Positions 1 to 64,000 of a DNA stretch of 64,000 nt are shown here, in pieces. Under the pieces are notes generated by a model. That model ran no database searches, was not told where the DNA came from, and saw only the letters and a list, made by a program, of their open reading frames with translations. Source of the DNA: Polytrichum commune (Eukaryota > Streptophyta > Polytrichopsida > Polytrichales > Polytrichaceae). Positions within the stretch are counted from its first letter, which is position 1. Each line of letters starts with the position of its first letter. Both the position numbers and the translations under genes were made by a program. The stretch spans positions 62,340,533-62,404,532 of the forward strand of contig OX485804.1 in NCBI GenBank assembly GCA_950295325.1. Reading direction: 5' to 3'.

Positions 1-112
1 GAAAAGAAAAGGATTGCATGAAGAACTTAATTAGGGTCCTATTGACCTACCATTCTCACCTCACACGAGTGAGTCAGCAATGGAGATAGCGACACAGAGC
101 GCGAGAGAGAAA

Positions 113-666
113 GAGCACTTCACACACAAGACTGAAGGCCCTTGACCATTGCAATCTAAGAGTTCTCATTGGTCGAAAGGGCGGAGACCGTCCAAGTTCA
201 TTTCACACACGAATGTGAAGGGCCTGAAGGTCCAAAGAAGACTTCGTGGATGAAAAGTCTACATGGCGAACCGTGGATAAAGTTTCATGGTCTCCCGGAA
301 TTTTCGTAGGGCCCACCTCCAAGACATGGGCCTGACGCAAATTCCGGAAGACTGTGACTTTTAAAAAAAAAATTCGAATAGGGCAAATATTGGGATAGAT
401 TCCAAGATAGACAAACACCGCCAAGTAATTCTCTTGGATTGATAGAGTTTGAGACATATTATATTAAACCAGATCCTCCCCTCTTTTTCCGCCAACAAAA
501 TATGCAATGGTCCCGCAACATGGTCCATTCTCACTTCACACTATGCTTGAGGGCCCGTGACTACATAAGATTGCTTTCCCAACACCCATGGTACGGCCAT
601 TGGACGAGAGTCAAGGGTCCTCACCATTACAAGGTCACGGCTCTTGGCTCATGTGTGAAGTGGCCC
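113..666. mobile_element. Tourist-like MITE, family A copy 1
   Basis: No coding capacity. The right end reads GTGTGAAGTGGCCC followed by TAA; the left end is decayed but keeps CACTTCACACACAAGACTGA. The same sequence appears inverted at 8446-9009 and more diverged at 9381-9884. TIRs starting GGGCCACTTCACAC plus a 3-bp TWA target duplication are the known hallmark of Tourist/PIF-Harbinger MITEs; assignment to that superfamily is inferred from these ends alone. It abuts the next element, sharing the single TAA at 667-669. Confidence 0.65.
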
Positions 667-669
667 TAA

Positions 670-1236
670 GGGCCGCTTCACACTATGGCCGTCCAAGTTG
701 AGAGGCCGTGGGATTGGATGGTCACACTTTGTTGAGAGTCTAACGAACTAGGCTGAAAATACATAGCCAATAAAATATATGAATTGGAGCCTTCGGGCAA
801 GCACAATGTGAAGCCTCCAAAGGCTGAGCCCAAAGCCCAAACCTTTGGCCATAAACTCCCACAACCTCTCGACTTGGATGGCCATAGTGTGAAGCCTCCA
901 AAGGCTAAGTCCAAAGTCCAAAGGAAGAAGGAGCATCCCACTTTATGCCTTGCCCAAAACAACCCCTCCAATCTAACGGCTAAGATCTTGTCAATGTTTG
1001 ATTTTTTTTATGAAAAAGAATCGACGGCCTCTTGACCATAGTTTGGGTTTCCGTCCGACCCAAACTTCCTTCGAGAGTCCGTCGCCTCGATCAAAAAGTA
1101 GGCATTTTAAATTGCGATGGCCTTTGGACTTTGGCCTCTAGTGTGAAGGGTCGAGAAGCCAAATTCTTAGTTCCTTGCAATCTGATTGGTGGAAATCGAT
1201 GGCCTCTCGACCTTCAGCCATGGCGTGAAGCGGCCC
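670..1236. mobile_element. Tourist-like MITE, family B copy 1
   Basis: The element starts GGGCCGCTTCACACTATGGC and ends with the inverted match GCCATGGCGTGAAGCGGCCC, and is flanked by TAA at 667-669 and 1237-1239. The interior differs from family A. It has no transposase, so it would be non-autonomous. An inverted, end-eroded copy lies at 14331-14815, upstream of the enolase gene. Short ORFs inside it are chance frames of the repeat. Confidence 0.7.
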
Positions 1237-1239
1237 TAA

Positions 1240-2596
1240 GGTGGAGGCATCCATAACCGATAAAATAAGAGATTTTGCATTTGTTTGGGAGGAGTAATAG
1301 CAGGGAATTGTTTTTCTTGCAAATCGGGAAAACAAAGTATTAAGGAGGATGCAAAAAACTTTCCATTTGTTTCTTTCATGAATATGGAAATTGCTACAAA
1401 TTTTGAAGCGGTAAAGTTAGGGTAAGACATATTTCTAGAACACAAAAAAAAGGAACCATGTGTGACCCCTTCACAATGCAAAATTCTAATGAAGTTCATG
1501 TTTGTGAACCACATCACCTATGCCCTCAACCAATAGGCCTCCCCCCTTATACAAAGACCAACCTTGTCGACTACTATTCCCGGAGTGTACTAGTAGCTAA
1601 CACATGAACGGCTGCCAAGCTTGACAACCAAAAAATCTTTCCAACCCCCCTCTCGCCCAAATGGCCTTATTCGTTTCCCATAAAAACCACTTAGGGTATT
1701 TTGGGTAACCGTTGCCAAAGCACACTACTCATTCCATTCAACATTGGAAATAGTTTTAAAGATCCTAGCTTAATCTACTATGAGGTCATTTGAGACGAAT
1801 TGACAACAAATTTGACTACAAATCGACCATGTAGCCATATGTATGTGCAATAGCTTAAAGTGTTGGTTCAAGCAACCTCTACCTTATAAGAGATTCAAGT
1901 TTTATGTTGGATGGATGAGACATATACTTATATATGATAATTCCCTCTCTCGTCAGCAATGCTTATGGAAATAACTTATTAATAGTATGTAGTCAAATAG
2001 GAAAAGGAGGAGGATCCGCATGGCACATTCCCCATGGATTCTCTTTTCTTGGAAAGCCTCCAGCCCTGGCTCTAGTAACGTCTCAAGCACGGAAAAGCGA
2101 TCTTCTCACAAGTACCTATTTACATCCATGATGTTGGACAAAAGGTGAAATGCACAGATGAAACACATTTGTTCATCCAATTGTATGTACTTTCATCCAA
2201 CGTGCAATATCGTCTATCCAAAAAGAGGGAGTTCATAGTCAGCATTTTCCTCTTCAAAAAGATGTGTAGCATATTCGTGTGATACATGTTAGCCCCAACA
2301 AAATTCATTGATCTCAAGCAAGGTACACAGACCTACTCTTGATCGGACACAGTGTAGTTGAGCGGTGTGTGGTTAGGTTAGATCTATGAATGGAGCCGAA
2401 CAAGATATGTATGTGTCTAAAAAAAGATTGGAATACATGGTCATCCGATATTTTTTGTTGATGTTTTATCACAAATTCGATTATGCAACAAAAGTTTCGT
2501 TGCGTAAATCAGATCGGTAGATGTTGGAAAACATGGAGAACTGACCAAATAACACCTACATACCTTCGGTTATGTGGTCCTGTCGTTGACACTCCT
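1240..2596. other. Gene-free AT-rich stretch
   Basis: I see no supported gene. About 1740-1940 looks like a decayed family C MITE in reverse orientation: its right edge reads TTTTATGTTGGATGGATGAG, the complement of the family C terminus found at 58.3, 61.8 and 62.9 kb. Positions 2020-2540 are the first copy of a direct repeat whose second copy lies at 2955-3260. Confidence 0.5.
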
Positions 2597-2980
2597 CCAT
2601 TGCACATTCCCCGTGGGGACCCAGGATAAATCACATCTTCATTCAGCTAAGCCTCACGCCTCCTTCACTGCTTGGTCATCCTGCTCACACGTGTCTGGGG
2701 ACTCTTCCTCGTTGGGAACCATTGTGGCAATACCCGGTCAAAATTACAAATATTCAAGTTGACATCACTTTCATTATTCCCAAGTCAATTGATGGAGTTC
2801 CTTCACATGCCAAAGGAGCTTAATGGTTTAAGTGACTGGGTATTGTCACATTGGTTCCCAACGGGGAAGAGTTTTTATGCAGGTGCGGGCAGGAAGATTG
2901 GGTAGTGAAAGAGGCATGGGGGGGGTGGGGCCTAGCTGAATGAAGATGTGATCTAGCACGGGGGCCCCATGGGTTTTTTT
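2597..2980. repeat. Long inverted (foldback) repeat
   Basis: The arm at about 2597-2750 (containing CACATCTTCATTCAGCTA and CGTTGGGAACCATTGTG) matches the reverse complement of about 2830-2980 over some 150 bp, with a loop near 80 nt. Divergence between the arms indicates an old foldback. Both a foldback-type MITE and a hairpin-RNA locus fit; neither is shown by sequence. Confidence 0.6.
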
Positions 2981-3260
2981 ACTTGGAAGCCTCCGACCTT
3001 GGCTACGTTTATGTCCTAAGTAAGGTACGCATGCCATATTTGGTTGTTTATCTTGGTCATACACCTATACTTGAATGGTGTGTGGGTAGGTATCTAAGAA
3101 CGGAACCCAACAAAACACGTGTTTAGAGGAATTGGAACTACATGGCCATCCGATTCTTGTTGAGTTGCATCATACATTTGCTATTGCAACACGAGTCTTG
3201 TTATATATATATATATGATCAGTAGAAATTGGAGAACATCGAAAAACAAAAGCACACAAT
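2955..3260. repeat. Second copy of a dispersed direct repeat
   Basis: This segment aligns in the same orientation with 2020-2540. Shared landmarks include CTTGGAAGCCTCC, GGTGTGTGG and ACATGGYCATCCGAT. It includes a short (TA)n run near 3203-3214. No coding content is recognised; it is probably a fragment of an unclassified transposon. Confidence 0.5.
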
Positions 3261-3664
3261 ACACATGTTGCAGGTACATTCAATGTTGGTGACAAAGAAT
3301 AATGAAATAAAGCCCAAAAGAAAGCTTAAAAAACACTCCACCTCCCATTTGGCACTAGCATTGTGACGGGGATCATGCCATCTAGTTAGTAACTACGAAC
3401 AACAAAGATTGTCACGTTAAATTTCGATATCGTGGTTGAGATGTAAAAGTTACAAGAGGTCAACCTAAAGTTTTTTTTTCTTAAAGTGATCACACATGCC
3501 CTCCTAGTTGTGCTCATTGTCAAGCTTATGGTGGTTTAATTAAAAATAGTTCCCACATGACCCTCCCTTTGGGGGGGTGCTATCATGTGAGCAATGAGTG
3601 GTAACTTATGAGCAGTGAGTGAAAATGGATTTGAATAATGTTCTTAAATTCAACATTCAATTCT

Positions 3665-3683
3665 CCCCCCCCCCCCCCCCCCC
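3665..3683. repeat. Poly(C) run, 19 nt
   Basis: An uninterrupted C homopolymer. It belongs to a set of long C/G tracts scattered through the window (see findings). Its exact length should be treated as uncertain, because such runs are prone to both slippage and sequencing error. Confidence 0.85.
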
Positions 3684-6600
3684 AAAAAATGCAAGGACAT
3701 TCCAAGTGTTGAGCACGATTTAGATTATTTTCTAAGAATTCGTGTAGGTTTGAGAAATGAATTGATGGCGACATTCTAGAAGAAAATAACTTAAGTTTAT
3801 GGGCATAGATGGAAGTCTAAGAGAAATTGTTCACATGAAACAATGTCCACTTATTGTGGTAATTTAGAACAAAGCCAAAGATCCAAATATTGTTACACAA
3901 TTTGAGGTTACTATCATTTGGATAGTAGAGAAATTATCACAAAAAAGTTGATTGAACACATGGAGAAGATGGGTATAGGCAAAAATGTCAATTGCACATA
4001 CAACATACAACACAATGGCACGGGGGGTGCACCTACACTTGATTTATGTATACACGTGCAAGAACCCCCTATTTAGTTGGGCAGGGGGTTATCTACCTTC
4101 CTTTGTTGAATATTTTCCACCCTATAAGTAGCTATTTTTTACTATATAATATTTTCTAACACCCTATCATTATATATAAATTTCAAAGTTGCATAATTAT
4201 AATCACCTTATATAAGTAGTAGATATCTCATGTGAATAATCTGCACATACATTATGCATGCAATACACTATGCATACATTACATTGCACATTACAAACAC
4301 ACAACCACCATACTATAAACTTTAGGATACTACATATGGTTCTTGAACCCCCCCGGGAAACCCCAAACAAACCAACCAACCCTTGCATTGCTAGATGACG
4401 GTATTTTTCATCCAAAGGCAATCATCTCAACAAATCCATCTACATGTCCACATACATTTAGCTTATTTCTCATCCAATTCCACTAATGGCATATGATTTA
4501 TGTTGAACTCATAAATAAAAAATCTAAACTTAATTCTATATATGTTATTTTATGTCCAAATAAAATATACCACAACTTAAACCGCGTTGTATATTATATA
4601 TAATTCTCAAATTCACATTTAGAGGATGCTATTGTATATCTAAGAAAATGTAAATATTATGTGTCTTGAATAAAATCCGCCCTACATTATCTCACATGTG
4701 GGTTTCTACATTTTCACCACTGCCCCCCCCCCCTTAGCACAATGGCCATTTTGTTATTAATGAAATTGCAAAAGTCATAACCATACCACACGCACTCATA
4801 TAAACACCTCTGTAGCCATAAACTAGTTTAGCCTAATCATAAAGCTAAATCCACTCATTCGCCTCCACATAAATGAATGGGTGAGGCACAATTTGTTTTA
4901 ACCTACGGCGAGAGATGGTGTTGCTAATTTTGCCATGATTCAAGTGACACCGTTTGCATATGGAGGCTAAACTATAGAACTTTGAGGAGAACTCACCAAC
5001 TTGTTTTTTTTTTTTCATGATGAAATTATAAATGTTAGACTTAAACTGGGCACTTCTTAAGCTACAAATGTCAAACAATCATGAGAATTTGGAGAATAAT
5101 TAAACTTATTTATTCAATTGGCTTTTCCTCACCACCTTCTTGACATGTTTTTTGTCAGAATTGATAGAGATTGCTACCTAAATCATAATTTCACCCAAAC
5201 TAGGAGTTGCTATTGTGTCATGCAATGGTGATAGGATGATATCAAACAATGAAGAGTCTTCCTTGTATGCAACTAGATGGTGGCCACTATGTCTGCAAGC
5301 ATGAATAGAAACACCCAGGAATGAAAAGTCGAGAGGTCAATAAATGTTGTACAACCAATGAATAAAATCATAATAACCTTCATTATTATAGTGTGGTTAC
5401 AAAGGAAGGCTTCCACAATCTCTCAAAACAATTGAGATTGTGGCCTTTTTATTATAAAAAATAATTGTTCACATGCTCTTGGTAGGTTCTTAGGGAGGAC
5501 AACCAATATAATGTTGTCATATACATATGCTTTAAGAAAGTATTTATTTTGGGGGTATAAAATGCATTTGGCTACACCCATTTGTTGTACATAACATCGT
5601 TTTTTTTCTTCAATTTCATTGATTCTATTGTTACTTAGATGGTGTAGGATACATCAATTTGGAGCACATTATAGTTGTTACAAATTTCAGGTTTTGACTA
5701 ATAACTTTTGCTGTTCCAGAACATATGTGCTTGCATCCAACAACCCAACATAAAATACACAAAGTCCATACAAGAAGTCTACAATCTATTAGGTAAGGCT
5801 CCTATTGAAAATTTGGCTTACAAAGTATACATATGGCAGGGATATTGTTCCACCTAGTTGTGTAAAATTTAATAGGGTGTTATGACTTTTTTCCTAAAGA
5901 AGCAAGTATGTTCGTTGGACACCACAAATTAAATAACACAAGTATATAAAAAGGGAAATTTTAAGAGGCATTGATGTTTTAAATATATGTAAGAGGAAGT
6001 TATTGTTTACTATAATTTGATGCTATATACAAAGAAAATGGCTTTGGAGAATTTTAACGTAGAGGTAGGTGTACAAATCACAATCATGAAAATTTTCAAA
6101 ATTTTCATAGTATTTGTGCTTATATTATGACTTAAACGCTTATTTGTTGGTGAATCTATAATATATCATTTTCCTATCTTCAATGATACATGTTGCAAGG
6201 TCAAATTCTCATGAGTTACATCATGTGGATGAAAAAAATCATTAAAACCTTTCTCAAATTTGAAAACGAAAGTGAATTAGGGACAAGGTATTTAATTTGT
6301 AAGCGAACCTTGTGATGAGATCTTTAATCTAGAGGATGTTGGTTTCCAACTCCAAAAAAATGGCACAATCCAAATGCACATGTTGCAACACATGAGAACA
6401 AATGGGAGGGTAGAACACTTACATTGTATGCCATGATGGGGAAGAAATGCCAAATGGGTTATACTGCAAACACACGTCTAACATGTATTCATGTATCTAT
6501 ATGCAAGGTGGACTACATGATGGCGAACATTTTCATGTATGTAACTGTAACTTTGAACTACAACAAGGTTGTGTGCATCTTACCGGAATCGTGTAGGGTT

Positions 6601-7545
6601 GCAAAATTGTCGTGCACTAATAGTCAATAAGTGGGACCTCTTTATGTGCATCAGTTTTTTTTTTGGGGGGGGGGGGGTGGTTGGGTTTTAGGGGGTGGAA
6701 AAGCGTCCTTGCACCAAGTGGTGTGTGAAGCATGGTGGTGGTTGGTTTGGGCTTGCATTTCATGTATTTGGAAGGTGGCAAGGTTAACTATTAGCTCAAT
6801 TGCCTCTTTGTCTCTCATTGCCTCAAAATATTGAGATTGTTGTAGGCTAGGTGGAATATGTCCAAGGAATCAACAAAGAGAGGAATCGAGAGAGAGCCAA
6901 TGATTCACCCTCAAGGCTCCTCAGTGTGAGCAAATTTTGATTTGATGTTTAATGAGTGGGATGAGTAGTTCTTGACAATAATAAAAACATTGTGAACGTA
7001 GTGTTTACCACAATCTACAAATATTATTCACTCCCATCGTCAAAATTTGTTTTGAATTGTGGTGTAGTCTTTAAAATGTGTGTGTGTGTGGAGAGAGAGA
7101 GAGAGAGAGAGAGCCTCAAGCATGTGAGTGAATTTAGATACGGTGATTGACGAAAGAGTATGATGAGAATGAGGAATGATTATTGAGAACTTGAAATTGT
7201 GAGAGTTGATGATTGCCACAATGTACACGTATTTTTATTTCCATTGTTAGAATTATTGTTGACTTGCAGTACAATCTTGTGCGTGTGCATGTGTGTGCGT
7301 GTTCAAAATGTGGAAATACATAGGGATTTTGTTGAGATTGAATGTTGTCAGTTCACTTGAATGTTTTCACTCCTTACTTATATATGTTGAATCTTAAGTT
7401 GAAGAAGTTGCTTGTAGGTGGAATAAAGGCAATATTTCATAAAGTTTGTAATCATCAAGGCAAAAATACGAGGAAATTTATTGATGTCAATTGAAGGTTG
7501 TATGGTCACCATTGCTTCATGACTTATGTATGGAATCTCTTTCTT

Positions 7546-7658
7546 CAAGCCCTAAGCTAATTTCAAATACGATGCTCTTCTTGATAATAGTTTATGTGGA
7601 TTGTGGTCAATAATACCCTAAGCCCTAAACCTCAAATACGATGCTCTTCTTGAATATA
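7546..7658. repeat. Two-copy direct repeat
   Basis: CAAATACGATGCTCTTCTTG occurs twice, about 70 bp apart, each time preceded by a CCCTAAGC-type segment. It is a local duplication of unknown origin. The CCCTAA-like context is too short and irregular to be telomeric. Confidence 0.6.
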
Positions 7659-8075
7659 TACCTACAACGAGGTCATGCGACTACTCTCGCTTGTTGGTGT
7701 TGTTGAACACAAGTAGTGATGTTAGTATATTGTTCATCGTCATGTTTCAAAATGTCAATTGATGATATTAATTATTTATAATTTACTTTGATTGCTTGTA
7801 ACAATGTTTTGGATGATTACGATAAAAATCAACAATTGATGGAATATTTTTGTAGTAGTTCATGCTAATAAACCCCTCATGTTCTCAGTTTTTGAAAAGT
7901 TAATACTATACAATTGAATAAAATTAATAATATAGTAACAAATTTAAGTTATGAATCATACATTCATGAAAAATAATTATATTTGACTTTATTTCACACA
8001 CGTTATCGCTCATTGCTCATGTGTAATGGCTCATTGTTCGTTGCTCACCGCTCATTGCTCATGTGTTAGCCTCCT

Positions 8076-8094
8076 CCCCCCCCCCCCCCCCCCC
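8076..8094. repeat. Poly(C) run, 19 nt
   Basis: An uninterrupted C run directly preceded by repeated GCTCATTGCTCA/GCTCACC words. In reverse complement this reads as a G run followed by ATGAGCAATGAG, as at 3573-3605. Confidence 0.85.
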
Positions 8095-8445
8095 GCTCAT
8101 GTAAACTCATTTTTACGCTAAGAAGTTAAAGCTCAATGCTTTGCATGTATTTACAGTGGTATGTGCAAATGAAGTTGACCTTGCAAATAGATTGACTCGT
8201 AGACCCATGCATATTACCTTAAGTCATAAAGATTACAAAAAAAACTTATAAATTCCTTTATTCACCCATAATGATAACAACCACAATAGAACACATTTCA
8301 CATAGTATTTTGTGGATATATATATAATGAAATCGATTTTAAAATTTGGGAAGTCAAAAAAGCTAATGGGACTGAAAACATGTCACAATGGCTTCAAACA
8401 AGCTAAATTCACAACGCCCTTAAAGTTAGGTGGAGCAGGGCCTTA

Positions 8446-9009
8446 GGGCCACTTCACACACGAGGCAAGAGCCGTGACCTTGCAATGGTGAGGACCCTTG
8501 ACTCTCATTGAAAGGCCGTACCATGGGTGTTGGGAAAGTCATTTTATGTAGACTTGGGCCCTCAAGCATAGTGTGAAGTGAGAATGAACCATGTTGTGGG
8601 ACCATTGTATATTTTGTTGACGGAAAAAGAGGGGAGGATTGGGTTTAATATAACATGTCTAAAACTTTATGAATTTAAGAGAATTACTTGGTGGTGTGTT
8701 GTTTGTCCTTAAATATGTTATGGAATCTGCCCTAAAATATGTCATGCTAGGAAAATTAAAAAAATAAACCATGGTCTCTTGGAATTTGCGTCAGACCCAC
8801 CTCTTGGAGGTGGGCTGGCGCAAATTCCGACAGACCATGCACCCTTATCCACAACTTGCCATGTAGGACTCCATGTAGACTTTTCTTTGGGCCTTTAGGC
8901 TCTCGCCTCCTAGTGTGAAGTGAACTTGGACGGTCTCCGCCTTTTCGACCAATGAGAGCTCTTACATTGCCATGGTCAGGGGCCTTCAGCCTTGTGTGTG
9001 AAGTGGCCC
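8446..9009. mobile_element. Tourist-like MITE, family A copy 2 (intact ends)
   Basis: It starts GGGCCACTTCACACACGAG and ends GTGTGTGAAGTGGCCC, flanked on both sides by TTA (8443-8445 and 9010-9012). At 564 bp this is the best-preserved copy and lies inverted relative to 113-666. TIRs plus a TWA duplication indicate PIF/Harbinger-type mobilisation. No ORF resembling a transposase is present. Confidence 0.75.
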
Positions 9010-9380
9010 TTAAGTCACTTACCATAAGTTAAGTCTGTACGGTTCTCTATCCTGAGTCACATTGGCACAATAACCTGACAACTCCCGGGTCCACCTTTTG
9101 TGAAACTTCAATGACTCACAAAAAAAAAATGAAGCTTAACTTATACGCACGTGCTTGCCAAGCTCATCCCTGCCTATGACACCGGCCATAATAAAATCAT
9201 GGCTCTGAACTGCATGAGCTCAACTACATTACAACATTGGGAAGGACATTAGGTTAGCAGTTCGACCTTCATTCTTGTTTACTACATACACACATGTGAT
9301 CGCCCCCCCCCCAATACGTAAACAAGTGTTTTCTTGAGTTTTGTGAACTATTTAGCATTAGTTTGACACCCATAGCTTAA

Positions 9381-9884
9381 GGCCCACTTCACACATGAGA
9401 CTGAGAGCCCATGACCATTACACTTCAACCACTCTCATTGGTGGAAAAGGTGGAGCCGGTCCAAGTTCGCTACTTCACACTACGCTTGAGGGACCAACGG
9501 AGTACGATGTGAATGCAAGGTGGACGTGAAGTTTACATGAATTCCTACGTGGCATCGAATGGATCATGTTTCATGGTCACTTGGACTATTTTCAAAACCC
9601 ATCTCTTGGAGGTAGGCCTAACGCAAAACCGAGAGACCATGGCACCCGGAACGGTCACAACCGTTGTTTTATTCTGTTTTATCGTGCGTGAGGATCCATG
9701 TGAATAGACATCCATTGAAATAGCATTTGGTTGAGGGCCTGGTCACATATGACTTCACACTACACTTGAGGGGTTGTGACCACACTACGTGATTTTGGAG
9801 GTGTCTTGAGACAAGCTTTGGACACTTTCTTTTGGGCTCTCACAATTTCATGGTCACGGCTCTTGGCTCGTGTGTGAAGTGGCC
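9381..9884. mobile_element. Tourist-like MITE, family A copy 3 (diverged)
   Basis: The ends are GGCCCACTTCACACATGAG and CTCGTGTGTGAAGTGGCC. The left flank ends TTA/TAA and the right flank reads TTG, so the target duplication is no longer exact. The interior keeps family A landmarks, including a CTCTTGGAGGTAGGCCT-like segment, but has additional rearrangement. Confidence 0.65.
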
Positions 9885-11800
9885 TTGATTCAACACTAGG
9901 CCAAGGTCCTTAGTGCTAGAATTTAGTAAGTATTATTCTCCCCTTATGTTGGGACACCCTTGCATAATGAACAATATCCAACAAATGTTATGTTAACAAA
10001 CATGTGCACGCAATGGGTGGGGGGGGGGGGTCAGACATTGGAACGCACTAAATTCCAATTTTGAAACATGTTGTCAAACATTCATTGTGAGCTAGACTAC
10101 TAGCCTTCAACGTATGTGCCCCCAACACATCTAAAATTGGTCACCTATGACGCAATTTATCTCTGTCACCACTGATGCCCAACTTTTCAAGGATTTTATG
10201 TGGTGAATTTTAGGTCATTCCCAAGCCCTCTCCATTTAGAAAAGGGGCTTCATCCCTAGCATGAGTAATGTTATGCCCATTAGATTAAAATGGGGACTTA
10301 GGAATACAACATTCCATATTCTAACACTTTTCTTCAAATATATATGATATGTACTCAAATTTATTTAGCCATGGCACCAAATCAGAGCTTGCACAAAGTT
10401 TTTTTTTGCATATGATATTTCTTACAACGATATCTACTAAGCATATGAATTTGTGCAAGTGAAACATAATGAGAGCATGTTTGCAACAACTACTATTGAG
10501 AGCGTACCTTTGTTGTAACATGAAATGCTGAAAATTGTATCAACCACGTTGCAAAATATATTAGGAGGGGGGGGGGGGGGTGGTGAAAAACATAAAAACT
10601 ACATGTGATAAAACCTCGGGGGGGGGGGGGGGCAGTGTGTTAAAAAGTTAAGGATATAGGTGCAAACAACCACTATTTTATAGGGGGGTATTACTTTCAA
10701 TTCTCTTTTTTTTTTTCACATGCTATCATTATGTGAATATCTACTTTGGGTTAATAGAAAAATGGCTTGCATTACTTATAATTCCAAATTACCTATTATT
10801 CCATACCCTATAGTACTTTAAAGATGTCCAGTGCCATTTTTGATACCCTATATTACTCTTAAGTCCATTTATAATTTTTAGCCCCCATGTTTTTAAAATA
10901 CCCTATCATTTGTTCGCACGTATATTGCTACTCCAACCAATGACTACCCCCCCCCAGATAAAACAAAGGGTCTCGTATATTAATTATGGGTAGAAATTAT
11001 AAAATAATTACATATAATATAGGGTGCTATAGGTGTGCTGAGCATGATTATATATAATATAGAATTTGACATAATATCATAAAATTATCTAAGTGGTTCA
11101 TATAAAATATCATGGACATAAAGGACTAGATATGAAAAATCATGCATTATTCACTTCGATTATGAAGAAGGGATGAGTTAATTATTGATTTTTGTGTGAA
11201 AATTTGAGGATAGATAAAAATCACTTGTGAGATGTCTCCCAAAGTTTCAAAAAGGTTGGGACTTGAGAAAGCAAGGAGCTACACAAGGAGTAAAGTTAGC
11301 AGTATATTTAATTTCTTAGTAATCATACAATTCTTAATAAATTTTATTACAAAAAATTCTAAAAAGGACAACTTCTTAGGGGACTCGGTTGAGGGCCAAG
11401 GTTGAGGGTCTAGGGTTTGAGGGCCGCAAAGGGGGCTCTGTTCTTATCTCTTGCGCTTGCTTGCTCTTTACGTCCACACTTTGTCAGTCACTTCATTCGT
11501 GTTGCCACAAAATTGGAAGAAGAGTTGCCACCTGGGGATTTTTGGGAAGAAGGTCTCTTGCTTTGTGATGATCGTGCCAACAATTTTTATTGTTTTTGTT
11601 GCTCAAGATTGTGAGGCAAGATCGGGACGTAATCTGCAATCGACTCTAAAACTGAAGGTGATCAAGTACTACCAATGAAAAATTCTCGCTCATGTCTCTC
11701 GAATTCTCCACTAAAGAACTCAAATGTTGTTGTAGCTATGTTAGTGGATGAACATTTTGACCATGCCTAACGGTCTCTTTGCAAGCAATAAAATAGAATG
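9885..11800. other. Gene-free stretch with G/C runs
   Basis: No recognised gene. G runs lie at 10019-10030, 10567-10580 and 10618-10632, and a C run near 10950. A 65-codon ORF at 11417-11614 (+) has a hydrophobic start and Cys-rich end but resembles nothing I can name. TAGGGGGGTATTAC near 10681 and the opposed C run near 10950 could bound a small inverted-end element. Confidence 0.4.
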
Positions 11801-11805
11801 GTGTA

Positions 11806-13056
11806 CACCCTAACCTTGATAATATCACACTTGTTAATAGAACACCTTGATATTGTCACCTAAAAGTTTGAAACCGATTTCCATAGTGTAAAACTCCCTC
11901 GTTATTATCACTATCACCCTTGATAATGTCACATTTTTTTTTCAAAATTTGTAGTGTAAGTGTGATAATAACAAGTAACATGGATGAAAAAAGGCCGGAT
12001 GGACAACAAATTCTATGGATGACGTCGGCATCTTCACATGCTTCCGCTTGAATCTTGAATCTCATGTGCCGAAGAAGCAACGGTTTCTCTCGCAGATCAA
12101 CTTCTCGCAGCTCCGCCTGCATCGTATGCTCTCTCCTCTCGCCGCTCCACACACCACTCTGCCCCTCATCTTCTTGCCGCTCTCCTCAACAAACTGCTGC
12201 ATCCACAAGGTTTCTTCCTAAATGGTACTTTTGAAGCTTTGAGGCTTGTTGAATCAATTCGGTGTTGAAGACCATTAGAAATTGTTGGAGAAAGTCCGCC
12301 ATATTGCCTGCAGAGTGGAATGCAGATATAAACAATCTTGATGAACGTATGAAGTCCAAAATGGAGGAAGCAACTTTGGAATTGGGTAGACTCATCGCCG
12401 CATTAAATTTGCGTTTGAATGTTGAAGGCAAGCTTGTAGAAAAGCTTTGTCCTTTGGAGTACATAAACATGGAAGGTGAAGATGATTTTGAGGTGGAATT
12501 TTCTATTGAGGAGCTTGTGCAATTAGTGCAAGATGGCGAACATGTTCTTGATTCCATGGAGGTGGACCCATTGATTGTTGATAGCAGTGATGATGAGTCT
12601 AAAGTAGTGAAGCTAAGCGATGCACAAAAATATGCTAAAGATGTTTTGGATTTTATGGCTAGCCAAGGTTTCTCAGATTTTCAGCACTCATGAGTTGTTA
12701 GAAATGGAAAAAATCCATGACAAACTCATTAGAATTGGTGTTGCACATTTAACATCAACAAAACAATGTGACATTAGAAGCTTCTTTGTCTCTAGTGAGA
12801 GGTCTTTACCTGATCTCAATGACACATTATGATGTGCTCTTGTTGTTATTCACAATTTTGAATTAGATTTTACATTCAAAAACATTGAAGTCTCGTATTT
12901 TTTATTTAAAAAAATTGTAATTATATTTTGATTTTCTACATATTTTTTGATAATATCACATTATGCACAAAATGTGACATTATCAAGTATGTCACACCTT
13001 GTTTATATCACACTTTTTGGTGAGACGGAGGGTGTGACATTATCAAGGTTAGGGTG
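11806..13056 (+). mobile_element. Tc1/mariner (pogo-like) DNA transposon, internally deleted
   Basis: Terminal inverted repeats of 25 bp (11806-11830 and 13032-13056) begin CACCCTAACCTTGATAAT and differ at one position. TA flanks both ends (11804-11805 and 13057-13058), the target duplication of the Tc1/mariner superfamily. Further copies of the GATAATRTCACA word sit just inside each end (for example near 11850, 11915, 12950 and 12975), resembling subterminal transposase-binding repeats. The 1,251-bp length is too short for a complete pogo/Tigger element, and the only coding remnant is a transposase C-terminus. It is therefore probably non-autonomous. Confidence 0.8.
12262..12832 (+). pseudogene. 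Relic of pogo/Tigger-like transposase C-terminus
   Basis: The first frame (12262-12693) contains TIRNCWRKSAILP, similar to the conserved region after the DDE domain of Tigger/jerky transposases, then an acidic segment with SIEELVQLVQ. Near 12680 the frame shifts. The second frame (to 12832) carries STHELLEMEKIHDKLIRIG and a terminal DIRSFF, matching the usual end of these transposases (a helix followed by SI-x-x-FF). The N-terminal DNA-binding domain and catalytic core are absent, and a stop lies just upstream. It lies wholly within the TIR-bounded element 11806-13056, so it is the remnant of that element's own gene. Family assignment is by eye. Confidence 0.6.
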
Positions 13057-13479
13057 TAGTGATGATTCAAAATTGGTTTGTGCCAAAAAGAAAAGAAAAG
13101 AAAAGAAAAATAAGATGATTCAAAATTGGTGTACCATATAATTTTGTTGTTTTGTTGAAGAACTTTTGTTACTTCACGAAAGACTCCATTGGTTCAAAAA
13201 ACATGCAGGCTCAACAAATGTAAGTATGAGGAGAGTGATGGCGCGTGGATTGATGTGGATGCAATTATATCAATTGTGTCTCTACAATATGAATCAAGTA
13301 GCAAAATCTACACGCTGCATGAGGTAGATGTGAATACTCATAATGAGTTAATTTCAAATCATAAGTAATGCCTTCATATTTGTAGCCATGTGGTTGTATT
13401 TTGCTTGCATGGCATGGGTTATCTATCCGATGTGTACCAAACATTTCAAACCTTGAACAACTAACCAATTGTTTCAACT

Positions 13480-14055
13480 ACTAGTTAAATAGTTGCCTTT
13501 CGTAACTATAGTTGTTCGCGGCCAAAAAATGTACTTAACTAAAGTTGTTTTAAATTTAGTTTGCCAAAAAGTCTAGTTAACTATAGTTGTATCTAGTTAC
13601 CTAAAGTTGAGCACAACCTATTTATGAAATTATCTTATAGTGTTGCAATGCCACTAGTATGTTATTGAGGTCAACATGTTCTTGAAGGTGAACAAGCATT
13701 TACTTAGGTTTGAAGTATTTGAGGTACTCAAGCTTAACTCGCAATGGGATTCTTTTATTCCCAAGCAACCAACTATGCTGGAATACAACACCAATGATGA
13801 AGACAACAACGGCATCGAGGCAGATGATGAATACGAGGCTTAACTTTCATATTTAATAACTACAATCGACTATAAAAAAAATTTAAACTTAAATTTTTAA
13901 GTTACCTATAGTTAGTTACATAATTATAGTTGTATGTAATTTTTTTAGTTAACTATAGTTGTTTTTCAAATTGGTTTAAATTTTCTCTAGTTAACTAGAG
14001 TTGTTCCCTAAAACATATTAAAAAAAGAAGTTAACTATAGTTATTTTGGTAGTTG
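13480..14055. repeat. Cluster of AACTATAGTT palindromic words
   Basis: About nine variants of GTTAACTATAGTTGT occur here, in two groups (13495-13615 and 13895-14050) separated by a small ORF. AACTATAGTT is its own reverse complement, so each copy is a short dyad. Some are degenerate (AACTAAAGTTG, AACTAGAGTTG). This could be a subterminal repeat of an unrecognised element or a microsatellite-derived array. Confidence 0.6.
13676..13843 (+). other. Small ORF with acidic tail, unknown
   Basis: A 55-residue frame with an LKVNKHLLRFEVFEVLKLNS segment and an acidic tail ending DDEYEA before a TAA. It lies exactly between two groups of palindromic words, so it may be the last exon of a transposon gene. 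I do not recognise it, and its reality as a gene is unproven. Confidence 0.25.
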
Positions 14056-14159
14056 CCCAAGATCTGAAACATTTCGCAACTTTTAAAATTTGCAGTCATC
14101 CAACAATCCCCAAAAGCAATTAATTAATTTCCATGCATCTACAACAATATAGAATCGAT

Positions 14160-14330
14160 TGGATCACAACCCCTGTCCAGGTAGTTTGTTGGGCATAATT
14201 CGTGTTTCCAAGTCCACCATTTTTTTCTTTATTACTTTGAGGTACATAAATTCAATAGATACTTGAAATGATAGATAATTTTCATGAAGTCTTGAACTTT
14301 AATTGGTTATTTCTCAAACTCAACCAGTCG
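14160..14330 (+). repeat. Dispersed repeat D, copy 1
   Basis: Contains GTGTTTCCAAGTCCA, a T-rich stretch, TTTGAGGTA and AAGTCTTGAAC in an order shared with 23140-23320 and 54605-54795. All three copies are in the same orientation. This copy directly abuts a family B MITE. No coding content. Confidence 0.55.
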
Positions 14331-14815
14331 AGAGGCTGTCGATTTCCACCGATCAAATTGCAAGAAACCAAGAATATGGCGTCCCGACCTTTGACATTAG
14401 AGGCCAAAGTCCATAGACCATCGCAATTTAAAATGCCTACTTTTTGACCAAGGCGACCGACTCTCAAAGGAAAATTTGAGTCGGACGGGAATGGAAACCC
14501 AAACTATGGTGTAGAGGCCGTCAAATTTTTTTCATAAAAAAAATCAAACTTTGACTAGATCTTGGCCGTTAGATTGGAAAGGTTGTTTTGGACAAGGAAT
14601 AAAGTGGGATGCTTCTTCTTCCTTTAGACTTTGGGCTTGGCCTTTGGAGGCTTCACACTTTGCCCAATTGAAGGCTTCATGCTTTGCCCAGCTAAAGACT
14701 CCAACTCCTATATATTTATTGGCTATGTATTTTCAGCCCATTCCTTTGGACTCTCAACAAAGTTTGGCCATTCAATCCCACAACCTCTCGACCTAGGACA
14801 ACCATAGTGTGAAAC
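14331..14815. mobile_element. Tourist-like MITE, family B copy 2, inverted and eroded
   Basis: This is the reverse complement of the interior of 670-1236; shared landmarks include AAAATGCCTACTTTTTGACC and CCCACAACCTCTCGACC. The right end keeps CATAGTGTGAAACAACTC but has lost the GGGCC terminus, and the left terminus is missing. Its edge lies about 560 bp upstream of the enolase start codon, so it could contribute promoter sequence. Confidence 0.6.
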
Positions 14816-15102
14816 AACTCTTAATGGCCAGTTTTCCTCGTTCATTGATCACAAGTTCACAATGGCCTCCCTCTTCCAAACCCCCCCCCCGCGGGCGGAA
14901 CATTCCGGATCACGGAAACACCCCAAACATTCTTGATTGAAATTAAAACGGATCACAATGGCTTCCACGACCCATTCACAACTCTCAAAAAAATCTCATG
15001 CCCACATTTGCATGGTGTAGACTCGAGTTGCACTAAAACCATCCCCAATTTATATTCTTGTCCCCGAACAACCCAAAACATGGTTCTCGGTTGCCACACA
15101 TC

Positions 15103-15377
15103 TATAAAATAATATTAAAACGATGACCTGACGAAGGAACTACAGTATAGACAAGAGCCGGGCGACCCGGCCGAAACCCGGGGGACCCTCTAAACTCGAG
15201 CAGTGGGACCCGCCACGAACCCTCTGCCCTGCCTGCCCGTGCTGCCCGGGCACCAAACCCTAGGCCATGGCCAAAGCCCCCTTGTGCGCTCCGGGCCTTC
15301 TCATTCCACCATCTCCACACAGACAGACGCCATTCTCCTCTCTGTGTGTCTCTCTGTGTCGTGCCATCGCCATCGCC
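15103..15377 (+). promoter_or_regulatory. Enolase core promoter and 5' leader (candidate)
   Basis: CTATAAAATAAT at about 15102-15113 is a good TATA match. From about 15130 the DNA becomes GC-rich, then pyrimidine-rich (CTCTCTGTGTGTCTCTCTG) up to the start codon, as is common in plant housekeeping leaders. The start site is not visible. If this TATA is used, the leader would be roughly 240 nt. Confidence 0.4.
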
Positions 15378-18300
15378 ATGGCCACCATCAAGTCTCTCAA
15401 GGCCCGCTCTATTTTCGACAGCCGTGGCAACCCCACTGTTGAGGTGCTCGTCGTTTATTTCACGTTTTCCCATCTGCTGTCACCCCCATGGTATCATGTG
15501 GAAGTGCAAGTTGGTCCGAGGATCGGTCACCTTGTTAGGATTGCTCTGTTGCATCACTAGCTTATGTCTCAAGTAGTGGGAGTGAGTCCAGGTTGTAAAG
15601 GCAGTGTATTCTTATGTGAATTGTAGCCGTAGTCTACATGGCAGCATGTGGAGTGCACGTTGGCGCAAGGATCGGTATCCACTCTAGGATTTCTCTCTTA
15701 CATCACCCAAGTTATGGTTGAAGTAGTGGGAGTGGATCCTGGATAAAAGTCAGTTCAATTCCTTTTGTGAATTTATGGTTTCTTTCGCTATATTATATTT
15801 CTAGTACCGTCAGTGACGTAGGACTGAACCTGGAGCTGATAGCTCCAATGAGTCCTGGTTTGGTTTATGATGTACTGAACGGTTTTGTATGTGAAGATCC
15901 GCATTGATTACTTGTATTTTGTTGGCTTTGGGTTTAGTGTATCTTCGAAACTGACGATCCATGCAATTGGATCAATTTCGAGTCCTCTCTTCCTGGAGAG
16001 GGGGTGTTTTACATTCAGGAGGGGGGGGGGGTGTGGGTTCTAGGGGACTGTGGTCGAGTTGCCTTGTTTCTGGGAGTATAATTCAAGGTTCTGGAGTACT
16101 AATGGTGTGGTTGGGCTTTGTTTGTATGGCAGTGCGATATTTTCTTGTCCGACGGTTCATGGTATAGAGCTGCTGTTCCTAGCGGAGCATCCACTGGTTA
16201 GTTTCTACCACTTCCGACATTCGAAGTGCAAGATCCAACCGTGTGCATTGTTACATGCATTAGTGGAATCTAGGAAGTTGATACAAGATGAGAGTTTGAA
16301 GAGAGCTCTTTGGTGAGAGATGACAGTTGTTGTTTTGGGATGTGACATAATTTGTTGTTGTAACTAATGAAGGTGTCTACGAAGCTTTGGAACTGAGAGA
16401 TGGAGGAAAGGATTACATGGGCAAAGGTGTCCAGAAGGTTAGCATCAAAGTTAGCTGCCAAGTTTTTGAGATTCTATTGGTGGATCATTATGGGGGAAGT
16501 CGACCTGGATTTCTACATCTTTTACGTTGAAGAATAAATCTTTGGTGCCTACGTCTAATTTGAGGATTGATCTGACTTGTTTCATGAATACAGGCTGTGG
16601 ACAACGTGAACAAAATTATCGGCCCTGCTCTAGTTGGCAAGGTACGATGCTAAATCGATGCAGGGTTTCTGAAGAAAGTGTATTCCGAAGGTGCAAATAT
16701 GGAGTTCTATCATTTACATAGACTTAGTATGCCAGTAAGGGTGTATTCTGAATAGCACAGCCGGGTTCTACATCCGGTTTGAGCAGGATCGCTGCTTGTT
16801 TACTTTTTCAGTATTAAACTCCGTTGAACACATTATGTATATTAACTGGTTAAGATCCTTCCTTTACTGTCTGCTGACTTGATTGTGGTACTTGCAGTGC
16901 CCAACAGAACAGACTGTCATTGATAACTTCATGGTTCATGAGCTTGATGGAACTCAAAATGAGTGGGGATGGTGCAAGCAGAAGGTACCAGCATTTTCGC
17001 TTATTTGATGTAATGCCTATGTAATTGGACGCAAATGTAGCCGAAGGAGCTGGTTTAGGCATTCTAGCTATTATTTTCTCTTTTGCTACCTGTGACGTGT
17101 AGTGCTGATTGTGCAGTTGGGAGCTAATGCCATCTTGGCTGTATCACTGGCCGTGTGCAAAGCTGGTGCTGGAGTTCTGAAGACTCCTCTATATCAGGTT
17201 GCTTTCAGTTTTAGACCTCAAGTTTTAGAGGACGTAATTGCGGAAATCTCAAGTTCCTGCCAACTGTCATAACATGCTTTGTTACGGGTCTTTTTAGGTC
17301 TTAAAGATAGTAACGGGCACTTTTAGTGCCTTTTTCCACGAAATCAGATTCCCTTGAGCAGCTCATGTTGGATTTTGAAACAGTGTATCTGACATCTTAA
17401 ACATGCCTTTTTATAATATGCAATTTTTGTATCTGAATTCTGTATTGTATTGTTGAATGAACTATATATGCTATAGGTTTTTAAGGAACTCGCCTCATTT
17501 TTCTTCATGGTTGTTGGTGGCAGCACATTGCTAACTTGGCTGGAAACAAGGAGATTATTATGCCTGTGCCTGCTTTCAATGTCATCAACGGTGGATCCCA
17601 TGCTGGAAACAAGCTTGCCATGCAGGTGTGTAGGAATTATTAGCTACCTCTGTGAGGTGTTGCGTGATATTTTGTCAAGCACATGCCACATGAATTTTTA
17701 AGGTCTCACCAGATCTCCAAAAACTTCGCTGTCTGAAATAATTGCAGTCGAATATGAAAGACAGACGTCAACTAGTTCCAGGATTGTTTTGTACCTGTAG
17801 GGGAAGTAAAGACCTTGCGTTTTCCCGACGAGCTTGTGAATGTCCTTCTAGCGCTTTTTCACCAAAGTGCCCTTTACAAAACATTTGTGACTGAAAAGTG
17901 TCCAGGAAGTGATATTGGTGAGGTGGATGTTGTAGGAATTTATGATTCTGCCAACAGGCGCAGATTCTTTCAAGGAAGCCATGAAGATTGGAACTGAGGT
18001 TTACCATAACCTCAAGGTGAGAACATCTTTTCTTATCTCTGATGAGATCATATTAATCCAGATAAGTCAATACTTCATGCCAAATGGTAAACTGATGTCT
18101 CAAATTTTGCATGGTTTTTTAGTTGGCAATCAACAAGGTCCTTGAGGTTTTGCAATATGATTTCATCGTACGACTTAAGTTGTGGTTACTGTCCACAGGC
18201 TGTCATCAAGAAGAAGTACGGCCAAGATGCCACAAATGTGGGTGATGAGGGTGGCTTTGCCCCCAACATTCAGGTATGGTTGACGGTGGATAAAAGTGAA

Positions 18301-21151
18301 TTAGTTTTGTTTCCAGGGATTGGCATTGTTTCAAATTTACATGTCAATATCTGCCACTACACAATTGTGTATTTTGTAGTGTGTCCATGACAGCACTCGA
18401 GCAGCAAACAGTCCTTTTGGGCATTCAATCTCTTGAGTAGTAGTGCTGGACTTAGGAGGCGTTCTGAATTTTTAAAGCTGTACCCTATAGCTCTTATGAT
18501 AGTGTTTCATGAACTTCAAAGATGTGTAGCATTCGCAAATGGAAGCCAATGCAGAGTATTATATAGCATTGGTGAGGCAATCTTCCTAATGCATCTGGTA
18601 CTTTAAGTCCCTTGTGGGTGTATCTTGATTATTGAACAGCGTCGTGTGGTGTGAATCTGCAGGAGACAAAGGAGGGTTTGGAGCTGTTGAAGACTGCCAT
18701 CGCAAAGGCAGGATACACAGACAAGGTAAGTTGTCTGTGGATTTTGATTTCTTAATTGGAGTCTTGACTGCACATATACATGCAACTTTGTGTAGCATTG
18801 GCTGTTCTACTGGTATGACTGTATCAACAAATGTAGTAGATTACTCATTACTATTAGGAGCAATTTTAGCTTGTTTTGAAATCCAATGTGTAAATATTGA
18901 AGTAGATTGGAGAATACTCCATAAAAGCAAAAGACAGGTTTTATTAATCTGCATCTGGAAATCTAGGCCTATTTGCTTTAAAATTTTTAAGGCATAGTGA
19001 TTAGAGAAATGAGCACGCTAATTCTTGATGTTCACATCCAAGTTAAATATACGATCCTTGACATGTTTCCTGAATTTATGACAAACCACAGCAGTTCGTT
19101 TAACTTTGGATGCCCTCAGGTGGTTATTGGAATGGATGTTGCTGCATCAGAATTCTACAGTGAGAAGGAGAAAACCTATGACCTCAACTTCAAGGATGAT
19201 GTGAGTCCTGGCTTTGGTATTTGTTTTTATGAGTTTGCACATGTAAATATATAACTTGTGGTTTTCTCCTCAAAACTAGAATAGAATATTGTGAAGATGG
19301 CTACTGCTGATGCCATACTAATGTGGTCAGGTTCCAGAATAGTATGAGAAGCTAGATAATTTTGCGAGGGGGATTTTTTCTGTGATCAAGGCTTTGTAGT
19401 ACACGGTTCTTGAGACTATATCTGAGACTGTCAACAATGTGGATTTCCAGAACAATGACGGAAAGTCAAAGATAACTGGTGACAACTTCATCAAATTGTA
19501 TGAGGGATTTGTAGAGGAATATCCCATCCTATCAATTGAGGACCCATTTGACCAAGATGACTGGGCTCATTACACAAAGCTAACTGCAGGCATGGGCGAG
19601 AAGGTTCAAATTGTGGGTGATGATTTGCTTGTCACCAATCCTAAGGTAAATTATCCTTGCAGCTTACTAGATCTTGCAGGTCATCAGTTGCATATTACTA
19701 TTATCTACTGCTTGGTTTTCCATCCTAATATGCTCGAAACTATTACAAAGTAATCGAAGCAATTGTTTGGCCACCTTGGTTCATTTAGTTGTCTGCCATC
19801 TTTCAAGCATATGATCTCCAACATTTTCCTTACACTTTGTGTGTGTCCTGCAGCGTGTGGCCTATGCCATCAAGGAGAAGGCTTGCAATGCTCTTCTCTT
19901 GAAGGTTAACTCTCAGCACTTCTATGGGCCTTCTGTTATCTGTTTCCTTTGGTGTCGTGAGGTGTTTATCTTGTAAATGGAAATGTCTTGACTCTTTGGA
20001 GCAGGCAACTGACTTCGTACAAATTTCTTTGAGGGCATGTTTCTGGTATGCAGGAGACAAACCTGCAAAGTGCTTATTATTGTTGCTATGGTCTTTGGTT
20101 GCGCAGGTGAATCAAATTGGTTCAGTGACCGAGAGTATTGAGGCTGTGATTATGGCAAAGAAGGCTGGCTGGGGTGTTATGACCAGCCATCGCAGGTAAG
20201 CTACATACCATCTTTTAGAATTTACGTATTTGATCAAAAGATATGGTATGTCTGTTTGTTCGTTTTGTTCCTGCGCTAGTTCAAGAAGACATCACTTCGC
20301 ATCGAAGTAGTTAATTCCATAGGGCTGACTGGTTTTTTTATTCTTGGAGCAAGCCAATTGTGTCTCATTATTGTGTTTGAATTTCTTGCAGTGGAGAGAC
20401 CGAGGACACCTTTATTGCTGACCTTGCCGTTGGTCTGTCAACGGTAAGTTTTCTTTTATATTCAAGATCTTCTGGCGTTTTGTAGTGCAGTTCCTTCGTC
20501 AGTAGACTAACTAGTCCTATTGTTGTTGGCCACAATAATTCTTAAGAACTTACATATATTCTCAACCTGCATAAATAATTTTCTAGGAAATTGACGTGGG
20601 TGACTGTTCTATTTTATGCTGTATTTGGTGTCTATTTTAATTTATGTAAGATGTAGGGTGGGAAGTCTCCAAGAAGACTTAGGGAAAGATCTGGGCCCAT
20701 ATTAATTCAACTTCAAGTCGACAAGTAGAGTGACCCACATTAATATTTTCCACACACACGGATAATGTAATGTAGTTTAGTTATTTAGCGTATTTAGTTT
20801 ATCTACGAGCTGACCCATAAACAAGGAAATAACTTTGTCCTGCTCGCCTTTGCAGGGACAAATCAAGACTGGTGCCCCCTGCCGGTCTGAGAGGTTGGCA
20901 AAGTACAACCAGGTCAGTACAAATACTTTCATACCTCATGTACTACGGAGCTTTATATAGTTTATGTTGTTAAAAAAGAGGACAAAAATTGGTAATCAAA
21001 TTGGGTTCTTTTGCTATTTTGGAGCATTGGGGCACTGTACTCAACTGACGGGAGTTTTGTTATATTGCAGCTTTTAAGAATTGAGGAAGAGCTTGGTGAC
21101 AAGGCTGTCTACGCTGGTCTCAAGTTCCGCAAACCTGCCGAACCCTATTAA
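15378..21151 (+). CDS. ENO: Enolase (2-phosphoglycerate dehydratase), cytosolic type
   Basis: Converts 2-phosphoglycerate to phosphoenolpyruvate in glycolysis, with Mg2+. I assemble 17 coding exons: 15378-15443, 16133-16196, 16373-16437, 16594-16641, 16898-16984, 17117-17197, 17524-17625, 17936-18016, 18199-18273, 18663-18725, 19120-19200, 19451-19645, 19854-19904, 20107-20195, 20392-20443, 20856-20912 and 21071-21151. They total 1,338 nt, or 445 aa, the usual plant enolase length. All introns are GT-AG. Visible motifs are SGASTG near residue 40, GGSHAGN (His163), Glu172, GDEGGF (Glu215), metal ligands Asp250, Glu301 and Asp328, catalytic Lys353 in LLLKVNQIG, the MTSHRSGETED signature, and Lys404 in [12 protein letters not shown]. 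The protein starts [10 protein letters not shown] and has no transit peptide, and it carries NEWGWCKQK, both typical of the cytosolic form. The start lies in a good plant context (GCCATGG). Exon 1 to 2 joins as TVE-CDIF, giving Cys23 where Val is usual. It is tail-to-tail with the lipid-transfer gene. Confidence 0.96.
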
Positions 21152-21426
21152 ACCAACTCTTATCAACCAACCTAGTTTCAGAGACCTCTTTCTTTAGTCC
21201 ATGGTTAGTGGGGTGCAAAATCTTTTTTGCGGCCATTGAGAGTTTTTTGATACTGTACTTGTAAGGTACTCCTCCAGGACCAAACCGACTTGTGAAATAA
21301 TTGCACAAGGACCTTGAATACGAATACAGCTCTATTCACTTACATGGTTGAAGTTCTATTAACTGTTGTTCAGTGCAATCCATGGTCCGTCATGTGTTGT
21401 ACAGTGTTCTGGGGCAATGTGACAGA

Positions 21427-21432
21427 AATAAA
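21427..21432 (+). terminator. Candidate poly(A) signal of enolase
   Basis: AATAAA lies 276 nt after the stop codon, in T-rich sequence followed by ATTATATTTGC. Plant poly(A) signals are loose, so other sites in 21300-21450 may also be used. Confidence 0.4.
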
Positions 21433-21439
21433 TTATATT

Positions 21440-23139
21440 TGCATCACTCACAAATTGCATAGAGGATTTGTGAAGTGAGCTTTGCCAAGATGGAAATCTC
21501 AATCATAACGACTTGAAAACTTCCTAAAACGTGATTGTGAGTTGCAGTATATAGCTCATAAGATTGTGTTTGACATGAACCAGAGTGATGTAGCTACACC
21601 GTTGAAAGATTAGACTTATCTCCACAATTGTGTAAAGTTGTATTGCTTCTCCCATAGCGAACAATATTCTAGGAAGACGTATTGCTTCTCGCATATAACA
21701 TATATCCGGGAAAGTTGGGGTAGATTCTTTCATGCATGTTATTTAGGTATTTAATTTTCTATCTTTCTTGTTGCATCTTTCTTCTACCATTTATCATTTA
21801 ATTCTCCTTACAGAATTTATAGATTCAATTTATAGATTCACTAATTCAATACTATCCAGATTGCATAGCATCGGTCATACGGTATATGGAAGTAAAACTT
21901 TAGCAGGTAATAAGAACGGTAAAGTTCAGGTCAGGAAAGTATAAATTGTGGACTCTGTATGATCAAGTCGATTTAGAATACATTGTCCAATTCAGACGCT
22001 TATTGAAGAAAATAGGTACCTCTTATGCTAGATTTGACTCTTATGTATAGCATGTTTGTCCTTCAGAAAAGGATTGTTGACTAAATTTTCAGTTGGCCAT
22101 GTGTCCAAAATTAGACCATTATAAATTTTTATATATACCTCGTCCACCTTAGCTTTGAGGGGTTAATGTGGCCATGGCCCCACATGTTCGGCATATGTTC
22201 TGAAGGTCAAGTGCCAAATTTTGAAATAATGATTCCATGAGTGATCAAGTGCCTCATAAGTTTCCTGATCCCCCCTGCGAAGCTACAAATTTTCTTGTAT
22301 ATACTGCGGGCTCTTAAGGAATGTGCCATCATATTAGCATGCCCCACTCTATTTGAAGGTTTTTTGTGAATCGATTGTTGTTTGTATGTGTTATTATCTG
22401 CGCTTGCACCATCATTATTTGGCTACCACTCTTTGCACACGGTCATCACTACCATAACTAAATTAATGCAAAAGCTTTGAAATAATGAAGTCCACAGTAC
22501 ACAGAAGAAAGGTGGTAACCTTACAAATTGCACAAATATATACCCCTCGCATGGAACTACCTGAAGACCTTGCAAGTTCATGTAGGAGCGCATTTGTAGG
22601 CATAAATGCTTGCCACCCCTTTACATAGAATCCAGAGATTGACTTTGCACTTCTAACTTGTTAATGAGATTCACAATTGTTTCATCCAATTGTTTCATCC
22701 AATAGGCAATTTCAAACAACGAAGACAATCGTTTCAAATTTCAAGATCAGAGTTGCAAAAATTATAAGAGATTAGGTCAAGGTTCCCTCTCTCTTGAAGT
22801 GATCACAGAGAACTTCCCAATGGTGTTCATTATTGAGCACGTAGGTATCATTGTAACACGTGTTTGTGGTGTTCATTCTTGACTACAATCCTCACAACAT
22901 GGTTGTCCAATTAAGACGAGTGATTACATAAGGCCCATATTGGAGTGCTGATATTTGCAAGTGACAATGTTTGCTCAAAGAAGTGTATGAGTCTTGAATT
23001 CCGTACCCTTGTAAACAAGTATAGCAAATCCAATCCTTTCACCATACCTAGTCATCTACTGTACATCAGAAGCAAGTTCTAAGCTTCACTATTTTATTTA
23101 AGGAACGCCTAGAATTGATTTGCTTTATTCTCTTTCTTG
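21440..23139. other. Intergenic region between convergent genes
   Basis: AT-rich, with no supported gene on either strand and no clear terminal repeats seen. It holds the 3' flanks of enolase (+) and the lipid-transfer gene (-). An imperfect CGAAGACAATCGTTTC word and short direct repeats (TTGTTTCATCCAA twice near 22680) are the only structure noted. Confidence 0.45.
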
Positions 23140-23320
23140 AGGTAATCACCAGTGTCCAGGGCATAATCGGTCAAGATCCTAGTGTTTCCAAGTCCAACCA
23201 GTTGCACGTTGTAATCTTTCGGTTTTCCTGTATTAATTTGAGGTATGCTCCATAGATTCCTCTTAAACGATTGGTAAAATTCTTTAAGTCTTGAACGTCC
23301 ACCGGGTCAGTTCATTGCAC
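23140..23320 (+). repeat. Dispersed repeat D, copy 2
   Basis: Shares AGATCCTAGTGTTTCCAAG, TTTGAGGTATG, AAACGATTGG and AAGTCTTGAACGT with copies at 14160-14330 and 54605-54795. It sits 100-280 bp past the stop codon of the minus-strand lipid-transfer gene, so it may be part of that gene's 3' UTR or poly(A) region. Confidence 0.6.
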
Positions 23321-23420
23321 CATACACACAGCCTTCCAATGATCTTTGGAAAGAATATATTACTGTACAGACAATCAGTTTCTAAGTAGAAACTTTCACA
23401 TGTAGGTGCCCGAGATGGTG

Positions 23421-26400
23421 TTACAACTCATTCTTGATGATTGCAATGAGAGCTTGTGAGCTTTTGATTTGGTCTGCCAAGGCTTGTATCTCTGCTGCAG
23501 TAGCTGAGTCTGTTATCAGGTTCAATTGCTGAGATAACTTTGCACACAGGGCTTCAGACTCTGATACGGATGCCTCAAGTTTTGACAAGGTGCTTTCCTT
23601 CTTGAAAGACCGCCGGAATGCTGGAGTCGATGTGAAGCTGCTCTCACTAAACCGCCTACTCTTTTCCCTGTCTGGAGTGAGAACTCTGTCCAAGCCACCA
23701 CTGCCTGGAGACAGCAGACAACTCAGTCAGGTAAAAGTAAGGTATGTATCCGTGTTCAAAATGACTGAAAGCCAAGGTAAGCTCACCTTAAACGGAAATT
23801 GTAGCTCTACTTCCACTTCTCATTGGATATGAAGCATACGTGCAAGACGATTAGCAAATTATGCCCATAGCCATTTTCATTTTCATTTTCATTTTCATAG
23901 ACGGTTAGACCTTGGTGACTTCATTCCTTCTTTTTGTACCACCACAGTTAGTAAATATTCCTCAACACTTGGAGCACTAGCAACTCTGGATTGTGATCGT
24001 GTGAAGTGCATATCCATAATAGCAAACAGTAAATTTACTGGGTTATAAGGAAGAGCATACCAAATTGACTAAGTTGATCAATAGCGGATTGACCAATTGT
24101 CTTCTGAAGTTGGAGGAGCTTCAGCCCGCCTGCAGCTATACGACTGGCGGATTCAATTTCTGATTTGAACAATTCCACCATGTATTCAACTTCGTGTTTT
24201 GTTGCTTCAACCTCCACCTGTAATCATAATATCCAAATCTTAGTTTGCAAATTGTGTGCACTATGGATACAGCCTTGTGGCTAGTGGACATTGATAAGAA
24301 AACCCAAATTGCCTTAATGACATGATTAACAAATCAGCTCCAGTAGCAGCCAAGAATAAAAGAAACTCTTGACAGTTTAAACACTTACTGGTTCTCTTAC
24401 AGCCGCTTTACAGCTCTTGACTACCCAGCCTCCCATGCCGATGTCATAATCGCCCTCATCGTCTTGCTCCACTAACCGGATCTCAACATCAAAACCACTG
24501 TTGCTAGTCACACTTGGATCCACTGCTGAGAATTTCGCACGTTGCATTGAATCTAGCCTCATACTACTGTTGTTCCTACTTAGTCCTATATCAAAATCTT
24601 CCAGACCTTCAATGTTGGCTGCGCCATTTTGACTTAACATCTCTGCAGCTCCTGTGGCAGTGTAGATAAAATCTGAATCTCCACACTCAAGGTACTCCAT
24701 ACTACTGGTAGTAAGTGAAGCACTAGCCCTAACTTGTGATGTACTGCTGGAAGGCACTTGAGGCTTCAAGGCCTGCAATCCCTCAATTCGCATCTGCGAA
24801 GCCACAAACTCAACTTGAATCAATGAACTTGGCATTTCATATCGTACAATTTTGGGTTTAGTAATAAAGTAGGAAACTACAAAGTCCAAGTGTAGTTAAT
24901 CCAGAAGGACAATAGAGCTAACCTTTAACTCCACAAGACTTTTTCTCCGAAGTCGGTCCCATATATTTTCCATTAGTTGTTTTGCATACAAAATAAATGA
25001 TACCTTTACACTTGTGGTGCATGCTCAGAGGTAGAGTTTGAATTTGAATGAATAGTGCACTATTTAGGTTCATTGAGAGCCAAATTAATGGTAGCAACTC
25101 TTGGCATGCCACAATGAACCGATATAGGGTGTTTCTTCTTTCACAACCCTCCGCACTACCCCAAGCATGCACCAAAAACTTACTGAACCTGGAAGGTGTC
25201 ATATGCCAAACTACCTACTCCCAACCAAAAGTCATGTTGAGTTAAAAAATTACTTCAATGTGGACTGAAATCAAACAAAAAATGAATGCAGTTGTCAGTA
25301 ATCATTAGCAGGTACAGGACGGACACATACGATCAAGCTTTGCACAGGACTTGATTTAGTTCCGTGCTTTGAAATCGCGAGATCCCCTGCTTCCTTGGTA
25401 CCCTTTGCTTTCAAACTCAGACAGCGGAAGGTGGAATGCCAACACCTGTCTTCACGGGACCCGTGCAAGTCCTGCTTTATGGAAACTCCCTCAGGTTCAG
25501 CCACACCGTCTGCTCCCTCAAGGGCAAAAAGCCAGTCCAGCAATTGAATCTCCAACTCAATGTCATCAGGCAAACCAACATCCCAAGAATGCTCATGTGC
25601 CGAGCTACTTCTCTTGTCACCTGAAAAATCCGAATGCTCAGATATACTGAGTTTGTGTTCTTACACTAACACATGAGGACTTTGAATTAAAGTCAAGAAT
25701 AAAATAGAAAAACCATTCAAAAGAAGAAGAAAGAATCATAGAAGACTAATATGAAATTTAGTGCAGACCTGTGAGCCACAAAGAGCAGTGCAATATGGAA
25801 CAAATAGAAAGGTGGGACAGGAGAATGCTGCAATATAAAATTAGACATAATTATTCAACTCACCGGCTTCAGTTAAATTGACAGTGTCATACTAGATTAG
25901 CATGTTTCCGTAATGCTAGGAATATATAGTGCTGAACATTCTTCAAGTATAGAGTAAACCAAGAGTGATTGTTGCAGTACCTGTCCTCCCCACCCCTTTA
26001 ACATCCTTGGAAGGCCTGAACAAATTTGCCAATGAGCCTCTTGACAAACTCTTAATCACCTTCTGGACTTCACGTCCTGGACCTCCATCAGCACCAAAGA
26101 CACCAAATCGATGCAGCAGTGCTTCATTGTAGGCCATTCCCCCACCCAGCCTCACTCCACCCACTTTGGCAACCACACTCAAGCTATGGCATTCAGCATC
26201 CTGCTCTTTAAAAGGTATGACATTCTTCACACTAATGTCCAGAAATGGTAACCTCTCTGCTACCGGCATTCCATCCATGAGACCTCTTCCAGTAGGAGCC
26301 ATGCTGCCCCTCTCTTCTCCAATCCAAAAGACTGCACGCATTTCAGGTAAACCTTGCCTTTGTTCAAACAATTTGTTCCTTCCCAGAAGTGGAGATAGTT

Positions 26401-29400
26401 TCAGTGGGATTGGACGCATCGCTAGACCAGCTAAGGAGCCACTGGAATCCACACCAATTGAGCCTGTATGTGGAACACTTAATGGAGAATCCAAGGGTGA
26501 AGCACAGAATGAATCTCTCACTCCTGAAACATGGGTCAAAGGACTCCCATAGTGCGACTCTACAACTGCAGGTAACATAATTTCTGTCTCCACACACTCT
26601 ACACGAATATCTCGCCAACATAGGTTTGAGGATATCACAGCTGCAGCTGATAAAGTTTGGTGTGTGGCAGTGAAATCAATATCCCAGCTTAAAATCTGCA
26701 CCAAGGGAGGACCTTCTGTAGCAAGTTCACCAGGAACTGATTCTAGGAGTTTCAACTCAAGCATTTCTAAGCTCAGATACACTGCACTGTCACCAGGGAC
26801 AATTTCTGCAAGCTCTTGTAGTGATTCAGCCCTGTTCATACCCTTGAAGGATCCGGTTGACTTCTGGTGCTTAGCAGTCTTCTCTTTTCGTATTACTGGT
26901 TTGCACTCTCGAATAAGCATATCACTCACAATTCCTAGGTATGAATACATCTTCAACACAAACAAGAATTGTTCACTTGATGTGTTGGAGACATATTTCT
27001 TGCATGTGATACCCAATCTAACAACTCCACCTGCAGCAGGCAGAACAATTGTGTGTCATCATAAAAAAAACACATCAATTTCTCTCTATTATAACTTCTT
27101 TGTATATACAGGATTCAATAACAAAAGTTGGCACAACCAACTAGAGACAAGAGATAAAAATGCTGACTTGGGGGCACCAGCTAATACCAGCCACCAGCAT
27201 TAATAAATATACTTTTGACATAGATTACACTTCTGAAATTCTAGTATGAATTTCAGATACCAAATGCAAACCAGAAGAGGCTACAGGTAGACATAGCAAA
27301 CCATGAGCTAATGTCTACAAAGAGTAGCAGCTGAGATATCCCACCTGGTGGAGGTATCACAATCAAAGGGCGTCCATCTTCAGTTGCCATGGCAGCCTCA
27401 AAACATGGTTCATGCATTTCCACACAGCGCCACAATCCAGCAGCCCAATCAGCAGCAGTCGCATTCTGAGAAATATCATCACAGCCTCCAGTTTCAAGAG
27501 CTATGCTCAAATGAGCAGCACGCATTACCCACCTGCTTCATATGAACTACTGATATTACACCCCAGATGGATGGACTGCAACCTGTGTAAAGGCAGTACT
27601 TTGTAACACTGTGATCTGGCCGGTTAAGCTGTCACAGAACATCAAAAATAGACTTGCATATGATGATGCTCTACAATATGATCATGTCTAGCAACTGCAA
27701 ACAACTCAAATTCCCTATTGCACTGGTAAAATTTCACCTCACCCAGATTGGCAAGACCTCGGAAGAGGTATATGTATACACTCTAAGTTAGGGAATGCAC
27801 CTCTGTTGGCTTGAATCCACAGGCTGGCCCTTCCACATTGAGAAGCATGCCGCATCTTTCTCAAGGTTTAGTAGTTTGAAATTTAAGAATGGACTCTGAG
27901 CAATCATGAATCCCTCAACATGAAGTCTAGCTCCTGTGAAACCACTTTCTTCATCATCAGGTTCTTCCAGTAAGGATGTGTTGAGGGGTACAGTGAGGTC
28001 AAACTCCTTGAGGCTGAAATACATGGCATTCAATGATGTGTCTGGAAGAACCACACCAGGCTCCACATTGATCCCATCTGACAGAAAAGAAGCTATTATT
28101 AAGCAGGTCCCCTCCTGAAGATTTATCTGTCAAATACAAGGTGAACATGTCAATACTGACCTTGAAGAAGGCACACAATACCAGAAAGCAACTAACCAAA
28201 CTAACAGATATAGTTGTGTATATCCTGGGTTACAAGCTCAATCAGAATCTTAGACCACTATTGACATTGTAGCAGCTAAGCTATCTCTTGCTTAAAAAAA
28301 TATGCAGACTACTGCCAGAACTAATATGTCACAGCTAATTATAACTTATAACGGGTATGTAAGATTGTATTCTTACTCCAGCCACCTGGTGCTATTACGT
28401 AACAAAGGGGATGAGAAGCTACAGTAAAGAGAACATCACCTAATATATATCAAGGAGATATTTTGTGAGACATATTAACAAGTTTGACTGAGATTCATGC
28501 TTTGAAATCCTTAACTTGCTTGCTCCCTCACAACATGCTTCTCCATCCTATATTCCTACTCATTCCCAAAACCCTTTCACTACCTTCACAGGTTGGCATT
28601 GGACAACGGTTTGTGATGCCAGATTTGGAGGTGCTGGAGCTGGAGAAGTCTGTACAGAGTATACGCATATCATTGGCGTAGCTTCAGTTTGGGGCATCAA
28701 CTCACTCTCAAGAGGATAAATTCTAGGCCACGTCTTGTCACTTGCTGGATCACAAAAACAGGAGCCAAGAATCAGTGATGGAAAAATGAGTATGGTGCTG
28801 GTCAACGCTTGGGATACCAATTTACTTCAATCTTGTAAGACATTATTCTCATTCAGGGATCAGCATCTATGAGCTTGCTATAAAAGCTACCAAGCAAAAG
28901 AAGTGACATATGCAAGCCTGCTTACTGGGGATTAGGAATGCAAACTGTACATGAATTATTTATATAGTGCAGGAAGGTCCACTGTAGGGTTCCTATCAAG
29001 CCTAGAGAACTTCCAACAACATGAGTTATCAATTTGTGATGCCCCTTGGTCAAGGGTACACACCTCATGCTATGCATATCCTTGTAGCAGTGCTTCTAAA
29101 GGTAAGGTAACCCCTGAAATTTTGAGGTTGTATGAAAATGTAACATTTATTATTAGTTCTAATCCAGGTTTCACCAAATTACTAACCAAATGTAGGAATG
29201 GTTGGGGTTGCATTGAATCCTGCATTACGCATGCTTGGTTGAATCAGGGTGCACGGTGGTTGTGAAAATGTATCCCTGCAGTTGAGGCCATCAAATGTAA
29301 CAATCGATAAACAAAACACCATTTTCAATTCAAATAAATATTTTTCTCCCTCAATATGCCCTCGCTATTCTAGTGAATCTCCTTGCAAACTATGCTATCA

Positions 29401-32400
29401 TCAACAGTAAGCCATACTTCCAGTGACAATTGGAGCACTCAACCAGTGGAAATAGCTGCACCTTAGAAATAAGCAACCAATGATGATCCGTGACATGGTC
29501 CGTTTACAATTTCCATCATTAGAACTTGCCTGCATCCAAACATAACCAGAGTATCAGAGTGTCCTGAAAGGGACAGAAGGACAGAAGGTGCAAACTACAC
29601 TCCAAAAGACCAGCAAGAGATGGAGGTGACTTAGTATTGCACATACCCGCACATATTGTAAAGATTGGAGCAGAAACTCTAGCTGAAATTCTGCATGTCC
29701 CAGCTATGCTTTGTCAAGCCCTCTTCAGGAATGAGAACCATGAGATGCATGTTGTACAAGCTAGCCACCCACGTTTTATGAATTTCTCAATATAACATTC
29801 CAACCTTGAGATATTTCTAACAGCCAATGTAAGCACATTGATGGATCAGCACCACCAAGAATATCCGAGTACGTTAGAAGCAAAACAAGACATTTAAGAA
29901 ACTCACCAGCATCCCTTATACAGAGAAAGATATGATCAACTCTGACTCCAATCATTGTTTTCCCAGCAGCCTCTGACTGCAAAAGGCAGGAAATTAAAGC
30001 TTCAAAAAGTGCATGACTAAAAGTGCTCCTATTACTATCACAGGGATGAAAACTTATTGTATGCACTAATGCACTGTGGAGGAAATGAGCCTCTAGTTCT
30101 TTCATATCCACCACTCCAAGGGCCCTTACTAACCTCACTTCCTATATGGCTGAACACTTTCTACACAATAAAGCAAACACAAGTAAAAAAATATTGCAGT
30201 GAGGTACTGTGACAATTTATTAGAATAACATAGAGATATTATACCTGAGTTGCTCGAACATCCACATCTCCTCTATTCATACAGACATAGATTCCAGTCA
30301 TGAAGCGGAGCAAGGCACGCAAACCTAGGAGAACACATGTGTCAGATGTGAAATTTTCCATAATTGCCTTTCTGTAGTATGTTGTGCAGATGACTCAAGA
30401 AACACTTCAGCAAGCAATCTGCCTTGGAGAATGAAAGGCCCAACCAATAATTTCTGACCACTACTCTGATTGAACTGGTCATAAACTTTCAAAAGACAGG
30501 GAATACCAGGAGTAAGAATAGCACCTAGCATGCTAAGTAGAGTTCTCACTAGTTACAGCCCATGGATTACATACCAGGCTCACTTAATGCTGGACAAAGG
30601 ATATCTGGTATATGTAGCTGGACCTCCAATCCAAGATTCTTGTTCTGCTCAGATCTCTTCATTGTTATCTGCAGATTCAAACCCACTAAACACCATAAAC
30701 ACAGGACCAGAACTTGAACTGCAGCTCATTGTGCTCTTTATAGATTTACTTACAAAGACAGGATACTAAGGCCCCATACTTGAAAACGAAAGGAAGACTC
30801 TTTCGTTCAGATATGAAGTGGATAATTGCTGCAAATCAAGTGTACATGGAGAGTAAAATCATTACATTAGCAGCACCAGATATGCTGTCCAAGAAGCGTT
30901 CCCCTCCAAAGAACAACCTTTTTGCACCATCTTTGTCTCGCTTTGAGTCACCGTTTGGGCTCATGAGTCGTTCATCAGTGAACATGTCTGGATGTGGAAG
31001 CAGATCGACTGAAAGAGAATTCCATTCCAGTCTCTGCAAATAGGAGACTTTCAAGTATGAGTTAGAATAAGGATAATTGTTTAAGTACCAATATTTTAGG
31101 TCCAAAGATGTATTTGGTTCATGCATCTAGACACATAGCTATTTCTGATCATTTGCATCATATGGAAATCATCAGTCTGTGCAATTGTAAGGTAGAAGAA
31201 AGAACACAGCTCTAGAAGATGCAGAATTGAAGATAGCAGTGGGAACTGCAACTGTGTGAATTGTACTAAGGCTACCAGCATATATAGCAATAAAACAGGC
31301 ATAAAGGCACCTGGTTGAACTTGAGGTCCAGGATAAGTTACTGATGGCGTCTGAAAAACTATGTGTCCAGACTTCTTTCAAAGATAATCACAATAGTTTC
31401 TTTCAACTATATAGAGTGGCTGCCACATACCTTGAAGACATAGATGGCCTTTCTATGGTTATTGAAGTCTCTCGCCTGATTCAAGGGCACCACCTGAGCA
31501 AATAAAAAAAACCCCAACCCACCAATACAGTCATATGCACATCCTCTTGGCTGCTTAAATTTTAGTAGGAATTTAAGGACCAGTAGATTTGACCCAGAAG
31601 TTTGCAGAGAACTTAAAATTACTAGTTTGTAAAGGACGCAGGCAGCACCCACTTCTCGACCTAAAAAGAGGTAACATATTGGCGTACATTCTAAAAATGC
31701 AGCCGTTGTATTGCATCATAAAGCTTAAGAGTTGATATTACCTTCCAATGTTCATTTGTGGTGTACAAATTCAGGTTACGAATAGTCAAGGATGCAAGTG
31801 GTGGTGTCCTGTTCCCAGCACCCCATTAATATTGTCAACACAGAATCAAGACTGCCCTGATAACTGTCTGGGTCAAAAACTCATGTAAAGTCAAGCTTTC
31901 ACATGTATGCACAAATTGTGACCCTGCCACCTACCAGGCTGCTCCTCCTTTACTACTGCTGCTGCCACCTCGAGTTTCCAGCATCAAATTAACTGTAGTC
32001 ACATGTATAGTCATCCCATCTGCAAGCTGTAAACACCAATTACTTTCAAGCCTAGTCTTCCTTAAAACAGAGCACATCCCATAAAGGTTATGAAAGCCTT
32101 ATGACTAAATAGAAGCTAATCCAAAACGTACAAGCTCTCAAAAGACAATTTACAAAAGGAAATTTCCTGAGAATATGTACAGATCAATGAATTTGAATGC
32201 CCTCAAAGTAGTTCAAAAACATGAAATTTAGATCAATCACCTTATCAGCATATCCATAGCTAGAGCTCTTTGACGAGGAAGTTGAAGTTGGTGCCCTACA
32301 GTGTCAAAGCATACCAGCATTTAGGTTAGCAACTATAACAGCTCCCCAGGACCTAGGTGCTTATATTAACTATTAAGCAACTTCACTCTAGCTCACCAGT

Positions 32401-34682
32401 GAACAGAGGATGACCGTCACCAAATTCTCCACAGCATTCAATGCAGTAATAGAAGTGCAATATCAAAATACAGGACTTTCTGCATATAGACCATCAATTG
32501 TAGGCTTTAATCAAATTGAATCTAATCAAGTATTTTGATACCATTTTCGCCCATGCCCTATGTTCAGTCATGGACTATCCATGAAAGCCAATTAAGCCAC
32601 AGCAGTAGCTGTAACCAACTGCCTGATAGTAAGAATGTTGGGACTCGCCCCAAGTACATTCAAGTATTTATCCCTACAAGTCCCCATGGTCTGGAGAGGA
32701 TCTCCCACTAAAATTCACTGTTCAAACTACCATCACATATCCTATAAAGCATGTAATCAAAGAGCTCAAAGCAATAATTACTCTGGGGTGGATGGTCCTC
32801 CATCAGTTGCCAGTGTCTCAGTAAGTACCAGCTCCAGCTTGTCAAGTTCAACCACAATGGGCTCTTTATTCACATTTGAGAGAGAAGGGATCTGGAAAAA
32901 CAGTGCATAAATTAATGCATGAATAAATAATTATCTTTCTGCATACTGCTCATCTATGCACTACCACCTGCATCTACATCTGACTACATAAAGAAATGAG
33001 ACAAAGCACACTGTGTATGTCACCTTCAGCTCCAGCTTGCCCACCCGTGCCTCTGTGACTTGCAAAGTAGGCGGAAGACCAATGGCTGCATGTAAAACCT
33101 CTCCATTGAGATCTGCCAGCCATCCACATTGAACCTCATATTAATCATGTGCCCAAGTAAACCCCTGCAAACAAGTCCAGACCTATTGCATAGAGTTCCT
33201 TGGACCAATTGGAGATGGTATCTCCTTCACAACATTCCATTTTGAGGAATATGAGGATTCTCCTCAGACAAAGTTTATGGTTTCAACTTTCACATGGTCT
33301 GCAGCTTTTCTACTCGGCATTTCATTCAGCATGTGGTGGGATTCAAACAAAATGGACTAGACAAGGGATGAAAGACTAGGACCTCTTCTGGCCAATAAAT
33401 CAAACCTTAAATCTGTATTCCACACGTTATTGGGATACAAACAAAGATGGAGTATGGATGAAATTTAACGAGGAAAAGGATGAACATGGAAGACCCTGAA
33501 CATAAATGTGGCACCTGGTTAAGGTGGGTTATCCTAGCCTTACACATGAGTTCTCCAAGCCAATCTTGGTTCTGCAATGGGTAAAATAGACCACTAAATT
33601 ACATTCATATCCCAAAGGGTGTATCCAAGTTGGCTATCCGTCAATGCTTTGTCATTGATGAAATCCTTCAGTTACATGGGCAGCTGCCTCCAGCAGAAAG
33701 GAAGTGCAACAGCAATGTCAGGAGGGAAACATGGGTCCAGTAAATTGGTTGAGCTGATATTGAATGACTGCTCTATTAAGACAACCTTGGATAAATGGAG
33801 GACGATAATTAACACCCGCACTACGCATTATATTTGGGCTTAACTCCACTTCCGTATTTATGTTACCCATTCAAATATTTAAATTACAACTGTTACTATC
33901 CCATTTGAGTTTCTGAGATTCCATGCGATCTCCTAATCCAGGGACGGAATTTGTGGGGTCAAAACTTGCACTGGTGAATATTCACACGGAGGTATGTCAA
34001 AGGCTTATTAATGTCCGACTATGCATGACATTCTAGAATAAAGCTACATATGTTCTTAAAGTGGAAGCAAACTCTAGTTGGAATGCTGAAGGAGGAGATC
34101 ATAGCACAATGTCGGCTAGTGAATGAGCAGGTAAGTTACACCGAATTTTGTTCAGGTGTTCCATCACAATTGACGACACCAAAAATAGCTCTGATCAGCT
34201 CCCAGGCACTACTCTAAATATTTCCAGCACATTATCATAGATGAATATCATCTACAACCGCCTGATGCAAGGAGACTAGGGAATAATTGACAACTACATG
34301 AATCTGACCACCTAGACTAGATTCGGACAGCCACTACCATCCAGGTAGGGAAGGACAGTAAATGAAATTTCACTCCTTTCGTATGCCGAATTCCAGTGAT
34401 TCACTATAGTTGGGCTTAATTCAGCTTGAGCTGTGAGAGTTCATGGATGGCCATCCAGCAGTATGTAGCATGACCTGTCCGATACTTAAATCTTCGAAGT
34501 AAAACCATAGAATTGCCAACTGTCGCTACTAATCCACATTGCAAAGATAAGCTGCTTCAGGGGCACATACCGAGGTCCGAGAGCTGCACGCTGCGCCCCC
34601 GAAGCTTGAACTGATCTCTGCTGAAAGTTTTCAGCCAATGCCGGAGTGTCGATTCCAAAGCTCGAAGCAGCAACGACTCCAT
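23421..34682 (-). CDS. Chorein-domain bridge-like lipid transfer protein (UHRF1BP1/BLTP3-like)
   Basis: Family members form rod-like hydrophobic grooves that move lipids between membranes at contact sites. I assemble 22 exons in minus order: 34682-34571, 33112-33024, 32891-32782, 32295-32241, 32026-31935, 31808-31742, 31493-31431, 31033-30866, 30668-30575, 30324-30245, 29976-29907, 29690-29647, 29529-29462, 29275-29187, 28744-28584, 28126-27801, 27532-27345, 27030-25981, 25620-25331, 24793-24389, 24217-24061 and 23704-23421. They total 4,062 nt, or 1,353 aa, and the frame closes throughout. The N-terminus MESLLLRALESTLRHWLKTF, then FKLRGRSVQLSDLD and IGLPPTLQVTEARVGKLELK, is a chorein N-terminal domain (about residues 1-105). 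Further conserved plant-family blocks are LPHPDMFTDERL, GAKRLFFGGERFL, VQCQPVK, LRLGITCKKYVSN and VRLGGGMAYNEALLHRFG. The last about 60 residues are a predicted coiled coil. The arrangement matches Arabidopsis UHRF1BP1-like chorein proteins. Substrate and membranes are not inferable here. Confidence 0.9.
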
Positions 34683-34728
34683 CCTTGTTGATTCCTCCTA
34701 CCTTCTTCACTAAATTCCTCCTGTCCAC

Positions 34729-34938
34729 TTAACAGGATCCCCGCAACCAACCAAACCATTCACCCTGTACATCAACAACTCCTAGGGTTCCGATGGTTCC
34801 ACTTCCTGCATTTCCTCCCAATCCATTCATCCCCGTCGGTCCTCCACACCTCAAGCTCCAGATGCTCTTGCTGCGCATCCCATCCCTCCATCGCCCCCAT
34901 CGCCCCCATCGCCAAATCACTCTCACCACCACATCCAC
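34729..34938 (-). other. Upstream ORF in the leader of the lipid-transfer gene (candidate)
   Basis: A 69-codon Gly/Trp/Arg-rich frame ends 46 nt before the main start codon at 34682. If transcription starts upstream of 34938 it would be an upstream ORF able to dampen translation. The peptide resembles nothing known and may simply reflect GC-rich leader sequence. Confidence 0.25.
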
Positions 34939-34939
34939 C

Positions 34940-37900
34940 TCAAAACCCTAACCCTCACCACCATCAAAATCACGTCACCCCCGGGCTTTCTCGCATTAAC
35001 AAATCTCCACATTCCCTCTCTCCCCACTCCCAACCCTTCAACTACCAATCCCACTCTCTAAAAACATCACGAACACCATCCAAGTACACAAATGATCCGC
35101 TAGACCTCCATCCGAGCTCCAAACCCTAAAGATTCCGATCGATCATGCTCCAATGTGAAGCACCCTCTGGAAGAGTAAGTTTAGATCCCCGGCATTATTA
35201 CGTTTGCGGGGCCATGTGCCGGCCTTGTTGCTGGACATCAGGAGGCATCGAGATTGGTGAATTAAATGGGAGATGGAGATGGCAAAAGTAACTTACATTG
35301 CAATTGCTATTGGAGATGTGAGGTAAGTTATAGAATGATCCGTCGGGGACTGAGTCGTGATGAAGCGGGGAGAGAGAGAGAGAGAGAAGCATCCACAGTG
35401 GAGTTGCTTCCGACGTGCTTGGTCGTGTAAATCGTTTATTAAATCATTCCTTAATACTTTGTTACTTCGTATATTATTATTCCACATAACATCTTTACGT
35501 ACTAAGCACCGGTTCTTTTGTTAACTTATGTGGGACGAGATAATGATCCATGGGTTATCTTTGCGTATTTGTGATATCGAGTTGATTCTACGACTAAGTT
35601 GAGGGTCCACTTACATTATGTAGAAAGTCAATGATACTATAATGTTAGAAAACACCAAACGTATAAGCAATGCATCCACACCTCACTTATGAAGTTGACT
35701 TCCTTATTATGATTAGAATCGAATGACAAGTTTAGTTTGGGTAGGCACATGGTGAGGCTAGTGTAGCTCCTGACACCGGTCACGCTATGCTTTTCATGAA
35801 CATCAAAGTAATTTTAGATTGATGTGGTCACAACTTCAATTTTCATGTTGTTGTTTTTTTCAATTTAGTCCATTCAATGCGGTTGTGACATGTGGCGTCA
35901 CCTGCATCCGGCTTACCATGGAAGTAGGGCCTACCTTAAAGCTTTAGATGATCTAGCTTCATGGTGGAATCTATGTGGCAATTGAACTTGGATTTCGGGG
36001 CCAACCTTGGTTGAATGTTGTCAACCTATGTCTCTCACGCCTACAACCTTTATAAAGCAAGTATTTGTTTTTTTAATGTGACTGGAGATTGCAAGTGGGC
36101 TAAGCTCACTAACCACAGTTTACTACATTATTGCAGCATGTTACCTTCAATTTCAACCTAAATCAAAAGGCATCCTAGAATACGTGTATGTGGCATTTGA
36201 ATTATACCAACGTTCACGGAACTCCACTCCATTGTTGAATAATGTAATGTTAGAGTTGTCATGAAATTTTATGTGGCATATGATGTGTCACTTGATGTTT
36301 AGCAAAGTAATAAAACATTGATTAGTGTTAAGTTATCATTGGTTCTTGTTGTTAAGACTCGAGTTACGAAAGAATATGGTATTCTAAATGTCCAAAAATA
36401 ACCAAGTTAAGTTTATGTTAATTTACCTCTATGTATGGCACACATGAATTTTTGATAACAACTTATAATGTTATAATAGCTATTATGATGCTTATATTGT
36501 AGGATTAGGTGCTATTATTGATAATGATAATGTGCCCTTTTCAATTGGTGTTAAGCCCTTAGCATCATGGATGGCTAACATTTAGGGTGGCTAGACCCTA
36601 AGGTAGACTTGTCTTATTCAAATACCAACCTTATTCTAACACCTAGCATTGGGTGCAACATGGTTTGGTATCTTCTTAGAAGAAAAAACTATATATATAC
36701 ATGTGATGTTATTTATATGTATTGATATGATAGATCATTGGTTGAGATAGCCCAAAAGTCAACGCTCAACATCCGCTCAAACACAAATTGCTTTTTGGTA
36801 CACATGTATGACTTCGTATTTGAAAATTTGTCACAAATTGAAGTTTAGTCACCTTAATTTCATTCTTATGACATTGGATTTGTACAAGATTTGCTAATTC
36901 ATTGGATTTTTTTTACTACATTTATTGCACCTCATAAGAGGCCAAACCTCCTTGAATTACCTATAATAGACTTGTCTACCTTATTGCTCGAATCCAATTC
37001 CTAGCTTACTAAGGATAGTATATACAAAACACTATAGGCTTGCTTTGTATTGTGGATTGAAGTAGAAACATGATGCTAAAAAATAATAATTCTCATAACT
37101 TGCTAATAATATGTAATTTTTTATTGGAAATAGATTATGCCCTCTCCACAAACATTTTAGAAAGCACCACACATTCAAATTATGACCATTACCTGATCCC
37201 ATCTCCCAACTTACTAAGGATCAAAACCTAACATTGTGGGCAATTTTATTTAAACTTTTTGCCCTTGGTTCATGAATTTGCAAACAAAAAATATATAATT
37301 ATAGTTTGGTTATAATATTTGTTTGTAATTTTCAATGGGAAAAGATTATGCCCTCCACTCAAAGTTTCTTAGGGTGAGCCACACGTTCAAACACATTAGC
37401 CTTATTCATAAAACAATGTCGTATGGTCCATAATATAATTTACAAGATTCTTTAATGATATACAAAATCTCTTCTTGATGGAAATTATGTTAATGTTCCC
37501 CAAATTTTTTGAACGTCCACCCATGGATCATGATTTTGGACATTGAAATGCAAAAATTGTGACTTGTTGGAACAAAAAATTCATCATTGCGGTGATCAAG
37601 ATCAAATCGAATCAACATGCTCACTCAACCTTTAATCTCCCAATTGATGAAATGTGTGAACTAACACTCCAAGTCATTGCTTTCTATTGGTTGCCTCCCA
37701 CTCTTTGCCAACCAACAAATGGGCCCTCACTTCTAATATAATCCCTTCATCTTGCCTCCTCCCTTGTGGATGCCATTGAGCCTCTTTATCCCGTCCCTGG
37801 CTTCAGTGACAGGTGGCTGGGGAGCTTCCCTTAGCACTCTTCATGGTCTCTAGATGCTAGATTTGAATTCGATCAATTTCCACATTGTTGTCACACAAAA

Positions 37901-40600
37901 ATCATGTGTATGTTGCTTTACATTTTGTTTGATGTTGTGCAAGAGGAGGCGCTAACAGTGAAGACCCTTGCCTTCCCCTTCTTTCTAACCCATGTGAGCT
38001 TCAAAAATGTTAGACCTCCACAGAAGAGTGTGCATGTGTTTGGGACCGCATGGAGTCCCTAGATGAGGTGGCACTCCTCCTCAACCCTCTTGGCGTCCCT
38101 TGCCACCTCCTCCGTTTCGCGGTTCTAGCCATCAGCCAGTCCTTGCCTTTGTCACCTAAACCATCATCCCTTGACCTTGCAAGGAAATGTTTAGATGGCC
38201 ATCTTGAAAGCCCTTTGGCATGGTTCCCATCATATAAGCAAAGTCGAACATGATTATGTCGATAAGGTTTTTTTACGTGGGAAGCAAATGTTTATGTTGC
38301 ACATAGGAAAAAGTGTACATGAGTGAATTTATGCTCAAGAAATTTCAATAAAGAGTTTTTGCATGATAAAGAGGCTTTTGGTGTAAAATTTATACTCCAT
38401 GTTTGCTTAATCAATTATTTTGATTTGGGGGGGCGGGGTGGGCACTTATTTGAATGGGGTTTGAGTGCCCATCAAAATTAGAACCTCATTTAGGAAAAGA
38501 ACCAAATAGGAGACATAAGTGGACCATTTAAAAAGAAAATTAAAGATGCTTCAAAAGAGGTTTTTATTTGAGACATCTCAAGCTACATATTTTCTTTGGA
38601 AACACTCATGCTGAAAGTTGTAGGCGTTGTTCTAGAGGGTGCATATTGAACAATTTCTTTGTGAACAAGTCTGCAATTGTCAAGTTACTTTTGCAAAGGA
38701 CCAACATGATGTGTAATTTTGTTGTTACACAGATGCCAAGGATACATACACGCAGTATGATAATTTTTTTTTATGTACGCACATATATATGTACGTACAT
38801 ATATATTTGTGATACATATAACTAAGAAATCAATTGGGCTATTGGCTCATATCACATCAATGGTTTTGTTTTGTTCTCTTAGCTGAGAGATTGCTTCGAA
38901 AATCCAAATTTTGTGTACATAGGTTATGGTAGGGTATAATATTCACCTACCTTTATAGTGTCACTTTTGCACTTGCAACCTCAACATATGTTCACATGTT
39001 TCCTGCATTGTATTGTTTCTAGTAATACTACATGGACTTGTGCTTACTGCCAATTGCAGGATTCTTTTATTAGTTATTTGTCAAGAAAAAATCATATAAA
39101 GTAGTATGATCAAGAGAGCTTCTCACCTTGCAAAAATTGTCAAAGTTCCACTAATATTCCCAATTAGTGCTTGTAGTTCTCTTTCCCAAAGTATACACTA
39201 TTTTGTCAAGTCTCTACATTAGTGAGGGTTACATTTTGCAAAACAGACTCTATTTTGTCAAATTTCAACATTAGTGAGGGTTCCAACTTGCACAGAATGA
39301 TACTAAATTGATGAATACAAGCTTGTCTATCATACTGTGGATGTAAAGTTGTGCACACTCTAGGGTATCTGTAAATCGGTATTGTATGCAAACATATGCC
39401 GATTAATGAAAAGTGGTAAGATGAATATAACGCAGGGGCATTATGTATAGTAGTTTGAGTGAACACTTGTTCCATTGATAGTATTTAAAATGAAATTGTG
39501 CATTCATGAACAATGTTGGCTAGATATTTAAGTGACAGTCTATCACACAGCATAAGGGATTGTACTATCTGCTTCACTAATTTGCCTTGCACACTATCTG
39601 TCCACTTTCACTAATTTGGAGAATGAATGCGTGCAATATGGTACAGTCTTAAGTGATGAATACATACCATTCGTATGTTTCAAGTTCAAGTGTATGAATA
39701 GTATGTTGATTTTTTGGAAGCCAAGGCAGATGTCAAGATTCCATCTACTCGATGTCTGTTTTAGAAGTCACCTTATTCACGTTCACAAGTAATTGATGCG
39801 AATTTATTATGTGTCTGAATGCAGAAATCCTTCATCACAAGTGCTTGCTTTTGAACTGGTTGGTAACTGAGGAATGGCAATCGAAGCAAATTTCTCTCAA
39901 TTGAGGCAAGTGATTAACCATATCGTAATTGTGCACTTTGCAGAAATTTTCTGAAGCTGTAACTCATTAAATAATATATTTTTATTCTATTTTATTCTAT
40001 TTTTCCAATGAGTAATGTTGCTGAGAAGACAGAAAACAACATGTTTGCTCTATATCGTTACTGCCAAAAAATTCCAGACGTATTTATTTCTTCTTTTCAC
40101 TGTCACTAGTGGCAGATTTATTATTGCGATTATAACGATTCTTTTAAACCTACAAAATAGTGATTATTTAACCACATTTGCAAATTTCATCAACTACATG
40201 TCAAAAGTTGGTAACACATTTCTCTCAAATTAAGAATGGAAGTGCGTTCGGAAAATTAAGTTAAGCATCACTGCAAAACCGCTTTCCTATCCCCATTTCA
40301 TCCTTTAAACATTATATGCAGTTTAGGCTCAGACGACCACATCCAGATATGTATATACTACCTATGTAACACGCACAATCATGTATTCCTAGACAGAGAA
40401 ATGTAATTTTGTACTCACCAGCAAAGGTCTTGTGAACTACAAGAGCTGTACATGATGTACCGATAAGTAATTCACAAGACATTTGCTGATGATCACTAAG
40501 ATACAGACAAACCATGCACAAAACACGACACGTTCGACAGACTCCATTTTCCTTTACCGTGCGCGGTTGAGTATTGGGTCGCCGAAGTACATTGTCTCCT
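34940..40600. other. Long intergenic region
   Basis: The first about 300 bp (C-rich, with ACCCTAACC and CTCTCTCC words) are probably the promoter and leader of the minus-strand lipid-transfer gene, followed by a (GA)n run near 35370-35386. The rest is AT-rich without a supported gene. A local direct repeat of about 200-bp spacing (GATTATGCCCTC at about 37135 and 37345) and a two-copy repeat at 39190-39280 (TATTTTGTCAAR...TTAGTGAGGGTT) are visible. The ORF at 38050-38253 is Pro/Leu-rich and unrecognised. A slightly GC-richer island spans 37740-38250. Confidence 0.45.
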
Positions 40601-40625
40601 GCACCTGCACATGAACAGGACAATG

Positions 40626-40708
40626 GGCACACTCCCTTCGCAGGCATTATCCTGATCAGGTTTTAAGGGTGTCTCTCAGCCTGCTCGAAAGCAAGCACCC
40701 CTGGCGCC
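40626..40708 (-). promoter_or_regulatory. TPP riboswitch (THI-box aptamer) in the THI4 3' region
   Basis: All THI-box landmarks occur in order on the minus strand: P1 GGCGC (5' arm, 40708) pairing with GTGCC (3' arm, ending 40626); GGGGTGC opening P2; a P3 hairpin CTTGCT-TTCG-AGCAGG; the invariant CTGAGA (40679-40674); ACACCC closing P2; ACCTGATC (40661-40654); GGATAATGCC (40652-40643), the pyrophosphate-sensing part; and GCGAAGGGA closing P4. These are the established TPP aptamer motifs. The aptamer lies 242-324 nt past the THI4 stop on the same strand. In plant THIC the same aptamer controls 3' UTR splicing and poly(A) choice; by inference it does so here for THI4. Confidence 0.95.
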
Positions 40709-40920
40709 AGTATATTAGCAACATGGAAACCTTTTCATTGCAAACTTTGTAAAAAAGTACATATGTGGTGTTGTAATCCTCTTCTTCCCACAAGAAAGAG
40801 ATCTTCTTTGACTGCACAAAAGCTGGACAGTGGTATCCGCCCCCCACCCTACACTACGACGATCACACATTGACAGTACAACCTCCTTCCTTCTCACTTC
40901 TACATTTTTTTTCAAATTGT

Positions 40921-40928
40921 ACTTACAC
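40921..40928 (-). promoter_or_regulatory. Candidate 3' UTR 5' splice site paired with the riboswitch
   Basis: Minus-strand GAGGTGTAAGTA, about 22 nt after the THI4 stop, contains a consensus donor GTAAGT (with a GTGTAAG alternative). Possible acceptors are CGCCAG/GGG inside aptamer P1 (intron end at 40701) and TGTGCAG/GTGCAG just past the aptamer (about 40605 or 40599). AGGT at the donor can pair with ACCT of the aptamer P4 strand. This mirrors the THIC arrangement, but splicing is inferred. Confidence 0.45.
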
Positions 40929-40949
40929 CTCGGCGTGAACTGGGAGTGT

Positions 40950-43680
<2,731 letters not shown>

Positions 43681-46387
43681 GAAGATTCTTTAGTGGATGC
43701 ATGAAAGCTAGCAACCCGTATCCATGGCCCTTCATATTCTAGCGGACCACCAGAATATGGTTGGATGGAGGACTGTGCTCAAAGTACATGCGAACACCTC
43801 CGACCCGATATTTATCTAGTGGGCGAGTGGCCTACATGAAAACTCATCCTTACTGGTGTGGGTGACCGGCAAATGGCTGCTACTAGCAAGGGCCACTTTT
43901 AAATTCAGTTTGGCTAATGATGGCCATTGGATGTAACCAACGCTGGTAATAATTGTTCACTAATGGTCCGCATCAATAAGTGTGGATGGGTTCTTAGTAA
44001 GTGTGGAGTGAAGTAGAGGACCATACTAAAGATCATTCCCCATACGTGGCCAACCTGAGTTAAGTTACTACTACTGGAGGTCATTCGGTGGACATGGCTA
44101 ACCCCGAGTTAAGGTAAATATGCCAAATTAATGTAAACCACCCCTTAGGTTGTGGATGACATCAACGCTTGAGGAACATCTCTTTCTTTGAATTTCTTCG
44201 AATTTGTGGGCTAATGTATACAGGTCAAAAGTATACCGATATCATTAAAAGTGTGATATACCATTTGAAGTTACACACTGCTATAAAAGGAAAATGTCAT
44301 TGTTTACCCAAATAATATAAATCACTAGTAAGCACATCACGGACACATTTGTATAATTTTCTTGGTAAACACTTATATTCTCAATAAAAAGTTATAGCAA
44401 CATGTGTTTCCAACAGTAAACCACAATAATAGGTGATATGGGTGTAGCGGACGATGATGACCTGATCTCTTGATTTTTCACCTTACCAACGTTTTGAGTT
44501 AAGTCATTAAGGCTTTCATACCTACAATGCGCCGTTCTTTATTTGATAATTCAAAATAATTGTGCAAACAATATTCTATTCTAACATGTGTGTGTGTATA
44601 TATATATAGATGAATTATCTCAAATTGGTTTTTGCTTAGATAAAATATCTTTTGGTTTAATTTTCTTATGTTGCGATCATAGATCATGATTTTGGTCTTA
44701 GTTCAATTAACATCAAGACTAGAGAACGTGAAATTTTTATTTAGCTTTGTAAACATACTTCTGATTTAGAGAGCATATCCACATTGTAAGTGTGGTGAAC
44801 TTCTTTAGTTTTCCTTAGTTTCAACAGGAAGTAAATGTGAGTATGACTATAGTAAGTACGTATAAATGGGACTATTGATTGAGATATCAAAAAGTAGGAA
44901 TGGAAAGGCTATGGCCTAATTCTAGGAGACAAGGTAGGGAGACTAGGTGGGTAAACCACGAGAAAGAGGATTGAGAGGGGATGATCATGGGAATTATTAT
45001 GAGTATTATTTTTTTGGAGAGTCTGACTCCATCAGCTCCGTGAGAAAGTTCAGTGTTTGATTAATCCTTTTGAGTCTTGAACATCAACTCTGTGTGAGAG
45101 TTGTGGTATTGAGAGAGGAGAGATTCCTTTGGTGTGAGACCATAGTATGTATTTTGAAATATTTACATATTCGATCCAGGGTGTTTGCACTGGATCATGA
45201 GACTAAATTATCTCAAGACCATTGACTGTACTGTGATTTAGTTTGCTTGGCCAGTGAATGAATGAAACACTTTCAAAAAAAGTTAAAAGTATTGTGTGAG
45301 AACTTACTGACTCAAATGTATCTCAAGCCATAGTCTGAGCAAATTTGAAATTAATTTGTGAATTGAAAGTGATTGTGAATGCGCATCATGACCATAGTCT
45401 GTTTATGCAATAATGTGTGTGAGATGCCTTATTTTATTTGGGAGTAAAAACAAAAGGATGAGAGGAGACTTAGACATGATCATTTCTTGTGAAACTAAAT
45501 GGTGAAACTGTTTGATTATTGTGCAGTTGTGGGAAGAATGAATGACAGTAAATCAAGGTTATTGTTTGAGTCATAAGTGAATGCTAATTGAAGTGAATCC
45601 ACATTTTAGATATTGATTAGAGCCTTGCAAAAAATGTTGCGATTGAGTGGTGATGGTGTTGCCTCGTAGAAAGAATTGAATTACTACAGAAGAGAGATTC
45701 CTCGTGTGATTGTATAGGTCGATTGACTTAGTATATTTATTTGGTTGATAAGAGAACCAAAGAGCATAATTCTATTGTCTGTTACCTGTGAAGGGTAAGA
45801 TTGGATGATCTGTATCCATATATATTTTTGAGCATTTACGTAAGAATCTGAATGATAAGTGAAATAATTTCATGGGTGAACGTTGAGGCAATTGATTGAT
45901 GTATACCATAATTACTTGAGTGATGCTTAGATAATGATATTCACCTCAGGGTGAATTAATTGGATATAAATGAATTGTTGTAATCAGTCTGGAGAGGGAA
46001 GAACATGAATAATTTTCACAGCAAGAGGCTCGAAACGAGTGTACGTCGAGGCTATGGTCTGCAATGTATTGTTGGAGTAGGCTATACTCGCCTAACCTTT
46101 AATAGAAACCAAACAGACAGAGTAAGAAGATTTTATTTTATTTTTAGACAGAAGGCCGACATGCCAACGTCAATGCACAGGAGGCAGTTGACCACCTGGC
46201 AAGATTTCCGTCAAGCAGAGCCCAACATTTTTCCTTTAAATTGCACCCATACCCAGACCATGCCCATCAACAGCAACCTATGCCCACCCATGCCCACACA
46301 TAGCATGACATGTGCCCACCCATGCCCCACCCATGCTATTCAAATTGCGCCCATGTATTAAAAATTTGTGTAATGTGCATTACCCGC
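43681..46387. other. Gene-free AT-rich stretch
   Basis: No supported gene. It includes a (TG)n(TA)n run near 44585-44607. ORF 46005-46361 (+) covers a low-complexity CCCACCCATGCCC stretch (about 46260-46345) and is not credible as a gene. A possible old LTR-like tract around 45000-45300 has no recognisable ends. Confidence 0.4.
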
Positions 46388-46792
46388 CTACACCAAGTCT
46401 TGGTTGGATTGGACAAATAAAAGGTCGTTCACTATCGTTGGCTTCAGCCCGGAGCGCTTCTTGGTTAACGTATTCCCTGCATCCGAGAAGTTTGACTCCG
46501 ATTTGGAGTTGGATGCAGAGATGCACAAAACCGAACGCGCAACGCGCGACATGATGGGGAATGTGGGGGCTCCTTTCAACTTCCACCACAAGATAATACT
46601 GAATTTAGCAGTGGTATCCCGATTCATTGGCAATGCTAAGCTCACCGCTGCAATGATCTCATTTTTTTCAAGATCAGTGACCTTGTATGTCTTGAAGACG
46701 ATAAAGTGATGAATCATGTTATGAAATGTTAACATGCACATGTGGTTTGGCTTATTGACGCAATCCATGGATACTCTGGTTACTTTGGCCAA
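46388..46792 (-). pseudogene. hAT transposase C-terminal (dimerisation) domain relic
   Basis: The frame contains ILWWKLKGAPTFPIMSRVAR, then LCISASNSKSESNFSDAGN, TLTKKRSGLKP and VNDLLFVQSN. This is the ordered motif set of the hAT C-terminal dimerisation region (WW, FP, LA-x-x-L, S-x-x-ER-x-FS, R-x-x-L-x-P, N). The Glu-Arg of the usual SERVFS is altered to ESNFS, and no upstream transposase domains are joined. An isolated fragment. Confidence 0.75.
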
Positions 46793-46799
46793 GATCAGG

Positions 46800-48252
46800 T
46801 AAAAAACTGTAGTTGGACAACATGATTTATAAGCATATTAAATCAAAGAATGTCAACAATCCTGAAATGATGATTGCACTGTAAATTTCAAGTTACACTA
46901 AAAATATTTAAGTAAATGCAAGATTATTGACTATACCAAAGTGCCTTTGGCTTTGGTAAGCAAGATTTAAATGGGATAATTTTTGCAAGATAATTGCCGA
47001 TGGTTGTGCCTATGCTTGTGCACTGCACATGGTCCAATTAAAACGAACTCACTGCCAGACTATTGCATGGGTAATTAGAGTGAGGTGAGAGACTGTCACA
47101 ATGGCATGTATCGCAACTGAGTGCTTTTATGAATTTTGTACCCAAATGAACTAATATTGTTGGTGAACTTGAAATAATTTGATTTAATCACAAAATTATT
47201 CTAACAAACTTATTTGTGACACCTAGAAGTTATGTGAATCGCTTCTTAAGCCTTCCCCGATTGTTCCCTGGCGTTTTGTAATGCCAACAACTAAATTATA
47301 GTTAGCATTAAGAAGAATGGCAATTGTTGTGTTAATAAACATGGGGAATCCCCATCGATCTCTTCCATATATGTTTTAAGTTCATCAATATACAAACCAA
47401 ATAATGTGGGGGAAAGGAATAAACTTGTTATCACCAATGTCAACTATCACTCCACAATGTGTGTCATTGTTAGTTCATATTTTTGCAAAAAATGTGATAT
47501 ATATGGGTTTATAGCTTGTTATTAATGAAGTGGTACACCTAATTGTTGGAGACATTCTCAATTTTGTCATGTGGAACCATATCGAAAGCTCTCTTGAAAT
47601 CAACAAAACTTGAATAGAGTCATCAACCTGCAATTAATTTTTGTATGTCATGTAAAGTATGTCCTGTAACGATGTGGTCTAATGGTCAAGGAGATTTTCT
47701 ACACGAACCCTTTAATACATCGTTGAGACGGGCTCCAACTCGTTGGATTCTATTATTTTTTGGTTTGGGTTGGATCCACAAAGTTCATCCGGTTCATTTC
47801 CCTAACTTGGCATTTTAGCTCGGTTGAAATCCGGATGTAAAAAAAACCGGGCATTAAAAAATATGTTTTAATAAAAATTTGGCCGGTTTTCATATATTTT
47901 CCAAATAAAGTACATTCCCTCACCAAAAACCCAATTTATCCTTAGCAGGAGAATTGAACATGGTTCAAATGCCCCCCACCAGTTGGGGGTTAAGGATATA
48001 CAACCCCTCAAACCAACAATGTCTTCAAAGATGATTTGAAGTCATTGAGGGCAAGAAGGGTTTATGTTAGTATAAAAAACCACCAATGAACTAATTTACA
48101 TTTCATGCAAAACAAATCACAACAGATTAGTTGTCTTCTTTGTAGTACCAACAACTTCACTAAGCTACCAATCTGGGTAAGAGAATAAATACATAAATTT
48201 GGTATTGTTTTTTCATATTCCTATAGTTTTATTCAAAATTTCATGGCAACTT
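46800..48252. other. Gene-free AT-rich stretch
   Basis: Nothing coding recognised. About 47535-47680 contains GAGACATTCTCAATTTTGTC and GATGTGGTCTAATGGTCAAGG segments that could derive from a retroelement, but no family motif could be confirmed. Confidence 0.35.
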
Positions 48253-50080
48253 TCAAATAGCCCATTTAAGGCAATTCGTAAAATACTCTCTAATTTTTTT
48301 CTTTGTCAACATCTTATTTTTATGTTTGGTCTTCAAACAATTATAGATTGAAAATACCATCTTACAAGTCACCGTGCTAACACGTTGCACTCTAGCTAAC
48401 TCAACAAGAACTAACAAGTTTTCATACTTTGCTTTTATGGTATGATTCAAAGTAATTATTAATCAAACATCTTTGAAATTTTTGTCAAAGCAATTGGTAA
48501 TTGCTTATACTTTAAATACAAAAAAATCTCTTAATTGCAATAAAATTTATTAATGGGGGATTTTTTTTTCTTTTAATTTTACGCTCAAATATGTATTGGC
48601 CACATAACAACTTCACATAAACTATCCTCCAATTAGCCAAATTCATTTGTTTAGAGGCATATTGGTTGGATCCAACACTTTAAACGTTGTCATGATGTGG
48701 TTGTCTTCAAACTTAGACTCTAATACATTATGCATTATCAAGATAAATTACTTCTGAAATATCATTGCATTCATGAGGTCATGTTATATTCCATCATGTA
48801 TCATTTCAACGCCACGATACTTACATCTTCTAATTTTGTTGGATAACCTCCTTAGATATCATCTTTGAGGACCAATTTTTTTTTTAAAAAAACGATACCA
48901 TGTCTGCTCATTGAAGATCTCATTATTCATATTCATAGTTTCTTCAATGAAGAGAGTACAAATTTGAACAATATTGATTTTTACCACCGAACCTATTATA
49001 ATTATGTCTTTAAACTTATTTTAAAATAAACGTAATAATATAGATAAAATATGTAAATTATTAGCCAAAAAATAAATCACATAAATATATTTGAATGAAC
49101 AACATTTTATAAACATATTGGATCCAACTCTATTATTTAGAGCCTTGTGAATGTCCTGGAATTAGATTATAATCCTCTCTAAAGAATCAGAACTGGTTGT
49201 CACGGCTTGCCACCGTAACAACTATCTAATTTCTGGTATTTTTTCAAAAAAAATTATAGAATCAATAAGCTTCTCTTAGACGACTTTTTGAAATGCATTG
49301 CTATTGAATTTTAAAATGCATCTATTTATCTAGATATATCTTTGCAATGTGAAAATTTTATTGTATTCATAGCCGTTAAATTTGCCTTATGTACCACACA
49401 ATGGACAAATGTAAGGAATATATTTACCTTCTATTTTGCAACACCATTTTGCATACTAATCATAGTTGATGGTCCATCGGAGCCAAATCCCACACACTTG
49501 TTAAAATTGACTTTTCATTCTTTCATAGTTTTTGTTAATGTTTCAAATATTATATATGCATTTTTTTCCTTCTTCAATGTGCAACAATCCAAGACTAATG
49601 TAAAGAGAAAGACTTTCCTTTAGAAAACTAGCAAATACAACAAAATGACATGGTACGAATATATCCATAAATTCATCAATCATACTACCAAAAAACCTAG
49701 AATCTCGGATCCTATCTAAGACTTTATTTTGAACCACTGATAAAATGCAAAATAAATTTCAACACATTTTCTTTCATCGTGGTAAAATTTATCTTTCATA
49801 TTAGCTTTAATCTTCACAAACAAAAAACATAATTCATAATTTTTTTAAATAATGATTTTCTTTCTTATGTAATAAAGTGCTTAGAACAAGAAATGCATTT
49901 TTTTTCGCATATTCAATTCACCTCTGCAATCCCAAATTCCATTGTTTGTTCTCCCTTTTGTATTGTCCAAGTTAGACGTCCACGCTTTCCATTCTTCCCA
50001 TGGTCTTGAAAGGTTGATATTCAAATGTTAATACTGTCCGTTGTAGCAAAGGTTGATTTGCCTCATTTCTATTTACAAAC
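48253..50080 (-). pseudogene. hAT-like transposase relic (DUF4371/ZMYM-type)
   Basis: Reading the minus strand from 50.1 to 48.25 kb: a TTF-zinc-finger-like WIEFHFVT segment; then IRDSRFFGSMIDEFMDIFVP; GFGSDGPSTMISMQNGVAK followed by a stop; VHCVVHKANLTAMN; a degraded RWQAV (RWLS position) near 49190; and finally LARVQRVSTVTCKMVFSIYN and CLKTKHKN near 48390. The order matches the DUF4371-containing hAT transposases (conserved MIDEStD, GxxSDGAS, VHCxAHR and C-terminal VSTATCERxFS). Multiple stops and frame changes show it is dead. It differs in type from the hAT fragment at 46.4 kb. Confidence 0.72.
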
Positions 50081-50559
50081 GTTGCAAAAAAAATCTTACT
50101 TGTTACAAAATGAAACTCAATCCAATCAAATTTAGTATATCATCCTTCCATTGACTAACAATAATTTTTATTGGAGTCAGACCTGGATGAGAGATCCAAC
50201 CTTCAGATAATGACGGTCTCAAAACAAGTGTTGTGTCATCACTTTGTACAATTTTATAAAGCATATTACGGAGGCAATTTTGTCTTTTCGACATGTCAAA
50301 ACAAAATTTCTAGATTCAACAAAGATCCTAGAATACGACTACAAGACCAACATGATAGGAACACAACTACCAAGAGCAAACCATTGTAGATAATCTACCA
50401 ACACCTAAGCTGACTTAATTCGCAAATGAAACCCAATTCCAATGTGCCCATGCGTTGATGCAATAACATGGACTCGCACACCCAACCAACAAGAAATCTT
50501 ACAACTTATACCATCAACCCATAAACCAAACAAAACAACACACCTAAATCTAAGCAAAC

Positions 50560-50930
50560 CAACACCCTAACCCAACAACCAATTGCCTACACTAAATGCC
50601 AAACCAACACAAGCAATGAATCACCCTAAGTCTAATTCAACCACCTACACTAAATCCAAACAAGCAACATCACACATAAACCAACACAAACAATGAATTA
50701 CCCTAAGTCTAATCCAGCCACCTACACTAAGCCCAAACCAACAACATCACACATAAACCAACACAAGCCATGAATCATCCTATGTCTAATCCAACCACCT
50801 GCACTAAGCCCAAACCAACAACATCACACATAAACCAACACAAGCCATGAATCACCCTATTTCTAATCCAACCACATACACTAAGCCCAAACCAACAACA
50901 TCACACTTAAACCAACACAAACAATGATGC
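50560..50930. repeat. 77-bp minisatellite, about five copies
   Basis: The unit includes AAACCAACAACATCACACAT, AAACCAACACAAGCCATGAA and TCTAATCCAACCACCTACAC. Copies become cleaner to the right and end near 50930. The strand is strongly depleted in G. Confidence 0.8.
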
Positions 50931-51357
50931 ACCTTCGACGCCAGCGGAAGAGTTACGCTAGGGGAGCAACGATGCCATGAGCAACAATGGGAGGAGGAGC
51001 GATGGGAGGAGGAGAGGGGCGGGGAGGAGCATGAGGGCTTCACTCAACAATGAGTGAAGAAATGGTGGGGGGAGGGGACCACAATCCCCCCATGACCCAC
51101 CCCATACACGCCCGATATCCAGGACATACCACCGGTGGTCAGCCATTATCCACCGATACCCTGGAGGGGGGGGGGGGGTTAATATCCGGGAGTTTAGACT
51201 TTCAACCCATGAACTGTCCGGGAATTCAAAATTAATACCCGTTGCTATCTGGTTTCCTCCCTTGGTAGAGCGGATGCCCATCTGACTACCCTCTTCTGTA
51301 CCCAATTATTTGTCATTATGATAGATGTGTTGGATGGTTAGCCTATTTGATTTTCAC

Positions 51358-53348
51358 CTAAGGTCTTTTCTTAGAGAAGATTGATTGAGCCGCATGTAAT
51401 ATTAAATGTAACCATGTTTGAGCGTGCTTGTCTACTGAAGTGGAGGTCTTGCCTTGGATACAGTTGAGTTCATATTTGACATTTAGAACATAATCGTTTA
51501 CCTTCTTAGGGTTGGGAAGGAGAACTCGACATTGACTAGACAAGGTAGGATACCTTGATCCTACATTGTGAGATATACTGAAGAAGAGAGGACAATGGTA
51601 TGAATTGGGTTGTTTATTACCTTTGGAGAAAATTGGAAATAGAATTATGAAGGGCAAACTTTGGGATCACCTATGAGGCAATCAACTATAGTACCCCCCC
51701 TATTCATACAAGTGGAATTTGACATACCTTATCTACCGTATTAAGAATGACATAGATAAAGTAGGACAAAATTTCTTTTAAATATTGACCAAGTGTTGTA
51801 ATGAGTATTGTCTTCAGACTATCTAAGCCGTTGTAGTCTAGGAACATCTATAGCGCGCGACTAGAAGAAAACTTGTCCATTTCAACCTAGGTCATCGCGA
51901 CTCGTGGGTGGGAAAATGCATAAACAAATCAATTTGGTTGGCACCCGGAAGGTACCCGTGGTGTACCCATGGAAGGTGCCCCCCTGGTTGCCAACCAAAT
52001 TGATTTGTTTATGCATTTTTTGGGTGCGAGTCGTGATGGCCTAGTCGCAAGGCCGGTTGAAATGGACAAGCTTTCTTCTAGTAGCTAGGAGGTTGATGAT
52101 ACCAAGATGGGAGTCTTGTCCTTGGTGAGAACTAATTTGAATATTAAAATCACCTACTAGAAAAACCTCCTCTAAAGATTGATAAGAAAAAAACTCATTG
52201 AAAAAAATAGTGTAAGAGTATGAAGTTGTAGATTTGTAGCTTTTGGTGCCAAAGGGTGGGAGATAGCATATACAAATATAAATATTTGTGGAGAGATCTT
52301 TATCCTTGTGATTTATAATATGCATACATGTGTCCGTGTGAGTGGAAGGGAGACGTGTGAGCCATCTGCATATATACACCCAATATATACAACAATCTCC
52401 CATTTCCTCGATTAGTGCTAGTTGATTGTATGTTGTCATGTCATGCAATGGGAAAACACATGACCTTGACTATTTTCCTTGCTTTTTGAGGTTCTTGCAT
52501 CCCCCCCCCCATTTTTCCAGCAAATATCTTGTGTTCAATTGGTGTCTTATCCTCATTTAGTCCAAGTTGTGTACATGCTAGTTTTTTGCGGTCTCGCAAC
52601 TAGGCCATTTTCGTCTCCCAATTGAAGCATCTAAGAATAATTAGGCAAGGTCTAGTTTGATTAAACTTCCCCACCCTCCAAGGTTTGCCAATACATGGTG
52701 CACCCCGACTATGTGTTGAAAAAAATCCTTGGGTGAGTTGTAAAGTGTTCTTGTGTTCACTTTTTGCCATATTGGTCAATTTTAGGTGTAGGATACATTT
52801 TTCTTTTTCCAATATCTTCTGTATTTGTTGTGTTGTTGATCGTGAAAAGAAGATGTTTGGCCATCTTTTTTGGATCTAGATGCCTATGTGATAGCACCTT
52901 TTTCACGGGCTTTTAAACGGTCTTGTAGTATAGCAAGGTCACTTTGTTGCTTTGACATGTAAGATCAAGTGTCAAGAAACTTTGATGTTGTCATAGATAG
53001 CTCAAAGTTGGAGATGCCAGTGAAGTGTGTTGATTGATTTATTCATGCCCCTTTTTGTGTCCAATCTTTTCAAAACGGATGGATTTTGTAAGTTTCTAAT
53101 GTCCTAAAAAGCTTCGCTTAAGGTTGCATTATTTCCATGAAGACACTTAAGCTTTAACCACATTTTACCAAGTTTCCCTCCACCCGTAAAATAGCCACTT
53201 GTTGCATTGCCGTCCACAAAGTGTTGCACATTTTCCTTGAACTCATCATGGTTGCTTGAAATTCTTTCTTGAAATTAATCTTTTCATCCAAGCAAACCCC
53301 CTTAACATATTTTATAATGATTATGGGAATATAGAGATTAAAATTCAT
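51358..53348 (-). pseudogene. LINE (L1-type) retrotransposon relic
   Basis: On the minus strand, in order: an ORF1-like part at 53348-53154; an ORF1 RNA-binding segment at 52812-52600 (RGAPCIGKPWRVGKFNQTRP then CFNWETKMA); an endonuclease part at 52448-52041 (ICYLPPFGTKSYKS... then VFLVGDFNIQ, the GDFN catalytic motif of AP-endonuclease-like LINE enzymes); and the linker between endonuclease and reverse transcriptase at 51657-51358 (NVKYELNCIQG, HAAQSIF). The reverse transcriptase is missing or unrecognisable. Frames are broken, and an inverted repeat sits inside (51857-52085). Confidence 0.7.
51857..52085. repeat. Long palindrome, about 95-bp arms
   Basis: The arms 51857-51947 and about 51984-52085 pair well: CTAGAAGAAAACTTGTCCAT against its complement with one change, and ATGCATAAACAAATCAATTT perfectly. 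The loop is about 36 nt and is rich in GGTACCC-type words. It lies within the LINE relic, with the right arm overlapping the endonuclease frame. Confidence 0.8.
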
Positions 53349-53612
53349 ATTATTCTATCCATCAATCCACAAAAAATGTTTCTTTAAATGGTCGTCATTG
53401 CAATATTCAACCTTCATAGCATGCTCCATGGACCAAAAATGGTTGGGAAATTGTGACCCCCGATATTCTTGATAGATTCCTCATGGACATAGGACTCAGG
53501 CTGATTTTCATGCTAAGTGGACTCACTTCCAAATTCGGCTATGAATCCCTCCCCCTAACTTGGGTTGAGTGTAAAAGGGCAAGACATGTTATTATAGAGC
53601 AAAGGAAGAGCA

Positions 53613-53614
<2 letters not shown>

Positions 53615-53675
<61 letters not shown>
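53615..53675. repeat. (GA)n microsatellite
   Basis: A perfect GA dinucleotide run of about 30 repeats. It ends directly at AGTTATTGCATATGAGTATA, which resembles the outer end of family C MITEs. Confidence 0.95.
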
Positions 53676-53677
<2 letters not shown>

Positions 53678-54246
53678 ATTGCATATGAGTATAACTCTCA
53701 TTCATTCAATGTAAAAGCTTTGGATTAATATACAACCTAGATGCTATTAATTCTAGTTGACTTGACACTGTAATTAGTTGTCGAATCGGTCTAAGGGCAC
53801 ATTTACACTAGTGACCAATGATCATGACTTCCACTTTTAGAATGTCTCATTGGTTTAGAAATGAGTGGCCAACCCACTTTGTTTTACACATGGTCACCAA
53901 AAATAGAAGTGACCGTAGGTGAGTATGGCATGTCAAAGAAAGTGACATGGAATGGGCATGGAATCTTACATGCTCATAAATCAATAATGTTTGAGAGTCA
54001 CACGATTTTGCGGTGAAAGAACCCAAATAGGGTTGTCTTGTCAGAAAAGAAGGTGGCCACATCAGTAGGAATTTCAGATCAACAACTACACATTACTAGA
54101 GTTTCCAAAATTTGTAGCATCTTTCTTTAAAAAGAGGCCATCATCTAGCCGCTTAGCAATGCTACATATATGTACGCTTGAGTGCAATAAATCCCTCTCT
54201 CCCAAGCCCCACAAGAACATTATGGCACGGAGGCTTGCCAATAGTA
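53676..54246. other. Gene-free; one family C MITE end
   Basis: TATAACTCTCATTCATTCAA at about 53688 matches the family C terminus. No matching right end was found nearby, so this is a fragment. The rest shows no recognised feature. Confidence 0.4.
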
Positions 54247-54590
54247 GGGGTTGTCACACCCCTTTCCTCCCATTCTCCGAGGTCGGAGAATGGTGACGTG
54301 GCACCCTATCCTCGAATTCCGGAGGGCCCATTCTCGGAGAATGGAAACCCTAACTTCTTATCCTCCGGAGGTGAAGAATGGAGAATTCTCGGAGAAGAAT
54401 TCACTGCTTCTCACCCGGGGTCGCTTCTTTCACCCTTGGAGGTCACAATGGAGGCTCCATTCTCCAAGAAGGCCACAAAGGGGTGTCACACCTTTCTCCA
54501 TGGAGAAGCAATCCTATTGGCTCCTCTTTTTCCTCATTCTCCATTCTCCGAGAACCCATTCTCCGACCTCCGAGAAGGTGTGACAACCCC
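54247..54590. mobile_element. TA-flanked MITE with CATTCTCCGA repeats
   Basis: TIRs GGGGTTGTCACACC (54247-54260) and GGTGTGACAACCCC (54577-54590) are perfect and flanked by TA on both sides (54245-54246, 54591-54592). The interior has many copies of CATTCTCCGA/TCGGAGAATG in both orientations. A TA duplication suggests Tc1/mariner-type mobilisation. ORFs of up to 146 codons inside are by-products of the GC-rich repeats and shift freely between frames. Confidence 0.75.
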
Positions 54591-54604
54591 TAGTGTCTGG
54601 GGAG

Positions 54605-54795
54605 GTTTTTGGTCATAATCGATCGAGATCCTAGTGTTTCCAAGTCCAACCGGGTTACATGTTGACATCTTTTGGGTTTTTTTTCTCTTCATCAATACGA
54701 GGTATATTCTCTAGAACCCTCTAAAACGATTGGTCGCCAATTTTCCTAAAGTCTTGCTCTTCAACCGGTTATTTTTTCTCAACCTTTACCGGTTC
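54605..54795 (+). repeat. Dispersed repeat D, copy 3
   Basis: Contains GAGATCCTAGTGTTTCCAAG, TACGAGGTAT, AAACGATTGG and AAAGTCTTG in the same order as the copies at 14.2 and 23.2 kb. It directly follows the MITE at 54247-54590. Confidence 0.6.
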
Positions 54796-55208
54796 ATGTG
54801 TAAGGAGCGGCGGGTTCTCCCCCATTTGTCCATTCATTCACTAATTCATTCGTGCATTCATTGCGACTCCGTGCATTCATTGCGACTCCGTGCATTCAAT
54901 GCGATGGTGCTTGAAAGGAGAGAGTGCGGTTGTTGTGAAATGGCAAAGGGGGATGGTCCAATGGAGAGTGGGGAGGGGAGGACAAAGGAACTTTAGGGAT
55001 GGGTATCAACCAAAATATCTATGTATCTGGGACGACACTAGAAGGCCTCCCGTGTGTGGGTGGTATGTTGACTGGGTGTGCCTGACAAAATGCCATCCCC
55101 ACGAATTATGGCTCTTTCGTGACACCAAAGAGGCAATGGGGACTGGGGCTGCTGCCTAAGGTAAAAGCTGAATGACCGGCTTGAGTTTCCGAAACACAGT
55201 AATAATAA
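54796..55208. other. Short gene-free stretch
   Basis: Includes a small direct repeat (ATTCATTGCGACTCCGTGC, twice near 54855-54895). ORF 54890-55159 has no recognised similarity. Confidence 0.4.
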
Positions 55209-56590
55209 GGGCCACTTTATACTTGGGGCCGGATTGAGGGCCGGCCGGAACTCTGAAAATTTGAACCAATAGGATCGCTCGATTTCATCAAATCGGGCCC
55301 AAGGGCTTTATACTTGGGGCCGGCCCGAACACTCACCTATCCCATGTGGCGTCTTAGGTGGCATAATTTTGGCGCCAAACCATCGGGCCCTAGATGAGAT
55401 TTCGGGACGAGCTTTTCCTCGTCCCGAACTCCCATCTAGGGCCGGATGGGGCTCCTCCGTTGGATTGTTCCAATCTTGTCCGTCAATCAATAGGAGGGGT
55501 AAAAGCATTTCCTCTCCTCCTTACTACTCTCCCCTGCACCTTCCCCTTCTCACCTTCCACCTTAATTATTTTTTCATAGAATTAGTGTTAGACATAAATG
55601 CGCCACCACCTTCCCTACTACCATGTCCCTTCTCTTTTTCTCATTGTTAATTTTTTTTCATATCCTTCCTAACACTAAATTCGTGCATGTAACTTTCACA
55701 TATTACCATGGATGATATTTAGTGTTTGATTTTACATTTAATGTTACTTACTTTCATAGGGTTAGTGATATTTAGTCTAGTGATTGTATTTATAGTATCT
55801 CACACTAAATATCATGTTTAGTGTAGTGACTCTACAATTTTAACCATAACAAACACATTCCAAAAATAAGCCAAAGATAGTTTCCAAGTGGAACCATGCT
55901 CAAAAGTTTACACGCACTTAGATCCAACAATAATGTAAACTTATCCTATGGTTAGAATTATTATTTTTTAAATAAAATCTCTTATCTATAAAGAGAAAGT
56001 TAATTGAGGCTTTAGAAAGGTTGATTAAGTCTATAAATTTATGTAGCTTGAAAAATAAAAAGCACGACAACAATGTTGGCGCAATGCCTACTTACAATCA
56101 GTAACCCACACCAAAATATATGCTCAATGTCGTCATGTTCCCAAACGGAACGAAGCCAATTAATATCTACAAACATAGATTACTCTATAATGAATATTGT
56201 ATCATTGCAACTCTGGTTTTTTTTTGTTACCAGGTACATCGGTTATTCCATTGTACATGGTAGGTGAATTTATATGAGCATTTTGACACCGGAATTAGAT
56301 TCAAAGGGCTCGATATAGTCTAATGGGACCCAAGGTTGACCCCCTAACCATAAGCCTATAGAGATCATCCCCCATAGTAAAAGCCGTGTAACTAATGCTC
56401 AAGAGCACTAGGCATTAACCACGGTAAGTTCCATGAAACTTAACCCTCAAGACCATCGGGCCCTAGAATCGGGCCTCACCACTTTACATGCGACAAGGTT
56501 GGGCCGGAAAAAGTTCATAAAGTGCGTCCCGATTGAGGCCTCAATCGGGCCGGTGCTCCGGCCGGCCCCAGGCCGTGTATAAAGTGGCCC
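55209..56590. mobile_element. PIF/Harbinger-type non-autonomous element, 1.38 kb
   Basis: It starts GGGCCACTTTATAC and ends GTATAAAGTGGCCC, with TAA on both flanks (55206-55208, 56591-56593). Subterminal GGGGCCGG/CCGGCCCC blocks are also inverted. The middle is AT-rich without a transposase. The ends resemble families A and B, so the three may have been moved by one transposase source. Confidence 0.75.
55385..55443. repeat. Tight GC-rich hairpin inside the element
   Basis: GGGCCCTAGATG and TCGGGACGAG pair with CTCGTCCCGA and CATCTAGGGCC around a short CTTTTC loop. It would fold strongly in RNA or single-stranded DNA. It could be a nested minimal foldback or a structural part of the surrounding element. 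Confidence 0.8.
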
Positions 56591-56774
56591 TAAGTCACCA
56601 GTTCAAGTGCAGAACCTCCGGGAGAATTATCCCAACACTTTAAGAGGAATTTATAGATACCGCAAGAGTGTCTTCCAAATTGGTAACCGAAAAACCCGAA
56701 TGATGTCCACATGTAACGTGGTTGGACTTGGGAACACTAGGATCTCAAAGGGGAGGCCGCATAGTTTCAAGAAC

Positions 56775-57112
56775 ATTGGTTTCGGAACGGAGTTTGGTAA
56801 GCCGAGGTGAAAGGATCATGGCCTTCATATGTGCGTGAATCCAAAGAGCTGGGCTTCAAGACTGGTCCTTCTTTTTTTCTTCATGAAAAATTGTTTGTTT
56901 TCACTTGTCCGTTTTCAATTGTCTCATCCAACATGGCATTTTTGCAAGGCGTAAGACCTCCGTCTCCGATCCGGAGTTGGAAACGGACGGTTTTAACCCG
57001 AAGCAAATAGGAACCGACTTTCAAACCCAGCTCCTCGGGTTTAGGCATATGTCAAGGCCGAAATTCAGTTTTACCTTGGCTTACCAAACTCTGTTTCGAA
57101 ACCAACGTTTTT
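56775..57112. repeat. Long imperfect inverted repeat
   Basis: About 56778-56880 matches the reverse complement of about 57005-57110. The best core is GAGTTTGGTAAGCC within TTGGTTTCGRAACRGAG. The arms are roughly three-quarters identical with a loop of about 125 nt. It follows the Harbinger-type element. No coding content is recognised. Confidence 0.65.
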
Positions 57113-58325
57113 GAACATGTGTAGCCTCCCTTCTTTTCAACCGAGTATGCTGCAAGAGGCTCCTTATACTTTTACTTACTTAATTTATACAACCCTTGTT
57201 TGCTTGCAGGTCATGATCATGTTGCAACCCCGGCCACTGCTGTGCCCTTTGCCGAATAAAGCAAGACATTGTGCCCGTATTCAGGACCCGGCCTCTTCCA
57301 TTATATATGTACTCTTCTCTTATACAAACCACCCTTTTGATGGCCTTTATGTTATGTCGTCAGTGAGCATGATGGAATTGTTGCTTTTTCACATGAAACA
57401 AACCCCTCGGGGGGTGGGGTGGGGGGGGGGGGGGGTGTGTTATAGTCATCATCCTAACACACTCACCCAATTTGGTAGTGGACCCAAGGCAATTTACAAA
57501 AGTCTTGGTGCGAATTGAGTCATTAGTCCACATTGTGAATTGGGTAATGTTTTGTGGCGCAAAGGTAGTTGGGTCTTAGATGGTTACTATTTCCAACAAC
57601 TTCTTCTAGACATGCAACACATGATTAGTATGAAATGGATCAACAAAAATCCAAATCGATGCCGTAGTCAATAGTTTCATAATTTTCGGGGCTCATATGA
57701 ATATCTCACTCATTATCAAAGTTGAGATTCTTGTGTTCATTGAGATCATCATATATGTTGACTATAGTTTGGCCCTAGAATGGTTATCATAAGTTAAAGC
57801 ATGTAGTCCAATCTTTTAAAAAACACATGATGTCCTTTTGGTATTTGTACTCGGAGCCACACCTAACCACATGTCACCCAAATAGAAGTTTTTGATTGAG
57901 ATAAGTAACCAAATTAGGCACATTATGGAGGAGATCTAAATGAAAAGTTAGATCAAAGAACCTTGTAACACTTACTTTTAATAGCGTAATAAGCCAAATG
58001 AAGTGATTAAATGAGTATTTTGTGGCAGATACTCCCTTAACACCAAGTAGTAAGCACATAGAGTGCAAATACGAGTTACTTGAGACGTTTTACATGCAAT
58101 TTTTTTTGATTCGGTGTGGCACTAAAATTGGTGTGGCATGTTTATTAAAGTGGTCTTAATGACTTGTCACGTGGCATCAAATGTAAAGTGGTATCCTCTC
58201 TGGTTGTTATCCAACGATTGCAACATAAGTAATGATGAATAGTGTGGACCACAGTAAATCACATGTTCAGTGTAGTTGCTCAAGCCGGGTTTGAGCCATT
58301 TGGAGAAAAATGTGGGAAAGAAGAA
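57113..58325. other. Gene-free stretch with interrupted poly(G)
   Basis: G-rich run at about 57409-57435, followed by TGTGTTATAGTCATCATCC. No supported gene on either strand. Confidence 0.4.
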
Positions 58326-58545
58326 ATTATCACATAAGAGTGTACCTCTCATTCATTCATAATGATCTCCCTAAAATAGTATGCACCATGGAGTTTGCTA
58401 TTTCTAGTTGATTTGACACCGGAGTTAGTTATGTAGACCCCAATTCAATTTTGTCCAAGTCATTCGAGATGAAATGGCCATAAACCTATTTATGGGAGGG
58501 GGTATCCAAGTTTTTATGTTTCATGGATGAGAGGTGTGATCGTAT
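58326..58545. mobile_element. Family C MITE, about 220 bp
   Basis: The left end has GTGTACCTCTCATTCATTCA; the right end has TTTTATGTTTCATGGATGAG then AGGTGTGATCG, giving imperfect TIRs. A closely similar body (GACACCGGAGTTAGTT, CATTCGAGATGAA) occurs at 62885-63095. No ORF. Confidence 0.55.
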
Positions 58546-60170
58546 GTCCTATCTCTCCATCAATGTGGTTGTCAAACATAGCATTGTTAAGCCTACTCCC
58601 TCTACACCCATTCCTAAAGGAAATGAGGGGTAGGCCCAACAACACTTGATTCTAGGCTGCAATTTCCTTTCATAATTAGTTGGCATTGTCATACACTTGC
58701 TCGGCATATTTTGCCTTGCATGTGGGGCCTTGGCATTGTTGTGCCAACCTCAATTCCAAAAATTTGTTGATGAATTATATTCAATGCCAATAAGCCAAGC
58801 CCATGTGATGGCTAGCTACCATTTAAGTGAAGTACCGTAGCTCTCTAGCAACTTGGGCATAAAATAATTAATTTCAAACCTGCATAGATTTTCGGGAAAT
58901 TAATTTCGTTGAGTGTCCACGAAAAAAAAAGGAAAAAAAGAAAAAAAAAATTCATTCAAAGAGTGTCTAAAATCACAATAATGCAAGTGCCATTTACTAG
59001 AATCCAACGAAGTGACATCAAATCAAAGCAATATTTGCTACCAAGCAAAACCTTGACATACAAGTAAAAGACAAACCTTAGGGTAAGGAATGTCGGTGAA
59101 GGGAAGTGTTTAGGTTAATCGAAGCTGCCATAGATGAAATTAGGAAACCATCCATGAAATATAGAAATGCGTGGATGAATGTTTAACTTATTTTTAAATT
59201 ACTTTTTGAACTTGCCCAATTTTAGAAATTTGTATGGGTTCCCTAACTTATGGCCCTTCCCACATGACTTTAGCTAAGACTAAAAGGTGGTTCTAACAAC
59301 CCGGCCTTCACACCGTCGACATTATCTAGTGCCGAGCCTAGTTGGCAAATGATCTGGCATGGCTTGAAAGTGCAGGTTTTAAGCCTCAAGCACCGACCCT
59401 CCCATGCCATCGGTACCGAAACATGAGGCAAGAATACATGACCTTTACAAGTGTCGCCTCCCGCCCTTGTGATTGGTTGCTTTTTAAACTTAGCTATGAG
59501 GGCACGAGGAGCTCCATTAACAAAAACCGATGGTTAGATAGGTGAGTAGTAAGGCATTTGGGGATGGGACAAAAACTACCCAACATGTCATTGCTTGGTA
59601 AATAAAACAATGAACATGTGTGAAAGCTACTTAACTAAAACCTACTTGAAAATCTTTGGAGCAAGTTCTTGTAGGTGCATTGAGATAACCGGATGCCTCC
59701 GCTATAACCGAGGGAGCTTTACCCGGTTTTTAGGAAATACTTTTAGTCTTAGCTAAAGTCAGGTGGAAATGGGGCATAATCATTTTTGCATCATAATCAA
59801 TTATTAGACAGAAAGGTGTCCAAGCTGCTACAGAACTACGGTAGAATGAATTGCGTTTTTTTTTTGTGAAGATGGCCCAACATAAAAGGGGTATTGTGCT
59901 CCCAAACTCCTGGCCCCACAGCGCAACAGCCTACTGCTGAGTCAGTGAGGAATACAGTAGCCGTAACGATGGAGATAGGAAGTGTTTTTCCAACTCCGTG
60001 TGCACCACAAACACAGGTGTCCAAAGCCTGGACTCCAACAGTGCAAAGAGCGAAAGATCCTCTGCCACACAGCTTGTCCTTAGTGTGTGTGGCTCGTACA
60101 TCACTCATCGAAGGCCTAATCTTAATACTTGTGAAGAGCAGAATGAATGGCAGGGCTCCTGAAAACGTCC
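58546..60170. other. Gene-free stretch, one unexplained ORF
   Basis: No recognised gene. A 141-codon minus-strand frame at 59836-60261 (Cys- and Val-rich, with GAHGVGKTLPISIVTATVF) overlaps the first unit of the tandem array and a plus-strand frame; I cannot assign it. An (A)n/(AAAAG)n tract lies near 58921-58950. Confidence 0.35.
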
Positions 60171-61055
60171 TGTCAAACACACATTCATGAATGACACTGT
60201 GTGCAAAAATCTCTGTGTTCAACCAACATACCCTTGTTGAAGAACGTTCGAGAGTGTTCACGGAGGGATGCGAATCAATCCAAGATTCTTCTTAATTGGA
60301 AGCGTGTTTGTTTGGTTCCATAAAGACTCCCTTTCCTTGAAAAGTTCATGTCAAAAACATATACACAAATGACATTGTGTACAAAAATATATGTGCTCGA
60401 CCAACATGCACTTGTTGAAGAACGTTCGAGAGTGTTCAGGGAGGGATGCGAATCAATCCAAGATTCTTCTTAATTGGAACTGTGTTTGTTTGGTTTCATA
60501 AAGACTCCCTTTCCCTGAAAAGTTCATGTCAAAAACACATACATGAATGACATTGTGTTCAAAAATCTTTGTGCTCGACCAACATGCTCTTGTTGAAGGA
60601 CGTTCGAGAGTGTTCAGGGAGGGATGCGAACCAATCCGAGATTCTTCTTAATTGGAAGTGTGTTTGTTTGGTTCCATAAAGACTCCCTTTCCTTGAAAAG
60701 GTTATGTCAAAAACACATACATGAATGACACTGTGTCCAAAAATCTTTGTGCTCGACCAACATACCCTTGTTGAAGAACGTTCGAGAGTGTTTAGGGATG
60801 CGAATCAATCCGAGATTCTTCTTAATTGGAAGTGTGTTTGTTTGGTTCCATAATGATTTCCTTTCCCTGAAAAGTTCATATCAAAAACACATACATGAAT
60901 GACACTGTACAAAACTCTATGTGCTCGACCAACATACAATTGTTGAAGAACATTCGAGAGTGTTCAGGGAGGGATGCGAATCAATTCGAGATTCTTCTTA
61001 ATATGAAGTGTGTTTGTTTGATTCCACAAAGACTCCCTTTTCCGAGTTCATGGAG
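60171..61055. repeat. 178-bp tandem array, five copies
   Basis: Units start near 60171, 60350, 60528, 60706 and 60880 with GTCAAAAACACATACATGAA and carry AACGTTCGAGAGTGTT, GGGATGCGAATCAATCC and TTGTTTGGTTCCATAAAGAC. Period 174-179 bp. Unit length is in the range of plant satellites, but five copies make it a local array. Confidence 0.9.
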
Positions 61056-62884
61056 TTCAGTTGTGCATGGCGTTTTGCATAGGCGGCTACTGTAGGTGGA
61101 ATTTTTTTTTCTAACCGATGGATATGATGAGCACCTAGCCGCACCTATGAACTCATCATGTAGCCCAATGAAACTCGCGATCCAATCGGCACAAAGTTTG
61201 TTATTAACTCTCATCGACATGCAGTTTGTGTAGTCGCCTTTGTGCATGGGATGAGCCCAAAAGACAAGGAAAGTTTGTGTCAAGAGGATGTTTAGTAAAG
61301 GCCTGCTCATGCATTCTTACCTTTCCATCTGCACGGCCCATGCTTTCCAAGAGAGGGCACTACTAGCATATGAGCCTTACGCAATCGTCCCACATCTATG
61401 AAAGTACCAATGAAAATCTATCATTGTGCTAGATTTGCAAATTTTCTAGTTACACGGGACAAGTTTCCAGTGACGTAGGTCAATTGTCTAGGACTCATAT
61501 GCTTGTCGTGGGGAATTCTTACAAAAGAGCGTACCTCTATCCATCCAATGCCACAACTTCACTCCCTAAAGGTTTGTTGCCGATTCATCTCAAACTTGGG
61601 GGTGCACCTTTCATCATAAACCAAGAACCTGGAATAGACTTGGACTAGACTAATTTGGGGTCTTTGAAGCTATTCATGGGGTCAAATCGACTAACATATT
61701 CACACTCAAGCTGCATATTACTTTAGGGCTCTTATGTTGGATGAATGAGAGGGTATGTTGGGTATGATAATCCCCTCTCACCCATGCTTTGGGAGAGAGG
61801 GATTAATTGCAAAAGATTGTATCTTCTCATTCATCCAACATAAAAGGTCCTAAATACCGTAAGGTGCTATTTGATTCAATTCTTTGGAGTGCCAAAAGCT
61901 AATTTCCATGTTAAATTGAACATTGTCTTGACCAATGTGGATATGACACATGTCAATTGATTTTTCTCCCAAAAAAGATTCTCTTGTGTTGAACCAAAGA
62001 GCACCCTATGGTAGCATGAAGTTTGGAGGCTTCTTTTACTTACTTTCATTAACAACCTAAAGTTTGAGATGGCATGTGCCTTCTGTGATGAATTCCGAAG
62101 TGTACAACTACAAAAGTTTCAACCATGGTTTTGAACATTTTCCAAACACATACATTCTAAAATTTGGATTTTGATATTAAGGTTGAATCGAACATGTTTT
62201 TCACATTTGTAGTAGTTGTGGCTGAATAAATGAGAGAAGTAGGGATAAGAACAGGAAGAGATAAACGCTTATTTGCACATGGGTTGGGTTTGTTTTGTTT
62301 CATTTGAGATCTCTCCTCAATCAACCCTACCTATTAGTAACAAAATTTGGAAAAAAGCTATGAACCACTTCTAAAGTACACATGTTCACACCACAACAAC
62401 TTATAACCAAGTTCGGTCATCTTATGTGGGTTATTACCTACTACACTAAATATTGTATTTAGTGTCATATGGTACTTTATGTCACCATAGCAACTTTTCT
62501 AATGAAATTTATTATGAACAAGTTGACAAGTATTGTTGTGGATGATTGAAATTTGGATGACATCCATCCTAATTATTGAAAAAGCATTTTCTATATCCTA
62601 ATGATTATGTAATGAAATATTGTCATGGATGATTGGAATTTGGATGAGAAATCACTTAGTAAGTGACATTAATTACAACATTGTAAAACTACAAGGAATG
62701 ACAAAGAATGTTACATTTACATTTGGTGTTGGCTGCCATTAGATACAATATTTAGTGTAGCTACTCACACTTTGTCAGTATAATTATCTATAAAGTTACC
62801 GCCTGGCAAAAAATATGGGCTTTGCTTTGCACACATTCGCATTTGCTATTTTCTAAGACCCAAGTTGTTGTTGGAGAGAGCAAA
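61056..62884. other. Gene-free stretch
   Basis: No supported gene. ATACAATATTTAGTGTAG-like words recur near 62450 and 62745. A further family C terminus lies near 61520 (GCGTACCTCTATCCATCCAA). Confidence 0.4.
61731..61850. repeat. Inverted repeat built from family C ends
   Basis: TTATGTTGGATGAATGAGA (about 61733) and TCTCATTCATCCAACATAA (about 61832) are perfect inverted matches 80 bp apart. Relative to intact family C elements, the ends point outward-to-inward, as if two copies met head to head. Confidence 0.7.
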
Positions 62885-63095
62885 TTATTGTATACGAGCA
62901 TACCTCTCATTCATCCAACATAAAAGCCCTGAAATAGTATGTAGTCCCAAAGCTATTTGTAAAGAGTTAAATTGACACTAGAGTTAGTTTTAAATATCAT
63001 GAATTAGTCTACACGAGATCATTTGAGATGAACCAACATCAAACATATGGGGGATCAAGTTTTTAGTTAAATGGATGAGACATATGGTTGTATCC
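62885..63095. mobile_element. Family C MITE, about 210 bp
   Basis: Left end GAGCATACCTCTCATTCATC; right end TTAAATGGATGAGACATATG. The interior shares GACACTAGAGTTAGTT and CATTTGAGATGAACC with 58326-58545. Target duplication not evident. Confidence 0.55.
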
Positions 63096-63293
63096 ATTTA
63101 TGAAAATGATTCTTCAGAGTGAACATGAAGGGGACAGTTTTCACTACTCCCCCCCCCCACCAAACATGATAGATATTAATATTCAAATAAGAAATTTATA
63201 AATGGTCCCAATATTCAAAGTTAAATATAAAAATATTTGACAATACAAATCATAAATCATAAATAAATGTACTAGTGTATTTGATTTTCTTTT

Positions 63294-63587
63294 TTGGTGC
63301 GTAAACCATATATCGTTGTCAATGGTTGGGTGGAGCATCATGGAGCTTGTAATCGATTTGATACCAAATCTAGTGTCTATAAGGATTACTTGTACACTAA
63401 GGATGGTGCACTTTTAATTTTAGGAGTTTTTGAAAATTTCAAAGAATTTTACCCGCTTATTTTGGGTCACCCTCATGACATTACTCAACGATGTAGCCCC
63501 TCAAAATATAACAGTAGATGTTGGGAGCCCACTCTAAATCTGAGTCTTCATGTGCAACTTTTTGAGCATCCAACTGTTATATTATGA
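63294..63587 (+). other. Unassigned 97-codon ORF
   Basis: The frame starts MVRKPYIVVNGWVEHHGACN and has a protein-like composition, but no family is recognised. It lies alone in AT-rich DNA near the window edge. It may be an exon or transposon fragment, or chance. Confidence 0.2.
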
Positions 63588-64000
63588 GGGTTAATCGAAT
63601 GAAAGATGAATGATGAGTAATGTTATGCTTGCAATTTGAACAAAACTCAACATGAGTCATGCTCATTCTACATGAGCAAATTGTCAAATGGGGTTTGATT
63701 ACCAAACCATGGTTTGTATAAGTATTAATTATCTTTGGGCCAACCAACGACAATCAGTCAATTTCCCAGTGTCGCAACTTTATAGTGGGATCCCTAGATG
63801 AAATCTTAATGACCTATAGTAGATGCATCTACTCCCAATCAGGACCCCATCGGCAATCTATAGGGTAAAGGAATTTCAATTAGGCTGAGATTGAATTTTG
63901 ATCAGACTGGAACCAATAGTGTCATGACACATGTCCTAGTTTTGAGTGCTTAAGTGAGGAGGAATGCGTGGTTATGGCATGTACTAGACATTGGTAAAAT

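Follow-up and report, generated by a model that had tools for sequence, protein, structure and literature searches.

A TPP aptamer downstream of the thiazole synthase gene THI4 in the moss Polytrichum commune

Introduction

Is thiazole synthesis in a moss under the direct control of a TPP riboswitch, and by which mechanism might such a switch act? The question is raised by a 64 kb stretch of DNA from Polytrichum commune (the window; G000:C2:62340533-62404532 of a 408 Mb assembly of 64 contigs), for which a preliminary description had claimed that THI4 is followed by a complete TPP aptamer, leaving it open how widely a THI4-linked version is documented in land plants. The novelty that this implied is mostly gone, as according to passages in PMC4260697, PMC5853225 and PMC10226581 (Plant Cell 2023) THI1/THI4 riboswitches have already been reported in non-angiosperm plants and were lost in angiosperms and some gymnosperms. 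The sources cited for this are Bocobza 2007 and Wachter 2010, which are known here through the citing papers. A passage in PMC7390266 likewise describes earlier plants with the riboswitch in both genes, and the corresponding parts of PMC5853225 and PMC10226581 state that flowering plants have kept it on the pyrimidine branch (THIC) only. The statements cited from these four papers on the THI1 riboswitch of plants name the gene and not the position within THI1, and in the relevant parts of PMC6414600, PMC9544697 and PMC8331165 THIC alone is named for plants. The literature that was covered contained no study that tests the function of a THI4 riboswitch in a moss, which says little because subscription papers are mostly outside that coverage.

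Identity of the aptamer and of its gene

The preliminary description had suggested the Rfam TPP model as a check, and a cmscan of the 64 kb window returned an RF00059 (TPP) match at 40712-40615 (-) with 68.2 bits and an E-value of 2.8e-11, compared with a cut-off (gathering score) of 54.3 bits, that covers the full model length (1-105 of 105). It is the sole match in the window above any Rfam gathering score, and a permissive Rfam scan of 36000-46000 gave the same aptamer again, together with four weak microRNA-family matches below cut-off. In Rfam's own alignment one P1 pair is non-standard, but if P1 is taken to begin at G40708-C40626, further out by one pair, all 22 of the tested pairs of P1-P5 are standard. 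The identification as a complete TPP aptamer, on the THI4 strand and downstream of this gene, is thus supported, and the preliminary description was right in placing it at exactly 40626-40708, with the conserved elements on this strand. Between the stop codon and the aptamer there are 241 nt. That the similarity arose by chance, or that this is a pseudo-aptamer which is misplaced and has no relation to THI4, has practically no probability left: a chance match is ruled out by the E-value, by the five helices and by the gene context with its fitting gene and strand, and the lack of any other match above a gathering score in the window speaks against it as well.

A 111-aa ORF at 40312-40647 (-) overlaps the aptamer and was rejected as a separate small gene, as nothing supports this mechanical ORF. 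Past the aptamer, at a distance of about 120 nt, a strong hairpin with a long, near-perfect stem is predicted at 40395-40515 (-) with -45.8 kcal/mol; it gave a weak microRNA-family match below cut-off, and it may represent a small inverted-repeat element or else a structure of the 3' end.

The THI4 gene itself is intact and consists of two exons, the joined product of which differs at 2 of its 359 residues from the database protein P0002 (sources jgi and lgn), which is encoded on a 1,245-base contig. It is this close database counterpart that matches PF01946 (Thi4) with an E-value of 2e-112 and the solved chain PDB 1rp0 with 1.3e-161. Among the best 120 of 2,823 matches of the window protein, the best named full-query relative is from Ceratodon purpureus (85% identity over 100% of the length), and Sphagnum balticum and Riccia fluitans follow with 90% over 86% and 90% over 85%, respectively. 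The PF01946 match and the close plant matches identify the gene, as judged from its sequence, as a Thi4/THI1 thiazole synthase gene, and from its position the aptamer would be part of the 3' UTR (Table 1).

Table 1. Coordinates of the THI4 gene, the aptamer and the candidate processing sites in the window
Feature	Position	Strand	Basis or remark
THI4 (THI1) coding exon 1	41358..42278	-	ATG 42278; joined CDS 359 aa
THI4 coding intron, 249 nt, GT..AG	41109..41357	-	among the listed GT..AG pairs, the one yielding 359 aa with 2 differences from P0002
THI4 coding exon 2	40950..41108	-	stop TGA 40952-40950
Putative 3' UTR, stop to aptamer, 241 nt	40709..40949	-	position
Candidate donor GTAAGT for regulated splicing (or else GTGTAA from 40928)	40921..40926	-	sequence; 23 nt after stop
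Donor stretch GUAAGUAC, may pair 8/8 (two G-U) with GUGCUUGC at 40698-40691	40919..40926	-	duplex computation
Weak poly(A)-signal-like AATGTA, within candidate intron	40901..40906	-	sequence
Rival 3' splice site AG upstream of aptamer	40812..40813	-	11/16 pyrimidines
Weak poly(A)-like AATGAA, within candidate intron	40739-40734	-	sequence
Candidate branch site CTAAT, just 5' of aptamer	40714..40718	-	motif
TPP aptamer, P1 to P1	40626..40708 (Rfam model span 40615-40712)	-	RF00059 68.2 bits; 22/22 pairs
Candidate 3' splice site CAG/GGG inside aptamer	40701..40702	-	would cut first 8 nt of aptamer
Rival acceptor AG, just past the aptamer	40605..40606	-	11/16 pyrimidines
Two AATAAA hexamers, from 40122 and 40088	40083..40122	-	about 0.5 kb beyond aptamer

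The window also contains repeats. Upstream of THI4 (42601-43679), a repeat of ~341 bp is present in about three direct copies that have diverged, and the intervals 50601-50927, 60158-61040 and 53615-53675 hold units of 77 bp and 178 bp in tandem arrays as well as a (GA)30 run. Two other long frames, at 25943-27055 (-) and 24377-24895 (-), extend over 370 and 172 aa from stop to stop; neither of them, nor any of the 10 frames scanned out of the 48 listed, has a Pfam match at E 0.01.

THI4, THIC and a second aptamer in the genome

In the 408 Mb assembly there are two exon matches to P0002, and as both of them fall at the window gene, one THI4 locus was found. The assembly contains two RF00059 aptamers, the window copy and a second one at C2:22718774-22718872, which is a lower bound because just 49 of the 10,682 first-look candidates were scored. 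The second aptamer (positions 1501-1599 of locus L004; 67.7 bits) is found downstream of THIC, as two open frames of locus L005 match PF01964 with E-values of 4.4e-99 and 7.4e-13, and it starts about 610 nt past the THIC stop. An alignment of both aptamers shows identity in 70 of 84 columns, and they may therefore have arisen by duplication, or a strong similarity between them may have been maintained.

A single match to an over-strict pattern of the aptamer core was found at G000:C1:41671054-41671081 (-), and as the reversed control pattern matched twice, it is probably due to chance; the same pattern missed the aptamer of the window. The search for P0002-like proteins found no THI4 loci in viral contigs, and among genome contigs it found THI4-like proteins in two Candidatus Peregrinibacteria records (L001 and L002), which were left out of the comparison. 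In the best segments of these proteins the identity to P0002 is 67% and 65%, which strikes us as close for bacteria.

Candidate splice and 3'-end sites

Downstream of the THI4 stop codon there are a candidate donor (GUAAGU), a branch-like CUAAU and, within the aptamer, an AG, which together allow splicing of the THIC type. Donor 40926 and acceptor 40701 would delimit a candidate intron of 226 nt. By simple scores, neither the candidate donor nor the candidate acceptor is unique. GTAAGT occurs in 1.1% of the 40-nt stretches on the THI4 strand of the window, and the donor agrees with the consensus at 6 of 9 positions, in which it is tied with 7 other GT sites in 40949-40500. A CTRAY motif lies 12-32 nt upstream at 13 of the 270 CAGG sites on both window strands, and acceptor 40701 is preceded by pyrimidines at 8 of 16 positions, versus 11 of 16 for each of the rival acceptors 40812 and 40605. 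Acceptor 40812 might belong to a short and ordinary intron of the 3' UTR, though the 12-55 nt upstream of it show no branch-like motif.

AATAAA is absent between the THI4 stop codon and the aptamer, and two weak poly(A)-signal-like hexamers fall within the candidate intron. The pair of AATAAA hexamers beyond the aptamer is a possible end of a long 3' UTR.

Pairing of the candidate donor with the aptamer

In THIC of Arabidopsis, the pairing partner of the donor is P4/P5. The best donor pairing at THI4 differs from this, as it involves P2/P3, the 5' strand of which contains the GUGCUUGC stretch that is complementary to the donor stretch GUAAGUAC. The 10-mer duplex of donor and aptamer has a computed energy of -9.3 kcal/mol. 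Of 1000 dinucleotide-shuffled aptamers 16 did as well, and so did 43 of 2000 83-mers taken at random from the window, which makes the statistics modest. The 18-mer duplex reaches -18.1 kcal/mol (equalled by 37 of 1000 shuffled 18-mers and 24 of 1000 shuffled aptamers). As masks of the region 40940-40915, other parts of the aptamer were rejected, as P4/P5 gave -9.0, the 3' strand of P4/P1 -11.0 and the 3' strand of P3-P2 -7.7 kcal/mol, versus -18.1 kcal/mol for the 5' half of P2/P3. Of 398 12-mers that cover exon 2, the 3' UTR and the aptamer edge (some of which overlap that edge), the donor ranks 82nd in pairing with the aptamer, and it comes 4th among the 24 GT sites from stop to aptamer, three others being slightly better against the whole aptamer. 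For 40955-40942, which lies beside the donor, the pairing with this 5' strand of P2/P3 is computed at -16.4 kcal/mol.

Partition functions do not support donor masking. When the aptamer was forced, the openness of GTAAGT increased in two of four constructs and decreased in the other two, at a cost of 12.2-17.0 kcal/mol in a model that does not include ligand and tertiary energy, and in the free ensemble the pairing probability of GTAAGT with the aptamer was 0.00-0.12 in the four constructs. Donor masking by P2/P3 is regarded as a lead and not a result. It is rather doubtful that the expression platform is unlike that of angiosperm THIC, with GUAAGUAC being masked by the 5' strand of P2/P3 (GUGCUUGC) and not by P4/P5, but if it were so, the TPP-stabilised formation of P2/P3 would by itself free the splice site.

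How the aptamer may regulate THI4

It is very likely that the aptamer is contained in the THI4 mRNA, binds TPP and regulates the gene. With its TPP riboswitch downstream of the only THI4 found, the moss would exert an end-product feedback on thiazole synthesis, beside the riboswitch of THIC. As the THI4 enzyme is described as single turnover in passages of PMC5853225 and PMC9544697, a feedback on THI4 makes economic sense. As to the mechanism, a TPP-dependent choice of splicing and 3' end as in plant THIC is somewhat favoured. In this mechanism, at low TPP an aptamer strand would cover a donor in the 3' UTR, perhaps that at 40926, so that the intron would be retained and a processing site within it would give rise to a short and stable mRNA. 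Once folded at high TPP, the aptamer would free the donor for splicing to 40701 or to 40605, and the loss of the processing site by splicing would result in a longer and less stable mRNA. In favour of a regulating aptamer are the RF00059 score, the intact P1-P5, the intact THI4 on the same strand, which is the one locus found, the second aptamer downstream of THIC and the THI1 riboswitches already reported for non-angiosperm plants. The mechanism is favoured by the candidate intron, which resembles that of THIC-III, and by the duplex of donor and aptamer. It has to be weighed against the ensemble folding, the low rank of the donor among the 12-mers, the donor tie, the weaker acceptor 40701, the lack of an AATAAA from stop to aptamer, and the THIC aptamer, which in the alignment of both aptamers has no AG at the place that matches 40701.

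Alternatively, the aptamer could lie wholly inside a 3' UTR intron that ends at acceptor 40605 and has its branch point (CUGAU) in the aptamer, and TPP would in this case block splicing. The better pyrimidine stretch of 40605 compared with 40701 agrees with such an arrangement, and in THIC of this moss, too, the aptamer is closely followed by a U-rich acceptor (L004:1620, 12/16 pyrimidines). In both cases a branch-like motif is found within the aptamer, namely CTGAT in THI4 and TTAAT in THIC, at 52 and 54 nt, respectively, upstream of these two acceptors, but these motifs come from the conserved aptamer itself and thus possibly mean nothing. Moreover, the best THIC acceptor is upstream of the THIC aptamer (L004:1471, 13/16 pyrimidines), acceptor 40701 has a closer branch-like site, and the sign of regulation would be opposite to that of the THIC model as it is outlined in PMC10226581. 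An intron-internal aptamer is therefore regarded as unlikely.

It is even less probable that the aptamer may bind TPP but no longer regulates, either as a relic in the 3' UTR or because it lies beyond all poly(A) sites of THI4. Ensemble folding showed no clear switch, and a part of PMC9544697 reports that the predicted aptamers of diatoms confer no thiamine regulation, which speaks for a relic and equally against a regulation of THI4 by TPP. Evidence against a relic, on the other hand, comes from the 22 of 22 tested helix pairs that are intact and from a score that is near that of the THIC aptamer.

Comparison with known TPP riboswitches

The THI4 aptamer is a clean new example of an arrangement that has already been reported, and the kind of switch is not new; as papers trace switches of this sort to a report from 2007, the discovery is a modest one. 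A bryophyte with intact aptamers downstream of both THIC and the only THI4 found is nevertheless a useful system to learn what disappeared together with the second switch. With the THI1/THI4 riboswitch of non-angiosperm plants (Bocobza 2007; Wachter 2010) it shares the aptamer class, the gene and the occurrence in land plants; the comparison is made by way of the citing papers and covers these three points, and no difference emerged from it.

The THIC riboswitch in the 3' UTR of angiosperms is similar in that the aptamer follows the stop codon; the donor that precedes the aptamer and the AG at its 5' edge are candidate sites in the case of THI4. According to the sections of PMC5853225 and PMC10226581 that describe the THIC model, at low TPP the aptamer covers the 3' UTR donor, the intron is retained, and the internal processing site leads to a short, well-expressed mRNA, whereas at high TPP the donor is freed and splicing removes the processing site, which results in a long, unstable mRNA. 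The spliced form THIC-III of Arabidopsis, as described in a passage of PMC5853225, lacks 7 nt of the 5' end of the aptamer, and the THI4 aptamer would lose 8 nt if 40701 is used. The angiosperm switch differs in that it acts on pyrimidine synthesis, whereas the THI4 switch described here would control thiazole synthesis.

The THI4 riboswitch of Chlamydomonas has the same gene and ligand class, but it is located upstream, in the 5' UTR, and acts via a uORF, as stated in a part of PMC12371167, whereas the aptamer of the moss is downstream of the coding sequence. The fungal riboswitches of the thiA and NMT1 type are alike in that a TPP aptamer controls the splicing of thiamin genes, which may also be the case for THI4 here, but they reside in 5' UTR introns, as mentioned in PMC10226581, and differ thereby from the moss aptamer with its position downstream of the THI4 coding sequence.
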